DNA of 64,000 nucleotides, from assembly GCF_001618145.1 (NCBI RefSeq), contig NZ_LQNF01000003.1:62001-126000 (forward strand), written 5' to 3'. Shown here one piece after another: positions 1 through 64,000 of the stretch (within the stretch, counting starts at the first letter, position 1; every line of letters starts with the position of its first letter). A model generated the notes under the pieces. It searched no databases. It was not told the origin of the DNA and saw only the letters and a list, made by a program, of their open reading frames with translations. This DNA is from Oceanobacillus damuensis. Lineage in GTDB: Bacteria > Bacillota > Bacilli > Bacillales > Amphibacillaceae. The translations under genes were made by a program, and so were the position numbers.

Positions 1-2
1 CT

Positions 3-167
3 GCAGATTACATACTCTGTGAAGAAGTAAGCAGAAGTATTGCCCGGAATGAAAAAGAAGAAAAAGCAATTTTCAATGAAATACTGACACCGATGTTGAT
101 TGGTGGTTTTACCACAGTTACAATTGCATCTGTAGTTATAGCTGGAATATTGGTGGAGACATTATAG
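3..167 (+). CDS. C-terminal fragment of a membrane protein (partial, 5' end outside window)
   Basis: An open frame runs from the window edge to TAG at 165-167, giving 54 residues. A charged stretch rich in Glu and Lys is followed by a hydrophobic segment of about 20 residues (GGFTTVTIASVVIAGILVET) that ends the protein, as expected of the last transmembrane helix of a carrier. The family cannot be named from this fragment. It lies 50 nt upstream of the amidohydrolase in the same direction, so the two are probably co-transcribed, and a transporter for the hydrolase substrate is a plausible guess. Confidence 0.6.
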   Translation, partial: ADYILCEEVSRSIARNEKEEKAIFNEILTPMLIGGFTTVTIASVVIAGILVETL

Positions 168-217
168 AGGATATTCAAAAAGTCCGAGATTAATGTGCAA
201 TTAGGAGGTATTAGATA

Positions 218-1462
218 ATGACTAGAACGCTGATTAAAAATGGTCTATTGATCGATGGAAATGGTGGCGAACCTCAGAAGAATGCAGCTGTTGTTCTGGA
301 GGATAATCGCATTGTATATGCAGGGGAAGAAAGTGGCTATACTTCCACTGGTGAAGAAACGATTCTTGATGCTCAAGGTGGAACGATCATTCCTGGGCTG
401 ATTGATACACATGTCCATATGATGATGGAATTTTCCTCAGCTGCAGACAGACTGGCAAAACCTTTCTCATTTATGTATTACGAGGCTGCGAAGTATTTGG
501 AAAGGACGCTTCATGCTGGGGTGACTTCCGTTCGTGACGCTCTAGGCACCGATCTTGGAGTAAAAAAGGCAGTTGAAGAGGGTTTGATAGCTGGACCGAG
601 ATTGCAACTGAGCATTAATGCCCTGACAATCACCGGTGGCCATGGAGATGGCTATACTGTTTCAGGGAGAGATATGGATATTCTCCCTTCCGGTTATCCA
701 GGAATGCCAAACGGTAAGTGTGACGGAGTGGAAGAGGTGCGTAAGAAAGCCCGTGAAATGCTGCGTGCGGGTGCAGAGGTAATTAAGGTTCATGCAACTG
801 GTGGTGTGTTAAGTGCAACAGACCATCCGGAATTTACGCAGTTTTCACAGGCTGAACTGGAAGCTATCGTTGAAGAGGGTAAATTCCGAAAAGGGGTAAA
901 AGTCATGGCACATGCCCAGGGTGCAGAAGGGATCAAGAATGCGGTAAGAGCCGGGATTCATTCGATCGAGCATGGGATTTTCATCGATGACGAAGCAATT
1001 GAATTGATGCTGGAAAAAGGAACATTCCTTGTCCCAACATTGCTCGCTCCGGTAGCAGTTCTTGAAACAGCCGATGAAATGGGAATGCCGGAAACAGCAG
1101 TACAAAAATCCAAAGAGGTTATCGAAATTCACAAAGCGAGCATTGCAAAAGCATATCAAGCTGGAGTTAAGATTGCAATGGGAACCGATGCCGGCGTAAT
1201 GAAACATGGTACAAACCTGCGTGAATTAGGGCTGATGGCGGATGTTGGGATGACACCAATGGAAACAATCGTTGCTTCTACGAAAACAGCTGCAGAATGT
1301 TTGGGCTGGGAAGATAAAGTAGGCACCATTGAGTCAGGAAAGCTGGCTGACATAGTCATCGTAAAAGATAATCCATTAGAAGATATCTACTCAATGGCAA
1401 ATAACGATACCATTCAAGTTGTAATAAAAGATGGAAAAGTGGAAAAGAATATTCTTGTTTAA
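218..1462 (+). CDS. Metal-dependent amidohydrolase (imidazolonepropionase / Xaa-Pro dipeptidase-like)
   Basis: This 414-residue protein belongs to the amidohydrolase superfamily, whose members hydrolyse amide or ester bonds at a metal centre in a TIM barrel. The N-terminal beta-sandwich (about 1-55) leads into PGLIDTHVH with the metal pair His65/His67. Lys190 in VIKVHATGG is the likely carboxylated metal-bridging lysine, followed by His192, the MAHAQG and HSIEHG histidines (about 230-252) and Asp324 in MGTDAG. The C-terminal segment GKLADIVI is typical of the family. There is no signal peptide, so it should be cytoplasmic. A clear ribosome site (TTAGGAGG) lies 10 nt before the ATG. The superfamily is certain, but the substrate is not visible; family relatives act on dipeptides, cyclic amides or molinate-type compounds. 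A strong terminator follows at once. Confidence 0.9.
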   Translation: MTRTLIKNGLLIDGNGGEPQKNAAVVLEDNRIVYAGEESGYTSTGEETILDAQGGTIIPGLIDTHVHMMMEFSSAADRLAKPFSFMYYEAAKYLERTLHAGVTSVRDALGTDLGVKKAVEEGLIAGPRLQLSINALTITGGHGDGYTVSGRDMDILPSGYPGMPNGKCDGVEEVRKKAREMLRAGAEVIKVHATGGVLSATDHPEFTQFSQAELEAIVEEGKFRKGVKVMAHAQGAEGIKNAVRAGIHSIEHGIFIDDEAIELMLEKGTFLVPTLLAPVAVLETADEMGMPETAVQKSKEVIEIHKASIAKAYQAGVKIAMGTDAGVMKHGTNLRELGLMADVGMTPMETIVASTKTAAECLGWEDKVGTIESGKLADIVIVKDNPLEDIYSMANNDTIQVVIKDGKVEKNILV

Positions 1463-1463
1463 T

Positions 1464-1494
1464 AAAAAGCCTATCCAACCGGATAGGCTTTTTT
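1464..1494 (+). terminator. Rho-independent terminator after the amidohydrolase
   Basis: A perfect hairpin (AAAAAGCCTATCC, loop AACC, GGATAGGCTTTTT) runs straight into a T tract, 1 nt after the stop codon. Confidence 0.93.
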
Positions 1495-1642
1495 GGCACT
1501 AGGTATTATGATGAAATATATATTAAAATTAAAGTAAATGAAATACATTACAGGATTTATCCAATTTGGAGTTCCTCCACGAAACGTGATAAGGTTTGTG
1601 AAACTTTTGTCATCATAGCAGAGGAGGGCTTTTTTTATCAAG

Positions 1643-1813
1643 TAAGAAAGTATAGATTTTGGCAGCAATTAACTCTTGCACATAAAGAGCCACGTCCAGC
1701 TCCAGCGCCTACCCCCTCGAGGTCTAAAGTAGAAACTACCTGTGGCAAAGAACGCCACTGGTAGTTTCTACTTTAGCTTGTCGGGGGTGATCAAGGCGCT
1801 TGCGCTTTTGTTC
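1643..1813. repeat. Dispersed intergenic repeat, copy 1 (variable core with long hairpin)
   Basis: The first 67 nt, including CACGTCCAGCTCCAGCGCC, and the last about 19 nt, GGCGCTTGCGCTTTTGTTC, recur at 61217-61450, while the cores are unrelated. The inner ends AGCGCC and GGCGCT are inverted. This copy's core holds a 17-bp perfect stem (1724-1740 with 1760-1776) extended by GTGGC/GCCAC inside the loop. No reading frame is present. It resembles a mobile or REP-like intergenic element rather than a gene. Confidence 0.8.
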
Positions 1814-1884
1814 TCATACTTAAAGGAAGTTCCGTTTCTGTTCCTACCAGAGCCTGGGGCTTAAGAGTTGGAGTTAAGTTATCT

Positions 1885-1913
1885 TTGACAAATATCTTAT
1901 CCATGAATATAAT
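1885..1913 (+). promoter_or_regulatory. Consensus SigA promoter of the mazEF-like pair
   Basis: TTGACA (1885-1890), a 17-nt spacer and TATAAT (1908-1913) match the vegetative consensus exactly. The start codon at 1950 is 36 nt beyond the -10 box. Confidence 0.85.
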
Positions 1914-1949
1914 TTAAGTAAGGAAATGTAAGGAATGGAGGTTAATCAA

Positions 1950-2204
1950 GTGTTTGAAGCTAAATTAACAAGTAAGGGCCAAATTACAATCCCTATTGAA
2001 ATTAGACGTATGCTAGAGTTGGATACTGGAGATCAAGTGTCATTTACCATTAACGAGAATGGAATCTTTCTAGACAAGTTAAAACGGCCACTGACGATTC
2101 AAGAAAGATTTGCGCACTATGATATCAGTAAAACAAATAAAGAGGTAAGTGAATCAATGAAAGAAATTGATATGGGGAATGATGTTGGAGAGGAAGAATT
2201 CTAA
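1950..2204 (+). CDS. AbrB/MazE-type antitoxin
   Basis: This is the antitoxin of a type II toxin-antitoxin pair. It should bind its own promoter through an N-terminal swapped-hairpin AbrB domain (FEAKLTSKGQITIPIEIRRM, a hallmark of the fold) and neutralise the downstream toxin with its acidic C-terminal tail. I place the start at GTG 1950 (84 residues), because GGAGG at 1937-1941 lies 8 nt before it; the in-frame ATG at 1935 overlaps this ribosome site and has none of its own at proper distance. The TAA overlaps the toxin ATG by one base (TAATG), so translation is coupled. Confidence 0.9.
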   Translation: MFEAKLTSKGQITIPIEIRRMLELDTGDQVSFTINENGIFLDKLKRPLTIQERFAHYDISKTNKEVSESMKEIDMGNDVGEEEF

Positions 2205-2530
2205 TGTATAGAGCTAGACAGGGAGACATTATTTATATAGACTTTAACCCGCAAAAGGGATCTGAACAGCGGGGAAGAAGACCTGCAATCATAGTTAGTA
2301 ATGATTTTTTTAACCAGCTCAGCAGTTTAGCTCTTGTTTGTCCAATTTCAAATGTTTCTTCTGATTTCCCGCTGAATGTTAAGTTAGACCACAAGACAGA
2401 AACAACTGGCTCCATTTTATGTCAACATGTAAAGTCCCTTGATTTTACAGCACGAAATGCATCTTTTATTGAAAGACTCCCAACTGAATTGTTAGAAGAA
2501 GTCCTCAGTATTATTCGTAGTGAATTTTAA
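2204..2530 (+). CDS. mazF: MazF/PemK-family mRNA interferase toxin
   Basis: At 108 residues this is a normal-length MazF. The family makes sequence-specific endoribonucleases that cut mRNA and stop growth when free of antitoxin. The N-terminal RQGDIIYIDFNPQKGSEQRG and RRPAIIVSND match the family core (the conserved GSEQ-G-RP loop), and the C-terminal region GSILCQHVKSLD is also typical. It starts within the antitoxin stop codon. No terminator is obvious directly behind it. The recognised RNA sequence cannot be told from the protein alone. Confidence 0.93.
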   Translation: MYRARQGDIIYIDFNPQKGSEQRGRRPAIIVSNDFFNQLSSLALVCPISNVSSDFPLNVKLDHKTETTGSILCQHVKSLDFTARNASFIERLPTELLEEVLSIIRSEF

Positions 2531-2934
2531 TAAGGATTTCAATATTGAGGTAAGTATTATAGAGGTAAAGTCTAATTTTTAGTGACTGAGCTTATTAATG
2601 GGAAAATCAGACCTTGCTGCTCTGAATTTGGCATTTAGAGGGACTCGGGGACAAGCAGAGTCCACTGAAAAAAGGCCTGTTTTCAAGTAAACTTTCTTTT
2701 ACTAAAGCAGGAATTTTCAGGTTTCTGCTATTTCCACCTGTCACACTATCCCGCGACTTCATTCTTCTGGGGCAATCAAAAATTTGGCGTGAGTAATTAC
2801 ATATGATAAGAAGAAGGCACAATGGCAGAAAAGATCCGCTAGTTGCGCCTTCTTCCGCGCAAAACCTTCGATTGTCCTCATATTTCTCTTTACTCTATAT
2901 CGCTAGGTCAATCTAATTCTACTGATCCTTTATT
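2531..2934. other. Intergenic region with two hairpins; no gene seen
   Basis: No convincing gene lies here. GGACTC/GAGTCC (2641-2646, 2658-2663) forms a small stem. A longer stem GAAGAAGGC/GCCTTCTTC (2810-2818, 2847-2855) with a 28-nt loop lies downstream of bioB on the minus strand and may help end its transcript, although it lacks a clear T tract. Confidence 0.5.
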
Positions 2935-3933
2935 TTATACTTGCTCTTCTGGTACTTGATTATAATCAATTTCAAATCCGAGGTCTTCAATCATTTTATG
3001 ATCCTCCGTACTCTCCTGGCCGGCTGTCGTTAAATAGTCACCAACAAAGATTGAATTGGCTGGATAAAGTCCAAGTGGCTGCAGACTTCTCAAATTTACT
3101 TCCCGTCCACCCGAAATACGAATTTCCTTGGTAGGATTGATATAACGAAATAAGGCCAATACTTTCAAGCAATACTTCGGATGCAATTCTTCTGTTCCTT
3201 CTAATGGTGTTCCATCAATCGCATGTAAGAAGTTTACTGGGATAGAGTCTGCATCAAGAATTTTAAGACTTCTTGCCATATCAATCACATCTCCTTGTGA
3301 TTCCTTCATACCGACTATCACACCAGAACATGGTGAAATACCTGCTTCTTTTGCTGTATTAACTGTTGCCACACGGTCATCATATGTATGTGATGTTGTA
3401 ATATTGGGATGGTGAGCTTTGGATGTATTGATATTATGGTTATAACGATCAACACCAGCGTCCTTTAATTGCTCTGCTTGATCCGGCTTTAAAATCCCCA
3501 TACAAGCACATACTTTTAAATCGTATTTACCCTTAATTTCTTTGACCGCTGAAGCAACTGTATCCACTTCCCGTTTGCTTGGCCCTCTGCCGCTCGCAAC
3601 AATGCAATACGTTCCTGCATTTAGCCGATCTGCTTGCTCTGCACCACTTAGCAGTGAAACTCTATTTACGAATGTGTACTTCTCTACAGGTGCCTTTGAT
3701 ATTGAGGATTGAGCACAATATCCACAGTTTTCCGGACAGAGACCCGATTTCGCATTAATAATCATATTTAATTTCACTTTATTCCCGTAATAATGACGTC
3801 TAATATTATAGGATCCCTGCAGTAGCAATAGCAATTCGTCATCCGGACAATTTAGAATTGAAAGTGCTTCATCATCACTTATTTCATCGCCTGCTAACAC
3901 TCTATTTGCCATACCAAACCAATCATTCATCAT
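2935..3933 (-). CDS. bioB: Biotin synthase
   Basis: Biotin synthase is a radical-SAM enzyme that inserts sulfur into dethiobiotin in the last step of biotin formation. The radical-SAM cysteines are Cys66, Cys70 and Cys73 in GLCPENCGYCAQS. The family segments YNHNINTS, CSGVIVGMKES and RISGGREVNL are present, and 332 residues is normal length. GGGAG lies 7-10 nt before tandem ATG codons, so the start could be 3933 or 3930. It follows bioY by 122 nt in the same direction with no intervening promoter seen, so the two are probably transcribed together. No other biotin genes are in the window. Confidence 0.97.
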   Translation of the reverse strand: MMNDWFGMANRVLAGDEISDDEALSILNCPDDELLLLLQGSYNIRRHYYGNKVKLNMIINAKSGLCPENCGYCAQSSISKAPVEKYTFVNRVSLLSGAEQADRLNAGTYCIVASGRGPSKREVDTVASAVKEIKGKYDLKVCACMGILKPDQAEQLKDAGVDRYNHNINTSKAHHPNITTSHTYDDRVATVNTAKEAGISPCSGVIVGMKESQGDVIDMARSLKILDADSIPVNFLHAIDGTPLEGTEELHPKYCLKVLALFRYINPTKEIRISGGREVNLRSLQPLGLYPANSIFVGDYLTTAGQESTEDHKMIEDLGFEIDYNQVPEEQV

Positions 3934-4055
3934 TTTTTATTCTCCCTTTTTAAAGATTTATAAGATTGCCCCGAGCGATTGCATATATTATCAGTTTTCA
4001 ACCCTGTATGCCGAACGAGCGCTCCATACCATTTTCCAACAAAGAGTCTCAACAC

Positions 4056-4628
4056 TTAAGCAGTTGTCTTATGTTCTGTATTTCTGGATCTGTAGACTTT
4101 TCCGTGAAGCCGGAATGCCAGTATACCAGCTAAACAAGAGAAGATAATATCTTTCGGAAATGGAGCAGCCATCCATAACCATGCAATCGCATAACTAAAT
4201 CCCTCTGGAGCACCAAACCATAACTGATAAGCAAAGTACATCCAAGTTGTTCCAAAAACATAGTTAATGGTCATTCCTGCTAATGCTGCAATAATAAAGT
4301 TTGTTTTTGAAGATTTTTTCTCTACCATTTTTCCTGCAACATAGGCAACTAGAATATTAGATAGAATAAACCCGAAAGTTGGTGTGAGTATTGATGATGG
4401 GCCACCTGAGAATTGAGAAAAAACAGGAGCTCCAGCTAGTCCAATCAGGGCATATACTGTCATGGAAATAGCTCCTAATCTGCTCCCAAGCAGAAGCCCT
4501 GATAAAATACTGAAAAATGTAGTTAAGGTAATCGGTACTCCTCCGACAACAATAAAAGCTGTTATATTTGCACCGATTGCCATTAACGAAGCGAATAATC
4601 CCGCTAATGTAATATCTTGCGCTTTCAA
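4056..4628 (-). CDS. bioY: BioY biotin uptake protein (ECF S component)
   Basis: BioY is the membrane S component that captures biotin for the energy-coupling-factor transporter; the shared EcfAA'T module is not here. The protein has about six hydrophobic helices and the BioY features GVPITLTTFF, GLAGAPVF and GPTFGFILSN-like segments (here TPTFGFILSN). The open frame extends to a GTG at 4658, but that start would lie before the AGGAGG ribosome site, so translation must begin downstream. TTG at 4628 (13-nt spacing) is the nearest usual start; ATT at 4634 is better spaced but rare. Length is about 190 residues, normal for BioY. Expression is probably controlled by BirA through the operator upstream. 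Confidence 0.93.
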   Translation of the reverse strand: MKAQDITLAGLFASLMAIGANITAFIVVGGVPITLTTFFSILSGLLLGSRLGAISMTVYALIGLAGAPVFSQFSGGPSSILTPTFGFILSNILVAYVAGKMVEKKSSKTNFIIAALAGMTINYVFGTTWMYFAYQLWFGAPEGFSYAIAWLWMAAPFPKDIIFSCLAGILAFRLHGKVYRSRNTEHKTTA

Positions 4629-4706
4629 TTTAATTGTTCTTCCTCCTTTCTGCTTCACAAATCAGCTGAAATTTGCAACAATCTAATTTATTTATTGTTA
4701 AAACTA

Positions 4707-4760
4707 AGAATATTTTATTCCTGACTTAATGTCAACCCATTTATAAAAATGGATAACATT
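4707..4760 (-). promoter_or_regulatory. bioY-bioB promoter with candidate BirA operator
   Basis: On the minus strand TTGACA (4735-4730), 17 nt and TATTCT (4712-4707) form a promoter. An inverted pair, TGTTATC and GTTGACA (minus-strand sense; 4758-4752 and 4736-4730), is separated by exactly 15 nt and overlaps the -35 box. The known Firmicute BirA site is TGTTAAC-N15-GTTAACA; each half differs by one base. Binding of biotinylated BirA here would block transcription when biotin is plentiful. Confidence 0.75.
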
Positions 4761-5207
4761 TAAGTTAAGATTATAGCAAGGGGATTCAATTTCCACTGCA
4801 TTTGCAGGCTTTGATGGAAGTGTAAACGTTAAATTTTTTTATTAAGATAAAGGACCTTCACCCCCCTCAAAGAGGTTATTATGACAATTAATATGGCTAA
4901 AAAATAGCCGAATTATTATATAACTAACTATCCAAATAAGAGACCTATTGATATTCAGCTATCTCTTGCATACAATTTAATAGAAGTGCAATAAGTGCTT
5001 CCCTTTAAGAAATGATCTCTTTAATTAGAAATATAGTTAGTTTACTTATTCCTTATCAAGTGTTGCACCTCTTTCTGGTAAGATTTTGTTGAATAGGGTT
5101 TAATGTACTTAAGAAGATACCATGTCAGAAAATTCAGGGGAATATGAAGGGAGTTGCTTGTATTGGTTAGGATAATTAATAAAGGGATTGTAAAAGCGGC
5201 AGGATTT
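4761..5207. other. Intergenic region, nothing recognised
   Basis: This AT-rich stretch between the divergent bioY and the AhpD-like gene shows no supported gene, RNA or clear repeat. An in-frame TTG at 5154 would extend the next gene upstream but has a weaker case than ATG 5208. Confidence 0.5.
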
Positions 5208-5666
5208 ATGAATATGAAAAATAGAATCAATTATTTCAAGGTTGCACCAGAAGCTTTAGAGAAAATTATGGAAATGGAAAAGTACGTAAAGAAAACACCC
5301 ATTGACCGAAAGTTGAGAGAACTGATCAAAATAAGAGTGTCCCAAATTAATGGTTGCTCCTACTGCATTCAAATGCATACAAAAGAAGCGAAGAAGTTAA
5401 AGGTCTCTGGCGAGCAGATTGACCAGTTAAGCAAGTGGAAAGAAACGAACATATACAGCGAAAACGAAAAAGCAGCACTGCAGCTTGCAGAAAACATAAC
5501 ATTAATTTCAGAAAAAGGTGTTGATGAGGAGTTATATAATCAAGTTAGAAAATATTATGATGAAAAGGAATATATTAATTTGGTTATGATCATCAATCAG
5601 ATAAATATGTGGAATAGGTTATCCATTTCAGCGGGAAACAAAGCGAACATGGAACTAAACGATTAG
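5208..5666 (+). CDS. AhpD-like / carboxymuconolactone decarboxylase-family protein
   Basis: The protein carries the AhpD-like redox motif Cys50-Ser-Tyr-Cys53 with His57 (GCSYCIQMH) in an all-helical CMD fold. Family members act as alkylhydroperoxidases or as thiol-disulfide partners. It has about 152 residues and no signal peptide. I choose ATG 5208 (or 5214) because the conserved part begins at NYFKVAPEAL and an AGGA lies just before it; an upstream TTG at 5154 gives an extra 18 hydrophobic residues unlike the family. It stands alone with its own terminator. The physiological partner is unknown. Confidence 0.85.
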   Translation: MNMKNRINYFKVAPEALEKIMEMEKYVKKTPIDRKLRELIKIRVSQINGCSYCIQMHTKEAKKLKVSGEQIDQLSKWKETNIYSENEKAALQLAENITLISEKGVDEELYNQVRKYYDEKEYINLVMIINQINMWNRLSISAGNKANMELND

Positions 5667-5681
5667 CCCACTCTAACTTTC

Positions 5682-5710
5682 AAAGCACTTCTTTTAAAAG
5701 AGGTGCTTTT
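5682..5710 (+). terminator. Terminator after the AhpD-like gene
   Basis: The hairpin AAAGCACTTCTTTT/AAAAGAGGTGCTTTT pairs almost fully and ends in T residues, 16 nt after the stop. Confidence 0.85.
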
Positions 5711-5892
5711 ATTTATGGTTATTATCCGATAATTTATTGCCTTGTTGTTTAACCTTTCATTTGAAAGCAACTGCCAATGGGCGGACCAGCAACCAAAACA
5801 GTCAATCCAATGCTTTCCTAGTTTACCCAACAAACAGAGTGGGAAGGGAAAATAGTAGTCAACTCACATTTTATAAATTAAGGAGGTATATT

Positions 5893-7530
5893 TTGGGTAA
5901 AAATAACTCTTTTCTGAAAACAGGCAGACCGGTAATGGAAGGGAAGAATGGGGCGGTCACATCGCCGCATTATTTAGCCACGCAAACCGGAAAGCGGATA
6001 CTGGACCGTGGCGGCCATGCGGTAGAAGCGGCGATTGCAGTTAATTCTGTACTTTGTGTTGTGCTCCCGCATATGGCTGGACTTGGTGGAGATTTATTCG
6101 CAATGGTTTGGGACGAGCAGGAAAAGGAAGTTAAGTCGTTAAATGGCAGTGGAAAATCCGGGAGTCAAGTGAACAGGGACGTATATAAACAAAAGGGCTT
6201 GGAAGAAATCCCGGAGCGTGGGCCTTTAGCAGCGAATACTGTCCCTGGAACGGTGGATGCATGGTGGGCCCTTCATAAACGATATGGAAAACTGGAATGG
6301 TCACAGCTGTTTGAAGACGCTATCCATTATGCGGAAAGTGGCTTTCCAATTACAGAAAAGGTGAGCGGTTATGTACAGGATAAGGCTGAATTATTAAGTG
6401 AATATCCGGAAACGAAAGCATTGTTTTTCAGCAATGGACATCCTATCCAAGCAGGAGAACTTCTGGTCCAGCCTAATTTGGCGTGGGCTTTCAAACAAAT
6501 TTCCAAAGACGGCAGAGATGCCTTTTACCAAGGAGAGATTGCGGATAAAGTTATTGCTTCCATGGAGAAGCATGATGGCTTGCTCGTAAAGGAGGACTTC
6601 GCAAATCACTCGTCGGAATGGGAAAATCCAATCACGAGGGAGTATAGAGGATACGAAATCTATCAAGTAAAACCGAATACACAGGGGCTTGCTGTATTAA
6701 TGATGTTGAATATGCTGGAAAAGTATGATATGGAATCGATAAATGATGGTACTGCAGATTACTATCATCTGTTGGCAGAGGCCAGCAAGCTAAACTTTCG
6801 CTATCGAGATGAATGGGTGACAGACCCTAACTCTATTCAAATACCCTACGATCAACTACTATCCAAAAACTTGTCATCGAAAATTAACGATCATTTCTCC
6901 AACGATAAGGTATTTCAGGAATCGAGCCTGGAAGAGCTTCCTTCGATTAAAGAAAGCAGAGACACTGCCTTCCTGAGTATCGTCGATGGAGATGGAAACT
7001 GTATTTCTCTGATTCAAAGCATTTTCCATGAATTCGGTTCGGCTTTTATCCCGGAAGGTTGCGGGTTCCTCCTGCAAAACCGTGGTTCATATTTTAGTTT
7101 GGACTCCAATCATCCAAATAGCCTGGAACCTAACAAGCGTACCTTTCATACAATCATCCCTGCAATGGCATTAAAGGATGGAAAGCCGTATATGTTATTC
7201 GGGTCCATGGGCGGAGAAGGCCAGCCGCAAACGCAATGTGCCATGCTGACAAGGGTGATTGATTTTGGCTATAACATTCAACAGGCGATTGAAGCCCCTC
7301 GCTGGCTTTATGGAAAAACGTGGGGCGAAGACAGCTCCACACTGAAGGTAGAGGCTAGGATCCCCAGTGAAATTGTTGATGATTTGAAAAAGCGTGGGCA
7401 CGAGGTGGAGGTCGTTGAAGACTATTCCCAAACGATGGGACATGCACAAGGAATAATCATTGACAGTGAGAGCGGGATATATAGTGCTGGAGCAGACCCG
7501 CGTGGTGACGGGATTGCACTATCCTGGTAA
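5893..7530 (+). CDS. Gamma-glutamyltransferase-family hydrolase (YwrD-like, cytoplasmic)
   Basis: This is a member of the gamma-glutamyltransferase Ntn-hydrolase family, which self-cleaves and cuts gamma-glutamyl or related amide bonds. The predicted cleavage and nucleophile residue is Thr358 in SRDTAFLSIVDGDGN; the conserved GGxGQPQTQ-like stretch near the end (GSMGGEGQPQTQ) fits. The start is TTG 5893, 6 nt after AGGAGG (5881-5886), giving 545 residues; the open frame continues upstream to 5737 but without family-like sequence. There is no signal peptide, unlike secreted Ggt, which matches the YwrD-like branch. The carrier gene starts 38 nt downstream, so both likely serve one substrate, identity unknown. 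Confidence 0.9.
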   Translation: MGKNNSFLKTGRPVMEGKNGAVTSPHYLATQTGKRILDRGGHAVEAAIAVNSVLCVVLPHMAGLGGDLFAMVWDEQEKEVKSLNGSGKSGSQVNRDVYKQKGLEEIPERGPLAANTVPGTVDAWWALHKRYGKLEWSQLFEDAIHYAESGFPITEKVSGYVQDKAELLSEYPETKALFFSNGHPIQAGELLVQPNLAWAFKQISKDGRDAFYQGEIADKVIASMEKHDGLLVKEDFANHSSEWENPITREYRGYEIYQVKPNTQGLAVLMMLNMLEKYDMESINDGTADYYHLLAEASKLNFRYRDEWVTDPNSIQIPYDQLLSKNLSSKINDHFSNDKVFQESSLEELPSIKESRDTAFLSIVDGDGNCISLIQSIFHEFGSAFIPEGCGFLLQNRGSYFSLDSNHPNSLEPNKRTFHTIIPAMALKDGKPYMLFGSMGGEGQPQTQCAMLTRVIDFGYNIQQAIEAPRWLYGKTWGEDSSTLKVEARIPSEIVDDLKKRGHEVEVVEDYSQTMGHAQGIIIDSESGIYSAGADPRGDGIALSW

Positions 7531-7568
7531 GTGGGTTCTAAGAAAATGTTGGAATGGAGGAATTTGTG

Positions 7569-9179
7569 ATGGATAATAATTTGCCGGTAGATATATTACA
7601 TTGGTCTTTGGCCATCCTGCCATTGATCCTGCTTTTAGTCATGCTAGTTGGTTTCAAATGGTCTGGCGCCGCATCAGGCTGGATAGCGATGGGTGTCGCA
7701 ACGTTAATAGGTTTCTTTATGTTTGAAGCTCCTTTGGATAACTTAGCAGTCGGGTTTGGCAAGGGACTTTGGGAAGCCTTTTTCATCCTGCTGGTCGTAT
7801 GGTTTGCATTATTGCTATATCATGCAACAGAAGAAGCTGGTGCATTTGAAGTCATACGCGAGGAAATACAGGAGCATAGTGAAAATTATTTGTTCCTAGT
7901 CCTGGGCTTTGGCTGGGTGTTCGCATCCTTCCTCCAAGGAGTGGCTGGATTTGGCGTGCCAATAGCGGTAGTTGCCCCTCTTTTGGTGGGGTTGGGCGTG
8001 AAGCCCATTGCTGCTGTGGTTATTCCATTAATTGGACATGCTTGGGCAAATATGTTTGGTACGCTTGGTGTAGGGTGGCTTGCCACGGTTAATGCAGTAC
8101 AGATTGAGGACACGACTGCTACACTTCTTTACACTGGATTCCTTTTATGGATTCCAAATATTATCGCAGGGTTCATGATTTGCTGGCTGTTCGCAAGGTG
8201 GAAAGGTATAAAAGAAGGTTTTCTTGCTGTAATTGTCATATCGCTTATTCACGGCGGAGGCCAACTAGCATTGGTAGCATTCAACCCTGAGCTTAGCGCG
8301 TTTATACCTACTATTCTTGCTGTTGGAGCACTTTTCCTGCTTTCCAAACGGAAGCGGTATAGTGAAAAGACAGAGCTGGAAGACGAAACAGATATGCTTG
8401 AAGAAAAGGACTCAGCTTCGGAAGAAAAACCGGACATATCGCTTCACCAAGCTTTTATGCCGTACTATGTATTGTCGGTATTGAGTATTGTGTTTCTAGG
8501 TATACCACCAATACAAAGCTTTTTGGATCAGTTTGAATTCGGCTTCTCTTTTCCGGCTGTAGATACCGGATACGGTTTTGAAATGGATGCGGAAGACCCT
8601 TATTCTCCGATTGCACCATTGACACACCCAGGATTCTATTTGCTTGTTTCCTTTATATTTGCCCACTTTTGGTATAAGTACTTAGGGTTGCACCATGAGA
8701 ATACGACTAAAAATGTTTTCTCTGAAATGAAGGACAATGCCTTAGGAGCATCACTTGCAATAACAGGTTTTCTGACAATGACAATGATCATGGAGAATTC
8801 CGGACAGACAAATGTACTCGCACTGGGAATCGCTGAAGTTTCACCACCTGCTGTTTATCTTGCCTTGGCAAACGTAATCGGGATTATCGGCTCATTTATG
8901 ACATCTTCCAACACATCGTCCAATGTGCTGTTCTCACCATTGCACGGATCTGTAGTGAACACGATGGACAATTTATCACTGCCACTCGTGATAGCTGCAC
9001 AGTCAACCGGTGGAGCTATCGGTAACGTGATTTCACCTTCTAATATTGTACTGGGAACAAGTACAGCGAACGCACAAGGAAGGGAGTCGGAAGTATATAA
9101 AAAGACATTCATATTCGTACTGATCTCAGGAATTCTGGTATCAGTGACAAGCGTATTGATGCATTACCTGATTGGATAA
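7569..9179 (+). CDS. L-lactate permease (LctP)-family transporter
   Basis: A 536-residue membrane protein with about 12-14 hydrophobic helices and the LctP-family pattern GVAGFGVPIAVVAPLLVGLGV and SNVLFSPLH/GGAIGNVISPSNI. The family imports lactate, glycolate and perhaps other short carboxylates with protons. An acidic loop (about 275-305) splits the two halves. I choose ATG 7569 since GGAGG lies at 7556-7560; the upstream ATG at 7554 overlaps that site. Because it follows the gamma-glutamyltransferase-like gene closely, the true cargo could be a product or substrate of that enzyme instead of lactate. Confidence 0.9.
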   Translation: MDNNLPVDILHWSLAILPLILLLVMLVGFKWSGAASGWIAMGVATLIGFFMFEAPLDNLAVGFGKGLWEAFFILLVVWFALLLYHATEEAGAFEVIREEIQEHSENYLFLVLGFGWVFASFLQGVAGFGVPIAVVAPLLVGLGVKPIAAVVIPLIGHAWANMFGTLGVGWLATVNAVQIEDTTATLLYTGFLLWIPNIIAGFMICWLFARWKGIKEGFLAVIVISLIHGGGQLALVAFNPELSAFIPTILAVGALFLLSKRKRYSEKTELEDETDMLEEKDSASEEKPDISLHQAFMPYYVLSVLSIVFLGIPPIQSFLDQFEFGFSFPAVDTGYGFEMDAEDPYSPIAPLTHPGFYLLVSFIFAHFWYKYLGLHHENTTKNVFSEMKDNALGASLAITGFLTMTMIMENSGQTNVLALGIAEVSPPAVYLALANVIGIIGSFMTSSNTSSNVLFSPLHGSVVNTMDNLSLPLVIAAQSTGGAIGNVISPSNIVLGTSTANAQGRESEVYKKTFIFVLISGILVSVTSVLMHYLIG

Positions 9180-9348
9180 AAAGAAGGGAGCAATTGGGGG
9201 AGAGTTCCTGTGCTTCTATGATCTGTAGGAAGCAAGTAAGGCCGGATTATTCTTGTCTTTAACATCGGAAAGGAAGCGACCGTCCAAACCGATTGACATA
9301 GGAAGTGTGGGCAGAGTGGTAACTGCCTGCCCTATGTCCTATACATAG

Positions 9349-9501
9349 TATGGTAGAATAAACAATTACCATTTTTCATTCGTTCTGAAAATATGGGTAC
9401 TCCAGCTTATACTTGGCTCCTCCATCCTTATCGGCTGTATCTGTGGTGTATATCCAGCAATTAAAGCATCAAAATCGGCCAAGCCGGGGATCGCGGCTTG
9501 A
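9349..9501 (+). pseudogene. Remnant of an FtsX/MacB-type ABC permease C-terminus
   Basis: Between TAG 9346 and TGA 9499 a 50-codon frame reads ...LQLILGSSILIG, then CGVYPAIKASKSAKPG. GVYPAIKASK is the usual C-terminal ending of MacB/FtsX-type permeases. There is no start codon or ribosome site and nothing upstream continues the gene. The rest of the 9180-9640 spacer holds only small inverted repeats: GACATAGG/CCTATGTC around 9295-9340, and ATTTGT/ACAAAT near 9535-9555. Confidence 0.6.
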
Positions 9502-9640
9502 TTAGCTGAAGGGTTTGCTTCCTAAACTAATATTATTTGTTGAGCAAACAAATTGCCTTTGATTAATAAAGCGAATACAATCGACTTGTAATTGAAATAA
9601 TACATTTTAATTACCAAAACATATGGAGAGGGATGGTTTA

Positions 9641-10426
9641 ATGGGTAGGTTTACAGATAAAGTGGTATTGATCACGGGGGCAGGTTCTGGTTTAGGTCAG
9701 GCATCTGCATTGCAAGTGGCAAAAGAAGGGGCAAAACTTTCGTTAGTGGATTTAAATGAAGCCTCATTAGAAGATACAAAAAAACAAGTATTAGAGGTAG
9801 CTCCCGAAGCTGAGGTTCTTTTAGTTACAGCGAATGTAGCTGACGAAGAACAAGTGAAAAATTATGTGAACCAAACAGTTGAAGCGTTTGGCAAAATCGA
9901 TAGCTTTTTCAATAACGCAGGAATCGAAGGAAAACAAAATCTAACAGAAGACTTTGGTGCCGACGAATTTAATAAAGTAATTTCCGTGAATTTAAATGGT
10001 GTATTCTATGGTATGCAATATGTACTAAAAGTAATGAAAGAACAAGGCTCAGGTTCTGTTGTTAACACAGCATCTGTTGGTGGTATTCGTGGGGTTGGTA
10101 ATCAATCAGGATATGCCGCAAGTAAACATGGAGTTGTTGGACTGACCCGAAACTCTGCCATCGAATACGGTCAATATGGCGTAAGCATTAAAGCAATCGC
10201 ACCAGGGGCGATTATGACTCCAATGGTAGAAAATTCCCTGAAACAAATCGGTGGGGAAGAAGGCTGGGAAGAAGTTGGTAAAGAATTTGTCCAGCCAAAC
10301 CCAATGAAACGTTTTGGCAAGCCAGAAGAAGTGGGCTACTTAGTAGCGTTCCTATTGTCTGATCAAGCTAACTTTATCAATGCAGCTGTTGTTCCGATTG
10401 ACGGTGGGCAGTCTTATAAATATTAA
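9641..10426 (+). CDS. Short-chain dehydrogenase/reductase
   Basis: A classical SDR of 261 residues that oxidises or reduces an alcohol/carbonyl with NAD(P). The cofactor motif TGAGSGLG lies at about residues 12-19, NNAG at about 90, and the catalytic Tyr158-x-x-x-Lys162 in GYAASKHG. Asp at the end of beta-2 (SLVDLNE) suggests NAD preference. I choose ATG 9641 because GGAGAGG lies 9 nt before it; an ATG at 9623 overlaps that site. The gene is monocistronic with its own terminator, and the substrate cannot be inferred. Confidence 0.93.
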   Translation: MGRFTDKVVLITGAGSGLGQASALQVAKEGAKLSLVDLNEASLEDTKKQVLEVAPEAEVLLVTANVADEEQVKNYVNQTVEAFGKIDSFFNNAGIEGKQNLTEDFGADEFNKVISVNLNGVFYGMQYVLKVMKEQGSGSVVNTASVGGIRGVGNQSGYAASKHGVVGLTRNSAIEYGQYGVSIKAIAPGAIMTPMVENSLKQIGGEEGWEEVGKEFVQPNPMKRFGKPEEVGYLVAFLLSDQANFINAAVVPIDGGQSYKY

Positions 10427-10436
10427 GATAATAAAT

Positions 10437-10473
10437 AAAAATGACCAAGCCTCAGCAAGGCTTGGTCATTTTT
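10437..10473 (+). terminator. Terminator after the SDR gene
   Basis: AAAAATGACCAAGCC, loop TCAGCAA and GGCTTGGTCATTTTT form a perfect 15-bp stem. It can work on both strands. Confidence 0.93.
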
Positions 10474-10634
10474 ATCGATTAACTAACTAGTGGTGGGAAA
10501 AGCTGGGGGATTACGGAGCATTCAGCATATAGTAGTTGAAGATATAGTTGTTCCTTATATGAATATTTAGTAAAATAAAGATAGATTTCCTCACCACGTT
10601 CTTCCCTCCATACCGGCCAAAGGAGAAGTGTCCC

Positions 10635-11576
10635 ATGCTCCAAACTACTTTAGTACGAGATAATTCCACAAAGTACACCTACACGAGTCATGACCAATTA
10701 TTTAAAGAACTAATCAACAACTATTTTGAAGAATTCCTCGAAGCGTTTTTCCCAGACGTCCATAGTAATATTGACTTTACTGCGATAAAACCAATGTCGG
10801 AAGAAGTGTACACAGATGTACTGAAAGGCACAGCTAGAAGGCTGGATATTGTGATTGAGACAAAATTGCAAGATGAAGAAACGATTATCATCATTCATCT
10901 GGAGCCGCAAAGTTATTATGAAAATAATTTTCATGAGCGGATGTATCACTATTTCAGCCTTTTGTATAATAAGTATCGAAAGCCAATTTTGCCGATTGCT
11001 ATTTTCAGCTATGATGAAAAAAGAAATGAGAAAGATAAATTCATCATAGACTTTCCTTTCTTTCATGTACTGACATTTAACTTCCTGATGCTGGAGTTGC
11101 GCAAAAAGAATTGGCGCGCTTATATTGAATCAACTAATCCGGCAGCTGCAGCATTGCTAAGTAAAATGGGGTATAGCCAAGATGAAAAGGTTGAGGTGAA
11201 GAAGGAATTTTTAAAAATGATCGTTCGGATGGAATTAAACCCGGCAGAATCCAGATTTATCAGCGGTTTTTTTGATATCTATTTAACGTTAAACGAAAGA
11301 GAGGAGAAGCAACTGATGGAAGAAATTCAGCAAATGGAAAATGCGGAAGAGATTTTTGAGCTGTCAAACTCCTGGGAAAGAAGAGGGAGAGAGGAAGGAT
11401 TGGAAGAGGGGCGCCAGGAAGGGCTAGCGATTGGGAAAAAGGAAGAGCGCAGAAATATCGCAATGGAACTTTTGAAAGAAGGATTAGCGCTGGAATTAAT
11501 AGTGAAAGTTACGCACTTGACCAGGGAAGAGGTTGAAGGGCTGAAGGGAAATTTAAGGGTTACAAGATTGGATTAG
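10635..11576 (+). CDS. Rpn-family PD-(D/E)XK nuclease/transposase-like protein
   Basis: The protein has 313 residues. Its N-terminal two thirds resemble the Rpn (YhgA-like, recombination-promoting nuclease) family common in Bacillaceae. The PD-(D/E)XK core is visible as Asp71 in RRLDIVIET followed by Glu90-Pro-Gln92 in IIHLEPQ. The C-terminal end is highly charged with repeated REEGLEEGRQEGLAIG-type helix, typical of the family. AAAGGAGA lies 8 nt before ATG. Family members are thought to cut DNA or promote recombination and often vary between strains; the role here is unknown. It stands alone. Confidence 0.82.
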   Translation: MLQTTLVRDNSTKYTYTSHDQLFKELINNYFEEFLEAFFPDVHSNIDFTAIKPMSEEVYTDVLKGTARRLDIVIETKLQDEETIIIIHLEPQSYYENNFHERMYHYFSLLYNKYRKPILPIAIFSYDEKRNEKDKFIIDFPFFHVLTFNFLMLELRKKNWRAYIESTNPAAAALLSKMGYSQDEKVEVKKEFLKMIVRMELNPAESRFISGFFDIYLTLNEREEKQLMEEIQQMENAEEIFELSNSWERRGREEGLEEGRQEGLAIGKKEERRNIAMELLKEGLALELIVKVTHLTREEVEGLKGNLRVTRLD

Positions 11577-12161
11577 CTGTGCCGTCTTATAAGGACATTG
11601 CTTCCATTGAGATTTATACACAACTAATGAGCAACAGATAATAATAAGAGAACTTTTTAATACAAACCAATGTTTAAATATAAAAATGTAGAGAAACTCA
11701 GGCTTTCATGTTGTGTATAAATGCAATGTGTGAGCCTCCTTTTTAAAAGGAGAAACATAGCGGAGGTTCTCGTCCTTTCTTACTGGCAAAATAATTGATT
11801 GCTCCTGAAGAATGATGTAGGGAAATAAAGTTTTCCCCTGGGAGTTTTCTTATTACACATTTTTATGTTTTGATATTAATTCCGAATAGACCGCTTAACT
11901 GAAAAAATAGAAGCTGAGAGGTTGAAATCATATGATTCTTGCCAGAATGAGGAAAGGAAATGCCTTTCTTACGATAAGGTCAATGTGTTATGGCAGGCGA
12001 ATCTATCTATTATCATGAAAAAATCTCGTCTTTAATAACGGACCATTTACGGACATTGACACTTAGTGGAAACTGAAGTAAGGTAAAATAAATTATTGCA
12101 ATAATAAAATTTTTAAGAAAGGAAGGGTTAATTATTTAGCACAACAAGAAAGGGGCATAGG
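11577..12161 (+). other. Long intergenic region upstream of the VanX-like gene
   Basis: No gene is supported here. CTCCTTTTTAAAAGGAG near 11735-11751 is a short hairpin. TTGACA at 12056-12061 with TAAGGT after 17 nt (12079-12084) is a possible promoter for the dipeptidase gene. The rest shows nothing I recognise. Confidence 0.4.
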
Positions 12162-12164
12162 ATC

Positions 12165-12836
12165 ATTTTTAATTGTAAAGACATACCAATTAAGGAAAAT
12201 GGTGAAAAGCTTATCGCACTTTCTCAACTCTCTGAGAAGATTATAGTACAGCCATATTATTTTCTGAATGATATTCCAGGCTCCATTAAGGAATGTTACC
12301 TGAGAGAAGGTGCTGCCAATCGACTGTTAAAGGCAGCAGAGATGCTTTCAAATAAGCATTACCTTGTTGTATTTGATGCCTGGCGTCCATATGAAGTTCA
12401 ATTAGAACTGTACCGACGGTTGAAAGAGGAACTACAGGCAAAGAGAATTTTGAATATTGAAAAAGAGTTATCTTTGTATGTTGATACACCTTCAAAAGAC
12501 GCGATGAAGCCTTCCAATCATTTAACTGGTGGAGCAATCGATTTAACAATTGCAACAAAAGAAGTTCATTTAAATATGGGGACATGCTTTGATGATTTTT
12601 CTGAAGGTTCAAGAACTGATGCATATGAGAATATGACAGATTTAAACGATGAGGAACTTTTAATTCGAGAGAATCGTAGAATGTTAAAAAGGATAATGGA
12701 AAATGCAGGGTTTGCCAATTATTCAGAAGAGTGGTGGCATTATGATTATGGTAATCAGAACTGGGCTAAATCAGTTGGCAAGCACATGGCTTTTTACAGA
12801 GGGGTTCTAAAGTTAAAAGATCATATAAAAGTATAA
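12165..12836 (+). CDS. VanX-like D-alanyl-D-alanine dipeptidase (M15D); start codon uncertain
   Basis: The protein is homologous along its length to zinc D-Ala-D-Ala dipeptidases (VanX/DdpX type): REGAANRLLKAAE, VVFDAWRPYEVQ, the zinc motif SNHLTGGAIDLT (His and Asp ligands) and EEWWHYDYG with the catalytic Glu and third ligand His. No signal peptide is visible, so it acts in the cytoplasm. The homologous frame continues upstream of the first usual start (ATG 12342, which would remove about 59 residues including family sequence) up to TAA at about 12125, yet contains no ATG, GTG or TTG. AAAGGGG near 12149-12154 precedes ATC 12162 and ATT 12165. I therefore give the ATT as a tentative start. 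A non-standard start or a damaged 5' end are both possible. Confidence 0.75.
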   Translation: MFNCKDIPIKENGEKLIALSQLSEKIIVQPYYFLNDIPGSIKECYLREGAANRLLKAAEMLSNKHYLVVFDAWRPYEVQLELYRRLKEELQAKRILNIEKELSLYVDTPSKDAMKPSNHLTGGAIDLTIATKEVHLNMGTCFDDFSEGSRTDAYENMTDLNDEELLIRENRRMLKRIMENAGFANYSEEWWHYDYGNQNWAKSVGKHMAFYRGVLKLKDHIKV

Positions 12837-12889
12837 CTCATATTAATTTAGGTCTGTTTCTTTTACCGTTCTGGAGGTGGAAAATACTA

Positions 12890-14197
12890 TTGCAGATTAA
12901 AGTGCTTGCAGTGGGGCCAAGTGATATCGAAGATTTAGTTTTAGATGTTGGGAGGGAATTTCCTGAGCTGGAAATTAACTATGTAACTTATACGAGTAAG
13001 GATGAGGTATTGAATATTGTAAAACATCATGTTAGAAATTATGAAATTCTATTGTTTGCTGGTTCTCTACCACATAATATTGCAAAAAAACAGCTGAGAA
13101 ACAATATTCCAATGGTCTATATCCAATTTGAAGGGACTGCACTATATCGTGTATTATTCCAGTTAGTCCAAGAGTTAAACATTGACCTTTCGAAACGTGC
13201 GATTAATGTCAGTATTGATAATTTACAGAAGTTAGAAGTGGAAGAATGTCTTGTGGAACTAAATATACATGCTGATAAACTATTTTTTTACGAAAGTAAT
13301 ATGCAGCAGGATATTGACCTTACAACAGAATTCCACCATGAACTATGGCAGAATAAGCAAATCGATGTGGCAATAACATGTGTCGGTTCTATTTATGAAA
13401 GGTTAAAGACAACCGGTGTTCCAGCATTTAGAATTATACCAACACGATCTTCGGTAAGAAGCAGCTTGTCTCAAGTATTAATGGAAGGAAAAAATTTAAG
13501 ACAGTTAGATTCGCAAATCGCGGTTGGAATCATTAATTTGAGTAATATGTATGAAGATGATTATCTTTCTGAGTATCAATTGCAACGTAGGATTTTAAAT
13601 TTACAACAGATCTTGATCAATTATGGAGAAGAGTCAGGTTCGATCATTAAGGGTCCTGATCGAAAAGAGGTAAAGTTTATCTCGACTCGCGGATCAATTC
13701 AGTTCGAAAAAAGACAATCAAAAGAAATGAATTTACTTAAAGAAATCTTTAACAAGACACAAATAAAGGCTAGCATGGGTATAGGAATTGGACGAACTGT
13801 CACTGAAGCAGAGGTGCAAGCACGGCAGGCGCTGACAAAAGCATCGGAAAATCAGCCGAGCTGCTTTGTAATGGATATTGATGGGACAGTATACGGTCCT
13901 ATTGGCAATGAGAGGCAGTTACGTTATTCCATTCGAAGTGATAATCAGAAAATATTAGACATGGCAAAAGAGACGAATATAAGTAGTTCTACAATTAACC
14001 GTATTCTATCCTTTTGCGACATACATGGGAAAAATTCAGTCACAACGATTGATTTAGCCAATGGTCTTGGTATTACAACAAGAAGTGCCCGAAGAATTTT
14101 AAGTAAACTTGAGCAGGCAAGCTTGGCCGTTATAACTGGAGAAGAACAACCAATTCACAGGGGAAGACCTCGTCAAGTATATTCACTATTCTCATGA
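12890..14197 (+). CDS. Transcriptional regulator with PrpR-like sensor, degenerate GGDEF-like and winged-helix domains
   Basis: A 435-residue protein starting at TTG, 9 nt after GGAGGTGG. Residues 1-190 resemble the N-terminal sensor of PrpR-type regulators (alternating beta/alpha, IPMVYIQFEGTALYRV). Residues about 200-345 include MGIGIGRTVTEAEVQARQALTKA, as in the degenerate GGDEF domains of CdaR/PucR-like regulators. The last 80 residues contain a helix-turn-helix (TIDLANGLGITTRSARRILSKLEQ), making it a DNA-binding protein. It lies between the dipeptidase (53 nt) and the DUF819 carrier (91 nt), all in one direction, so it probably controls both. The ligand is unknown, and the domain names are by resemblance. 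Confidence 0.75.
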   Translation: MQIKVLAVGPSDIEDLVLDVGREFPELEINYVTYTSKDEVLNIVKHHVRNYEILLFAGSLPHNIAKKQLRNNIPMVYIQFEGTALYRVLFQLVQELNIDLSKRAINVSIDNLQKLEVEECLVELNIHADKLFFYESNMQQDIDLTTEFHHELWQNKQIDVAITCVGSIYERLKTTGVPAFRIIPTRSSVRSSLSQVLMEGKNLRQLDSQIAVGIINLSNMYEDDYLSEYQLQRRILNLQQILINYGEESGSIIKGPDRKEVKFISTRGSIQFEKRQSKEMNLLKEIFNKTQIKASMGIGIGRTVTEAEVQARQALTKASENQPSCFVMDIDGTVYGPIGNERQLRYSIRSDNQKILDMAKETNISSSTINRILSFCDIHGKNSVTTIDLANGLGITTRSARRILSKLEQASLAVITGEEQPIHRGRPRQVYSLFS

Positions 14198-14288
14198 TGG
14201 AGGGCTTGGAAAACAGAGTTGTTTTTATTTTTTGTTGAAAGCGATGCCATATATAACCAAATCAAGATAATTTTTAGGGGGATGAAAG

Positions 14289-15506
14289 ATGATTTATTCG
14301 ATTATACAACCGGATGATACATGGATACTTTGGGGGTTTTTGGCCGGATGGGCAGCCATAAGTATCTACCTGGAACAAAAATATGCGTGGGCTTCTAAAG
14401 TTTCAGGGGCAATTATTGCGCTTATAGGTGCCATGATTCTGGCAAACTTGAATATTATTCCAACTGACTCGCCTGTCTATGATACAGTTTGGGCGTATGT
14501 TGTACCGCTCTCGATTCCATTATTATTATTCAGATCTAATATTTTAAAGATATGGAATGAGAGTGGCAGATTATTGATTATGTTCCTGATAGGTTCTATC
14601 GGAACAGTGACAGGGGCAATTGTAGGATTCTTTTTGCTGAAGGATGTCATCCCAGGTCTGGATAAAATCGGAGCAATTATGACAGGTTCTTATATAGGTG
14701 GCGGAGTAAACTTTGCAGCAATGTCAACAAAGTTTGAAGTGCCTGGAGAGACGGTGTCCGCTACAGTTGTTGCTGATAACCTGCTTATGGCTATCTATTT
14801 TCTTGTGCTAATTCTTATACCAACACTTACTTTTTTCAGGAAACGCTATAAAACACCATATATAGATGAAATTAACAGTAATGTAAAAGATGACGAAAAT
14901 CAGGCTGCAACCTATTGGATGAGAAAAGACATTTCGTTAAGTGATATTGCTCTTGCAGTTGGTACTACATTTGTCATAGTTGCCGTATCCTTTAAACTTG
15001 CGGAAGTTTTTGATGGAATCATTCCATCCGGGGAAAATGTGAACTTTTTCCTGAATGCTTTAAATGGAATATTTGGGGATAAATACTTAATGTTAACAAC
15101 GCTCACCATGTTAGCAGTAACAATTTTCCCTCGTTACTTTGAAAATATTAACGGAGCTCAAGAAATTGGAACCTACTTAATTTATATTTTCTTTGTAGTC
15201 ATTGGGGTTCCAGCATCACTTCCACTAATATTACAACACGCACCACTTATTCTGATTTTTGTAGCAATCATGGTCTTTATCAATATGCTGGTATCGTTCG
15301 TGTTTGGAAAACTATTCAAATTCTCGTTGGAAGAAATTATTCTTACGAGTAATGCCAATATTGGTGGTCCAACAACAGCAGTCGCGATGGCTATCTCTAA
15401 AGGTTGGACAAAACTTGTTGGTCCAATACTGTTAGTAGGTACCTTGGGGTATATTATTGGTAACTACATTGGAACAGGTATAGGATATTGGATGGGAACT
15501 TTTTAG
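14289..15506 (+). CDS. DUF819-family membrane protein (YjcL-like carrier)
   Basis: At 405 residues with about 11 hydrophobic helices, this matches the DUF819 family (YjcL-like). Family-typical segments are GSYIGGGVNFAAM and ADNLLMAIYF in the first half and NIGGPTTAVAMA with GTLGYIIGNYIG near the end; the paired Gly/Asn-rich loops look like a transporter with two inverted halves. No function is established. Its place behind a D-Ala-D-Ala dipeptidase-like enzyme and a regulator suggests import or export of a small peptide or amino acid. AGGGGGATG lies before ATG 14289. Confidence 0.85.
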   Translation: MIYSIIQPDDTWILWGFLAGWAAISIYLEQKYAWASKVSGAIIALIGAMILANLNIIPTDSPVYDTVWAYVVPLSIPLLLFRSNILKIWNESGRLLIMFLIGSIGTVTGAIVGFFLLKDVIPGLDKIGAIMTGSYIGGGVNFAAMSTKFEVPGETVSATVVADNLLMAIYFLVLILIPTLTFFRKRYKTPYIDEINSNVKDDENQAATYWMRKDISLSDIALAVGTTFVIVAVSFKLAEVFDGIIPSGENVNFFLNALNGIFGDKYLMLTTLTMLAVTIFPRYFENINGAQEIGTYLIYIFFVVIGVPASLPLILQHAPLILIFVAIMVFINMLVSFVFGKLFKFSLEEIILTSNANIGGPTTAVAMAISKGWTKLVGPILLVGTLGYIIGNYIGTGIGYWMGTF

Positions 15507-15596
15507 GACAAGAGCAGATGTTCATTGAATGGAATGTGGTGTGGGCTTGAGCTTAAAATCTTCCACATACATGCTGCATGCGGCATGTAATTGCTA

Positions 15597-15632
15597 AGAC
15601 TGGGTGTTCACAGCACTCAGTCTATTTTTTTT
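15597..15632 (+). terminator. Terminator after the DUF819 gene
   Basis: AGACTGGGTG, loop, CACTCAGTCT (one G-T pair) followed by eight T residues after one TA. A second small palindrome, ACATGC/GCATGT, sits just before at about 15568-15590. Confidence 0.9.
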
Positions 15633-15971
15633 ATTATAATATAAATATTTGAATCAATGATTTCATTAAAATAGAATTTATTAAAGTAAAAAATCGGCAG
15701 CATGGCTACAAGATCTTCAGCGATGTTCCTGATGGGAGACAGCGCCAAAGACATTGGGAATTTTCTTGGAAGGGTTAAATTGTTATAAATCCCTTGAAGG
15801 CCAATTCAACCATGATTTTCTATCTGCTTGGTTTATTGATTAATTTTTGAAATAGTTGATTTGTAGATAATACAAAAAAAGGTGAGCATTATTCGCCATA
15901 ATTCAGAGGGTGACCACTGTCACCGTAAAAGCAATTTTCCTCCTCCAATGACTGTGATACAACTCCTGTTC
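15633..15971. other. Intergenic region, nothing recognised
   Basis: This 340-nt AT-rich spacer contains short broken frames but no supported gene or RNA. Confidence 0.4.
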
Positions 15972-16547
15972 CTATCGTATTTTTCTAACAGGAGTAGGTA
16001 GGTTTGTTTTAAATAAATTAGCGAATGATCTTTTCTTTATTTCGTATACGGATGTAGTTGTCAACTGTTGTTTTAATGCTTCGATTTCTTGCCTCAGGTC
16101 ATTTATTTCTTTTGTTGTTTGTTCTTCCAATTGCTGGATCTTTTTGTGTTGTTCCCGCTGAATCTGCTGTAATGCTTGTATTTCTTTTTCCTGGTTCGCG
16201 ACATTCGAAACGGTTTTTCCTATTGTTTGCATGACAGTTAATATATTTTCCTTGTGATATCCTTCATCTATTGAATGTTGAATTTCTTCTAGTGATCTGG
16301 TTGCTGTGACTGGTATATTTCGATTTGCTAACATTTCTGAGATCTGATTGTTTTGGTAATCCTTTGCTTTACATTTTTTAATAAACTTTAATATATCAAT
16401 CGCTTCTGGATGGTAATAGGTGATATTCTTCTCTACTGTTTTCGGGATGTAAACATTAAAATCTTCTATCCACTCTGACATCGTGTCTTTTGAAACATCT
16501 ATAATGTAGCATAGTCCATCGATTGTTAACAATTCCAATGTTTTCAC
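15972..16547 (-). CDS. RacA/DUF3967-like HTH and coiled-coil protein
   Basis: The 191-residue protein has an N-terminal MerR-type helix-turn-helix (about 8-60: GLCYIIDVSKDTMSEWIEDF, then YYHPEAIDILKFIKKCK). A long coiled coil follows (about 108-162, rich in Gln, Glu and Lys heptads) and then a short basic tail. This layout matches RacA, which ties the chromosome to the cell pole in sporulating bacilli, and also DUF3967 proteins of plasmids and phages. I cannot decide between these. It is not obviously in an operon and has no linked sporulation gene. The start ATG at 16547 lies in a spot without a strong ribosome site. Confidence 0.6.
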   Translation of the reverse strand: MKTLELLTIDGLCYIIDVSKDTMSEWIEDFNVYIPKTVEKNITYYHPEAIDILKFIKKCKAKDYQNNQISEMLANRNIPVTATRSLEEIQHSIDEGYHKENILTVMQTIGKTVSNVANQEKEIQALQQIQREQHKKIQQLEEQTTKEINDLRQEIEALKQQLTTTSVYEIKKRSFANLFKTNLPTPVRKIR

Positions 16548-17047
16548 CGACTTTCAATTATTCTCTCACTGCAATCATTTTTATCTAGATTCCAAGTGAT
16601 ATCACGAGCATACACTCCAACATTGGAAACAATATGTGATAAATATGGGAAAAATAAGTAAGAAGCACAAAGATGGTTCCCGGACTTATGCTCGTACAAA
16701 GGAACTTTATTAGAAGGATGTTTTGCACTTTTTTTCCACATAAAAATATAAGCAAAAGAACCGTTGAACTTCTTCGACCGATGGATTCTGATACTTCGAA
16801 AAATTGCTGTTTACTAAATTATCTAATTATGGTATGCTCATTTTAATTTGCATTTTGTCGAAAATAGGCGAATTTTTCGAATGGATGCCAATACCCATTA
16901 GGGGACTTTCCTGTTATTTGGCAATTTCAAATGCGAGGAACAATGAAAGAAGAAAAAGAACAACTCAGGGAAGAGCCTAGCGGTGTTTGATCTGGATCGG
17001 ATCTTGACGTTATTTCCGGATGGTTCGTTAAAAGGGAGGCTGGAATG
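16548..17047 (+). other. Spacer upstream of TRAP operon 1
   Basis: The spacer holds a promoter-like region with flanking inverted repeats (listed separately) and a 65-codon minus-strand frame at 16544-16741 that I do not accept as a gene. GGGAGG at 17034-17039 is the dctP ribosome site. Confidence 0.5.
16795..16881 (+). promoter_or_regulatory. Promoter-like site flanked by 11-bp inverted repeats
   Basis: TTTACT (16810-16815), 17 nt, TATGCT (16833-16838) could be a SigA promoter for the TRAP operon 200 nt downstream. A perfect inverted pair TTCGAAAAATT (16795-16805) and AATTTTTCGAA (16871-16881) brackets it, as expected of two operator halves or looped binding sites. TGTCGAA (16856-16862) equals the Spo0A box heptamer, which is weak evidence by itself. 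Confidence 0.45.
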
Positions 17048-18046
17048 ATGAGGTATCATTTAATTTTTATGTTAACTATTATTGCTCTGCTTATTTCCGG
17101 ATGTGGAGGTTCGGTAGCAAGTTCAAAAGACGAAAAGTTATCACTCGTTTTTGCAACAACAATGGATGATTCAGGTATCGATAAGGATATTAAGGACTTT
17201 TTTGGTAATAAAATAACTGAATTGAGTGACGACTCGATCGAAATCGAATTTTTCATGGCCGGGCAATTAGGAGGGGAGCGGGAGGCTTTGGAGCAGATGA
17301 ATATGGGAGAGATTGATATCGGCTATAGTGTATTGCAGGCCGAATTGTACTTCCCGGAATATAATGCGATTTCCATTCCTTTCCTATTTGAGGACCTTGA
17401 TTCCATGAGAGAATTTATGGACGGTAAGGTTGGCGATGAAATCAAAGAAATTGCCAGGGAAGTAGGCGGGATTATCCCAATGGGGCTGCACGGTTATGGT
17501 GCGCGCTGGACCACATCGAATGTTCCTTTTTCAAACATTGAGGAATTAAAAGGATTGAAAATAAGAATGCCGGAAATTGAGTGGTGGGTGGATGTTTGGG
17601 CTGAACTGGGAGCACTTCCGACACCAATCGCAGCTACAGAAATTGTATCTGCCTTACAAACGGGAACCGTGGACGCACAGGAAAATTTCCTTACTAACAT
17701 CGCTGGACGCCAAATGTGGGATTATCAGAAATACTTGATGAAAACAGAGCACATCCAACTGTTTCAGCAGTGGGTTGTCAGTGAGGAAACATGGGAGAAC
17801 AAGTTAAATGAAGAGCAGCGCAACATCGTCTCACAGGCAATTGACGAAACACTTGCATATGCGGATGAAATTGTAGCTGAAAGTAATGAGGCTTTTCTTG
17901 AAGAAATCGAAGCAAATGGCATGGAAATCATTTATCCCGACCAAGAAGAATTACGGGAAAAAGCACAGCCGGCAATTAAAGAAATTGTTGAAAATGAGTT
18001 AGCTCCCGGGGTGTATGAAGAAGTTAAAAAAATAATAGAAAAATAG
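17048..18046 (+). CDS. TRAP transporter substrate-binding lipoprotein (DctP), system 1
   Basis: This extracytoplasmic solute receptor of a tripartite ATP-independent periplasmic-type transporter captures an organic acid and hands it to the membrane subunits. The lipoprotein signal ends in LLISGC, so it is anchored to the outer face of the membrane. DctP-family sequence follows (QLGGEREALEQMNMGEIDIG, LKGLKIRMPE with the carboxylate-binding Arg, and VDAQENFLTNI). ATG 17048 is favoured over 17045 by its 8-nt distance from GGGAGG. It has 332 residues, the normal length. It heads a five-gene operon with the two membrane subunits, an HMG-CoA-lyase-like enzyme and a CoA-transferase. Confidence 0.95.
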   Translation: MRYHLIFMLTIIALLISGCGGSVASSKDEKLSLVFATTMDDSGIDKDIKDFFGNKITELSDDSIEIEFFMAGQLGGEREALEQMNMGEIDIGYSVLQAELYFPEYNAISIPFLFEDLDSMREFMDGKVGDEIKEIAREVGGIIPMGLHGYGARWTTSNVPFSNIEELKGLKIRMPEIEWWVDVWAELGALPTPIAATEIVSALQTGTVDAQENFLTNIAGRQMWDYQKYLMKTEHIQLFQQWVVSEETWENKLNEEQRNIVSQAIDETLAYADEIVAESNEAFLEEIEANGMEIIYPDQEELREKAQPAIKEIVENELAPGVYEEVKKIIEK

Positions 18047-18076
18047 AATGATAGATTCACGATGAGGAGGGAGCAC

Positions 18077-18589
18077 ATGCAAAAACTGTATAGAAAAGTG
18101 ATGGCAGGCGTCACTTTTCTGATCGAACATCTTGCAACAATTTTATTTATTTTGTTTTTTATTGTAGTAATCCTGCAAATTTTCTTCCGTTTTGTATTGA
18201 ACATGCCATTGACCTGGAGTGAAGAAGCTTCCAGATATTTGAACTTATGGTCGGTATTACTCGGTGCAGCGCTTGCAGTGAAATATAAAGACCATTTACG
18301 GGTAGATTTGATCGATGATTTGGTAAAAAGATGGCCATACAGGGCGCAGGTAGGATTTTACATGTTTACAACGGTTATTTCTTCGCTAGTGGCGTTAAGC
18401 TTTCTGACCGGGAGTATAAAAATGACGATCGATCGCTGGCACATTCCATTAACGATGGTGCCGATCTCGCAAGGTGTTCTATATCTGGCTTTATTCACCA
18501 GTTCGTTGCTTATGTTAGGCTACTTTGCCCATCACCTTGTTCGTTACATCATTGATTTCAGGAGAAATGAAGGCGGTGATGTCAAATGA
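18077..18589 (+). CDS. TRAP transporter small permease (DctQ), system 1
   Basis: A 170-residue four-helix membrane protein with the DctQ motif RFVLNMPLTWSEEASRYL. It joins the large permease to form the sodium-driven membrane part. AGGAGGGAG at 18065-18073 places the start at ATG 18077; ATG 18062 lies before it. Its TGA overlaps the start of dctM by 4 nt (ATGA). Confidence 0.93.
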   Translation: MQKLYRKVMAGVTFLIEHLATILFILFFIVVILQIFFRFVLNMPLTWSEEASRYLNLWSVLLGAALAVKYKDHLRVDLIDDLVKRWPYRAQVGFYMFTTVISSLVALSFLTGSIKMTIDRWHIPLTMVPISQGVLYLALFTSSLLMLGYFAHHLVRYIIDFRRNEGGDVK

Positions 18590-19875
18590 TCATGATTATT
18601 ATGCTACTGACCTTAGTAGTCGCACTTATTATCGGTATTCCAGCCGTTTTTTCAATGGGTATCGCTACACTTACATATTTTCTGTTAGACCGCGGATTGT
18701 TTGAAATTCCTGATATCCTGATTGCGCAGCGTATCGTTTTTGGGCTGGATAGTTTTACATTGCTGGCAATACCGTTATTCCTGCTTGTTGGTAAGGTTAT
18801 GAATGAATCCAATGTGACAACCCGCTTATTTGATTTTGCTAAAGCATTGGTAGGTCATCTGAAGGGCGGAATGGGCCAGGTGAATATTTTGGCAAGTGTC
18901 ATTTTTGCCGGTATGAGTGGATCGGCAACTGCGGATGCTGCAGGCCTTGGCGCAGTTGAAATCAAGGCAATGAATGATGCGAAATATCCGAAGAAATTCT
19001 CTGCAAGTATTACAGCAGCTTCTTCCTTGATTGGACCGATTATCCCACCAAGTATTCCAGTTGTCCTCTATGCGATTGTTGCTGGTGTGTCTGTCAATAA
19101 GCTGTTGATCGCAGGAATTATTCCAGGGATATTAATGGCTGTCACCTTAAGTATTTTTGTGGCAATTCAAGCGACCAGAAATAATTTCCCTACAGAAGCA
19201 AGGGCTTCTCTGAGAAAAATAGCAAGTACAGCCAAAAAAGCATTCCTGCCTGTATTAACACCTGTTATTTTAATTGGTGGTGTGCTGACGGGGGTATTTA
19301 CTGCTACAGAAGCTGCAGCTGTTGGAGCATTGTATGCCATTATTTTATCAACTGTCATATACCGGACAATTACGCTTCCGCATTTATATCAAATTTTCAA
19401 ACAGACGATGCGTGACAGCGCGGTAATTATGATTATTCTAGGGGTAGCTAATATATTTGCATGGATCTTGATTCGCGAGCGTGTTCCAGTTACGTTTGCA
19501 AATACAATTACAGCAATTACAGATAACTACTATTTTGTGATGGGATTCTGTCTTGTATTCTTGCTCTTATTAGGAATGTTTCTATCATCGATTGTTTCCA
19601 TTACCATTGCAACGCCTGTTTTGGTACCACTGATTATGGAAGTGGGAGGAGATCCGCTGCATTTTGGAATTATCATGATTGTAGCTTTAATGATCGGTGA
19701 GATCACACCGCCGTTCGGCATGGTTTTGTTTGCCATTACAAGGGTTGGGAATATACCGTTTAGCGAATTGGTCCGGGGTGTCGTTCCTTATATCATTCCA
19801 ATTTTAATATTACTGGTTATACTTATTATTTTCCCATCAATCGTTACATTCTTACCTGATTTATTCCTATCATGA
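18586..19875 (+). CDS. TRAP transporter large permease (DctM), system 1
   Basis: This 429-residue, roughly 12-helix subunit carries out sodium-linked substrate translocation. Typical DctM sequences are seen: GSATADAAGLGAVEI, ASSLIGPIIPPSIPVVLYA and TPVLVPLI / GEITPPFGMVLF. It overlaps dctQ by 4 nt, showing coupled translation. The substrate is not given by sequence; downstream enzymes suggest a hydroxylated branched dicarboxylate. Confidence 0.95.
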   Translation: MIMIIMLLTLVVALIIGIPAVFSMGIATLTYFLLDRGLFEIPDILIAQRIVFGLDSFTLLAIPLFLLVGKVMNESNVTTRLFDFAKALVGHLKGGMGQVNILASVIFAGMSGSATADAAGLGAVEIKAMNDAKYPKKFSASITAASSLIGPIIPPSIPVVLYAIVAGVSVNKLLIAGIIPGILMAVTLSIFVAIQATRNNFPTEARASLRKIASTAKKAFLPVLTPVILIGGVLTGVFTATEAAAVGALYAIILSTVIYRTITLPHLYQIFKQTMRDSAVIMIILGVANIFAWILIRERVPVTFANTITAITDNYYFVMGFCLVFLLLLGMFLSSIVSITIATPVLVPLIMEVGGDPLHFGIIMIVALMIGEITPPFGMVLFAITRVGNIPFSELVRGVVPYIIPILILLVILIIFPSIVTFLPDLFLS

Positions 19876-19891
19876 ATGGAGATGAATTTTT

Positions 19892-20797
19892 TTGGAAAAT
19901 GAAAAAGTAATTTTAACTGATGTAACTGGCAGAGATGGTTTTCAAATGGAAGATTGGGTGGAAACAGAGGATAAAGTCAGGATTATCAATGAAATTATTG
20001 CTGCTGGTGTGAAACGAATCGAGGCGACTTCCTTCGTTTCACCACGAGCGGTTCCTCAATTGAAAGATGCTAAAGAAGTAATCAAACAGATTAATCGCGA
20101 AAATGTACGTGTTATTACGCTTATTCCCAACGTAAGAGGGGCAGAATTTGCCTTGGAGTCTGACGTGGATGAAGTCAATGTGGTGGTTTCAGTCAGTGAA
20201 ACACATAATCGGAAAAACGTAAATAATACGGTAGATGAATCGATAGCAGGCATTGCTGAGATAAATCGATTAATGCAATCTGGTGGTAAAAAGGTAAATG
20301 TAGGTTTAGCAACAACGTTTGGTTGTCCGTTTGAAGGTCTATATGAAGTGGACCGGGTAACAGAGGTTATTAATAAGCTGACAGCCAAGGGATTAAATAG
20401 CTTTATGCTTGCAGACACGACAGGCATGGCAAATCCATTACAGGTTTCCAGTTTTGTAAATAGTCTAAAAGCTGACTTTCCAGATGTGGGCCTTAGTTTA
20501 CATCTTCATAATACAAGGGGAATGGGACTGGCAAACGTACTTGCTGGTTACGAAGCAGGGATCAGGAACTTTGATGCATCACTTGGCGGAATCGGTGGCT
20601 GCCCCTTTGCACCGGGAGCTACCGGAAATGTGGCCTTGGAAGATGTTGCCCATATGTTTGATCAGATGAATATTCCGATTGATCCCGATTTGAATAAGTT
20701 GATAGCAGCTGCCAGAGATCTGGAGCAAGTGTTGGGCTATAAGCTACCGGGACAAGTGATGAAGGCGGGTCAATCCACCGATTTGCATCAGGTATAA
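19892..20797 (+). CDS. Hydroxymethylglutaryl-CoA lyase-family enzyme
   Basis: The protein is a DRE-TIM metallolyase of the HMG-CoA lyase group, which splits a 3-hydroxyacyl-CoA into a keto acid and acetyl-CoA (or a homologous pair). Visible are DVTGRDGFQ (Asp metal ligand and catalytic Arg), the SFVSPRAVPQ loop, HLHNTRG with the metal histidines, and the lyase signature GGIGGCPFAPGATGN with its catalytic Cys. It has 301 residues, full length. The start is TTG 19892, with GGAGATGA before it, 16 nt after dctM. The next gene activates acids with CoA, so the lyase probably cleaves the imported acid; 3-hydroxy-3-methylglutarate or a citramalate-like acid are candidates. Confidence 0.9.
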   Translation: MENEKVILTDVTGRDGFQMEDWVETEDKVRIINEIIAAGVKRIEATSFVSPRAVPQLKDAKEVIKQINRENVRVITLIPNVRGAEFALESDVDEVNVVVSVSETHNRKNVNNTVDESIAGIAEINRLMQSGGKKVNVGLATTFGCPFEGLYEVDRVTEVINKLTAKGLNSFMLADTTGMANPLQVSSFVNSLKADFPDVGLSLHLHNTRGMGLANVLAGYEAGIRNFDASLGGIGGCPFAPGATGNVALEDVAHMFDQMNIPIDPDLNKLIAAARDLEQVLGYKLPGQVMKAGQSTDLHQV

Positions 20798-20816
20798 TAG
20801 AGGGGAGACATAACGA

Positions 20817-22037
20817 ATGGCATTAGATAATATGAAAGAAAACAAACCATTACAGGATATTAAAGTACTCGAATTCGGTTCCTTTATAGCAGGCCCTTTT
20901 TGTTCCAGATTAATGGCAGACTTCGGAGCAGAGGTCATTAAGATTGAATCCCCTGCAAATGGTGATCCTTTACGAAACTGGGGATCTGCTAAGTATAAAG
21001 GCGAATCATTATGGTGGCCGATCCAGGCAAGGAATAAAAAGTGTGTCACCTTAAATTTAAAAGAAAATGAAGGACAGGAAATTGCTAAAAAGTTAGTGAA
21101 AGAAGCGGATATCGTCATAGAAAATTTCCGTCCGGGTACGATGGAAAAATGGGGACTGGGTTATGATGATTTGAAGGAAATAAATCCTTCTATTATAATG
21201 GTGCGAATTTCCGGCTTTGGTCAGACTGGTCCATATAAAGATAAAGCAGGATTTGGGAGTGTCGGGGAAGCAATGGGTGGTCTTAAACATATCACTGGTT
21301 ATCCGGATCGACCCCCTACTCGTGTTGGGGTTTCCATTGGTGATTCACTGGCAGCAATGTTCGGCGTAATCGGTGCTCTCATGGCACTTCATTATCGGGA
21401 TCAATCACCGGATAGGCAAGGGCAATTAGTTGATACCGCATTATATGAATCTGTTTTTGCTATCATGGAAAGCAGTTTAACCGAATATATGAAGGTTGGC
21501 GCAATCAGAGAACGGACGGGAACGATCTTACCGGGCGTTGCACCGTCAAATAATTATCCTACGAAATGTGGCAAATGGATTGTTATTGGAGCGAACGCAG
21601 ATAATATTTTTAAACGATTGACGCAAGTGATGAATATGGAAGAGCTATCTGAAGATGAAAGATTTTCAAGCCATAATGCAAGAGGAAAGAATCAGGAGGA
21701 ACTGGATTCCATTATTTCAGAATGGACAGCAACCTATGAATTGGAACCTTTGACACAAATGCTTGATGAAGCAGGCGTCCCTGCCGGCGGTATTTATAAT
21801 GCAGAAGATATCGCGGACGACATCCATTATCAAATGCGGGATATGATTTTAAAGATTACAGACAAAAAACTTGGCGAACTCCACATGCCAGGTGTCGTAC
21901 CGAAATTAAGCGAAACCCCTGGTGCAGTGGAATGGACAGGACCAGAGCTTGGTGAGCATAATGAGGAAGTGTATAAGAATTTATTGGGGTATAGTAATAG
22001 AGAGTATGAAGAATTAAAGAATAAAGGGGTAATATAG
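20817..22037 (+). CDS. Class III CoA-transferase (CaiB/BaiF family)
   Basis: A 406-residue formyl-CoA transferase-family protein that moves CoA between carboxylic acids. The conserved N-terminus (VLEFGSFIAGPFCSRLMADFGAEVIKIE) and the family's catalytic Asp in the region VDTALYESVFA (about residue 205) are present. It has no signal or membrane segment. It lies 19 nt after the lyase and ends the operon. Together the two enzymes fit a scheme in which the TRAP-imported acid receives CoA from succinyl- or acetyl-CoA and is then cleaved. That scheme is inference; each family assignment is firm. Confidence 0.92.
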   Translation: MALDNMKENKPLQDIKVLEFGSFIAGPFCSRLMADFGAEVIKIESPANGDPLRNWGSAKYKGESLWWPIQARNKKCVTLNLKENEGQEIAKKLVKEADIVIENFRPGTMEKWGLGYDDLKEINPSIIMVRISGFGQTGPYKDKAGFGSVGEAMGGLKHITGYPDRPPTRVGVSIGDSLAAMFGVIGALMALHYRDQSPDRQGQLVDTALYESVFAIMESSLTEYMKVGAIRERTGTILPGVAPSNNYPTKCGKWIVIGANADNIFKRLTQVMNMEELSEDERFSSHNARGKNQEELDSIISEWTATYELEPLTQMLDEAGVPAGGIYNAEDIADDIHYQMRDMILKITDKKLGELHMPGVVPKLSETPGAVEWTGPELGEHNEEVYKNLLGYSNREYEELKNKGVI

Positions 22038-22054
22038 GTGCCTGTCACTCCCCG
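22037..22054. repeat. Short REP-like repeat GGTGCCTGTCACTCCCCG, copy 1
   Basis: The 18-mer recurs inverted at 49645-49662 with 17 of 18 bases, and its 12-nt part TGTCACTCCCCG recurs at 31057-31068. All three lie between genes, close behind stop codons. Behind this copy, up to TAG near 22135, a frame reads VEEFFAWKNDPDFLDDCEVKL, perhaps the tail of a lost gene. Confidence 0.6.
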
Positions 22055-22205
22055 AGTTTTGTGGTAATATGTCGAAGAGTTTTTTGCTTGGAAGAATGAC
22101 CCTGACTTTTTGGATGATTGTGAAGTGAAACTTTAGGGGACGGAGGAACATCCATAAAATAAAGTTAACCATCTCCGCTCATGTCAAGCAACCCAACATG
22201 TATCC

Positions 22206-22261
22206 AAATGAAAGAGAGATATCCCCAAAGCATATGAGTTTTGGGGATGTCTCTCTCATTT
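22206..22261. terminator. Bidirectional terminator between the CoA-transferase and dsdA genes
   Basis: AAATGAAAGAGAGATATCCCC (22206-22226, arm to 22229) pairs with the mirror arm at 22240-22261 over about 22 bp with two mismatches. It separates convergent genes. Confidence 0.85.
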
Positions 22262-22287
22262 AAGTGTAGAAAACCCTAATATTAAAA

Positions 22288-23655
22288 TCAATCCTTATTT
22301 TTAATCTCTAACCCCAATCGATAATAACCTTCCATTACCTCCTCAGGTACCATACTTCCACCAGTTCCCCAAGCGATATGTGTTGCATTCGTCATTTTTT
22401 GTTCCAAATGTTTATCTTTCAAATATTTTTGCCCGGCCGGATTTTTAAATAATTGGACAGGCCCGTGAACACCAGCAAGTGCGGATGGCTCCAAACGAAT
22501 ATTCTCTGTATCTATTAGGCTGCTTAATAAACCATATAATGTTTGATCATCTACTGTATAACTTCCGCTGATTAAATTTTCCAGCGTCTTACCAACAAAG
22601 CCAGACGGTCTTCCAACCGCAAGCCCATCTGCATCTGTAATATTATCGATGCCGAAATCCTGGACTGAAATTTTATCATGTTTACCTGTCATGAGGCCGA
22701 TCAGCATGGACGGTGAATGCGTAGGTTCAGCGATAAAGCAATGTACGTGATCTTTAAATATCATTTTCAGTCCAAATGCAACGCCACCCGGACCCCCACC
22801 AACTCCACATGGGAGATATACGAATAATGGATGATCCTGATCCACGACCACATTCATTTCATCCAGTTGTTTTTTCAATCTCGTTGCCGCTACAGCATAT
22901 CCTAAAAATAGATTTATCGAATTTTCATCATCCACAAAATAACTATTTGCGTCTAAATCTGATTGCTTTCTTCCTTCTTCTACCGCTTTCCCATAATCAG
23001 AAGTATGCTCAATGACGGTTACACCCTTTTCGCGAAGCAAATTCTTTTTCCATTGTTTAGCATCAACTGACATATGGACGGTTACGTTAAATCCAAGCTT
23101 CGCACCGATAATTCCGATACTTAGCCCTAAATTACCTGTCGATCCTACAACGATCGAGTAATCAGAAAAAAAGTCTCTGAATTTCTGACTATGGATGATA
23201 GCGTAATCGTCGTCCATCGTCATCATTCCATGTTCTATAGCCAAATCTTCAGCATATTTTAACACTTCATAAATACCGCCTCTTGCTTTAATCGAACCAG
23301 AAACAGCAAGATGACTGTCACATTTCAATAATAGGTCCCCATCCACTTTTTGCTGGAACATTTCTTCAAGACAACGATGCATTTCTGGTATCTCGACCGT
23401 AGGGGACTCGATTATTCCGTTTAATTCTCCAGTTTCAGGAAAGGCCTCAGCGATATACGGAGCAAATCGCTGTAATCTTTCTTCTGCTTTTTTAACGTCC
23501 TCTTCAGTCAGTGAAATGTTATGTAATGCATCCTCAAAAGATAAGTAGTTCGGATTTTCCCAAAATACTTCTTTGGTAGAGATGATCTTCTCCAGCAGCG
23601 GATAGTCATTTTTCCATTGCTTTATTGTTTTGCCTGCGATTAATTGGTTGTTCAT
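22288..23655 (-). CDS. dsdA: D-serine ammonia-lyase (D-serine dehydratase)
   Basis: DsdA is a PLP enzyme turning D-serine into pyruvate and ammonia, removing a toxic D-amino acid or using it as carbon. The PLP lysine is Lys123 in SGSIKARGG, and the phosphate loop GVGGGPGGV is present, with [10 protein letters not shown]-like C-terminal sequence (here [11 protein letters not shown]). It has 455 residues, close to the family norm. AGGAGG precedes ATG 23655 by 9 nt on the minus strand. It is monocistronic and divergent from the gntR gene, with a 270-nt shared spacer. Confidence 0.95.
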
Positions 23656-23840
23656 TTGTGTTTGCCTCCTAATGGTAAAATGTCTGGGCTATTATTTGGG
23701 TGTTCTTTAAATAAATTATAGTAGAAATAAAAAGAAGTGACCACTGAAGTATAGCTAAACAAATGAGATAGAACCGAAATGCCGATTAGGAACTAAATTG
23801 AATTTCTAGTCAAATTAAAAGTTGATATTTTTTATACATA

Positions 23841-23880
23841 TTGACAATTCAGAAATATATAATGTATTATGTATACATAA
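23841..23880 (+). promoter_or_regulatory. Promoter and palindromic operator of the gntR operon
   Basis: TTGACA (23841-23846), 18 nt, TATTAT (23865-23870). The perfect 14-bp palindrome TTATGTATACATAA (23867-23880) covers the -10 box and start region. FadR-subfamily GntR proteins often bind such GTATAC-centred palindromes, so autorepression by the following gene is likely. Confidence 0.7.
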
Positions 23881-23926
23881 CACAGAATACATGTATGAGT
23901 TTATTATGATTTATGGAGTGAAATAC

Positions 23927-24577
23927 ATGAAGCCAATTGCTAAAAGGAAAACAACAAAAGAAATGGTCTATGAGCAATTAAAGAGAGCAATCTTAAATGG
24001 AGATATCAACCATACCGAAATTTTAACGGAGACTTATTTAGCCAACTCCTTGAATACATCACGTACACCAATTAGAGAGGCTGTTGCAGACCTTATAAAA
24101 GAGGGGTTGCTCATTCATATTCAAAGAAAAGGTTTCTGTGTAAGGAAAATTGAAGATCATGAAATGGAACAAATTCTTTATCTTAGATCTTCGATAGAAA
24201 TGAAAGGGGTTACACTATTAGCCAAAACAGTTTCTTCAGATGAAATAGAAATTCTAAATTCTATTATCTCTGGGCAACAGGATGCAATAAAAAATCAAGA
24301 CCGAATAAAATATATAGAATTAGATCAAATCTTCCACAGACAGATACTAAAATTTTCAAATCAAAACCTATTGGAAGGCATATTACAGGAACTTTACAAT
24401 CTAAGCTTATTAATAGGGCATGCGGCTATTATGAAAGAAGGTAGAATGGAAGAAGTTATTCAAGAACATAAAAATATTGTTAAAGCACTGGAAAAGAAAA
24501 ACGAATATAACGCAGCTGAACTTATGAAAGAACATTTATTGATTACAGGTGCAAGTGTAAGGAAGGGAAAAAATTAG
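23927..24577 (+). CDS. GntR-family (FadR subfamily) transcriptional regulator
   Basis: The protein has an N-terminal winged helix (about 10-75: LTETYLANSLNTSRTPIREAVADLIKEGLL, the GntR hallmark) and an all-helical FCD ligand domain (about 80-210). The FCD metal/ligand residues include Asp and His in ELDQIFHRQIL and His in VIQEHKNIV. GGAG lies 8 nt before ATG 23927 (216 residues); the open frame reaches back to 23822, but that part covers the promoter and operator. It heads the operon with DUF2848, nitrilase, cupin remnant and TRAP system 2, and probably represses it until the substrate or a derived acid binds. Confidence 0.93.
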   Translation: MKPIAKRKTTKEMVYEQLKRAILNGDINHTEILTETYLANSLNTSRTPIREAVADLIKEGLLIHIQRKGFCVRKIEDHEMEQILYLRSSIEMKGVTLLAKTVSSDEIEILNSIISGQQDAIKNQDRIKYIELDQIFHRQILKFSNQNLLEGILQELYNLSLLIGHAAIMKEGRMEEVIQEHKNIVKALEKKNEYNAAELMKEHLLITGASVRKGKN

Positions 24578-24620
24578 ATTTCCTTTATCAAAAAAGAGCA
24601 GACATTATGGAGGGGTTAAA

Positions 24621-25304
24621 ATGGATAAATTAAAGTATAAATTAGAGGTTAATAGAAATGAAAAGGAACTTGAGATTACTCGTGCTTATTGTATTGGTTA
24701 TACTGGAAGAAATAAGGAGAAAACAATGGAACATATAAAGGAGCTGGCCGAGATTGGTATTCCAGAGCCTAAAGAAATTCCGATGCTCTATCCCGTTCGT
24801 ACGAGTAGTTTAAATCAGGTCCATCGAATTGAAGTTCTTGGAAATGAAACAAGTGGGGAAGCTGAAATAGTACTAGTATTCGGAAATTCTGAAGATGAAG
24901 TTTATGTCACTGTTGGGAGTGACCATACAGATCGTGCATTGGAAGAGACTGATATTAATAAATCTAAACAAGTATGTGATAAGCCATTTGCAAAAAAGGC
25001 ATGGTTACTTAAAGATGTTATTGATCATTGGGATTTCCTGGAACTTTACTCTGAAGTCTACATTGATGGAGAATGGAAGGAATACCAAAGAGATAAAATC
25101 TCAATGATTCTCTCTTTTGAAGAAATAAAGGGTTATTTGAATAAAAAAGATGTGCCTTTAAATAATAGCATATTCTTTTCTGGCACGGTTCCGTTACTTG
25201 ACGGGTTTCATTATGGAACAAAATTTAGAATGATTTTTAAAGACCCTATTAGAAATCAAGAAATTGTATCAGGCTATGACATCAACAATATTGAAAGGTG
25301 GTAA
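24621..25304 (+). CDS. DUF2848-family protein
   Basis: The 227-residue sequence matches DUF2848 (for example IGYTGRN near the start, TSGEAEIVLVFG, VGSDHTDRALEE and KQVCDKPFAKKAW, then DHWDFLELYSEV). The family is thought to share the fold of fumarylacetoacetate-hydrolase-type enzymes, and an enzymatic role on an organic acid fits the adjoining TRAP transporter, but no reaction is established. There is no signal peptide. The start ATG follows TATGGAGGGG; the stop overlaps one possible start of the next gene. Confidence 0.8.
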   Translation: MDKLKYKLEVNRNEKELEITRAYCIGYTGRNKEKTMEHIKELAEIGIPEPKEIPMLYPVRTSSLNQVHRIEVLGNETSGEAEIVLVFGNSEDEVYVTVGSDHTDRALEETDINKSKQVCDKPFAKKAWLLKDVIDHWDFLELYSEVYIDGEWKEYQRDKISMILSFEEIKGYLNKKDVPLNNSIFFSGTVPLLDGFHYGTKFRMIFKDPIRNQEIVSGYDINNIERW

Positions 25305-25309
25305 TGATA

Positions 25310-26095
25310 ATGAAGTTCTCTATCTATCAAATGAATATTATACCAGGTGATCCTAAGCAAAACAGAAGCAAAGTTAAGAAATGGACACAAGAAGTTGTTC
25401 AAAATGATAGACCAGACACAATTGTATTACCTGAGATGTGGACTACATCATATACATTAACACATTTAAATGGACTTGCAGATGAGGCAGGTGAGCCGAC
25501 GAAATCTTTTTTAAGTGAATTAGCAATTGAACATAAAATTAATATTATAGGCGGTTCTGTTGCAAATAAAGTAGAAGATAAAATATATAACTCTAGTTTT
25601 GTGTTTAACTCAAAGGGAGAACTAATCTATGAATATAATAAAATTCACTTAGTTCCAATGTTGGGTGAACCACTATATTTAACCGGGGGAACGAAGAGGG
25701 TCGAAACGTTTGAGTTGGATGGTGTAAAAATGGGGTTAATTATTTGTTATGATTTGAGATTTCCTGAATTGGCTCGTGCCTTAGCTCTAGGTGGTGCTCA
25801 AGTACTATTCGTCGTTGCCGAATGGCCAACTGCACGAAGGTATCATTGGAAAATCCTTCAAATTGCAAGAGCTATAGAAAATCAAATGTATGTCATTTCT
25901 TCTAATAATATAGGTTCATTAGATGGAGTAGAATATGCAGGGAAGTCTATGATGATAGATCCATGGGGAGAAGTATTGTATCAAGGATCTGAAAATAATG
26001 AGGAAACACTTACTGGCGTACTGAATGTTGAAAGAGTTTCTGAAGTTAGAAAAGAAGTACCAATTTTTGAAAGCCGAGTTCCTAATCTTTACTGA
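25310..26095 (+). CDS. Carbon-nitrogen hydrolase (nitrilase superfamily, omega-amidase-like)
   Basis: The catalytic triad is complete: Glu42 in VLPEMW, Lys111 in YNKIHL and Cys146 in IICYDLRFPE. The superfamily hydrolyses amides or nitriles of small acids; this length (261) and ICYDLRFPE resemble omega-amidase/Nit2-type enzymes, which free ammonia from alpha-ketoglutaramate-like compounds. AAGGTGG (about 25295-25301) lies 8 nt before ATG 25310; ATG 25304, overlapping the preceding stop, is an alternative. In this operon it probably deamidates the imported compound. Confidence 0.92.
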   Translation: MKFSIYQMNIIPGDPKQNRSKVKKWTQEVVQNDRPDTIVLPEMWTTSYTLTHLNGLADEAGEPTKSFLSELAIEHKINIIGGSVANKVEDKIYNSSFVFNSKGELIYEYNKIHLVPMLGEPLYLTGGTKRVETFELDGVKMGLIICYDLRFPELARALALGGAQVLFVVAEWPTARRYHWKILQIARAIENQMYVISSNNIGSLDGVEYAGKSMMIDPWGEVLYQGSENNEETLTGVLNVERVSEVRKEVPIFESRVPNLY

Positions 26096-26143
26096 AAAAT
26101 AACATAATAATATAGATTTTATAAGTAAGGAAGGTGGTGTACT

Positions 26144-26485
26144 GTGAAAAGATTTGGGATGGAATTCACCCACTTTAAAGAATTTGGATTGAATGATGTT
26201 ACTAGAAGTGTAAAAGGAGTTTCAGAAAGAATTATTTCAAAAGATTCCAGTGATTAATATTTAGTTCGTATAGAGTTTGCACCTGGAACAGATACTTCAG
26301 TAAATGGCGTGCAGGTTCTTGATTATTGGGAAGAAATTATTATTGTACAAGGTTCTATTTATAAATTGACATTGAATGAGGAACTTTCAGGCGGAATAAT
26401 TGCATCTAGGCTACCTGGGATAAAACATGGTCCATGGAAAACAATAAATGGATGTATTATGTACGAGGCACGTTATTTTAAATAA
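26144..26485 (+). pseudogene. Cupin-domain gene interrupted by an in-frame TAA
   Basis: A good ribosome site (AAGGTGG) and GTG 26144 open a frame that reads for 37 codons, hits TAA at 26255-26257, and continues in the same frame with normal coding sequence (YLVRIEFAPGTDT, DYWEEIIIVQG, LPGIKHGPWKT) to TAA 26483-26485. The total of 114 codons matches small single-domain cupins (beta-barrel proteins). A single base change from CAA, GAA or AAA would explain the stop. It is either a recent pseudogene, a readthrough gene or a sequencing error. Neighbours and spacing show that it belonged to the TRAP operon. Confidence 0.8.
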
Positions 26486-26502
26486 AATAAAATAAAATAA
26501 AA
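26480..26502 (+). repeat. AAAAT pentamer microsatellite before dctP of system 2
   Basis: About four and a half tandem AAAAT-type units span the cupin stop and end right before the AAAAGGGG ribosome site of the binding-protein gene. Slippage could alter the spacing upstream of that site. Confidence 0.7.
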
Positions 26503-26515
26503 GGGGTTCATTAAA

Positions 26516-27505
26516 ATGAAAAAAATAGTATTAGGGAGTTTACTTATTTTATTAATCATTTTTACCGCGGCATGTTCATCGGATACTGTGGGAGAATCTG
26601 GGGATACTATTACATTAAAATTAGCTCACACAGGATCTGACACTCATCAATATCATCTTGCAGCTGAAAAATTTAAAGAGTTGACTGAAGAAAAATCAGC
26701 TGGTTCAGTAGAGATAGAAATTCATGGAAATGCAACACTAGGTAGTGAGGCAGATGTAATTGAGCAAGTTATGGATGGATCCGTTGAAATGACAACTGTT
26801 GCTCCAGATAGTTCTTTTGCGAATACAGTTCCTGAAATGAATATATTTGGACTACCGTATTTGTTTAGGGACAGAGAACATGCTTATAGCACATTAGATG
26901 GAGAAATCGGTCAGGAACTGCTCGATCTTACTGAAGAGAATAATATGAAAGGATTAGGATATTGGGAGATAGGATTTAGACATATTACAAATAACACTAA
27001 AGAAATAAAAACTCCTGAGGATATGAAGGGATTAAAAATCCGTGTACAACCATCACCTGTGTGGGAAAACCATATGAAAGCATTAGGAGCAAGTCCAACG
27101 CCAGTTGATTTTAATGAATTGTATTCCGCATTAGATCAAGGAATTGTGGACGGACAAGAAAATCCACTCCCAACTATCGATTCGATGAAATTTTATGAGG
27201 TTCAACAATACGTTTCACTAACGGCACATACGTATAATCCGGCAATAGTGGTTATGAACAATAATGCGTGGGAAAATCTTACCGGAGAACAGCAAACAGT
27301 AATACAAGATGCTGTCGATGAAACAACTAGTTATCATAGAGAATTATTAGCAGATAAAGAGGAAGAAATACTAAACACTCTAAAAGAAAATGGAGTAACA
27401 ATTACAGAACCCGATCGTGAGGCATTCCGAGAACAAACAGTAGAAGTGAAAGATTCTATCTCTGAAATTCCACATGATCTAATAGAGAAAATTGAGAATA
27501 ACTAA
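26516..27505 (+). CDS. TRAP transporter substrate-binding lipoprotein (DctP), system 2
   Basis: This 329-residue solute receptor has a lipoprotein signal ending in FTAACSS and the DctP fold: GNATLGSEADVIEQVMDGSVEM, the carboxylate-binding Arg in LKIRVQPSPVW, and DQGIVDGQENPL. It differs strongly from the protein of system 1. AAAAGGGG lies 10 nt before ATG. It works with the two membrane subunits downstream; the substrate is probably an organic acid amide, judging by the linked nitrilase. Confidence 0.95.
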   Translation: MKKIVLGSLLILLIIFTAACSSDTVGESGDTITLKLAHTGSDTHQYHLAAEKFKELTEEKSAGSVEIEIHGNATLGSEADVIEQVMDGSVEMTTVAPDSSFANTVPEMNIFGLPYLFRDREHAYSTLDGEIGQELLDLTEENNMKGLGYWEIGFRHITNNTKEIKTPEDMKGLKIRVQPSPVWENHMKALGASPTPVDFNELYSALDQGIVDGQENPLPTIDSMKFYEVQQYVSLTAHTYNPAIVVMNNNAWENLTGEQQTVIQDAVDETTSYHRELLADKEEEILNTLKENGVTITEPDREAFREQTVEVKDSISEIPHDLIEKIENN

Positions 27506-27574
27506 ATGATTTGACGTGGAAGGGAGAGATTTTCTCTTCCAGGTAACTCTTAGTTGATGAAAGGATGTAGCCTA

Positions 27575-28033
27575 ATGACCTTAAAAAGACTAGATGCTAT
27601 TCTTGGAAGGCTGCTTGAAATAATAATAACTGCTTGTTTGGGAGCAGTAGTTATTATTACATTCTTACAAGTTCTGTTTAGATATGTGCTACAGCAACCT
27701 CTTACATGGTCGCAGGAAGCGTTAATGATTAGTTTTGTATATAGTGTGCTTTTTGGGGCAGCTTTAGCTATTAAGAATAATGATCATTTAAAAGTTGATT
27801 TATTTGAAAAAATGCCATCACTTTTAAGAAAATTATTTATGATTGTCGAGTTTATTGTTGTGGGTATCCTAATTATTACTCTCTTTTATTATGGGTATCT
27901 ACTAGTAATGAGCAATCTAGAATCTGGTCAAATATTAGGGATCCTACCCATAAAAAAAGCATATGTTTATATGGCAATCCCTCTCAGTGCTTTATTTATG
28001 TTGTACTACCATATTAAGAAGGTGCTCAAATGA
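27575..28033 (+). CDS. TRAP transporter small permease (DctQ), system 2
   Basis: A four-helix protein with RYVLQQPLTWSQEALMIS, the DctQ signature. I choose ATG 27575 (152 residues), preceded by AAAGGA at 27560-27565; earlier TTG/ATG codons at 27554-27559 lie before that site. It ends in an ATGA overlap with dctM. Confidence 0.92.
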   Translation: MTLKRLDAILGRLLEIIITACLGAVVIITFLQVLFRYVLQQPLTWSQEALMISFVYSVLFGAALAIKNNDHLKVDLFEKMPSLLRKLFMIVEFIVVGILIITLFYYGYLLVMSNLESGQILGILPIKKAYVYMAIPLSALFMLYYHIKKVLK

Positions 28034-29307
28034 TCTGGTTAGTTGTATTTCTTTTCATACTTATTTTAATGGGGATTCCTATAGCTTTTGGATTAGGTTT
28101 CGTGTCTATTTTTGGAATTATACTCACTGAACCTGACTTGTTAGTTAATGTACCTAGAAGGATATTTAGTGGCATAAATAATTTCACACTGGTCGCTGTT
28201 CCATTGTTTATTCTTGCAGGAGAGATTATGACAAAAGGTGGAATATCAAAAAGGTTAATTGATTTTTCGAAGACGATTGTTGGTCCTTTACCTGGAGGAT
28301 TGGCAATGGTTGTTATTTTAGCCAGTATGTTTTTCTCTGCACTTACAGGGACTGCTATCGCAGCTGCCGCAGCGATTGGTGGCATGATGATTCCAGCAAT
28401 GAATAAAGAAGGATATGATACTCGCTTCTCTGCAAGTATTGTGGCAACATCTTCTACAATAGGACCAATTATTCCACCGAGTATTGTTTTAATTCTATAT
28501 GGAGTGATCGCCAGTGTTTCTATTGGAGACCTATTTATCGCAGGAGTAATACCTGGTGTGCTAATGGGACTAGGATTGATGATTTACAGTTTCTTGGTAG
28601 GGAAGAAAAATAATTATCGTTCTAGTGAACAAATTGCAACTTTTAAAGATATCATAGTAGGTTTAAAAGACGCAATATTAGCATTAATCATGCCAATAAT
28701 TATCATTGGTGGAATTGTAAGTGGTATTTTTACTGCAACAGAATCAGGTGTAATTGCAGTAGTCTATGCCATTATTATAGGGATGTTTGTTTACAAAGAA
28801 ATAAAAATTAAAGATTTATGGCCAATCCTACTAAATACTGCAAAAACAACCGCTACTATCATATTCTTAATTGGTAATGCTTCCTTATTTATTTGGTTCT
28901 TGTCTTATAATCAAATCCCAAATCAAATAATAGATATGATGGGTAGTGTAGCTGATAATCCGATTTTGTTGTTACTTGTAATTAATGGTATTCTGTTAAT
29001 AGCAGGCACATTTATTGATACAATAAGTGCAGTTTCCATTTTTACACCATTATTTTTGCCTGTAGTACTAGCTGCTGGTATAGATCCAATTCATTTCGGA
29101 ATTATTCTTGCAGTAAACTTAACAATTGGAATGGTTACTCCACCTTTGGGTGTATGTCTCTTCGTAACATCATCAATTGCTGAGATAAGTGTACCAAAGA
29201 TGTTTAAATATTTAATTCCTCAGATAGTGGTATTACTTGTAGTTTTACTAGTAATTACTTATATTCCAGATATTGTAATGTTTCCGGTAGAGTTATTTGT
29301 GGAGTGA
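28030..29307 (+). CDS. TRAP transporter large permease (DctM), system 2
   Basis: The 425-residue, about 12-helix translocation subunit has the family sequences GTAIAAAAAIGGMMIPAM, TIGPIIPPSIVLILYG and GMVTPPLGVCLF. It overlaps dctQ by 4 nt and is the last gene of the operon. A terminator is found about 135 nt further on. Confidence 0.95.
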   Translation: MIWLVVFLFILILMGIPIAFGLGFVSIFGIILTEPDLLVNVPRRIFSGINNFTLVAVPLFILAGEIMTKGGISKRLIDFSKTIVGPLPGGLAMVVILASMFFSALTGTAIAAAAAIGGMMIPAMNKEGYDTRFSASIVATSSTIGPIIPPSIVLILYGVIASVSIGDLFIAGVIPGVLMGLGLMIYSFLVGKKNNYRSSEQIATFKDIIVGLKDAILALIMPIIIIGGIVSGIFTATESGVIAVVYAIIIGMFVYKEIKIKDLWPILLNTAKTTATIIFLIGNASLFIWFLSYNQIPNQIIDMMGSVADNPILLLLVINGILLIAGTFIDTISAVSIFTPLFLPVVLAAGIDPIHFGIILAVNLTIGMVTPPLGVCLFVTSSIAEISVPKMFKYLIPQIVVLLVVLLVITYIPDIVMFPVELFVE

Positions 29308-29441
29308 TATTAGTATTATGCTTATAATTTCTTAAGTTTAATAAAGTTGGTATCACGTTTGTTAGAATTGTTTTGATCAAACAATAAACTATTTTATATT
29401 AAAGAGAAAGGGTTCAAATTATATCTGTGACAGTATCTAGA

Positions 29442-29477
29442 TAGCTTGTCACCTTAAATGGTGATAGGCTATTTTTT
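29442..29477 (+). terminator. Terminator of the second TRAP operon
   Basis: TAGCTTGTCACC, loop TTAAAT and GGTGATAGGCTA form a stem with two G-T pairs, followed by T residues. The rest of the 29308-29779 spacer shows no gene. Confidence 0.8.
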
Positions 29478-29779
29478 GGTTATTACTAGATTTAAATCTT
29501 CCAATTGCCTTGGATGGTAACATGCTATTATAGTTAACAAATTGGAATGAGAACGGTTTATAATTTTTTTATGATTCAGCTGTGGTATTTTTATGTATAT
29601 GGATGACAAAATGCTGCTAGATAATTAATTCACTATGATATAATAATGAGAACTCAGAATTCATCGATAGTAATGATTTGATTTTCTCTGGCAAAGCTTG
29701 GTATAAACCGTTTTTACCTTAGCAAGTAAATCATTAGAGCTTCAATCTGCTCATTTGTATAACGAAAGGAGAGATTTTC

Positions 29780-30622
29780 ATGAATATATCAATCCCAAAA
29801 ATCACACTTAATGATGGATTGACTTTACCGGCCATCGGTTTAGGTACATACAAACTTAAAGGAAATGCAGGTGCCAGCGCTATTAATAATGCGATCGATA
29901 TCGGTTATCGGCTGATTGACAGTGCTTATAATTATGAAAACGAAGGCACAGTTGGTGAAGCACTTAGACGAAGTTCGATTCCGAGGGAAGAATTAAGAGT
30001 AACATCTAAATTACCAGGTCGTTATCACACGTATGATAAAGCTGTAACTACGATTCAGGAGTCCCTTTATCGTGCAAATTTGGACTATTATGATTTATAC
30101 CTCATTCATTGGCCAAACCCAATTCAAGATGATTATGTCGAGGCTTGGCAAGCATTAATAGATGCTAAGAAATGGGGACTGATTCGTTCGATTGGTGTCT
30201 GTAATTTCTTGCCGGAACATTTGGATCGCTTGGAAAAGGAAACGGCTGTGAAGCCAAGTATAAACCAAATTGAGTTGCATCCATTTTTCAATCAGGAAGA
30301 ACAAAGAAAATGGCATGAAGCGAATAATATTCAAACACAGTCATGGAGTCCATTAGCTCGGGTGAAAAATGTTTTGGAAAATGAAACACTCAGAAACATT
30401 GCCGACCACCATAACAAGACGGTTTCCCAAGTTATTTTACGCTGGCATTATCAACTAGGGTCAATCTCAATTCCTAAATCCGCATCACCTGAGCGGCAGC
30501 TTGAAAATATATCCATTTTCGATTTCTCTTTAAATGAAGCAGAAATGATGAAGATTGCAAAATTAACTCGAACTGATGGCAGGCAGAAGAATCAGGACCC
30601 TGCTACATATGAGGAGTTTTAA
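29780..30622 (+). CDS. Aldo/keto reductase
   Basis: A 280-residue NADPH-dependent oxidoreductase of the AKR superfamily (TIM barrel), which reduces aldehydes and ketones. The catalytic tetrad is complete: Asp47, Tyr52, Lys77 and His110 (LIHWP). The coenzyme segment SIPKSASPERQLEN near 235-250 is typical. AAAGGAGAG lies 8 nt before the ATG. It stands alone with its own terminator. B. subtilis relatives reduce methylglyoxal and similar carbonyls; the substrate here is not determined. Confidence 0.95.
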   Translation: MNISIPKITLNDGLTLPAIGLGTYKLKGNAGASAINNAIDIGYRLIDSAYNYENEGTVGEALRRSSIPREELRVTSKLPGRYHTYDKAVTTIQESLYRANLDYYDLYLIHWPNPIQDDYVEAWQALIDAKKWGLIRSIGVCNFLPEHLDRLEKETAVKPSINQIELHPFFNQEEQRKWHEANNIQTQSWSPLARVKNVLENETLRNIADHHNKTVSQVILRWHYQLGSISIPKSASPERQLENISIFDFSLNEAEMMKIAKLTRTDGRQKNQDPATYEEF

Positions 30623-30633
30623 TAGTTCAAAAT

Positions 30634-30671
30634 TAAAATGTCAGCTCTCTTTAAATGGGGGCTGACTTTTT
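30634..30671 (+). terminator. Terminator after the aldo/keto reductase
   Basis: GTCAGCTC pairs with GGGCTGAC (one G-T pair) and is followed by TTTTTT. Confidence 0.85.
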
Positions 30672-30770
30672 TGAAAACTATATTAAAAATGGGAAAATAT
30701 GTTCTGTCTAAAATAGACAATCAATGTTAAAATGAGACTTGTACAAGAAGGCTTTCATGGGTGGTGGCTT

Positions 30771-30793
30771 ACTCCCTTTTTTCGAAAGGGGGT
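30771..30793 (+). promoter_or_regulatory. Hairpin that sequesters the toxin ribosome site
   Basis: ACTCCCTTT (30771-30779) pairs with AAAGGGGGT (30785-30793) around a TTTCG loop. The second arm is the unusually strong ribosome site of the toxin frame, so translation would be blocked until the RNA is opened or processed. Confidence 0.65.
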
Positions 30794-30801
30794 GATGCCT
30801 G

Positions 30802-30882
30802 ATGACGGTATATGAATCGCTTGTTCTAATGATTTCATTTGGAACGTTAATCGTTGCATTGCTGTCAGATAATAAAAAATAA
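30802..30882 (+). CDS. Holin-like type I toxin peptide (26 residues)
   Basis: ATG 30802 opens a 26-codon frame, MTVYESLVLMISFGTLIVAL followed by LSDNKK, preceded by GGGGG at 9-nt spacing. It matches the Firmicute putative holin-like toxin family (Hol_Tox, related to TxpA/YonT): MTVYE start, one membrane helix and a charged tail. Such peptides damage the membrane when translated and are held off by an antisense RNA. The hairpin on its ribosome site, the terminator just behind it and the opposing promoter complete the usual layout. It is too short for most gene callers and may be missing from annotation. Confidence 0.85.
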   Translation: MTVYESLVLMISFGTLIVALLSDNKK

Positions 30883-30921
30883 CCACCCTGTGAGCCTGAC
30901 AAGCAATTAGGGTGGTTATTT
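30877..30921. terminator. Bidirectional terminator shared by toxin mRNA and antisense RNA
   Basis: AAATAACCACCCT (30877-30889) and AGGGTGGTTATTT (30909-30921) form a perfect 13-bp stem. The minus strand ends in TTATTTTTTATT, a good T tract; the plus strand has fewer T residues. Confidence 0.85.
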
Positions 30922-31018
30922 CGTAACTCTATTGTGAGTCGCCCCCTTGAAGGGCTATTGTATGTGACCGTTAGTGTATCAGCACTAGCGGTCTCTTTAC
31001 ATTTTATGCAACTGCTCT
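30877..31018 (-). ncRNA. Candidate antisense RNA antitoxin
   Basis: A transcript from the minus-strand promoter at 31025-31053 would start near 31018. It would contain the stem GACCG...CGGTC (30966-30993, 11 bp with two G-T/G-U pairs) and end at the shared terminator, overlapping the 3' part of the toxin mRNA. This is the arrangement of TxpA/RatA-like type I systems. No transcript data are available. Confidence 0.5.
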
Positions 31019-31024
31019 GCATTT

Positions 31025-31053
31025 ATTATACCCCATATCCCAGGAAATGAAAA
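31025..31053 (-). promoter_or_regulatory. Promoter of the candidate antisense RNA
   Basis: In minus-strand sense TTTTCA (31053-31048), 17 nt, TATAAT (31030-31025). The -10 box is consensus. Confidence 0.6.
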
Positions 31054-31086
31054 CAGTGTCACTCCCCGAAAATTGTAGAACGTTAA

Positions 31087-32727
31087 TTACTGTTTATGAA
31101 AGCTTTGGTAATTCTTATTCCCGCCAGAGAGGTTAAATACTTCCTTAAAGCCCATATTTCTTAACACATTTTGCGCTGCATTTCCGGTAACTCCACTATT
31201 GCAGTACGTTACGGTTGGGATGTCAGGATTTAAGTTTTTAGCTTCAGTTCGCAAGTTGGCTAGTGGGATATTAATTGCTCCAGCTACATTGGAGACTTCA
31301 AATTGCTTGGAAGCTCTTGTATCAATAACTTGAAGTTGTTCACCACTTTCAATCCGATCTGTTAATTCTTCTGGTGTAATTAGTTTGTTTTTCTTGTCGA
31401 TGGCATTCTGCAGAGCCATACCGGTATACATGACTGGATCCTTCGTAGTGCTGAAGGGTGGTGCATAAGCCAAATCTAGATGGAACAGGTCTTCCGCCTT
31501 GGCTCCAAATGAGATTGCTGTTACAAATACATCAAGCCGCTTATCAATACCATCTGCCCCGAGTATTTGGACCCCGAGAACTCGGCTTGTTTTTCTGTCT
31601 GCAATCGCCTTAATGACCATTTCCTTTCCTCCGAGATAATCTGCTCTGGATGGTTTAATATTATGGAGAACTTCAATATCGAACCCTTCCTGAAGTGCTT
31701 CTTTCTCACTTAAACCGGTATAACCTACAGCAAGATCAAACACTCTTAAGATTCCAGTACCAAGAATTCCACGATGCTCCAAATCCCCACCAGTGATTAC
31801 ATCTCCGGCAATGCGACCCATTTTGTTTGCGGTGGAACCTAATGGACGATAAATGGCTTTTCCAGTAATAACGGAGAAGCTTTCGGCAACATCGCCTACA
31901 GCATAAACATCCGGAAGATTCGTCTGCATTTTTGTGTTGACTTTAACTGCGCCAGATGCTCCTAATTCAACACCAATTTCTTGCGCCAACTTTGTATTCG
32001 GACGTACGCCGGTTGCTAAAATGACCATATCCGATTCAATTGCTTTGCCTGACTTGGTTTCCACACTATTTTCTGAAATCGTACTGGCTTCTTCATGTAA
32101 AAGCAGATTTACGCCATTATTTCTTACATGTTCTTCAACTCTTTTTGCCATATCCTTATCCAAGTGTGGCATGACTTGGTCACTTCTCTGAATGAGTGTT
32201 ACTTCCAAACCTTTATGTGTGAGCTGCTCAGCCATTTCAAGGCCAATAAACCCAGCACCAATTATCGTAACCTTTTGTGGGTTATTCGCCCTCATGTAGG
32301 AATCGATACTAGCCGTATGCTGAATGGTGCGTACTTGAAAGACATGTTCTTGATGAACGCCATCAATAGTTGGCGTTATTGGAGTTGCACCTGTTGCAAA
32401 TACCAATGTGTCGTAATGATCTTCCTTGGTTTCATTCGTATCTAAGTTTTTAACAATGACTTTCTTACTTTCCGGATCGATGGTTGTTACCTCATGTCTA
32501 GTTAAAATATTTACGTTGTACCGCTTTTTAAACCAGGCAGCACTTCTGGGGGTCAAAGATTCTAATTCATCTACTTCTCCGCCTAAGAAATAAGGAATCC
32601 CACATATCGAGTAAGAAATATCGTAGTCTGCATTGTATAACGTTATCTCCGCATTTTCATCGTTTCTGCGAGCTTTCGCAGCAACAGAAGTACCAGCAGC
32701 AACGGATCCGATTATTATGATTTTCAT
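31087..32727 (-). CDS. CoA-disulfide reductase with C-terminal rhodanese domain
   Basis: This 546-residue flavoprotein joins a pyridine nucleotide-disulfide oxidoreductase (about 1-445: FAD loop IIGSVAAGTSVAAKARR, active Cys42 in SYSICGIPY, NAD loop IIGAGFIGLEMAE) to a rhodanese domain (about 460-546) with active Cys509 in YCNSGVTG. Family members reduce CoA disulfide or CoA persulfide and pass sulfane sulfur. It is the last gene of the arsenic cluster, 57 nt after the HesB-like gene, so a role in supplying thiols or handling thiolated arsenic is possible but not shown. Confidence 0.93.
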   Translation of the reverse strand: MKIIIIGSVAAGTSVAAKARRNDENAEITLYNADYDISYSICGIPYFLGGEVDELESLTPRSAAWFKKRYNVNILTRHEVTTIDPESKKVIVKNLDTNETKEDHYDTLVFATGATPITPTIDGVHQEHVFQVRTIQHTASIDSYMRANNPQKVTIIGAGFIGLEMAEQLTHKGLEVTLIQRSDQVMPHLDKDMAKRVEEHVRNNGVNLLLHEEASTISENSVETKSGKAIESDMVILATGVRPNTKLAQEIGVELGASGAVKVNTKMQTNLPDVYAVGDVAESFSVITGKAIYRPLGSTANKMGRIAGDVITGGDLEHRGILGTGILRVFDLAVGYTGLSEKEALQEGFDIEVLHNIKPSRADYLGGKEMVIKAIADRKTSRVLGVQILGADGIDKRLDVFVTAISFGAKAEDLFHLDLAYAPPFSTTKDPVMYTGMALQNAIDKKNKLITPEELTDRIESGEQLQVIDTRASKQFEVSNVAGAINIPLANLRTEAKNLNPDIPTVTYCNSGVTGNAAQNVLRNMGFKEVFNLSGGNKNYQSFHKQ

Positions 32728-32784
32728 TTTATAAAATCCTCCATAGGTATCGTGTGAATTAATAGTTTATGTTTTATCCTTCTG

Positions 32785-33066
32785 CTAGCAGCACTGATCT
32801 ATTCCCAATAAAACAAACTGTGATCCATTTGCAGTTTCATCATTGTCTAGAGTTAATCCTTCCAGCGTATTCTTTACATCTTTATCAATAGCTACTTTTA
32901 TTCCATTGATTTCTTCAATGATGTCATTCTCCTCCGGTGCATCCATGGATATTCCCAACTGTGGTCCGCAACAACCCGCTCCCATGGAATAAAAGCGAAT
33001 TCCTTCTCCACCTTTTTCTTCAAAAATTGTTTGTAAATTTTGCTTTGCCTTTTCAGTTATATTCAT
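32785..33066 (-). CDS. HesB/IscA-like small protein
   Basis: A 93-residue protein with the HesB/IscA-like fold (NITEKAKQNLQTIFE, IRFYSMGAGCCGPQLGI, DNDETANGSQFVLLG) and cysteine pairs in AGCCG and at the very end (DQCC). Related proteins carry or build iron-sulfur clusters; the cysteine pairs might also bind arsenite. I place the start at ATG 33066, 7 nt after GGAGGG; an earlier ATG at 33087 precedes that site. It lies 33 nt downstream of arsA. Confidence 0.85.
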   Translation of the reverse strand: MNITEKAKQNLQTIFEEKGGEGIRFYSMGAGCCGPQLGISMDAPEENDIIEEINGIKVAIDKDVKNTLEGLTLDNDETANGSQFVLLGIDQCC

Positions 33067-33099
33067 TTTAAATCCCTCCAGTTTCATTTAATAAAAAAC

Positions 33100-34866
33100 T
33101 TATGATTGAGTAACCTTATGATCATTGTTCAAGATGGCTTTCTTTGTCCACGGAATAAGTGCACACCGTCCAGACAGTTCATTATCTATGTTTTTAATCC
33201 ATTGTTTTTCGCTTGAAGCCCTCATCTTTAAGACCTTGTCTTCTGTTCCCGCTGCAGACAAACTTCGGTTAATGATCCACCATTTTGGAACAATTTGGGC
33301 ACGTTTAAGATCTTCTTGTAAGCGGGTTGATTCAAATACAGGTGTAGCTTCAGCCAATGTTACAATCACAACTTCTGTTTCTTGTGGATTCCGGAGACGA
33401 GGTAATAATGCTTTCACGCTTTCTGGCGTACTACCTGTAGAGCGACTCATCTCTTTATGATAGGCTTCTGATGAATCGAGTAAAAGCAATGTATGACCAG
33501 TCGGTGCCGTGTCAATGACAACTATTTCGTTTTCTGACCTTGCGACAACATCAGCAAAAGCGCGGAATACGGCGATTTCTTCTGTGCATGGTGATTCCAG
33601 ATCTTCTTTTAAGTATGCTAATTCTTCTTCGCCCAAGTGTCCTGCGGCTGAAATGACTTCTTTTTTGTATTTTTCGACTTCCAATTCCGGGTCAATACTG
33701 CTGATGGATAAATTTTCATCGACAGCACTATTTTTAAACATGTAATCAAGATGGGATGCTGGATCGGTTGTAGTAAGATGGACCTTATGTCCTTTTTCAG
33801 AAAGGCCAACAGCAATGCTTGAGGCAACGGTTGTTTTTCCGACCCCGCCTTTACCCATTGTAAAAATCACACGCGTATTTTTAGCTGAGAAATCATCAAT
33901 AACGTCACGTAACTCGGCTAATTGATTAAGTTCGATACCTTCATCGTTATCTTCTGTTAAAACAAATGGATTGTCGCTTACCAGTTGTCGTAGACTGGCA
34001 ATATCTGTAAGAGAATAAGGGACATATGGTATGGATAATGTATCTATTAGCTTTAACGCTTTTGGCATTTCAGCTAAGGCATCCTGCTGACTTCCGTAAA
34101 ACGCAGCTGCGACTTCATCATTAGTATCATGTGACTGAAGCAGTCCATTAATGATCAGCATATGATTTTGGATCCCGATTTCTCTTAGTTCTGAAGATGC
34201 GCGATTTGCCTCAATGAGTGTCGATTCTTCTGGTCGAGCAACCAATATAAGGGTCGTTTTTTCAGAGTCAGAGAGAGCCTGAACAGCTTTTCCATACATA
34301 TCCTTCTTATCTCCAAGACCTGAAAGTGGTCCCAAACAAGAAGCGCCATGTGTACTCTCTTCCAAAAATCCATTCCAGGCAGTAGGGAGCGACAAAAGTC
34401 TTAGTGTATGACCAGTTGGCGCTGTGTCAAATAATACATAATCAAAATTAGTCAATGTCGATTCATCAGCAAGTAAATGTGAGAACTCATCAAATGCGGC
34501 AATCTCCACCGTACAAGCACCCGAAAGCTGTTCCTCCATCTGATTCACAACGGATTCCGGAAGTTTTCCGCGATATGGTCCAACTGTTTTTTCACGATAG
34601 GCTCTTGCAGACTCTTCCGGGTCAATATTGCTGGCAAACAAGTTTTCCGCCTTAGGAATTTCGGTTGGTTCGCTCCTTAGTTCCACCCCGAAGACATCCT
34701 GCAAATTTGATGCTGGATCAGTACTGACGAGGAGTACCTTGTACCCTTGGTCTGCAAGGGAAACCGCTGTTGCACACGCTGCGGAAGTTTTTCCTACACC
34801 ACCTTTTCCGGTAAAAAACAAAATGGGTGTTTTTACATGTTGTACTGGATTATATAGTTGGTACAT
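33100..34866 (-). CDS. arsA: Arsenite efflux ATPase
   Basis: ArsA is the soluble two-domain ATPase that powers arsenite export through ArsB or Acr3. Both P-loops are intact (GKGGVGKTS at 20-28 and GKGGVGKTT at 338-346), and the metalloid-binding cysteines are Cys118 (SGACTVEIAAFDEF), Cys177 (HGASCLGP) and Cys427 (SPCTEEIAVF). It has 588 residues, like the E. coli plasmid protein. It begins 15 nt after arsD. No arsB, acr3 or arsC gene is present nearby, so the pump must be encoded elsewhere if this ATPase works. Confidence 0.97.
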   Translation of the reverse strand: MYQLYNPVQHVKTPILFFTGKGGVGKTSAACATAVSLADQGYKVLLVSTDPASNLQDVFGVELRSEPTEIPKAENLFASNIDPEESARAYREKTVGPYRGKLPESVVNQMEEQLSGACTVEIAAFDEFSHLLADESTLTNFDYVLFDTAPTGHTLRLLSLPTAWNGFLEESTHGASCLGPLSGLGDKKDMYGKAVQALSDSEKTTLILVARPEESTLIEANRASSELREIGIQNHMLIINGLLQSHDTNDEVAAAFYGSQQDALAEMPKALKLIDTLSIPYVPYSLTDIASLRQLVSDNPFVLTEDNDEGIELNQLAELRDVIDDFSAKNTRVIFTMGKGGVGKTTVASSIAVGLSEKGHKVHLTTTDPASHLDYMFKNSAVDENLSISSIDPELEVEKYKKEVISAAGHLGEEELAYLKEDLESPCTEEIAVFRAFADVVARSENEIVVIDTAPTGHTLLLLDSSEAYHKEMSRSTGSTPESVKALLPRLRNPQETEVVIVTLAEATPVFESTRLQEDLKRAQIVPKWWIINRSLSAAGTEDKVLKMRASSEKQWIKNIDNELSGRCALIPWTKKAILNNDHKVTQS

Positions 34867-34881
34867 ATCATTTCCTCCTGG

Positions 34882-35238
34882 TTAATCAAGATTGATGGAT
34901 ACACGAACTTGAGGTTTTTGCGTAAGTTCTTCCGTTTCCGTTCCAAACCATTCAGCAAAATCCTCATTCGTTGGATATGACCCCACTCTTACTACCTCAT
35001 TGTCTAAAAGCGTTACAGGCAGTGCATCCGCTCCCTTTTCATGAAGTACCTGATTAACCGTTTTGTTATCCGTAAAAGCTGAAGGATCATTTGCCAGATT
35101 ATAGCGTGTAATATTTGCTCCTTTTTTTTCTAGAGAATAAACAGCTGATGCAACCCTTGTCAAATCAGGGTCGACACTTGGTCCACAAACTCCCGTGGAA
35201 CAACACATTGCCGGATCAAAAATTTCAACTTTTTTCAT
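34882..35238 (-). CDS. arsD: Arsenic metallochaperone
   Basis: ArsD binds arsenite with Cys12, Cys13 and Cys18 (DPAMCCSTGVCG) and delivers it to ArsA. The thioredoxin-like fold and 118 residues are normal. ATG 35238 is preceded by GAGGAG at 10 nt; the open frame begins slightly upstream at 35256, before that site. It is the first gene of the arsDA unit, 240 nt downstream of arsR. Confidence 0.95.
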   Translation of the reverse strand: MKKVEIFDPAMCCSTGVCGPSVDPDLTRVASAVYSLEKKGANITRYNLANDPSAFTDNKTVNQVLHEKGADALPVTLLDNEVVRVGSYPTNEDFAEWFGTETEELTQKPQVRVSINLD

Positions 35239-35478
35239 GTATGAACATCTCCTCATTAATATATAACTATATCCTTATCATAAAGTTTCAAAGTGACAGA
35301 TATAACCCGAATAAATTAGTAACTAGGTTCGAAAATTTCAGGACTATCCCTGCCTTAAAATAGGTCTGCATGAAATATTGGTACAATTTCTCGATAAATA
35401 GGGAGTCATCACAGGGCTGCATGTGTATGCAGCCTCGGGAACAAGGTCAGACATGTTTGACATTGACGGTTTCTCCAA

Positions 35479-35823
35479 TTAACAACATGTAATCCGTGTA
35501 CCTTGTTTTTCCAATTCGTTTAATTTATCATCTTGATCAGGCAGTTGACTAAGGATTTGGCTGACAAACGGATAGTATTCGTTACTCTTATTTACTGAAT
35601 AAAAAATCCATTGTCCTCTTCGTTCTTCCTTCACCAATCCGACATCTTTCAATTTACGTAGATGCTGACTAATCGACGGCTGACTCACTTTAAAAATTTC
35701 AACAAATTCACATACACAGCAGTCGTGGGAATCAAGAATTTTGACCATCGTCAGACGTGTCTTATCACCTAATAACCTCAAAATCATCGCCGCTCTATCC
35801 ATTTCAATCGCAGTTTTTAACAT
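35479..35823 (-). CDS. arsR: ArsR-family metalloid-responsive repressor
   Basis: A winged-helix repressor of 114 residues. The recognition region VSQPSISQHLRKLKDVGLV is typical, and the metalloid site contains Cys35, Cys36 and Cys38 (HDCCVCEF), with a further Cys pair at the C-terminus (TCC). It should release DNA upon binding arsenite or antimonite. AGGAGG lies before ATG 35823. The gap to arsD holds an 8-bp stem (GGCTGCAT/ATGCAGCC, about 35416-35435) that could partly terminate or stabilise the mRNA. Confidence 0.95.
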   Translation of the reverse strand: MLKTAIEMDRAAMILRLLGDKTRLTMVKILDSHDCCVCEFVEIFKVSQPSISQHLRKLKDVGLVKEERRGQWIFYSVNKSNEYYPFVSQILSQLPDQDDKLNELEKQGTRITCC

Positions 35824-35864
35824 GACTTAACACCTCCTGTATGTTTCTTTAACATTCTAAGATT

Positions 35865-35893
35865 ATTATATAATGATTTGCTTATATATACAA
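35865..35893 (-). promoter_or_regulatory. arsR promoter with internal operator
   Basis: In minus-strand sense TTGTAT (35893-35888), 17 nt, TATAAT (35870-35865). The inverted pair ATATAA-N8-TTATAT (35868-35887) fills the spacer, as in ArsR/SmtB-family operators, so repressor binding would exclude polymerase. Confidence 0.65.
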
Positions 35894-36235
35894 TGAATTG
35901 GATTATATTACCGTGACATTTTTTGAGGGCTTAAATATAACTTTTTATGAAAAAGAGGGTCATAATGAGAGGATGCTCACTGCCTCAGTGGATGGATGGT
36001 CAATTTTCGTTGCATTTTAGTAGATATTGTCTTATGAATTTATGCTCTCCATAGCGACACAATCGAAGCGGGTATATAGTTTTAAACCGCACGCAAAAAG
36101 TAATTATGTGAGACGGCCCCCTTTTTTAGACAATAAAATCTCCCATTCCCACTTTAAATAAAACTGTATACTTGGGATTTATTTGTAATAAATTGACTGC
36201 ATAGTTCATAAATATAATTCACGCCCAATTTTGTT

Positions 36236-36385
36236 GTGTACAGTAGTGGAGAATCGTTGCTTGAAAATACGATATTGAGAGATGACATTGTTGGGGATGT
36301 GGATTATGTATCTTTTGAAGAGAAGGAGATATCATTGACCGAACGCACCTGCATTGCTGACATGGGTAGAAAGCAGGAAGAATAG
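36236..36385 (+). other. Unassigned 49-codon frame in the arsR-tcyP spacer
   Basis: This frame reads VYSSGESLLENTILRDDIVG and further, protein-like in composition, and ends at TAG 36385. It has no ribosome site and a stop close upstream, so it could be the remainder of a lost gene. I do not recognise the family. The rest of the 35894-36527 spacer holds nothing supported. Confidence 0.3.
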
Positions 36386-36527
36386 TGTGCACTGAATTCC
36401 GGTTAAGCCAGAAAGCAGCTTCCCCTTTTATCCTCAAATTTATATCTTGTAATTCTCCCAAAACCAATGTATTATTATATCTTAGTAAACTCATAGGGAT
36501 AATTAACAGAAATAGGAGGTTATGAGA

Positions 36528-37922
36528 ATGGAAGGTTTATTTATACTGGTTAATATTGTCGTTTTACTAGCAATCATTGGTTTATTAATTAATATGCAAA
36601 AGAGACATGTTTCCTTTTCTAAGCGTGTATTTGCCGGTATGGGATTTGGGATTGTACTCGGTGGTATTTTACAGGCGATATACGGGGTTGGATCAGATGT
36701 TTTAGTGGGTACTTTGGATTGGTACAGTATCGTTGGGAGCGGATATGTTCGTTTTCTGATGATGATCGTTGTCCCACTAGTTATGGTATCCATTATTCGG
36801 TCAATCATTAATCTGGAAAAAACGAAAGAGCTTGGAAAGATGGCCGGATGGGTAATTGGCATTCTCATTTCGACGACGCTGATAGCAGCAGTGGTTGGAA
36901 TCGGTTCGGCTTTATTATTTGACTTAAATGCTGAACAAATTAAAGCTGGTCAAGCTGAAAGTGAACGTGCAGAATCTATTGAAGGAAGCTACGCGTCGAT
37001 GGAAGGTCAATCAACAGCACAAAGAATATTAAACTTTATTCCTAGCAATATTTTTCTAGATATGACGGGAGATCGTCCAACGTCTGTCATTTCAGTGGTT
37101 ATCTTCTCAATTATTGTTGGGGTTGCGGTTCTTGGAGTGCGAAGGAAAAATCCGGAACAGGCAGATATGTTTCTTAAAATTGTCAATTCCTTATATGCTG
37201 TCGTCATGCGAATCGTTACCTTAATTCTGCGTCTGACACCATTTGGCGTATTGGCCATGATGGCAAATATGGTTGCAAGCACTAATTTTGCCGGCATTGT
37301 GGAACTTGGAAAATTCGTCCTTGCATCTTACGTGGCATTGATCGTTATGTTTGTGATTCATCTCGTTCTTGTAGGTGTATTCGGTTTAAACCCAATGACA
37401 TATCTGAAAAAAGTAATTCCGGTATTAGGTTTTGCTTTTACATCCCGTTCGAGTGCAGGAACAATTCCGTTGAATATTCAAACCCAGAAAGAAGCACTTG
37501 GTGTTGATGAGGGTACGGCGAATATTTCCGCGTCATTCGGTGCAACCATGGGTCAAAATGGATGTGCAGGAATTTATCCGGCAATGCTAGCCGTGATGAT
37601 TGCACCAACAATGGGAATTAATCCATTATCACCTGAATTCCTCATCCAGCTGGTACTGATCACTGCTATCAGCTCATTCGGTGTAGCTGGGGTCGGCGGT
37701 GGCGCAACTTTTGCAGCCATCATTGTACTTTCATCCATGGGTCTCCCGATAGGATTGGCTGGTTTGTTGATTTCTGTGGAGGCATTAATCGATATGGGAC
37801 GTACAGCACTTAACGTAAATGGTTCCATTGTTTCAGGAACCCTAACATCTAAGGTTATGCGTAAGTTGAATGTGAAGAAATTTAATGATAAAGAATCGGT
37901 AACGGAGAGTACTGCAGTGTAA
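36528..37922 (+). CDS. tcyP: L-cystine symporter (dicarboxylate/amino acid:cation symporter family)
   Basis: The protein matches TcyP of B. subtilis in length (464) and sequence: RFLMMIVVPLVMVSIIRSI, FAFTSRSSAGTIPLNI and GQNGCAGIYPAML, the family's re-entrant loop and substrate-site motifs, with about eight transmembrane helices. It imports cystine with a cation. GGAGG (36515-36519) lies 8 nt before ATG 36528; ATG 36522 is too near. It is monocistronic with a terminator. Cystine supply could support thiol-dependent arsenic tolerance encoded next door, but no shared regulation is visible. Confidence 0.93.
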   Translation: MEGLFILVNIVVLLAIIGLLINMQKRHVSFSKRVFAGMGFGIVLGGILQAIYGVGSDVLVGTLDWYSIVGSGYVRFLMMIVVPLVMVSIIRSIINLEKTKELGKMAGWVIGILISTTLIAAVVGIGSALLFDLNAEQIKAGQAESERAESIEGSYASMEGQSTAQRILNFIPSNIFLDMTGDRPTSVISVVIFSIIVGVAVLGVRRKNPEQADMFLKIVNSLYAVVMRIVTLILRLTPFGVLAMMANMVASTNFAGIVELGKFVLASYVALIVMFVIHLVLVGVFGLNPMTYLKKVIPVLGFAFTSRSSAGTIPLNIQTQKEALGVDEGTANISASFGATMGQNGCAGIYPAMLAVMIAPTMGINPLSPEFLIQLVLITAISSFGVAGVGGGATFAAIIVLSSMGLPIGLAGLLISVEALIDMGRTALNVNGSIVSGTLTSKVMRKLNVKKFNDKESVTESTAV

Positions 37923-37933
37923 TCGGTTTTCTT

Positions 37934-37965
37934 AAAAACAGTCATCTGTGGAGATGGCTGTTTTT
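37934..37965 (+). terminator. Terminator after tcyP
   Basis: AAAAACAGTCATCT, loop and AGATGGCTGTTTTT (one G-T pair) form a strong stem, 11 nt after the stop. Confidence 0.92.
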
Positions 37966-38158
37966 GATGTGTCTTAGATTTTATAATTGATTTGTTGAGC
38001 GCATAGATAAAAGTGGGCAGTAGGGATTGCTAATCTCATTTTCTTAGCATATATTTATTTTCCATATAAATATGATAATATAATGGGACATGAAGAGAAT
38101 CTATTCTAGATAAGAACATTTGGCTGTAAATATTCATAACAATCGAAAGGAGTCAATC

Positions 38159-39451
38159 ATGCATCATACATTTTTAAACAGATTAACAGAGGAATATAAT
38201 TCAGACTTAGATCACGCAGGCATTAACGGTGAAAGGATTGCCAGCAGACTTGCGGAGCTTTCAAAAATCGGGTCAGAAGAAAATGGAGGGTTAACCAGAA
38301 TTGGTTATTCCATGGAAGAGAAACAGGCAAAAGAACTCGTTATCAGCTGGATGAAGGAGGCGGGATTATCAGTAGTCATGGATGGGGCTGGTAATGTTTT
38401 TGGCAGATTGGAAGGTCAGAAGGATTCCGCTGCCGTGATGTCAGGATCCCATTTGGATAGTGTACCAAATGGCGGCCATTTTGATGGTCCACTAGGTGTT
38501 CTGTCAGCACTTGAGGTAGTTGAAGCTTGGAAAGATACAGGGTATACACCACCAGCACCGTTTGAAGTAGCAATTTTTACAGACGAAGAGGGCTCCAGAT
38601 TTAAAACGGGATTAACCGGCAGTCGATCTTTTATGGGGAAAGTCTCCAATGAGGAATTGGATCACTTAAGAGATGAAAGCGGAAAAACGTTTGATGAAGT
38701 CATCGAGGCCTATGGAAGTAACCGGGAATCCTACTTAGAGGCACATGATAAATCTAAGGATTTGAAACTGTTTGTGGAAGTCCATATCGAACAAGGAACA
38801 GTATTGGAAAAACACAATGAACCAGCGGGTATTGTTAATGGGATTGCGGGGCCTTCTTGGCTGGAAGTATCCTTTAAAGGAAAAGCGGGACATGCAGGGA
38901 ATACACCAATGGAAAACAGAAAAGACCCGGTCATTGCGGCTGGTATTTTTGTACATGAAATTGAATCCCTGCCACGAAAAGTGAGCCAAACAGCAGTTGC
39001 AACAGTGGGGAAGATGAATGTCATACCAAACGGTGTAAATGTTATTGCACAGGAAGTCAATTTGATGGTTGATATAAGAGATATCACCGAGGAAACACGT
39101 GACAAGCTTTTAGAGATGATTCATCAAAAAGCTGAGGAGATTGCAGCTAAAAGAGGTATCGAGGTAACGTGGAATATTAATACAAGAATAAAACCGTTGC
39201 CAATAGATCCGGACTTGCAGGGGAAACTTGCGGCAATTATGGAAAAGCAAGGCATCAAGCCAGTGTACATACCAAGTGGTGCCGGTCATGATGCCATGAT
39301 AATCGGTGGAGAAGTTCCAGTCGCCATGATCTTTACCCGCAGCAAAGATGGGATTAGTCATAACCCGGAGGAATGGTCCAGTTTGAATGATTGCGTGAAT
39401 ACGGTCCATGTGTTGAAACGGTTTGTAGAAGAGATTATGGAGGAAGATTGA
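38159..39451 (+). CDS. M20-family amidohydrolase (N-carbamoyl-L-amino acid hydrolase / allantoate amidohydrolase-like)
   Basis: A 430-residue metal-dependent hydrolase that removes carbamoyl or ureido groups from amino acid derivatives or allantoate. Metal-site residues are visible: His98 (GSHLDS), Asp109 (HFDGPLG), Glu143/Glu144 (TDEEGSRF) and His209 (VEVHIEQG); the dimerisation-domain motif GKAGHAGNTPM follows. The start is ATG 38159, with AAAGGAG 8 nt before; the open frame begins at 38120. No purine or pyrimidine genes adjoin it, so the substrate stays open. Confidence 0.9.
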   Translation: MHHTFLNRLTEEYNSDLDHAGINGERIASRLAELSKIGSEENGGLTRIGYSMEEKQAKELVISWMKEAGLSVVMDGAGNVFGRLEGQKDSAAVMSGSHLDSVPNGGHFDGPLGVLSALEVVEAWKDTGYTPPAPFEVAIFTDEEGSRFKTGLTGSRSFMGKVSNEELDHLRDESGKTFDEVIEAYGSNRESYLEAHDKSKDLKLFVEVHIEQGTVLEKHNEPAGIVNGIAGPSWLEVSFKGKAGHAGNTPMENRKDPVIAAGIFVHEIESLPRKVSQTAVATVGKMNVIPNGVNVIAQEVNLMVDIRDITEETRDKLLEMIHQKAEEIAAKRGIEVTWNINTRIKPLPIDPDLQGKLAAIMEKQGIKPVYIPSGAGHDAMIIGGEVPVAMIFTRSKDGISHNPEEWSSLNDCVNTVHVLKRFVEEIMEED

Positions 39452-39485
39452 GCGGGTTCGAAAGGCAGGGCAGGGGGCGAAGGAA

Positions 39486-39522
39486 AATTTACCGGCAGAT
39501 AAACGTCTCCGGCCGGTAAATT
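39486..39522. repeat. Intergenic hairpin AATTTACCGGC / GCCGGTAAATT
   Basis: A perfect 11-bp inverted repeat with a 15-nt loop, after the M20 gene and before the main terminator. GCAGATAAA occurs twice in the area (39495 and 39532). Function unknown. Confidence 0.6.
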
Positions 39523-39621
39523 CTGTTAATGGCAGATAAATTTGTCCTATGTAGTATATATTGCAGCTACGGAAATTTAATTTCTGTCGAGTTGCATTCA
39601 AGTTTAAATTACCCAAAAATA

Positions 39622-39660
39622 AAGCTAAAGACAAAGAAGTTGCTTCTTTGTCTTTAGCTT
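39622..39660. terminator. Bidirectional terminator between the M20 gene and proA
   Basis: AAGCTAAAGACAAAGAAG and its exact complement form an 18-bp stem with a 3-nt loop. The minus strand continues with TATTTTT, so it should mainly stop the proline operon. Confidence 0.93.
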
Positions 39661-39721
39661 AGTTTATATTTGCAAGTAAGGCATTCGCCGAAAGGCTTGG
39701 CGCATGCCAGGTTTTCTAATA

Positions 39722-40981
39722 TTACCTAACCTGCCCATTACCATTCATCAGATACTTAACTGTTGTTAAAGCAGGCAATCCCATTGGTCCGCGGGCATGC
39801 AGTTTCTGGGTGGAGATTCCAATTTCTGCACCGAAGCCCAATGCACCTCCGTCGGTGAAACGGGTAGAAGCGTTGTGGTATAATGCTGCAGCATCAACGA
39901 GCTTCATAAAGGTGGAGGCAGTTTCGGCGCTTTCGGTGATAATTGCTTCGGAATGTTTCGTGCCATATGCATCAATGTGTTCAATTGCTTCTTCCACATT
40001 ATTAACAATTTTGACTGCAATGTCTGTGCTTAGATATTCATTGGCCCAGTCATCTTCACCGGCAGGCACAGCACTTGGGATAGCTTTTACAGCAACCTCA
40101 TCACCATGGACAGCAATGTTATTTTCCTTAAACGTTTGAATCAAGGCCTCTTTGTTGGCATCGAACCAATCTTGATGAATGATTGCCGTTTCTGCGGCGT
40201 TGCAGACAGCGGGACGATCTGTTTTCGCATTGACCAAGATAGCTAGTGCTTTTTCAACATCAGCTTCTACGTCAATGTAAATGTGGCAATTTCCTACACC
40301 AGTTTCCAAAACAGGCACAGTCGCATTGTTGACGACCGCCTGGATCAGCGAACCGCCACCGCGTGGGATGAGCACATCGATATGCTGTTTCATTGTGAAC
40401 AGCTGCTGTGTTGCCTCCCGGTCGGTGCTGGCGATAAATTGTACCGCCTCTTTTGGAATTTTTGTCTGTTCCAAACCACGGTGGATGACTTCAACGATTT
40501 TTTCGTTGGAATTAATCGCTGAGGACCCGCCTTTCAGTACGATTGAATTCCCTGATTTCAGCGCGAGGCCAGTGGCATCCACCGTAACATTTGGACGTGC
40601 TTCGTAAATCATGCCGATGACTCCAAGCGGGACGGTAATCTTTTGAACGTTCAATCCGTTGTCCAATGTCCAGTCAGAGTTGATGATTCCTGTTGGGTCA
40701 TCAAGCTCTGCAACATTACGTAAACCCTGAGCAAATTCTTCCACACGCTCTTTTGTAAGGGTCAGACGGTCCATATAAGCATCATCGTATCCATTTTTAC
40801 GTCCATTTTCCAGATCTTCCTCATTGGCAGCTAAAATGGTTTCGTATTCGGCATCAAGCACATCTGCCAGTTTGCGCAGTGCTTCATTTTTCTCTTCTGT
40901 AGTCAATAATGATAAAGTCTTAGCTGCTTTTTTTGCTTGAATGGCCTGTTCTTCGACGTTGACTTTCTTCATAATTGTCAT
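39722..40981 (-). CDS. proA: Gamma-glutamyl phosphate reductase
   Basis: ProA reduces gamma-glutamyl phosphate with NADPH to glutamate semialdehyde, the second step of proline synthesis. It has 419 residues and the aldehyde-dehydrogenase-like fold, with LKGGSSAINSN, the catalytic Cys in DRPAVCNAAETA (about 262), and the family segment HARGPMGLPALTT near the end. AGGAGG lies 6 nt before ATG 40981. It is the last gene of proC-proB-proA, 21 nt after proB. Confidence 0.97.
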   Translation of the reverse strand: MTIMKKVNVEEQAIQAKKAAKTLSLLTTEEKNEALRKLADVLDAEYETILAANEEDLENGRKNGYDDAYMDRLTLTKERVEEFAQGLRNVAELDDPTGIINSDWTLDNGLNVQKITVPLGVIGMIYEARPNVTVDATGLALKSGNSIVLKGGSSAINSNEKIVEVIHRGLEQTKIPKEAVQFIASTDREATQQLFTMKQHIDVLIPRGGGSLIQAVVNNATVPVLETGVGNCHIYIDVEADVEKALAILVNAKTDRPAVCNAAETAIIHQDWFDANKEALIQTFKENNIAVHGDEVAVKAIPSAVPAGEDDWANEYLSTDIAVKIVNNVEEAIEHIDAYGTKHSEAIITESAETASTFMKLVDAAALYHNASTRFTDGGALGFGAEIGISTQKLHARGPMGLPALTTVKYLMNGNGQVR

Positions 40982-41002
40982 CTAATTCCTCCTATAAAGA
41001 GT

Positions 41003-42136
41003 TTATACATTTGCGGGCACGGCAATATCAAGCATACATACGAGCTGTTCGCTTTCTATCGCAGGATCCGTGTAGTTTTCCAAATTTATATCTGTATTGC
41101 TAATCAATTGGTCCAGTGCCTTGGAAGAGTAATTTACGACCCCAAGACCGATTTCCTCTCCGGTCACATCGAAAATCTTGACGACTGCTCCTTTTCTGAA
41201 ACGTCCCTTCACGCTGTGCACTGCTGAAGGTTCCAGGCTGGTTTCATTTTTAATGATCGCTTCTGATGCAGCGTGGTTGATTGTCACTTCGCCTTCAGGA
41301 CCTGAGTTAAACGCAATCCATTGCTTTTTCCGATTTAGATTTTGCGTGTCATCCTGTGGCTCGAAATAGGTGCCGACAGCATTTTTACATACAGCTTCAT
41401 AAATGATGTTGTCCGTACTTGACTTTCCTAAAAAGGAAGGAATGCCGGATGCCATTGCAATTTTAACGGCCTCAATTTTTGATTTCATGCCGCCTGTTCC
41501 GACAGCACTGCCCGGATCTCCAGCCGCTGCTTCGACCTCAGGGGTAATTTCATTCACTTCAAGTAAAAGCTTTGCATCTTTGTTTTTGCGTGGATCACTA
41601 TCATAAAGTCCATCAATATCAGATAGAATGATTAATTGATCTGCCTCGACAAGTCCTGCCACTTTTGCGGAAAGTGTGTCATTGTCCCCGAATCTTAAAA
41701 AGTCCATGGCAATCGTGTCATTTTCATTTACGATTGGAATGATTCCACGATCGAGCAATACGTTTATCGTGTTTCGTGCATTGTTATAACGCTTCTCATC
41801 GGAGAAATCACTCCGTGTGATCAATATTTGCGAAGCTACATATCCGTGGGAAATAAAGAGGTCTGAATAGGTTTCGATAAGCAGGCCTTGACCAATGGAT
41901 GCTGCAGCTTGTTTTTCTGCTAATGAATCCGGACGGGTTAGACAGCCAAGCTTACGATAACCAGCTGCTACCGCTCCAGAGGAGACGAGCAGTACGTCAT
42001 GACCGTCTTCTTTAACTCGCACTACCTCGTCGACCAGTTTTTCCAGCTTTCGATGACTAACTTCCCCGTTCATGCTTGTTAGGGAACTGCTTCCTATTTT
42101 AATTACAATGCGTTTTTTGTCTGTTCCAGGTGTCAC
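41003..42136 (-). CDS. proB: Glutamate 5-kinase with PUA domain
   Basis: ProB phosphorylates glutamate with ATP, the first and usually feedback-inhibited step of proline synthesis. The kinase domain (about 1-260: RIVIKIGSSSLT, VSSGAVAAGYRKLG, NENDTIA, SDIDGLY, GTGGMKSK) is followed by a C-terminal PUA domain (about 280-360). AGGAG lies 7 nt before GTG 42136, giving 377 residues; the open frame begins farther upstream at 42178, without a proper ribosome site. It lies between proC and proA. Confidence 0.95.
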   Translation of the reverse strand: MTPGTDKKRIVIKIGSSSLTSMNGEVSHRKLEKLVDEVVRVKEDGHDVLLVSSGAVAAGYRKLGCLTRPDSLAEKQAAASIGQGLLIETYSDLFISHGYVASQILITRSDFSDEKRYNNARNTINVLLDRGIIPIVNENDTIAMDFLRFGDNDTLSAKVAGLVEADQLIILSDIDGLYDSDPRKNKDAKLLLEVNEITPEVEAAAGDPGSAVGTGGMKSKIEAVKIAMASGIPSFLGKSSTDNIIYEAVCKNAVGTYFEPQDDTQNLNRKKQWIAFNSGPEGEVTINHAASEAIIKNETSLEPSAVHSVKGRFRKGAVVKIFDVTGEEIGLGVVNYSSKALDQLISNTDINLENYTDPAIESEQLVCMLDIAVPANV

Positions 42137-42233
42137 AACGTCACTCCTATATATTATTAGAAATAGATTTTGAATCATTGTTTATTTTTTGGTGAAAAGA
42201 CGATGGGATAAGATGTTTTCCAACATGTCCCAC

Positions 42234-43061
42234 CTATATTTTAATTGGTTCTTTGCTTAATTCTTTGGAGCGGGATGCAGCACTTTTGACTGCTTCTTCA
42301 ATTGCCATACCGCCTCCGAACTTATCTAATGCATCCAATCCGGCTGCAGTTGTGCCATTTGGAGAAGTGATGTTTTTTCTTAGCTCTGCCGGTGTTTCTT
42401 CCCGATTGAGCATCATCTTTGCAGCACCATAAAGTGTTTGTGCTCCAATTTCCCGTACCAGTTTTCGTTCGAATCCTGCTTCATGGCCAACTTCCTCAAT
42501 ATGTTCCATTAGGTTGTAAAAATATGCTGGGCCACTACCTGCTATGCCGGTATACACATCCATCATTTCCTCATCGATAATATACGCTTCCCCGATGCAT
42601 TTCATCAGTTCCTTAACAAGGAAAACCTGATCCATTGCTACATGATTTCCCGGAGAAACAGCAGTTGCTGATTCCTGAATCATGCTGGAAGTGTTCGGCA
42701 TTACCCTGATTACCTGCTGGCTATCGTTTAAGTTATCTTCCATATAAGAAGTGGAAATACCAGCCAACACAGAAATGAGTAATTGGTCCGCATGGATTTT
42801 GCCACGTAAATCTTCCATTACGCCATCTATATCTTTTGGTTTCATTGCCAAAATAAATATATCTATTGAATTATAGTCCAACTTGTCTTTAGTTACTGCT
42901 TTGATTCCGTACTTGCTTTGTAATTCGTTCAAACGCTCCTGATTGCTGCGGTTTGTAACGATAATCTGCTCAGCAGCCAATTTTCCTGATTGTACAAAAC
43001 CTGAAATGATTGCCTCCGCCATGTTACCCGCACCTAGAAATGCGATTTGTTTGTTATTCAA
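42234..43061 (-). CDS. proC: Pyrroline-5-carboxylate reductase
   Basis: ProC makes proline from pyrroline-5-carboxylate with NAD(P)H. The Rossmann loop FLGAGNMAEAI and the C-terminal signature (ELRKNITSPNGTTAAGLDAL) are intact; 275 residues is normal. It starts at TTG 43061, about 10 nt after AGGAGC. Carrying all three proline genes in one operon suits proline production as an osmolyte in a salt-tolerant bacillus. No T-box is visible upstream, which makes amino-acid-starvation control unlikely. Confidence 0.96.
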   Translation of the reverse strand: MNNKQIAFLGAGNMAEAIISGFVQSGKLAAEQIIVTNRSNQERLNELQSKYGIKAVTKDKLDYNSIDIFILAMKPKDIDGVMEDLRGKIHADQLLISVLAGISTSYMEDNLNDSQQVIRVMPNTSSMIQESATAVSPGNHVAMDQVFLVKELMKCIGEAYIIDEEMMDVYTGIAGSGPAYFYNLMEHIEEVGHEAGFERKLVREIGAQTLYGAAKMMLNREETPAELRKNITSPNGTTAAGLDALDKFGGGMAIEEAVKSAASRSKELSKEPIKI

Positions 43062-43326
43062 ATTAACAACGCTCCTAATTTCCGTTTTTTTTATTAGCCG
43101 TATACTAGCGTAACATGCTCAAATTTAACTTCAAGGGTTTACCAACAAGTCGGGTGCATATCGCTCAAATAATTAAGGTAAGCGGTAACATTCGGAGTTA
43201 TATCCGTATGATCGTTGCTGAAGAGCTTTAATCGTGTTTTAACGCGAGATATGGAGGCTGGAAAAATGGGGAAAGTGGTTTTAATGGTATTAAGTGGGTT
43301 TGAGCAGCAAGCAAAAAGTGTAAGAG

Positions 43327-43511
43327 CGGGCGTAGATGAAGTGAAGTCGGGAGGCAGTGAAGTTGAACCGGGAGAGTAGGGAATGAAGTCGGGAGGCAAC
43401 GATGTTGAACCGGGAGAGCGAGGAGAGAAGTCGGGAGCAGTGAAATTGAATCGAGCTGCTGAGAGTACAAGCGGGAAGAAGCCGAATCGAGCGACAGCGG
43501 GCAGGTACCTC
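43327..43511 (-). repeat. Phased array A: CTCTCCCG-type motif, 9 units at about 20.6-bp pitch
   Basis: On the plus strand CGGGAGAG-like motifs begin at 43327, 43348, 43369, 43390, 43411, 43432, 43452, 43472 and 43492 (spacings 21,21,21,21,21,20,20,20), with the later units degenerate. The sequence between motifs varies, except that the 42-bp two-unit block at 43342-43383 is nearly repeated at 43384-43425. On the minus strand, which is the transcribed strand of both neighbours, the motif reads CTCTCCCG. No gene is supported in 43062-43686. Confidence 0.85.
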
Positions 43512-43686
43512 GTCCCACTGTACGCGCTCGAAGCCCTTGTTTAATAGTTCAAACTCAAATTTTATCTCCATTATTAGGAGCTGTAAAAGAAAGAGCTGTT
43601 TACACTCCCAATTAAAGAGGGAAATGCGCCCGAATGAAGAGAATAATCTTTGCGAACATAATCGCTCCCTGAAAAGGCTGTTTCCA

Positions 43687-44469
43687 TCACTCCCGAATCG
43701 TCATCCATGGCCGTTCTCTTCTCCATTCCACTTGCACAGGTTTATCGAAAAAGTGAGTTAAGCGCTCACTAGTCAGGACATCCTTACTTTCACCTTGATC
43801 GAAGACTTCACCTTGGTGTAACAGCAGTGTATGAGTAAAGACCGGCAGTATTTCTTCGATGTGATGGGTTACGAAAATGATTGTTGGTGCATTATCATCG
43901 GCAGCGAGCTTATTTACTGCAGCCATTAATTCCTCTCTGGAAATAAAATCAAGGCCGTTGGTAGGTTCATCCAGTATGAGTAACTGTGGTGTCCCCATTA
44001 ATCCACGTGCTATAAGAAGCTTCTGCCTTTCACCATGAGAACATGTTTGATAGGTCCGTCCAGCCAATTGACTGCATCCAAGACCTTCCATTATTTTTAC
44101 AGCCTTTTGAAAATCTTCCTCAGTCGGATTTTCATACAACCCGATTGATGCATATTTGCCACTGACGACAATATTCTCGGCATATTCTGTTCCCTTTATT
44201 CTCTCTTGAAGTGAGGAGCTGACCCAACCGATTGACTTTCTTAATTCTCTAATATCGGTTTTTCCAAATATTTTGCCTAGCACACCAATCTGTCCTTTGG
44301 TAGGCCAAATATAGCCATTTATCATATTAAGCAATGTTGTTTTCCCGGACCCATTTAAACCAAGTACGGCCCAATGCTCGCTTTTAGATACTTTCCAATT
44401 GATATTGGATAGGATTGTTTGATTCTGTCTTTTCCATGTGACGTTCTGCAAATTGATGATTGGTTCCAT
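43687..44469 (-). CDS. ABC transporter ATP-binding protein (YlmA-like)
   Basis: A 260-residue ATPase with Walker A GLNGSGKTT (37-45), Walker B LLILDEPTNGLD and the H-loop FVTHHIEE. The signature reads CSHGERQ, a variant of LSGGQ. It resembles B. subtilis YlmA, an ABC ATPase of unknown cargo. No permease or binding protein lies next to it, so its partner is elsewhere or it is a soluble-type ABC protein. Array A follows its stop codon after about 175 nt. Confidence 0.88.
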   Translation of the reverse strand: MEPIINLQNVTWKRQNQTILSNINWKVSKSEHWAVLGLNGSGKTTLLNMINGYIWPTKGQIGVLGKIFGKTDIRELRKSIGWVSSSLQERIKGTEYAENIVVSGKYASIGLYENPTEEDFQKAVKIMEGLGCSQLAGRTYQTCSHGERQKLLIARGLMGTPQLLILDEPTNGLDFISREELMAAVNKLAADDNAPTIIFVTHHIEEILPVFTHTLLLHQGEVFDQGESKDVLTSERLTHFFDKPVQVEWRRERPWMTIRE

Positions 44470-44713
44470 TTTTAATCTCCCTCGTATTAGGTTGTTATGT
44501 AACTAGCTATAATTATATGATTTTATTGCTTGTAGAACTAAATATTTTGATTTCATGCTAGTGGAAACGGGATTATTATATGAGGTTGAAAAGAGTGTTT
44601 GATGGGGACCTTGCTGAAGTTTCCGGTGTTATAAAAGCAGTAAAATATAGGAGGATGAAACGAGAATAACCAGACATACTAACACAGACTTTTAAACTAA
44701 AGGAGGAGAGAAT

Positions 44714-44941
44714 ATGTCCCAGCAGCAAGCACAACAGACACTTCAGCAAATCGCTCAGATTGCTCAGCAACTGCAGCAGCAGGAGCAACAGAATGCCCAG
44801 ACCTTACAGCAACAAACCCAGCAGGGCGGAGCAAACATGGGAACTCAACAAAACATGGCTCAGCTTGAACAGAATGCTGCCCAGCAATTACAGCAGATCC
44901 AGCAACTTGTTCAACAATGCCAGCAACAGATGACACAATAA
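44714..44941 (+). CDS. Small glutamine-rich protein of unknown function
   Basis: A 75-residue frame with AAAGGAGGAG 6-8 nt before ATG and a terminator 14 nt after the stop, so it is very likely expressed. About 37 of the 75 residues are Gln, arranged in helix-forming runs (QQQAQQTLQQIAQIAQQLQQ) with Leu/Ile at heptad-like spacing, one Gly-Asn linker (GGANMG) and one Cys near the end. It looks like two amphipathic helices. Similar Gln-rich small proteins occur among spore proteins, but no spore-protein motif (such as FGTEFA) is present. No function is claimed. Confidence 0.75.
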   Translation: MSQQQAQQTLQQIAQIAQQLQQQEQQNAQTLQQQTQQGGANMGTQQNMAQLEQNAAQQLQQIQQLVQQCQQQMTQ

Positions 44942-44954
44942 CCTATTTGGTGTG

Positions 44955-44984
44955 AGAGCCTGTGAACGTTTACAGGCTCTTTTG
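44955..44984 (+). terminator. Terminator after the glutamine-rich gene
   Basis: AGAGCCTGT, loop GAACGTTT and ACAGGCTCT form a perfect 9-bp stem followed by TTTTG. Confidence 0.9.
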
Positions 44985-45131
44985 TTATATAATATAGAAG
45001 GGATGTCCCTTTATAGATCATATCAATTTTAACCGTGAATATCTGATTTTCCTCGCAAATTCTGTAGACTATTCCGCGATTACAGGAAATCACGAACCGG
45101 ATGCTCAGATAAAACCTTTCCCTCTCCCTTG

Positions 45132-45854
45132 TTATAAAATCTTATTCAAAAACTCCTTTGTCCGCTCAGACTGCGGATTGTTAAATAGTTGATCGGGGTT
45201 TCCTTCTTCAACAATGACACCATCGTCCATAAACAGGACTCTGTCACCGACTTCTCTTGCAAATCCCATCTCATGCGTAACGACGACCATCGTCATACCT
45301 TCAGTTGCCAGCTGCTTCATTACTTCCAGCACTTCTCCGACAAGTTCGGGGTCCAATGCGGAAGTTGGTTCATCAAATAACATCATTTTGGGTTCCATCG
45401 CAAGAGCTCTGGCAATTGCCACCCGCTGCTGCTGTCCACCGGATAATTGTCCTGGATATTGTTCAGCCTTTTCGGAAAGGCCTACTTTTTCAAGCAGCTT
45501 CATGCCACGGTCTCTGGCAGCTTCCGTCGTCAGCTTGCGCACTTTTTGGGGTGCAAGCATAATGTTTTCAATTACATTTTTATGTGGAAACAGATTGAAC
45601 TGCTGGAAAACCATTCCGATTTCTGTACGTACCGAATTGATATTTGTTTTTGGGTCGGTTAAGTTTTTTCCGTCTACAACGACCTCCCCGCTTGTAATGG
45701 ACTCAAGCATATTCAGGCAGCGCAGAAACGTACTTTTTCCCGAGCCACTCGGGCCGATCACACAGACAACCTCTGTGGGCTGGATGTGGCAATCAATCCC
45801 TTTTAACACTTCATTATCTCCGAACTGTTTATGTAAATCGTTTACTTTAATCAT
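45132..45854 (-). CDS. Polar amino acid ABC transporter, ATP-binding subunit (GlnQ-like)
   Basis: A 240-residue ATPase with Walker [10 protein letters not shown], signature [15 protein letters not shown], Walker [16 protein letters not shown] and [15 protein letters not shown], the pattern of GlnQ/HisP-type subunits. It overlaps the permease gene by 4 nt and powers uptake of a polar amino acid such as glutamine, arginine or cystine. Confidence 0.95.
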
Positions 45855-46513
45855 TTAATATCCAACCTTCTTTCGATAATGCGCAATACAAAGGACAACG
45901 ACAGTGTAATAGCCAGATAGAAAACGGCAACCGTTGTATAGATTTCCACGGCATTAAAATGGTTCGATGCGATCAGTCTCCCTTGAAACATCAGCTCCGG
46001 AACAAGAATAACAGATAACAGGGATGTATCTTTAATACTGATGATAAACTGGTTCCCAAGTGGGGGAATCATCCGCTTGAATGCTTGGGGCCAAATAATG
46101 TAGCGCATTGTCTGCCCGTGATTCAAACCGAGTGATCGACCCGCTTCCATTTGTCCTTTTTCTATTGATTGTACAGAACCACGTACGATTTCAGCGATGT
46201 ATGCTCCCGAGTTCAAGGCTATCACAACGATCCCCGCCGTCACAGAGTCCATGTTGTATCCGGTAATCAGCGGGAGTGCAAAGAATATCCAGATTGCCTG
46301 TACAAGTACCGGTGTGCCGCGTATCACTTCAATATATACTGAAGAAATACCGTAAACGATTTTATTTTTGGAAACCCGTCCCAATCCAAAAATGCCGCCT
46401 AAAATAAATCCGATCAAAAGACCGACGATTGAAATTAACAGGGTGTAATAAAGACCTGTTCCTAGTTGTGGTAAAAAATCTATTACACCCGCCCAATTAA
46501 ATCTACCTACCAT
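45851..46513 (-). CDS. Polar amino acid ABC transporter, permease subunit (GlnP-like)
   Basis: A 220-residue HisMQ-type permease with about five membrane helices. The EAA loop is seen as [33 protein letters not shown]-terminal residues [17 protein letters not shown] are typical. AGGTGG lies before ATG 46513. It lies between the ATPase and binding-protein genes of the same transporter. Confidence 0.94.
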
Positions 46514-46534
46514 TTTTCCACCTCTTAATATAGT

Positions 46535-46574
46535 AAATCTAAGGGTAATCCTGTCTCAGATTATCCTTAGATTT
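46535..46574 (-). terminator. Strong hairpin between binding-protein and permease genes
   Basis: AAATCTAAGGGTAATC and GATTATCCTTAGATTT pair over 16 bp with one mismatch. On the transcribed minus strand no T run follows, so it is more likely a partial terminator or RNA-stabilising stem that raises binding-protein mRNA over the downstream genes. Confidence 0.6.
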
Positions 46575-46682
46575 TTTAGATTCTTAGAAGTAATGCCTGA
46601 TGCTTATAATATTGAAACTTTTCTGCTGCATAAATCGTTTGCCTAAAGGCCTGGTGCAGATCCGCTTTTTCCCATGGCTGAT

Positions 46683-47468
46683 TTATTCGGTCGGTTCACC
46701 AAACCATTTCGCATAAATGTCATCATACGTGCCATTTTCACGTAATTCTGCGAGCGCTTCATTGATCGCTTCCACCAGAGCTTCTTCCCCTTTTGTGATT
46801 GCGATACCATAATCTTCGGCCTGATAAAGATCACCAACGACCTTCAAGCTGCCTTCACCCTGTGTCTGAATATAGTAATTCACGTTTGGTGCATCGTAAA
46901 GAATTGCATCTGCACTGCCATTTTCAACAGCAAGGTAAGCCTGGTCCAACTGCTCATATTGATTTGCCTCGGCATTCTCAATATTATCCTCGATATAGGA
47001 TGCGCTCGTGGATCCTAAACGAGTGGCAATTGTTTTGCCTTCCAAATCTTCTATTCCATTAATGTCTTCGTTGTCAGCCGCAACACCGATAGCCAGTCCA
47101 GATTCATAGTAAGGATCACTGTAATCGATTTGTTTTTTTCTGTCTTCCGTAATACTGATTCCGGCGATTGCAATATCAAACTGTCCTGTCTGTAATCCAG
47201 GAATGATTCCGTCAAAATTAGTTGTTTCCATATCAATTTCGAATCCTGCTTCATCAGCGATTGCATGTATCAGGTCAATATCAAACCCGACATATTCCCC
47301 ATCATCCATAAATTCAAATGGAACGAAGGATGTATCCGATACAACGGTATATGTATCTGCCAGTTCTTCTGATCCTGTTGCTTCATTATTTGTGCCACAT
47401 GCTGCTAGGATCAGAATCAGCATGAACGATAATAGACTAACCTGAAGTTTCCAATTTCTATTTTTCAT
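46683..47468 (-). CDS. Polar amino acid ABC transporter, substrate-binding lipoprotein (GlnH-like)
   Basis: A family 3 solute-binding protein of 261 residues with the lipoprotein signal ...LILILAACGTN. The binding-domain sequences YTVVSDTSFVPFEF, GFDIDLIHAIADEAGF and FDIAIAGISITEDRKKQIDYSDPYY are typical of glutamine/cystine/arginine receptors. GGGGAG lies 8 nt before ATG 47468; the open frame begins at 47573, without a ribosome site. It is the first gene of the three-gene transporter operon. Confidence 0.94.
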   Translation of the reverse strand: MKNRNWKLQVSLLSFMLILILAACGTNNEATGSEELADTYTVVSDTSFVPFEFMDDGEYVGFDIDLIHAIADEAGFEIDMETTNFDGIIPGLQTGQFDIAIAGISITEDRKKQIDYSDPYYESGLAIGVAADNEDINGIEDLEGKTIATRLGSTSASYIEDNIENAEANQYEQLDQAYLAVENGSADAILYDAPNVNYYIQTQGEGSLKVVGDLYQAEDYGIAITKGEEALVEAINEALAELRENGTYDDIYAKWFGEPTE

Positions 47469-47892
47469 GAACAAATCTCCCCTTTGTTTTATCTCTACTA
47501 TGTTAAAAGTGACAACTATAATATTAACAAGGAATTGATTTTTTAGAAAATTGGGTATTAAGTGATATTTCATGAAAAAGGAGCGTTATTTAGGATGATG
47601 GAGAAATAACATAGGAAATGCTTAGATTTGTTGGTGATAACTGGCATATACTACTGGATTGCAGGAAATAATCTGACGAGGAAGAGGTATTCGGAGAGGG
47701 GGGAAAACTTATAAATAGACCATAGCAAGATTTTCCGGCAATGCCTGTGAGCTTCAGTCTAGTCGCTTCGACTTCAGACCAAATACACTGTCGAAAATTT
47801 TATCTGGGTCTATCGATGCCTTTAATAGAAATGTTCTCCTATCATAATAACATTACTGTATAATTAAAATATTCAAACTATAAAGGATGTGA
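47469..47892. other. Divergent spacer between glnH-like and dacC genes
   Basis: This should hold promoters for both genes. TATAAT about 40 nt before dacC lacks a good -35 box. TGTCGAA at 47789-47795 equals the Spo0A box, which is a weak signal since the heptamer is expected several times per window by chance. No gene is seen. Confidence 0.35.
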
Positions 47893-49434
47893 ATGTTGAT
47901 GAAATTCAAGTCTTACTTGAAACAAAGGCTGCTATTGATCCTAATTGGAGCTTTGGCTGTGATTCCTTTCATGGGACAGGAAGAAGCGCTATTTGTGAAT
48001 GCCTCCGAAGAAATTACACAAGCTGAGTTTGACGAGAGTGCGTCATTGGAAGAAAAGTTGGCAGTAATACTCGATAATGAGCGATTGGAAGGTACGGTGA
48101 CTGGGGTCAGTGTCAAACATGCAGAGACAGGTGAATTGCTTTTTGCTCAAAACGGGGATATTCGCCTGCATCCGGCATCGAACCAGAAATTACTTACAGC
48201 AGCATCTGCATTGGAGACACTAGGAGTGGATTACAGGTTTAGCACAGAAGTACTGACTGACGGTAAGGTAAATGGGGATGTACTGCATGGAAATCTTTAC
48301 ATAAAGGGAAAAGGTGACCCAACTTTACTGAAAGCGGATCTCGATCAGTTTGCACAAGATTTAAAAGACCAGGGCATAAGCAAAATTAAAGGCAATCTTA
48401 TTGGAGATGATACGTGGTATGATGATGTCCGACTTTCTCAGGATTTAAATTGGTCGGATGAACCTTTCTATACGGGTGCACAAATCTCTGCACTCACACT
48501 TTCGCCGGACACGGATTATGATGCGGGAACAGTAATTGTGGAAGTTAAGGCTGCAGAGGAAGCCGGCGGACAGGCAGTGGTGTCAGTGACTCCTGAAACA
48601 GATTATGTAACAATCGTTAATAACACAGAAATGGCTGCAGCGGGGGAAAGTAAAAATATTTCGATTGAAAGGGAACATGGATCAAACAATATTATAATAG
48701 AAGGAACGATGCCAGTTGGTGGAACTTTTTCCCGGTCTTGGGTTTCTGTCTGGGAGCCGACTGGGTATGTACTCGATGTATTTGGAAAGTCATTAGAAGA
48801 ACAGGGAATGGAGTTCATTGGTGAGTTGGAGGAAAAATTTGCAGCAGCTCCCGATGATGCAAGATTACTTGCATCCAAGGAGTCCATGCCGCTGGAAGAA
48901 TTACTGATACCTTTTATGAAATTAAGCAACAATGGGCATGGGGAAGTTCTGACTAAAGAGATGGGGAAAGTCGTTTATGGTGAAGGCAGCTGGGATAAAG
49001 GACTTGAGGTGATGGAGGATGTCGTGACAAGCCTTGGTGTAAATGGTGATACGATCCTATTACGTGATGGATCTGGAATGTCGCATAAAAATATGATTCC
49101 AGCGAATGACCTTGCCCAGATGCTGTACGAGGCACAGAATAAAAGCTGGTATCCAGTATTCAAACATTCCTTACCGGTTGCCGGTGAGTCTGAGCGATTT
49201 GTCGGAGGTACATTGCGTAACCGCATGACCTCAGAACCTGCTAAAGGAAATGTGACAGCGAAGACAGGGTCACTCTCTGGAGTATCAACGCTGTCAGGCT
49301 ATGTGACAACAGCTGACGGAGAAGAATTAATTTTTACTGTGATGATTAATAACTACCTGGGTGCGGGCAGCAGTATGCGGGCTATAGAAGATGCCATTGC
49401 CACTGCGCTTGCAGGACATGCGTTTGGGGAATAG
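47893..49434 (+). CDS. dacC: D-alanyl-D-alanine carboxypeptidase/endopeptidase (PBP4a, S13 family)
   Basis: This secreted low-molecular-mass penicillin-binding protein trims or opens peptidoglycan cross-links. An N-terminal hydrophobic signal (about 10-28) is followed by the S13 domain with S96-N-Q-K99 (nucleophile Ser), S345-N-N and K457-T-G, the three active-site motifs in the expected order; the large insertion between the first two motifs is typical. It has 513 residues, near B. subtilis PBP4a. Starts at ATG 47893 or 47899 are both possible. It is monocistronic with a terminator. Confidence 0.95.
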   Translation: MLMKFKSYLKQRLLLILIGALAVIPFMGQEEALFVNASEEITQAEFDESASLEEKLAVILDNERLEGTVTGVSVKHAETGELLFAQNGDIRLHPASNQKLLTAASALETLGVDYRFSTEVLTDGKVNGDVLHGNLYIKGKGDPTLLKADLDQFAQDLKDQGISKIKGNLIGDDTWYDDVRLSQDLNWSDEPFYTGAQISALTLSPDTDYDAGTVIVEVKAAEEAGGQAVVSVTPETDYVTIVNNTEMAAAGESKNISIEREHGSNNIIIEGTMPVGGTFSRSWVSVWEPTGYVLDVFGKSLEEQGMEFIGELEEKFAAAPDDARLLASKESMPLEELLIPFMKLSNNGHGEVLTKEMGKVVYGEGSWDKGLEVMEDVVTSLGVNGDTILLRDGSGMSHKNMIPANDLAQMLYEAQNKSWYPVFKHSLPVAGESERFVGGTLRNRMTSEPAKGNVTAKTGSLSGVSTLSGYVTTADGEELIFTVMINNYLGAGSSMRAIEDAIATALAGHAFGE

Positions 49435-49443
49435 ATTAGAGGA

Positions 49444-49481
49444 GGCCGTTTCTTCGCTTGATGGGGAGGAACGGTTTTTTT
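49444..49481 (+). terminator. Terminator after dacC
   Basis: GCCGTTTCTTC pairs with GGAGGAACGG through a few G-T pairs and runs into seven T residues. Confidence 0.85.
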
Positions 49482-49562
49482 GTCGCTGGTCGGCATGCGG
49501 AACAGCTGCGAGGTTGGGAGGGGGGCAGGTTATACGATAAGCTTTTTCTGATAACCCAATCT

Positions 49563-49620
49563 ATAACGGCGAATTTTAAGATTTATCAGCAATTTTTTTA
49601 AATTTATCAGCGAATTCAGC
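49563..49620. repeat. Short phased element C: TTTATCAGC-type motif at 20/21-bp spacing
   Basis: ATTTATCAGC occurs at 49581 and 49602 (21 nt apart); a degenerate unit (ATAACGGCGAATT) lies 20 nt before. This is the same pitch as arrays A and B but another motif. The surrounding spacer (49482-49792) is otherwise without gene; TGTCGAA at 49709-49715 is a possible, weak Spo0A box. Confidence 0.45.
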
Positions 49621-49644
49621 CTCTCGACAAAATACGACAAAACC

Positions 49645-49662
49645 CGGGAAGTGACAGGCACC
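49645..49662. repeat. Short REP-like repeat, inverted copy
   Basis: The reverse complement, GGTGCCTGTCACTTCCCG, matches the copy at 22037-22054 in 17 of 18 positions. Confidence 0.6.
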
Positions 49663-49792
49663 ATATTGATTGATTTGGATTGGAGTTCGGTATAAAATGG
49701 TTAGTAATTGTCGAAATATGACGACTAGTGGCGTTTTATTAAGATGATAATTTTGAATACTTAATCAGATATGCACATAGGGAGAGGGAAGA

Positions 49793-50857
49793 ATGGACAA
49801 GCTTGTGAAACAACTAAGTGAGTTGAACGGACCATGTGGGTATGAACAAAATGTCGCTTATTTTATTCGCGATTATGTGCAGGATAAAGTAGAGGATGTT
49901 CAAGTGGATGCAATGGGAAATGTGACCGCCAGGAAGAAGGGGAACACTCCCGGACCGACGACACTACTTACAGCACATATGGATGAGGTTGGATTTATTG
50001 TTAAGAAGATAGAGGACAATGGTTTGCTTCGCTTTGAAAAGCTTGGTGGACACGATGACCGAATTTTACTTGCACAACCTGTAAAAGTTCTTGGAACACA
50101 GAAAGAATTGGATGGGGTAATCGGAACAATGTCTGCTCATTTTGTGAAATTTGATGATCCGAAGAAAGTCAGAGCCCACCAGAAATTGTACATAGACATT
50201 GGCGCAACCACCAAAGAGGAAGCATTGGAAATGGGTGTAGAGCTAGGTACACCTGTTACATGGGCAACCGAAACGAAGGTGATTGGAAAAGAAGATAATC
50301 AGATGATCATTGGCAAGGCACTTGATGATCGTGCAGGATGTGCTGTACTCTTGGCGGTTCTAAATGAAATCCAGGGTAAGGATTTTGCAGGCGAGGTCAT
50401 TTTTCTTTTTACCGTTCAAGAAGAGGTCGGTTTGCGTGGTGCACAGGTGGGAATAAATCGTCTGCCCGAAGTGGACGTAGCCATTGCCATTGATACGACT
50501 GCGGTCAGTGATACGCCGGAGGAAACAATGGACCAGACACTTCACATTGGTGCGGGGACCGGTATTAAGGTAATGGACTTTAGCTTGATTGTACAAAAGG
50601 CAATGAAAGATGAGTTAAAGAAAATAGCCAAGCAGAAAAATATCGCCTATCAAATGGAAGTTTTCCCTGGTATCGGTACGGATGGAGGAGCGGTTGCATT
50701 AGCAAATGAAGGAATCCCAACCGGCGTCTTATCAATCCCGTCACGTAACGCACACTCACCAGTTGAGCTTGTTAGTATGAAGGATATGGCCGCAACAAAA
50801 GATCTAGTAGAGGAATTTATTTTTAGTCTGAACGAAACTACACGATTTACATTTTAA
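49793..50857 (+). CDS. M42-family aminopeptidase (glutamyl aminopeptidase / endoglucanase-type)
   Basis: A 354-residue di-metal aminopeptidase that cuts free N-terminal residues from short peptides in the cytoplasm, usually as a large tetrahedral assembly. Metal and catalytic residues are His62/Asp64 (LTAHMDEVG), Asp178 or Asp179 (KALDDRAG), Glu210/Glu211 (VQEEVGLRGAQ), Asp in AIDTT, and IGTDGGAV. GGGAGAGGG lies before ATG. It lies 22 nt upstream of the oligopeptide-binding protein, so peptide capture and cleavage are co-expressed. Confidence 0.95.
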   Translation: MDKLVKQLSELNGPCGYEQNVAYFIRDYVQDKVEDVQVDAMGNVTARKKGNTPGPTTLLTAHMDEVGFIVKKIEDNGLLRFEKLGGHDDRILLAQPVKVLGTQKELDGVIGTMSAHFVKFDDPKKVRAHQKLYIDIGATTKEEALEMGVELGTPVTWATETKVIGKEDNQMIIGKALDDRAGCAVLLAVLNEIQGKDFAGEVIFLFTVQEEVGLRGAQVGINRLPEVDVAIAIDTTAVSDTPEETMDQTLHIGAGTGIKVMDFSLIVQKAMKDELKKIAKQKNIAYQMEVFPGIGTDGGAVALANEGIPTGVLSIPSRNAHSPVELVSMKDMAATKDLVEEFIFSLNETTRFTF

Positions 50858-50879
50858 TAATTGAAAGAGGGAAAACATC

Positions 50880-52481
50880 ATGACAAAACTGAAAAAGTCA
50901 TTATTAATTACTGTTTTTGTATTTGTACTAGGTACGCTGCTTGCCGCTTGTGCAAGTGAGCCGGATGAAAATGCTGGGGATGACAGCACGACACAGGAGG
51001 AAGGCACACGTGGTGGTGACCTTGTCATTGCAACACAATCAGATGCGGTATCCTTGGATCCGCATGCTACAAATGACACGCCATCTGCAGACGTACGCAT
51101 TAATATTTATGATAATTTGGTAATCCAGGATGAAAACATGGAGCTGCAGCCGAGCCTTGCAGAAAGCTGGGAACAGATCGATGATACGACATGGGAATTT
51201 AAGCTGCGCGAAGGTGTTACATACCATGATGGGTCAGCGTTCAATGCCGAAACGGTAAAAGCAAACATCGAACGTATTTTGGATCCGGATATCGGAGCGC
51301 CGGTTGCATTTATGTATGACATGGTAACAGAAGTTGAAGTGGTTGATGAGTATACGGTACGATTTATCACAGAATTTCCTTTTGCTCCACTTCCTGCACA
51401 TTTAGCACATCCAGGTGGACAAATGGTATCCAAGGAACAAATTGAAGAAGACTACGCTGCAATGGAAAATGGTGAACAGCCTGGTACCGTAATTAATCAA
51501 AACCCAATCGGTACTGGTCCATTCAAATTTCAGGAATGGAACAGTGGACAATCCATTGTATTAGAAAACAATGAAGATTATTGGGATGAACCTGCACTGC
51601 TTGACTCTATAACATTCAAAGTGATTTCTGAGGATCTAACTCGTATTTCCGAATTAACAACAGGTGATTCACATGTAACGACTCCACTGAGTCCATCTGA
51701 TGTTGCACAAGTTGAAGGTACGGATGGAACGAATGTGCAAAGACAGGAAAGTTCATCACTTGCATACATTGGATTCAATATGGATAAAGAGCCATTTGAT
51801 GATGTTCGGGTCCGTCAGGCGATTTCCATGGCTATCGATAAAGAAGAGATTATTAACGGAATCTATGATGGAGTTGGGATCCCTGCAAAAGGACCACTAG
51901 CACCAGGAATCTTTGGCCATGATGAGGATCTGAATGGCCTGGAATACGATGTAGAGGAAGCAAAAGCATTATTGGAGGAAGCTGGCTATGGAGATGGCTT
52001 CTCCGCAACAATCTGGACAAATGATGATCGCCAGCGTATGGATACTGCGACAAATGTCCAGGCACAGCTTGCAGAAATCGGAATCGACCTGGAAGTGGAA
52101 GTGCTTGAGTGGGGAGCAATGCTGGAGCAAACCGCACAAGGTGAACATGAAATGATGGTATTCGGCTGGACAACGGTTACAGGCGATGCCGACAACGGAA
52201 TGTATCCATTATTCCACTCCGACAATCTTGGAGCACCAGGAAACCGAACATTTACAGTGGACGAAGAATTGGACAGCTACCTGGATGAGGCACGCCAAAC
52301 TGCCGACCCTGAGGTCCGACTAGAATTATACAGCAAAGCACAGGAAAAACTAGTAGAACTAGCACCATTCGTATACCTGCTTCACCAGGAATATTTATTG
52401 GGAGTAAGGGATGAAGTGAAAGGATTGTCGCAGTTGCCTACACAGCTGCTGCAATTGAAAGAGGTTTATATTGAGGAATAG
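50880..52481 (+). CDS. Peptide ABC transporter substrate-binding lipoprotein (family 5), first copy
   Basis: The 533-residue protein has a lipoprotein signal (GTLLAACASE) and the family 5 fold of oligo- and dipeptide receptors: SLDPHATND, YDNLVIQDENMELQPSLAESW, NPIGTGPFKFQEW, VRQAISMAIDKEEII. It binds peptides (or a related ligand such as glutathione) outside the cell. It is followed by a terminator and array B, so it is a separate unit from the ABC operon beyond, which has its own receptor. Confidence 0.93.
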   Translation: MTKLKKSLLITVFVFVLGTLLAACASEPDENAGDDSTTQEEGTRGGDLVIATQSDAVSLDPHATNDTPSADVRINIYDNLVIQDENMELQPSLAESWEQIDDTTWEFKLREGVTYHDGSAFNAETVKANIERILDPDIGAPVAFMYDMVTEVEVVDEYTVRFITEFPFAPLPAHLAHPGGQMVSKEQIEEDYAAMENGEQPGTVINQNPIGTGPFKFQEWNSGQSIVLENNEDYWDEPALLDSITFKVISEDLTRISELTTGDSHVTTPLSPSDVAQVEGTDGTNVQRQESSSLAYIGFNMDKEPFDDVRVRQAISMAIDKEEIINGIYDGVGIPAKGPLAPGIFGHDEDLNGLEYDVEEAKALLEEAGYGDGFSATIWTNDDRQRMDTATNVQAQLAEIGIDLEVEVLEWGAMLEQTAQGEHEMMVFGWTTVTGDADNGMYPLFHSDNLGAPGNRTFTVDEELDSYLDEARQTADPEVRLELYSKAQEKLVELAPFVYLLHQEYLLGVRDEVKGLSQLPTQLLQLKEVYIEE

Positions 52482-52486
52482 AGCAG

Positions 52487-52525
52487 AAAGCATGGGGGCG
52501 TTTCAAAACGCTCCTATGCTTTTTT
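52487..52525 (+). terminator. Terminator after the first peptide-binding protein
   Basis: AAAGCATGGGGGCGTTT and AACGCTCCTATGCTTTTTT pair over about 15 bp and end in T residues, 5 nt after the stop. Confidence 0.9.
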
Positions 52526-52571
52526 GTTTATTTTGCTGTCTTATTTTTGTAAGTGTCAGAAGTTAGGATCG

Positions 52572-52806
52572 CTCTCCCGCAAGTTCGGGGAACTCTCCTG
52601 GAAATGACGCAGTTCTCCCGGCTGGCAGTTGCTCTCTCCCGACTTATGCAAGTCTCTCCCATATAGATGTTGCGCTCTCCCGAAAAAAGGATTCCCTCTC
52701 CCGCCTGGCCGGGGACTCTCCGAAGAAAAGACGCTGCTCTCCCGCCCGTCCGTCGCTCTTTCCTGACAAGCGACACAGCTCTCCTATATGACAGAGTACT
52801 CTCCCG
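52572..52806 (+). repeat. Phased array B: CTCTCCCG motif, 12 units at about 20.6-bp pitch
   Basis: CTCTCC(C)(G) begins at 52572, 52593, 52613, 52634, 52654, 52675, 52696, 52716, 52737, 52756, 52779 and 52799 (spacings 21,20,21,20,21,21,20,21,19,23,20; mean 20.6). The 12-15 nt between motifs are unrelated in every unit, and the change between 20 and 21 rules out a repeated reading frame. It lies behind the terminator of one gene and about 100 nt before the next, all on the plus strand. Confidence 0.92.
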
Positions 52807-52902
52807 CCTCGATTTAAAATAACTATTTACTAGATTGCCTTATTCCTATATAATATATATAAATATCCGAATATTATGTAAAAATAGCGAGGAGCATGTC
52901 TT

Positions 52903-54129
52903 TTGAAAAAATTATATCCCGAGGAAACATACGCACGAGATCGGGAGGCAGTTATTCAATTAACGAGAGAACTTGTAAGAATTCCCAGTGTTTACCGGGA
53001 AAACGACCCAACAGGCAATGAGGCGAAAGTTGCTGGCTATGTAGCGAATTATTTAAATCGAATTGGGATTGAGACACATATGGAAGAAGTAGTACCTGGC
53101 AGACCGAATGTCATTGGAATTGTCGATTCAGGGAAACCAGGAAAAACCCTGCTTTTTGAAGGACATACAGATGTTGTAACTGCGGGGAATCGTGAGAGTT
53201 GGGAATATGATCCGTTTGGTGCGGAGATTGTTGAAGGGAAAATGTATGGACGTGGGACGAATGATACGAAAGGGAATCTGGCTTGTATGATTACAGCCGT
53301 TCACTCGATTCTATTAGATCAGGCTGCATTTACCGGTAAAATTATCCTTTGCATTCCTTGTGACGAAGAGGGTCTCATGCAAGGCATCAAACATTTCATA
53401 GAACAGGGCTGGGCAGATGGAGTCGATGGGGCCATTATTTGTGAGCCTGAAGAAAATCAGGTTTGCATTGCCCAACGAGGTGCAATCCGATTACAAGTCG
53501 ATATTTACGGAAAAATGGCCCATGGCGCTATATCATGGAGCGGTATCAATCCCAATTGGCGATTGGCAAGGTTGCTTGTTCAATTGGAAAAGCTGGAAAA
53601 GGACGAGCAAGAAAGATATGGGGAAGACCCCTTGTTAAAATGGCCTTCCATTACACCGACCATTATTCAATCTCCAGTCAAAGGGGAAGCCCAAATTAAT
53701 GTTATTCCTGACCATTGCATGCTGACATTGGATATACGCACCGTCCCCGCTCAAAATCATGATGATTTATTACAACAGATATATTCCATTGTGGATCGTC
53801 TTAAAGCGGAAGATGCGGATTTTCGTGCAGAATTGACCGTCGTCGATAATCGCCCGCCTACCGCTACGTCAAAAGACGACCCAGTCGTACAAGCAGTATA
53901 TGAAGCAGTGAAAGGTGTAACTGGCAAAACACCTGTTTATAACGGTGTGCCAGGTGCAACAGATGGGACATTTTTACATGTACATGGCATTCCAATTGTG
54001 ACAATTGGTGCTGGTGATCGGGACGTGCCACATCAATTAAATGAATATGTTGAGATTGAGGAATTGGCTGAAACAACAGCGATATACCGGGAGGCGGCAT
54101 TGCGCTTCTTAAACAGGGAAAATGATTAG
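52903..54129 (+). CDS. M20-family peptidase (ArgE/DapE-like)
   Basis: A 408-residue zinc peptidase or deacylase. Metal residues are visible: His88/Asp90 (FEGHTDVV), Asp121 (GRGTNDTKG), Glu155/Glu156 (PCDEEG), and His near the end (GAGDRDVPHQLNE). It starts at TTG 52903, after GAGGAG. It is the first gene of the peptide ABC operon, 132 nt before the OppD-like gene. Relatives remove acyl groups or N-terminal residues from dipeptides, suiting breakdown of imported peptides. Confidence 0.93.
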   Translation: MKKLYPEETYARDREAVIQLTRELVRIPSVYRENDPTGNEAKVAGYVANYLNRIGIETHMEEVVPGRPNVIGIVDSGKPGKTLLFEGHTDVVTAGNRESWEYDPFGAEIVEGKMYGRGTNDTKGNLACMITAVHSILLDQAAFTGKIILCIPCDEEGLMQGIKHFIEQGWADGVDGAIICEPEENQVCIAQRGAIRLQVDIYGKMAHGAISWSGINPNWRLARLLVQLEKLEKDEQERYGEDPLLKWPSITPTIIQSPVKGEAQINVIPDHCMLTLDIRTVPAQNHDDLLQQIYSIVDRLKAEDADFRAELTVVDNRPPTATSKDDPVVQAVYEAVKGVTGKTPVYNGVPGATDGTFLHVHGIPIVTIGAGDRDVPHQLNEYVEIEELAETTAIYREAALRFLNREND

Positions 54130-54261
54130 AAAGCTAGATTGTCATCAAGCCTTTCGGTGACAGTCCTAAGTTGCGCTTATGAAATAGTTTTCCTATCCGC
54201 TAAATTATAAAGCATGAGTCGGCAAGGATTATTGTAGTTCAAATTCCGGGGAGGACCTGAA

Positions 54262-55290
54262 ATGAAATCGTCAACAGTTGAAACTAACAAGCATAAAGAA
54301 GTCCTGCTCGAGGTTAATGACTTAAAGGTCTATTTCGATATAAACCGAAAAAAGGTTGCGAAGGCCGTCGACGGCGTGGATTTTTCTATACATAAAGGTG
54401 AAACAGTCGCTTTGGTCGGTGAATCAGGCAGCGGGAAAAGTGTCACTTCATTATCTGTTATGAGGCTGATCCAGATGCCTCCAGGGAAAATTGTCAGCGG
54501 CTCGATTAAGCTGGATGACAAGGAGTTGCTTTCCTTACCGGAGAAATCGATGAGAAGAGTACGAGGAAATGAGATCGGGATGATTTTTCAGGAACCGATG
54601 ACATCCCTTGACCCTGTATTCACGATTGGTAATCAAATCATCGAATCCCTTGTCTATCATCAAGGCCTGTCTAAAAAATCAGCAAGAAAACAGGCAATCG
54701 AGTTATTAAATATCGTTGGGATTGCTAACTCTGAAAAGGTCATTGATGGATATCCCCATCAATTGTCTGGAGGCATGCGACAGCGTGTCATGATTGCAAT
54801 AGCACTGTCAAATAATCCTAAATTATTGATAGCAGATGAGCCGACAACCGCTTTAGATGTAACCGTGCAATCCCAGATCCTGAAGTTGATGTTAAAAATG
54901 AAAGATACATTTAACTCTTCGATTCTATTAATTACTCATGATATGGGAGTTGTCGCAGAAACAGCCGATCGTGTACTTGTTATGTATGGTGGACAAATTG
55001 TCGAAGAAGCAGAAGTTAAAGAATTATTTCTGAATCCAAACCATCCTTATACGATGGCTCTCCTTAAAACGATGCCGAATCTGGATCAACATGTGAGAAG
55101 ATTACCATCCATAAAAGGAAATGTTCCACCTGCACATATGTTTCCAGAAGGATGCCGTTTTGCGGATCGATGTGAATTTGCGATGGAAAGATGCAGATTA
55201 GTTGCACCAGAGCTCGAAAATATTTCAGATGGACATAAAGTTCGCTGCCATCTTCCGTTCATGAAAGGCGGTGAAGCCCTTGGCCAATAA
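54262..55290 (+). CDS. Peptide ABC transporter ATP-binding subunit (OppD/DppD-like)
   Basis: 342 residues with Walker [10 protein letters not shown] (53-61), signature [15 protein letters not shown], Walker [14 protein letters not shown] and the C-terminal oligopeptide extension with Cys-rich [15 protein letters not shown], a 4Fe-4S-like or structural motif of the family. It works with the next ATPase. GGGGAGG precedes ATG 54262. Confidence 0.95.
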
Positions 55291-56302
55291 AGAAGTCTTG
55301 CTAAAGGTGTCTCATCTGAAAACATATTTTCCAGTCAAAGCAAACTTTAAATTGGGAAAACGAGCCGTATTAAAAGCGGTAGATGATATCTCGTTAAGCC
55401 TTTATAAAGGAGAAACCCTCGGGATAGTAGGAGAATCCGGGTCCGGCAAATCCACCTTGGGACGTACGATTTTGAAGCTGGAAGAGCCAACAGATGGGGA
55501 AATTATTTTTGAAGGTCAGCATATTGAAAAACTGAAATCGAAAGCACTTCAGATCTATCGCAACCAAATGCAAATGATATTTCAGGACCCATTTGGTTCC
55601 CTGAATCCCAGGATGAAAATCGAAAAGATTATCGAAGAGCCGATAAAAATGCATACAACGCTCACAAAGTCAGAACGGAAAGAAAGAGTTCTGGAATTGA
55701 TCGAAAAGGTCGGTTTGTCTGAGGAAGCCTTGAAGAAACTTCCTCATGAGTTTTCGGGGGGACAACGGCAGCGCATTGGAATTGCCCGGGCGCTGGCGAT
55801 TAATCCCAAGTTTATTATTGCAGATGAACCTGTGAGCGCACTTGATGTATCCATACAGTCCCAAGTGCTGAACTTAATGATGGATTTACAGGATGAATTT
55901 GGTTTAACGTATTTATTTATATCCCACGATTTAAGTGTGATTAAGCATATTAGTGACAGGGTTGCGGTGATGTATTTAGGAAGAATCGTAGAAATTGCAT
56001 CAAAGGATTCACTTTATGCTAATCCCTTACATCCTTACACGAAAGCGTTACTTTCGGCCATTCCCGTTGTTAACTTTGATCAGAAGCGGGAGGAAATTCC
56101 GATAACAGGTGAATTGCCAAGCCCTGTAAATCCACCAGTTGGCTGTGCGTTCCATCAACGATGTCCATTTGCAATGGAAAAATGCAAACAAGAAAGACCA
56201 CAGTTAAAAGAAATCAATGAACAGCAGCAGGTTGCATGCTTTTTATATGATGATAAGGAAGAGATAGAGAAAAACTTGGGTTCCAGTATGGTTCAAGTAT
56301 AA
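55280..56302 (+). CDS. Peptide ABC transporter ATP-binding subunit (OppF/DppF-like)
   Basis: About 340 residues with Walker [10 protein letters not shown], signature [15 protein letters not shown], Walker [14 protein letters not shown] and the C-terminal [12 protein letters not shown]. It pairs with OppD to hydrolyse ATP. The reading frame starts inside the end of the previous gene. I favour TTG 55280, where GGTGA precedes it; GTG 55271 is the alternative. Confidence 0.94.
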
Positions 56303-56329
56303 ATGAATGGAGAGTGTGGTGATCAATGA

Positions 56330-57295
56330 ATGAGATATAACAATATTACGGATGTACCTGGTGTCAAAGTGGGGAATTGCGAAGATGACCATGCATTAAC
56401 AGGCTGTACAGCCATTTTGACAGAGGAAGGTGCTGTGTGCGGGGTGGATGTACGCGGGTCTGCACCCGGAACAAGAGAAACAGATGCACTTGACCCAATC
56501 AATGCGATTCAGGAAGTTCATGCCATTTGTTTGTCTGGCGGCAGTGCTTACGGATTGGAAGCGGCATCTGGAGTGATGAAGTATTTGGAAGAGCAGCAGG
56601 TCGGATTTGACGTAGGAGTGGCAAAAGTGCCAATTGTTCCTGGGGCCGTAATTTTTGATCTCAATGTTGGCGATCCAAACGTAAGACCGGACATCCAAAT
56701 GGGATACAAGGCGGCAAGTATGGCAAAGGCTGGGGATTTTCGCCAAGGTAATGCAGGTGCTGGCTGCGGGGCGACGGTTGGTAAACTGGCAGGACCTGAG
56801 CTTGCGATGAAATCTGGCTTAGGAAGCAGTTCGGTTGAGGGTGCGGAAGATTTAATCGTTGGAGCGATCGTTGCAGTGAATGCGGTTGGAGATATCCGAG
56901 AACCACAAACAAACAACCTCCTTGCAGGTGCGTGGGATCCGGAAACATCGGAATTCATCGATAGTATTGACTACATAAAAAGAAACGTTTCTTCAAAAGC
57001 CCAAGCAGGAACAAACACGACAATTGGTGTCGTAGCCATGAATGCAAAACTGACCAAAGCGGAGGCGAAAAAAATAGCCGGCCTAACTCAGAATGCATTG
57101 GCAAGAGTCATCTTTCCCGTTCATACGATGTTCGATGGTGATGCGATTTTTGTATTAGGGACAGGCACAAAAGAGTATTCGGTCGATTATTTGGGCACAC
57201 TTGCGGCGGAAACCATGGAAAAAGCCATTTTAAAGGGCGTTAAAGCAGCAGAACCGATTAACCATATGAAAAGTTATTCCAGCTTCATCGATTAA
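56330..57295 (+). CDS. P1-family (DmpA-type, S58) aminopeptidase
   Basis: The 321-residue protein belongs to the DmpA/P1 family of self-cleaving N-terminal-nucleophile hydrolases, which release N-terminal residues from peptides, some acting on D-amino acid amides or beta-peptides. The family N-terminus (NNITDVPGVKVGN), SGGSAYGL, QGNAGAGCGATVG and the probable cleavage region TNTTIGVVAMN (new N-terminal Thr) are present. It is inside the ABC operon, so the imported peptide is its likely substrate. The exact nucleophile is inferred from family alignment in memory. Confidence 0.88.
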   Translation: MRYNNITDVPGVKVGNCEDDHALTGCTAILTEEGAVCGVDVRGSAPGTRETDALDPINAIQEVHAICLSGGSAYGLEAASGVMKYLEEQQVGFDVGVAKVPIVPGAVIFDLNVGDPNVRPDIQMGYKAASMAKAGDFRQGNAGAGCGATVGKLAGPELAMKSGLGSSSVEGAEDLIVGAIVAVNAVGDIREPQTNNLLAGAWDPETSEFIDSIDYIKRNVSSKAQAGTNTTIGVVAMNAKLTKAEAKKIAGLTQNALARVIFPVHTMFDGDAIFVLGTGTKEYSVDYLGTLAAETMEKAILKGVKAAEPINHMKSYSSFID

Positions 57296-57317
57296 AAATA
57301 TAAAAGGGGTGATTGAT

Positions 57318-58883
57318 TTGTCAAAAAGAAAATATTGGTTGACAATCGTTTTGTTAGTGGCCGTGCTCTTCATTAGTGCCTGTTCCAACTCAGAAGAAGG
57401 AAGCGAAAAAGCAACGGAGAGTGAAGACGGCTCTGAAGCAACAGCAGGAGCATCAGATCAGGCGCAGGAAATTCGTGTACGGATTAATGACGATCCAGAC
57501 TTCCTGGATCCGCATCGTGCAACAGCATCGATTTCATTTCAAATGATTCTAAATATGTTTGAAGGTTTATTTATTCCGCAAACAGACGGATCGTTAACGG
57601 AAGGATTGGCAGAAAGCTATGAAGTGTCTGAAGATGGGTTGACATATACGTTTACGATTCGGGATGATGTGACATTCCATAATGGAGAGCCATTAACCAT
57701 TGATGACGTTGTATACACTTTTGAACGTTTGATGGGGCTAAATGGCGGAGAAAAATTATCCGGTAACTTTGATAATGTCGCGTCCATTGATGCACCAGAT
57801 GAGAAGACATTTGTAATGACATTAAAAGAAGCACATTCCAATTTCCTCTATTCTTTAACTGCATTACAATCAGCGATCATACCACAAAGTAATGATGGCG
57901 AACATAATGAAAATCCGATTGGAACTGGCCCATTTGCCTTTGTTGACTATTCACCAGGTGCAAACCTTGAGCTGACGAAAAATGAAGATTACTGGCAGGA
58001 TGGATTACCTTATCTGGATAATGTGACATTTGTCTTCCAATCAGATGACCAGGCAGCCGTAATGAATCTGTTGGCTGGAGAAGTAGATGTGACCGGTGTT
58101 CCAGGCCATCGTGTTTCAGAGGTGGAGGACAGCTTTAACATTTCCCATCAAAATAACAACTCGACATTAATCATCACCTTTAATCAAGAAAAAGAGCCTT
58201 TTAAAGATATGAAGGTTCGCCAGGCGATTAACCTGGCAATTAATAAACAGGATATTATTGACTCTGTTTTCTCTGGTTATGCAACTCCAATCGGTTCCAA
58301 TATGAGTCCTGCCATGGGAGAATATTATCTTGATGGGCTCCAGGATGTATATCAGCGTGATGTGGAGAAGGCCAAACAACTGTTGGCGGAGGCTGGCTAT
58401 CCAGATGGATTTGAAACGAAAATTACGGTTTCTTCCCACAATGATTTGTACTCCAGCGTTGCCCAAATCGCAGTGGAAAATCTAAAAGAAATTGGTATTG
58501 ATGTAGAAATCGAAGTAGTGGAATGGGGCATCTGGTTAGAGCGTGTATATTTTGGACGTGATTATGAACTGACAACGATTGATTTAACGGGCAGACCGTC
58601 CGCATACGAGATTTTAGATGACTATATTTCAACCAATGATGCAGAAAACTTCTTCCTTTTTGATAATCAGGAATTCGATCAGGTAATGGCAGACGTACGA
58701 AAAGAAACGGAAATAGAAAAGCAAATCGACTATTACCACCGGGCTCAAGAAATCTTAAATGAAGAATCAGCAGCAGTTTATATCGCGGACTACCAGATTT
58801 TATGGGGATCGAAGCAAAATATTTCAGGATTAAAGAGCTACCCATTCTGGTTCCATGATATGAAAGAAGTCAAATTCGATTAA
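57318..58883 (+). CDS. Peptide ABC transporter substrate-binding lipoprotein (family 5), second copy
   Basis: About 521 residues with a lipoprotein signal (VLFISACSNSE), an acidic linker (Glu/Ser-rich, about 25-50), and the family 5 sequences DPDFLDPHRATASI, NPIGTGPFAFVDY and KVRQAINLAINKQDII. It is the receptor of the adjoining OppBCDF-like transporter. GGGG lies 8 nt before TTG 57318; GTG 57309 is too close to it. Confidence 0.93.
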   Translation: MSKRKYWLTIVLLVAVLFISACSNSEEGSEKATESEDGSEATAGASDQAQEIRVRINDDPDFLDPHRATASISFQMILNMFEGLFIPQTDGSLTEGLAESYEVSEDGLTYTFTIRDDVTFHNGEPLTIDDVVYTFERLMGLNGGEKLSGNFDNVASIDAPDEKTFVMTLKEAHSNFLYSLTALQSAIIPQSNDGEHNENPIGTGPFAFVDYSPGANLELTKNEDYWQDGLPYLDNVTFVFQSDDQAAVMNLLAGEVDVTGVPGHRVSEVEDSFNISHQNNNSTLIITFNQEKEPFKDMKVRQAINLAINKQDIIDSVFSGYATPIGSNMSPAMGEYYLDGLQDVYQRDVEKAKQLLAEAGYPDGFETKITVSSHNDLYSSVAQIAVENLKEIGIDVEIEVVEWGIWLERVYFGRDYELTTIDLTGRPSAYEILDDYISTNDAENFFLFDNQEFDQVMADVRKETEIEKQIDYYHRAQEILNEESAAVYIADYQILWGSKQNISGLKSYPFWFHDMKEVKFD

Positions 58884-58899
58884 GCAGAGGGTTGGTACT

Positions 58900-59841
58900 A
58901 TGTTTTACATCATTCGCCGCATACTATTGCTTGTCATTACTGTCGCACTCGTGTCAGTCATTACGTTTTCCGTTTTTCAAATATTACCAGGAGATCCGGT
59001 ACGCACCATGCTGGGGACAGAGGCGGATGAAACGCAAATTGAAAGCTTGAGGAATGAGCTGGGTTTAAATCGTCCCTTGCATGAACAGTACGTTGATTGG
59101 ATTCGCGGAATATTCACTGGTGACTTAGGCAATTCGATTCGGTTTTCGATGCCGGTAAGCGTCCTGTTGATGGAACGGTTGCCTGTTACTTTGTCTGTAG
59201 CGGGTATGGCATTATTCATCGTTGTACTCTTTGCACTCCCTTTAGGAATATTTGCGGCAAAACGGCAAAAGAAATTTAGTGATGTCGTGTTATCCTCTGT
59301 GACACAATTAGGAATGGCAATCCCATCTTTTTGGCTGGGAATGATCATTATTCTTTATATTGGAATGAACGTTGATTTCTTTAAGATTAACGGATATATT
59401 CCTTGGTCAGAAAGTATAAAGGGTGCATTAAGCACATTGATTCTGCCCGCTTTAACGATTGCCATTCCACAAATCGCCGTGAAATTCCGTTATGTAAGGA
59501 CTTCTATTTTAGACCAAATGCAGCTCGATTACGTTCGTACCATCCGGAGCAAAGGATTACCGGAAAGAATAGTCGTATATAAACATATATTAAAAAACGC
59601 TTTGATCCCCATACTCACTATTTTTGGATTGATTACCGCAGAGGTAGTTGCAGGGACCATTATTGTAGAACAAGTCTTTGCATTGCCGGGAATAGGGCAA
59701 TTGCTGATAACATCGATTAGTTATCGCGATTTTCCGTTGGTACAGGGAATCGTTATGTATATCACGATCACAGTGGTTTTTATTAATTTTGTAGTGGATA
59801 TCTTATATTCTGTCATCGATCCAAGGATCCGGTTGCGTTAG
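58900..59841 (+). CDS. Peptide ABC transporter permease (OppB/DppB-like)
   Basis: A 313-residue six-helix membrane subunit. The N-terminal IRRILLLVITVALVSVITF and ILPGDPVRTMLG, the EAA loop YVRTIRSKGLPERIVVYKHILKNALIPILTIFG, and the C-terminal VIDPRIRLR are family hallmarks. It lies 16 nt after the receptor gene. Confidence 0.95.
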   Translation: MFYIIRRILLLVITVALVSVITFSVFQILPGDPVRTMLGTEADETQIESLRNELGLNRPLHEQYVDWIRGIFTGDLGNSIRFSMPVSVLLMERLPVTLSVAGMALFIVVLFALPLGIFAAKRQKKFSDVVLSSVTQLGMAIPSFWLGMIIILYIGMNVDFFKINGYIPWSESIKGALSTLILPALTIAIPQIAVKFRYVRTSILDQMQLDYVRTIRSKGLPERIVVYKHILKNALIPILTIFGLITAEVVAGTIIVEQVFALPGIGQLLITSISYRDFPLVQGIVMYITITVVFINFVVDILYSVIDPRIRLR

Positions 59842-59852
59842 GATGTGCCAAC

Positions 59853-60671
59853 ATGTGTAAATATATCAAAAATATAAATCTCGTTTTGGGGTCGCTGATC
59901 CTTTTTGTCTTCCTTTGCATGATGGTAGTGAGTTTCTTTTACACTCCTTACGATGTTAATTCGATGGATATCCCAAACAAACTTCAGGAACCAAGCAGCA
60001 AGCATATCTTTGGTACAGATGAATTCGGACGCGATATTTTCAGCAGGATATTAAAAGGGAGCCAAACAGCATTTATTGTAGGGATACTGACAGTGGCCAT
60101 CGGTGTGTTCTTCGGTGTATTAATCGGTGGTATCGCGGGTTATACAGGTGGATGGATAGATGAGGTTTTTATGCGGTTCATGGATGCACTCATGGCCTTT
60201 CCTGGAATCATTTTAGCCCTCATGCTTGTAGCTGTTTTCGGACCGGGAATTATAAATACATCGATAGCTCTCGGTATTATTGCGATTCCAAGTATTGCAA
60301 GGGTAACAAGGAGCGGGTTTGTTCAGCAGAAGGAAGCGGAATATGTCACAGCATCCAAACTGATTGGAGTCAATGTGTATAAGATTATGTTCCGTCATAT
60401 TTTACCGAACGTTTCTTCGCAAATCATTGTAGCTGCATCGATTGCATTTGCCCTGGCGATGTTAGCTGAAGCAGCACTTAGCTATTTAGGTTTGGGTGTT
60501 CAGCCGCCAGATCCGAGCTGGGGAAGAATGCTGAAGGATGCACAGGCCTATCTGATTGGTTCCCCATGGTATACCTATGCGCCAGGCGGTGCCATCACGC
60601 TTTTAGTTTTAGGGTTGTATCTATTGAGTAATGCGATTAGAGATATCATGGATCCCCGTTCGAAATCATAA
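59853..60671 (+). CDS. Peptide ABC transporter permease (OppC/DppC-like)
   Basis: A 272-residue membrane subunit partnering OppB. HIFGTDEFGRDIFSRILKGSQT, the EAA loop EYVTASKLIGVNVYKIMFRHILPN and SYLGLGVQPPDPSWGRML are characteristic. It ends the operon and is followed by a strong terminator. Confidence 0.95.
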   Translation: MCKYIKNINLVLGSLILFVFLCMMVVSFFYTPYDVNSMDIPNKLQEPSSKHIFGTDEFGRDIFSRILKGSQTAFIVGILTVAIGVFFGVLIGGIAGYTGGWIDEVFMRFMDALMAFPGIILALMLVAVFGPGIINTSIALGIIAIPSIARVTRSGFVQQKEAEYVTASKLIGVNVYKIMFRHILPNVSSQIIVAASIAFALAMLAEAALSYLGLGVQPPDPSWGRMLKDAQAYLIGSPWYTYAPGGAITLLVLGLYLLSNAIRDIMDPRSKS

Positions 60672-60683
60672 TAAATAACAAGG

Positions 60684-60737
60684 GGCTGTCCAGAAAGTTA
60701 GTGAAACACAGAATTAACTTTCTGGACAGCCATATTT
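60684..60737 (+). terminator. Strong terminator of the peptide transporter operon
   Basis: GGCTGTCCAGAAAGTTA (60684-60700) and its exact complement (60715-60731) form a 17-bp stem followed by ATATTTTTT. The arm sequence GGCTGTCC..AAAG also recalls insertion-sequence ends, so it might derive from one. Confidence 0.9.
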
Positions 60738-60795
60738 TTTAGATGGTTATAATAACTGAAAACCTCTGCAAGGTTGTTTCACCTAACTAAATAGG

Positions 60796-61050
60796 CTATT
60801 TCCTCACTGCTCTCATAATCAGGCTTACAATGAAAATCAATACGATCGCACCGATTAAAGCCGGTATAATAAAGAAATCTCCAATTTCAGGTCCCCAGTC
60901 TCCTAAGAGTGAAGAACCAAGCCAAGCACCAATAAAACCTGCAATAATATTACCGATAATTCCACCTGGTATATCTTTTCCAACGATTAGACTAGCCAAC
61001 CAACCGAGGATACCACCAATAATTAAACTCCAAATAAATCCCATTTCCAT
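60796..61050 (-). CDS. GlsB/YeaQ/YmgE-family stress membrane protein
   Basis: An 84-residue protein with three hydrophobic helices and the family pattern GGILGWLASLIVG, GIIGNIIAGFIGAWLG. Such transglycosylase-associated proteins are often general-stress genes of unknown function. GGAGAG lies before ATG 61050. It is monocistronic. Confidence 0.93.
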   Translation of the reverse strand: MEMGFIWSLIIGGILGWLASLIVGKDIPGGIIGNIIAGFIGAWLGSSLLGDWGPEIGDFFIIPALIGAIVLIFIVSLIMRAVRK

Positions 61051-61216
61051 CTCTCCTTTATATCATGATGTATTATCTTGTATATCCTATTCTTTGGATT
61101 TATAAACGGATAATTATTTTATCAGAAAATAGAAAAAGCACAAACCTTCCAATTTGAAACTTACAACGAAAGTGATTGCCCTGGGTAAAGAGCATAAGGC
61201 AAGTTTTCTAAAAAAA

Positions 61217-61450
61217 TAAGAAAGCATAAATTTTGGCAGCAATTAATTCTTACACATAAACGGCCACGTCCAGCTCCAGCGCCCAGGGACTACCGAGACT
61301 TCCTTCGCCTCCGTACGATAAGTCAACATCGACTCTCTCCGTTCGTCGTGTTTCCTTTATCTCCTACGTAGGAATGTTCGACAAGTCGAACCACCCCACA
61401 GTTCGGGGCGCAGTCCGTACGTCCCTAAACAGGCGCTTGCGCTTTTGTTC
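61217..61450. repeat. Dispersed intergenic repeat, copy 2
   Basis: The 5' 67 nt and the final GGCGCTTGCGCTTTTGTTC match copy 1 (1643-1813). The core is different and longer, with its own inverted ends AGGGAC (near 61286) and GTCCCT (near 61421). The repeat ends 3 nt before the stop codon of the phospholipase D-like gene and so lies in its 3' untranslated region. Confidence 0.8.
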
Positions 61451-61452
61451 AA

Positions 61453-62913
61453 TCAATAGGTGGTAAACCGTAATAGTTTCTGCAGCCAATATATTCCATA
61501 CTTAATAGGGGTGATTGCATCGTCCTGTGTATCGTAAACGAGCGTAAACACTGCATCTTCGTTAAACCATATCCTTTGAAAATAGCTGTCGATATCCTGG
61601 ATGAATGCACTGTGTGAAAGAGCGGTAATGCTGATATTATTTTCCAGATTGTAGTCATCAAGATTTCTTGAAGTGAAATTCGTGGAACCAGCAGTGACAT
61701 AGCTTTCCACATCACTTTTGATATATGCGATTTTTGAATGGTACTGTTCCTCATTTGTATTGTACCAACGGATTTCAATCGTATCATCGGAGCGTTCCAG
61801 CAGTTCACGTGCAACAGGTATATTCGGAAGGCCGATTTTTTGTGAACCAAAGGCATTCGGATCTAAGATAATTCTTGTTCGAATATTACGCTCAGCTGCC
61901 CGCTGGATGGCATCGATTACATCCCTGTCAGAAAGATAGAACATACCAATCCAAACCTCATCCCCCACTAAAGTTCGATCCAGAGCACGTATAAAATCTT
62001 TTTGGATTTCCTGTTCAGTCACAATTTTGGCAGCAATGGCAGCATCATGCTGTGTGTCGGACGATATCGATGCATTCACGTCTTCTTCTGTCGGGAAGGC
62101 ATCTAAATCACCACCGGAAAAAGCAGCCACTGCCCGCTCGGATTCGACCATGTCTTTTATAATAGGCCCCCTCACTTTGATGGCAATATTGGAATGAAAC
62201 CCACTGGCATCATGCGCGTTGGCTGATAATACAAGTCCATGGTTTTCCGTAATAACCGCTTTTCGGTGGTTTGCTTTGACGTTCAATAACTGCAAGTAAG
62301 AGCGGGCTGTCACATCGGGGGAAGTTTCTCCAAATGGATTCGGTAGCCAGCCGTTCCCTTCCTGGCCGAACCATTGGAAAAACATTCTCCAGACACCGGA
62401 GTAAAGCAGATTCGGATCACGCAGTCTCGTTAGATCGGTATAGACGACTTCCGCTCCGTAATCTGTCAAATAATCAATGTGCTCGGCCTCATGCGAGTTA
62501 TAGGTCCGATTGATGTCATCGGTAATAAAAACGACTTTCAGATTGGGATGTGCTTCCATCTGCTCCCTGATTTTTTGTGAAAAGGAGGAACTTAATTTGG
62601 GGAAATCCCTGCCTTCATCGGAAAATTCATTAACCATGAACATATCAATAATAAGAAATTCCTCTGCCTGTTCAATCATTGCAAACACTTCATCGAAAAT
62701 TTCATGTTCATAGACTTCCTGACCATCCTTCGGGTAGGTCAGGTCATATAAAAACTCAATCTCATCTTCTGTAAGCATATGGGTATCCCCTGCATAGGAA
62801 ATTCCTTCAGGCAGCGGCTTCTGCTGGTGATAGATGAGCGTACATATGTAGAGGAAAACGATCGCAGCCCCAAGCCATCGCTTTTTCTGATAACCTTTTC
62901 TCTTTTTCTTCAT
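61453..62913 (-). CDS. Membrane-anchored phospholipase D-like protein
   Basis: A 486-residue protein with one N-terminal membrane helix (about 14-29, LGAAIVFLYICTLIYH) and two PLD domains facing outward. HxK motifs are NHRKAVITE (His216, Lys218) and YHSKIAYIK with the following GSTNFTSRN. In both, the usual Asp at the eighth position of HxKxxxxD is changed (Glu, Lys), so the activity may differ from cardiolipin synthase. It may act on phospholipid or teichoic-acid-like phosphodiesters. No partner gene is adjacent. GGGAG lies before ATG 62913. Confidence 0.85.
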   Translation of the reverse strand: MKKKRKGYQKKRWLGAAIVFLYICTLIYHQQKPLPEGISYAGDTHMLTEDEIEFLYDLTYPKDGQEVYEHEIFDEVFAMIEQAEEFLIIDMFMVNEFSDEGRDFPKLSSSFSQKIREQMEAHPNLKVVFITDDINRTYNSHEAEHIDYLTDYGAEVVYTDLTRLRDPNLLYSGVWRMFFQWFGQEGNGWLPNPFGETSPDVTARSYLQLLNVKANHRKAVITENHGLVLSANAHDASGFHSNIAIKVRGPIIKDMVESERAVAAFSGGDLDAFPTEEDVNASISSDTQHDAAIAAKIVTEQEIQKDFIRALDRTLVGDEVWIGMFYLSDRDVIDAIQRAAERNIRTRIILDPNAFGSQKIGLPNIPVARELLERSDDTIEIRWYNTNEEQYHSKIAYIKSDVESYVTAGSTNFTSRNLDDYNLENNISITALSHSAFIQDIDSYFQRIWFNEDAVFTLVYDTQDDAITPIKYGIYWLQKLLRFTTY

Positions 62914-63218
62914 GACTGTTCTCCCTTATGTAAATTCGTTTTTGCAGACAAGGAAAGGTGAGGTCTGCAAAAATGCAGCGAAGGCCCGCGGGAGCGCCTA
63001 GCTTTCTAATTAACTTACCCTTTATGACGGATAATTACACTTTAGGAAGCGGCTTGGGAGTCTGTTCTATTTGAACGGGAAAAAGCATATGTATGACGAT
63101 GTGATAAAATTTACAAAAAACTTTTCGAATATTCACCCCCTGGGCAACACTTATTTCGATTATATAGGTGAAGGCATAGTTAAAAAGAGTTGCTTTTTAG
63201 CGACAAAGGGGGATGTAT
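62914..63218. other. Divergent spacer between the PLD-like and sigma-factor genes
   Basis: Apart from a TGCAAAAATGCA palindrome near 62965 and the AAAGGGGG ribosome site of the sigma gene, I recognise nothing. No gene is seen. Confidence 0.4.
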
Positions 63219-63740
63219 ATGGATAAAAAGAAAGTAACCTTTGAAGAGATTTTTGAGCACAATGAGCGCAGAATTCACTTTTACATGAGAAAACTAAACA
63301 TTCGAGATCCACATGATGAGTTTTATCAGGAAGGTATTGTCGCCATGTGGAACGCATACGAAAATTATCAGCCTGATAAGGGAACACTGGCAACATACTT
63401 CAACTATACCATTCGCAACCGCATGATTGACCTCATGAGAAAGCAGAACAGGGAACAGGAGAAAGAAGAGCTGTGTGTACGAAGAAGTAGTGCACAGCTG
63501 TATGATGGCAACCTTTTCCAAAGTGCAGGAGCCGCCTATCCAATCATAAAGGCAGAGAGTTTTCAAATTCCTGATCGGGATTTTTGGCAAAACGTAAAGG
63601 ACGAGCTCTCGGATAAACAATGGAAATGGGTGAAGTTCCATATTATGGAAGGTATGTCCGCCGATGCGGTAAAAAGCTGGGGGAAAGAGGCAAGGAGAAA
63701 GTTAAAAAAAGCGGATTTTTGGGAGGGAGGGGTGGATTAG
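63219..63740 (+). CDS. Short sigma-70-family factor with degenerate region 4
   Basis: The 173-residue protein has a clear sigma region 2 (about 10-85: DEFYQEGIVAMWNAYENYQP, LATYFNYTIRNRMIDLMRKQ) that would bind core polymerase and the -10 box. The linker is followed by a C-terminal helix-turn-helix-like segment (LSDKQWKWVKFHIMEGMSADAVKSWGKEARRKLKK), which keeps the order of region 4 but little of its usual sequence. GGGGG lies 6 nt before ATG 63219; ATG 63213 touches that site. No anti-sigma gene is adjacent. It may be an ECF-like or SigO/competence-type factor; its regulon is not visible. Confidence 0.8.
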   Translation: MDKKKVTFEEIFEHNERRIHFYMRKLNIRDPHDEFYQEGIVAMWNAYENYQPDKGTLATYFNYTIRNRMIDLMRKQNREQEKEELCVRRSSAQLYDGNLFQSAGAAYPIIKAESFQIPDRDFWQNVKDELSDKQWKWVKFHIMEGMSADAVKSWGKEARRKLKKADFWEGGVD

Positions 63741-63891
63741 AAGCATTCGATTTCCAACAGTATTCTGGATGAAGAACAATACATAAACCTTTATTGATAA
63801 TATTTTTAAAAATGTAAAAATTTTAAGTTTATATGGTATGATATTTGTATCATGGTGAATTTATGTTGATGAATAGGGGGTCAATTTCATT

Positions 63892-64000
63892 ATGTGTGGT
63901 TTTGTAGGTATGGTATTTAATAGTCCGACAGAATTGAATGAGAGAGATAAGCGCTTAGTTGAAATGCAAAATAATATGGTCACACATCGGGGTCCTGATG
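63892..64000 (+). CDS. asnB: Asparagine synthase (glutamine-hydrolysing), N-terminal part
   Basis: The window ends 36 codons into the gene. MCGFVGMVFNS with the nucleophile Cys2, and VTHRGPD at the cut edge, are the class II glutaminase signature of asparagine synthases, which make asparagine from aspartate, ATP and glutamine. AATAGGGGG lies 11 nt before the ATG. TGGTATGAT at 63833-63841 is an extended -10 promoter candidate. The paralog (AsnB, AsnH or AsnO) cannot be decided. Confidence 0.85.
   Translation, partial: MCGFVGMVFNSPTELNERDKRLVEMQNNMVTHRGPD

Follow-up and report, generated by a model that had tools for sequence, protein, structure and literature searches.

A dispersed family of two-turn-spaced motif arrays in Oceanobacillus damuensis and its relatives

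Introduction

In a stretch of 64,000 nucleotides of Oceanobacillus damuensis DNA, analysed as a whole and called the window below, an eight-base motif, CTCTCCCG, recurs twelve times between two genes, each copy about two helical turns from the next. This locus, array B, raises the question of what keeps both a motif and its spacing: a protein that reads the DNA, a transcript, an encoded peptide, or the amplification of the repeat itself.

Results

Array B is a regular chain of twelve motifs

The best chain of motif copies through array B starts at positions 52572, 52593, 52613, 52634, 52654, 52675, 52696, 52716, 52737, 52758, 52779 and 52799 (Table 1). It scores 28.5, against at most 5.6 for dinucleotide shuffles of the array (2000 of them) and 3.5 for shuffles of the whole window (30); the motif used for scoring is the one supplied by an earlier, sequence-only reading of this DNA. 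The twelve copies which that reading had counted between 52572 and 52806 are therefore borne out. The intervals are 21, 20, 21, 20, 21, 21, 20, 21, 21, 21 and 20, so that every one is 20 or 21 bp. Two values given earlier, 19 and 23, resulted from placing copy 10 at 52756; taking it as CTTTCCTG at 52758 turns both into 21, and all the other intervals stand. Exact CTCTCCCG is found eight times on the two strands of the window, where 0.74 are expected by chance: six copies lie in array B, two in array A, and none outside these two arrays.

Table 1. Arrays A and B and the features next to array B, in positions of the window
Feature	Position	Strand	Description
Array A	43314..43439	-	6 half-units of 21 bp, 42-bp superperiod; same repeat family as array B; pyrroline-5-carboxylate reductase-like gene on one side, ABC ATPase gene on the other
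Gene upstream of array B	50880..52481	+	extracellular solute-binding protein family 5 (SBP_bac_5)
Terminator-like hairpin with T-tail	52485..52524	+	between upstream gene and array B
Array B	52572..52819	+	12 half-units of 20-21 bp, each motif CTCTCCCG plus a 12-13 bp spacer; dimer 41-42 bp
Promoter-like site	52826..52854	+	between array B and downstream gene
Gene downstream of array B	52903..54129	+	M20 family peptidase

The terminator-like hairpin is a consensus match with 18 pairs (shuffles average 0.3), and the promoter-like site agrees with the consensus at 10 of 12 bases (3 such sites in the region; shuffles average 0.8). The presence of the one before array B and of the other after it suggests that the array is not transcribed with either gene.

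In the whole window, the sole Rfam match at the gathering score was BsrG, an sRNA gene family, at 30740-30990 on the + strand (91.5 bits, gathering score 55). Two short AT-rich tandem repeats with a period of 20-21 bp, at 49574-49616 and 35861-35908, have a consensus without the CTCTCCCG motif.

Array B belongs to a family dispersed in the host genome

Array B is one of about 18 copies in the host genome of a dispersed repeat family that lies between unrelated genes. The strict pair pattern matched the host genome 20 times (reversed control 0). From 18 windows we built model R1, which matched 56 times at E<=1, and the fetched regions chain into 18 arrays; a weak R1 match on host contig 30 gave no chain. 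The model, like the pair pattern, is biased towards the CTCTCCCG form. Enrichment and phasing of the motif extend beyond array B in the host genome, and the claim made for this array has thus withstood the genome scan proposed as its check.

The orientation of the 18 arrays was read against neighbouring ORFs of at least 90 codons, array-overlapping frames of less than 300 codons being discounted: six are sense, four antisense, four convergent and two divergent, and the other two lie near contig ends. We scanned 20 of the 34 flanking ORFs, including all four of arrays A and B, and obtained a Pfam match for 19. Together with 10 scanned ORFs of a second genus, g45, these genes belong to unrelated families, and no common function was seen among them. 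BLAST, which is weak for diverged repeats, returned no plasmid match for one host array and one array of the g45 genome G129, and no phage match for the latter.

The sequence-only reading had also considered a transcript of the array that acts as a sponge for ribosome sites. We regard as quite unlikely a regulatory RNA of this kind, whether ribosome-site sponge or 3' end element. CUCUCCC does resemble part of the anti-Shine-Dalgarno sequence, and the fold z-score falls below -2 in 6 of 49 arrays on one strand and in 7 of 49 on the other. On average, however, the folds equal those of shuffles (mean z -0.02 and -0.24 on the two strands over the 49 arrays), adjacent spacers show no more complementarity than shuffled spacers do, and the window scan gave no Rfam family at the gathering score at array B; a structured RNA thus finds no support in the average fold or in Rfam. 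The mixed orientation to genes, in host and g45 arrays alike, and the position of array B between a terminator-like and a promoter-like site also speak against an RNA. In its favour we count the coverage of STAR-like elements by RNA-seq reads in one S. aureus strain, according to an excerpt of one study (PMC5294841).

The repeating unit is a dimer and the motif outlasts its spacers

It had been stated that the spacers share no sequence, and that array B is for this reason not a simple tandem duplication. When all pairs are compared, spacer identity in array B is indeed near chance (0.28, with 0.26 predicted from composition). Sorted by lag, their identity is 0.19, 0.39, 0.21, 0.37, 0.18 and 0.42 at lags 1 to 6. 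Every second spacer is thus alike, with 0.39 at even and 0.19 at odd lags (permutation p=0.003), which shows that the repeating unit is a dimer of 41-42 bp with two motifs. The first statement therefore fails and the second is half right, because the way similarity varies with lag suggests that a 42-bp dimer has been duplicated. Array B is a run of 41-42 bp dimers, the two halves of which share the motif and little else.

The same alternation runs through the arrays of the host genome (0.34, 0.58, 0.37 and 0.53 at lags 1 to 4) and through those fetched from other genomes (0.48, 0.61, 0.49 and 0.61). Pooled over 40 arrays, the difference between even and odd lags was reached by none of 300 permutations, and it exceeds 0.1 in 19 of the 40. 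This lag pattern argues for growth by duplication of the 41-42 bp dimer. Loci range from 3 to 25 half-units with a conserved eight-base core.

Motif identity is 0.75-0.88 over lags 1-8 and spacer identity 0.34-0.61, alternating with lag. The motif columns hold 0.93-1.78 bits in the host and 0.75-1.88 bits elsewhere. Spacer columns hold 0.09-0.44 bits in the host, save position 11 (0.88), and 0.05-0.77 bits in other genomes, again save position 11 (1.42); most lie between 0.05 and 0.55 bits, the exceptions being positions 10-12 and 14. Within array B the motif is 0.84 identical. Neutral decay that brought the spacers near chance should have removed the motif too; that the motif outlasts its spacers suggests a constraint on it.

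Spacing was counted in two ways. Among 459 intervals of 60 arrays, 405 measure 21 bp, 47 measure 20 bp, and 3, 2 and 2 measure 19, 18 and 22 bp, under a chaining rule that favours 20 and 21; motif pairs counted without this rule fall 257 times at 21, 24 times at 20, twice at 19 and once at 22. Both counts place the motif at an integral two-turn spacing, as expected of a phased array and as first proposed. The spacing shifts by one base but rarely by more, which suggests that helical phase is constrained as well. Both constraints are what one would expect if a protein recognised the motif along a single face of the DNA.

A pitch of 21 bp would also be that of a heptapeptide repeat, an explanation to which we give very little credence. 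It gains from the predominance of 21-bp intervals, from the few stops in frame 1 (11 in 1533 codons), and from the open frames of about 90-135 codons that overlap 12 of the 18 host arrays, to which the 82-codon frame on the strand opposite array B may be added. These frames, however, occur on either strand (six on the motif strand and six on the other), conservation at the third codon positions of the motif (3 and 6) hardly differs from that at the other positions, and 52 of the 459 intervals, of 19, 20 or 22 bp, break the frame. Moreover, frame 1 is stopped in 7 of the 25 arrays of at least six units that keep a pitch of 21 bp throughout, and arrays of two other genera have a 20-bp pitch (next section). 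Stops and frame-breaking intervals make a repeated peptide unlikely. Its dismissal by the sequence-only reading was probably right, though not for the reason offered, a strict alternation of 20 and 21, which these 25 arrays lack.

Arrays are patchily distributed among relatives

Across 28 genomes of the host genus, R1 at E 1e-4 matched the host, which has many arrays, and one other genome, which has one site. At the same threshold it matched 13 of the 147 genomes of the host family. The motif pair TCTCCCG-N13/14-TCTCCCG was found in 20 of the 147 (its reversed control matched once in all 147), with a single match in some of the 20 and up to 113 in one. In a phylum sample, 2 of 398 genomes matched at E 1e-5, namely the host itself and another genome that matched once. 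Geosporobacter has one R1 match. In the relatives scan, a looser pair pattern matched once in each of 5 genomes out of 38 others, where the reversed control gave 2 matches, which is about chance. Among the matches listed in a three-motif scan of contigs were Pseudogracilibacillus (G073), Virgibacillus halotolerans (G071) and V. proomii (G159), all three of the host's family, Lentibacillus sediminis and many others. The pitch, among the matches listed, is 20 in the Pseudogracilibacillus and Lentibacillus arrays, apart from one interval of 21; in the V. proomii arrays it is 21.

The distribution is patchy, also inside genera, and this may be overstated because R1 and the pair pattern are tuned to CTCTCCCG and can miss related motifs such as CTCTCACG, seen in a Lentibacillus array.

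The patchiness across the genomes of genus and family is in keeping with a selfish or neutral minisatellite, a repeat that would have no function for the host and would spread and expand by slippage or a dispersal enzyme. The motif would then be kept only as a need of the amplification step, for example as a site of misalignment or cutting. Such a minisatellite is the main rival explanation, and we take it to be a real possibility, if one short of even. It is favoured also by the near-perfect tandems of Pseudogracilibacillus, whose spacers are array-specific. Against it stand the 0.84 identity of the array B motif beside near-chance spacers, and a pitch that drifts from 21 to 20 (47 of the 459 intervals) but hardly to 22 (2 of 459).

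Two observations concern assembly and gene calling. The near-perfect 20-bp arrays of G073 lie within a few bases of contig starts (contigs 12 and 19; L069, L112 and L133), so that assembly seems to stop at arrays and drafts may yield too low a count. The one array inside a long called ORF is in genome G097 (L273:5497-5706); the frame has about 730 codons, and since the array begins 9 bases past its called start, that start may have been called too early.

Sites, motif and pitch persist between species of one genus

Genus g45 has arrays in all three of its genomes. They occupy orthologous intergenic sites in three species (sets 1 and 2) or in two (sets 3, 4 and 5), between proteins that are 68-94% identical from species to species. 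Unit numbers at such sites differ (10 and 7, 6 and 14, 9 and 4), and the spacers of six orthologous pairs are 0.47 identical, against 0.45 between species and 0.41-0.51 within species for non-orthologous arrays. Thus, in g45, site, motif and pitch persist between species, and spacers and unit number turn over. The earlier claim that the motif and its phase are what is kept is upheld by these arrays as well as by the column information above.

Persistence of arrays at several intergenic sites between species tells against a minisatellite. The variable unit numbers at orthologous sites favour it, as does set 6, judged by eye, in which a 3-unit array of G076 is matched in G129 by about 15 other bases between alignable flanks; no target duplication was evident there by eye. 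In set 8, also by eye, the array is present in G076 and absent in G129.

For array B itself, no orthologous spacer was found in which to look for motif and pitch; in g45, orthologous spacers keep both. A close M20 peptidase is encoded in three other genomes of the host genus. The gene upstream of it is that of a sodium:solute symporter in two and of a transglutaminase in one, and the solute-binding protein found upstream of array B has no match in these three loci; the different upstream genes leave no orthologous spacer to compare.

A region of the g45 genome G112 (G112:C1:3116592-3144438; L259, L260) holds 11 match groups, or 9 chained arrays, within 28 kb, and related regions exist in G076 and G129. 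That of G076 carries genes for capsule-type polysaccharide synthesis and alkaline phosphatase. In G076 (L265:2614-3030), a different GC-rich repeat with blocks of about 200 bp, identified by eye, adjoins a CTCTCCCG array.

Strand polarity is clear in one genus

Of 72 match groups in g45, formed by hand among the matches listed, 68 have GGGAGAG on the leading strand, with the terminus assumed at mid-genome and the origin at position 0 checked by skew in one genome, G076. Per genome, again among the matches listed, the counts are 31 of 34 (G076), 21 of 22 (G129) and 16 of 16 (G112) groups; two G076 groups 164 bp apart chain apart and were counted separately. The fetched g45 arrays show GGGAGAG on the leading strand in all gene contexts: 9 of 9 convergent, 8 of 8 divergent, 4 of 4 in lagging-strand tandem and 10 of 11 in leading-strand tandem, with one array unclassified. 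This indicates that the polarity does not follow gene direction. Scored by local skew, 27 of these 33 arrays agree.

Outside g45 the picture is less regular. In the host, 13 of 18 arrays agree, array A being counted among them with uncertainty, since the mean skew over the window speaks for agreement but the skew at 40-48 kb is negative; array B and four other host arrays are reversed. Counts made by hand, with the terminus assumed at mid-genome, gave 6 of 8 for G101, 5 of 8 for G097 and 3 of 9 for G054. The polarity is clear in genus g45; elsewhere it is weak or absent, and the family as a whole does not share it. Of 25 single GGGAGAG words in 300 kb of G076, those in arrays included, 20 lie on the leading strand and 5 on the other, so that much of the g45 polarity may be strand bias. 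Set against this ratio, 68 of 72 is higher by a narrow margin only (Fisher p 0.047); a one-sided binomial test against 0.8 gives 0.0005.

Polarity signals for a DNA translocase, of the KOPS or SRS type, would account for GGGAGAG pointing from origin to terminus in these g45 groups, and GGGAGAG resembles the SpoIIIE site GAGAAGGG. The reversal of array B and four other host arrays, the weak polarity in other genomes and the lack of an exact motif copy outside the arrays in the 64-kb window render this reading most improbable.

An avoidance of the terminus was considered and given up: with clusters merged and positions entered by hand, the central quarter of the genome holds 1 of 12 clusters in G076, 0 of 9 in G129 and 1 of 5 in G112, and the effect is not clear in these three genomes.

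Discussion

We propose, at about even probability, that array B acts at the level of DNA, as a helically phased array of protein-binding sites that grows by duplication of its dimer. A sequence-specific protein would recognise each successive core on the same face of the helix, with several molecules side by side, and core and phase would be retained because of it. Cooperative binding of a protein to motifs spaced by two turns is plausible. New copies would arise within the locus by slippage or unequal exchange. More tentatively, the reader may be a protein that serves the chromosome as a whole, in its organisation, its segregation or the traffic of forks, and not one that controls the neighbouring genes; the hint comes from the array-rich genus, where the G-rich strand coincides with the leading strand. 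The patchy distribution is odd for a basic function of the chromosome, since the host alone among the 28 genomes of its genus has many arrays. The proposal is weakened further by the weak or absent polarity outside g45 and its possible origin in strand bias within g45, by the lack of exact motifs outside the arrays of the window, by the unclear avoidance of the terminus and by the open frames that overlap 12 of the 18 host arrays.

A bolder picture, which we think rather unlikely as a whole, is that of a bacterial higher-order satellite: 42-bp dimers dispersed over the chromosome, each with two protein-binding boxes on one face and with replication polarity in at least one genus, would be the landing strips used, in part of the Virgibacillus family, by a chromosome-organising protein specific to the lineage.

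Several features of the arrays make the question of function testable: the two-turn phase, the dimeric unit, the sites kept between species, the polarity in one genus, and the existence of close relatives with and without arrays. If a protein binds the arrays, they represent a new way of marking a bacterial chromosome; if none does, they provide a clean model of how a motif is retained in repeats that otherwise turn over.

Comparison with known systems

Several known arrangements share part of this design. Iterons and plasmid partition repeats are direct repeats of about 20-22 bp bound by protein in helical phase, and they sit at an origin or a partition site together with a Rep or Par gene. 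The 18 host loci, in contrast, lie beside unrelated genes, and no Rep family was found in the 20 of 34 flanking ORFs of host arrays that were scanned. With CRISPR the arrays share a conserved repeat, variable spacers and a regular pitch. CRISPR repeats exceed 20 bp, however, and their spacers of about 30 bp are unrelated, whereas here the repeat has 8 bp and the spacers, of 12-13 bp, are alike at even lags; the arrays are thus not of the CRISPR kind. No Rfam CRISPR repeat occurs in the window, and no cas family was detected among the scanned flanking proteins, save a weak Cas10-palm match inside a GGDEF protein.

A likeness in architecture is found in eukaryotes. In alpha-satellite with alternating CENP-B box monomers, a higher-order repeat is built from unlike monomers that share a short box recognised by a protein. 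It belongs to the eukaryotic centromere, and its monomers and arrays are much longer; the analogy is one of architecture only. KOPS and SRS are purine-rich octamers pointing from origin to terminus, scattered as single sites, also within genes. According to an excerpt of one study, its SRS repeat was built from GAGAAGGG (PMC5869595). The present repeats differ from these signals in sequence and in being arranged as arrays. The idea of a Noc site was dropped, a literature search for such a site having yielded no paper.

The repeat family (CTCTCCCG, CGGGAGAG) was not found described in the open literature, going by the titles and starts of abstracts listed in searches on tandem, interspersed and phased repeats in Bacillus, Bacillaceae, Virgibacillus, Oceanobacillus and Firmicutes. 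The sequence-only reading, which knew of no described element with this behaviour, had nevertheless overlooked the STAR elements of staphylococci, the closest known kind in behaviour. As excerpts of one report describe them, these consist of a short GC-rich motif, directly repeated with locus-specific spacers and in variable unit number, between genes; S. aureus has 32-39 loci, the distribution among species is unrelated to their relatedness, and function and dispersal are called unknown (PMC3532100). The present arrays likewise lie between genes, short overlapping frames being discounted, with locus-specific spacers and a variable number of units. They differ in that several of their sites are common to species of one genus, where the same excerpts give no STAR neighbourhood common to two species (PMC3532100). 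Compared by description only, the excerpted accounts of STAR mention neither two-turn phasing nor a dimer, nor a strand polarity such as that of g45 (PMC3532100, PMC5294841). STAR belongs to staphylococci, the present arrays to the family that holds Virgibacillus, with 2 of 398 genomes matching in the phylum sample. The STAR motif, according to the excerpts, is the 14-bp T(G/A/T)TGTTG(G/T)GGCCC(C/A), with at least 40 bp between copies (PMC3532100). Its signature TDTGTTGKGGCCCM has no match in the 64-kb window at 0 or 1 mismatch and one at 2 mismatches, at 6055, outside both arrays, where 3.1 are expected by chance. As the signature is absent from the arrays, they are not STAR elements, but they evolve like them.
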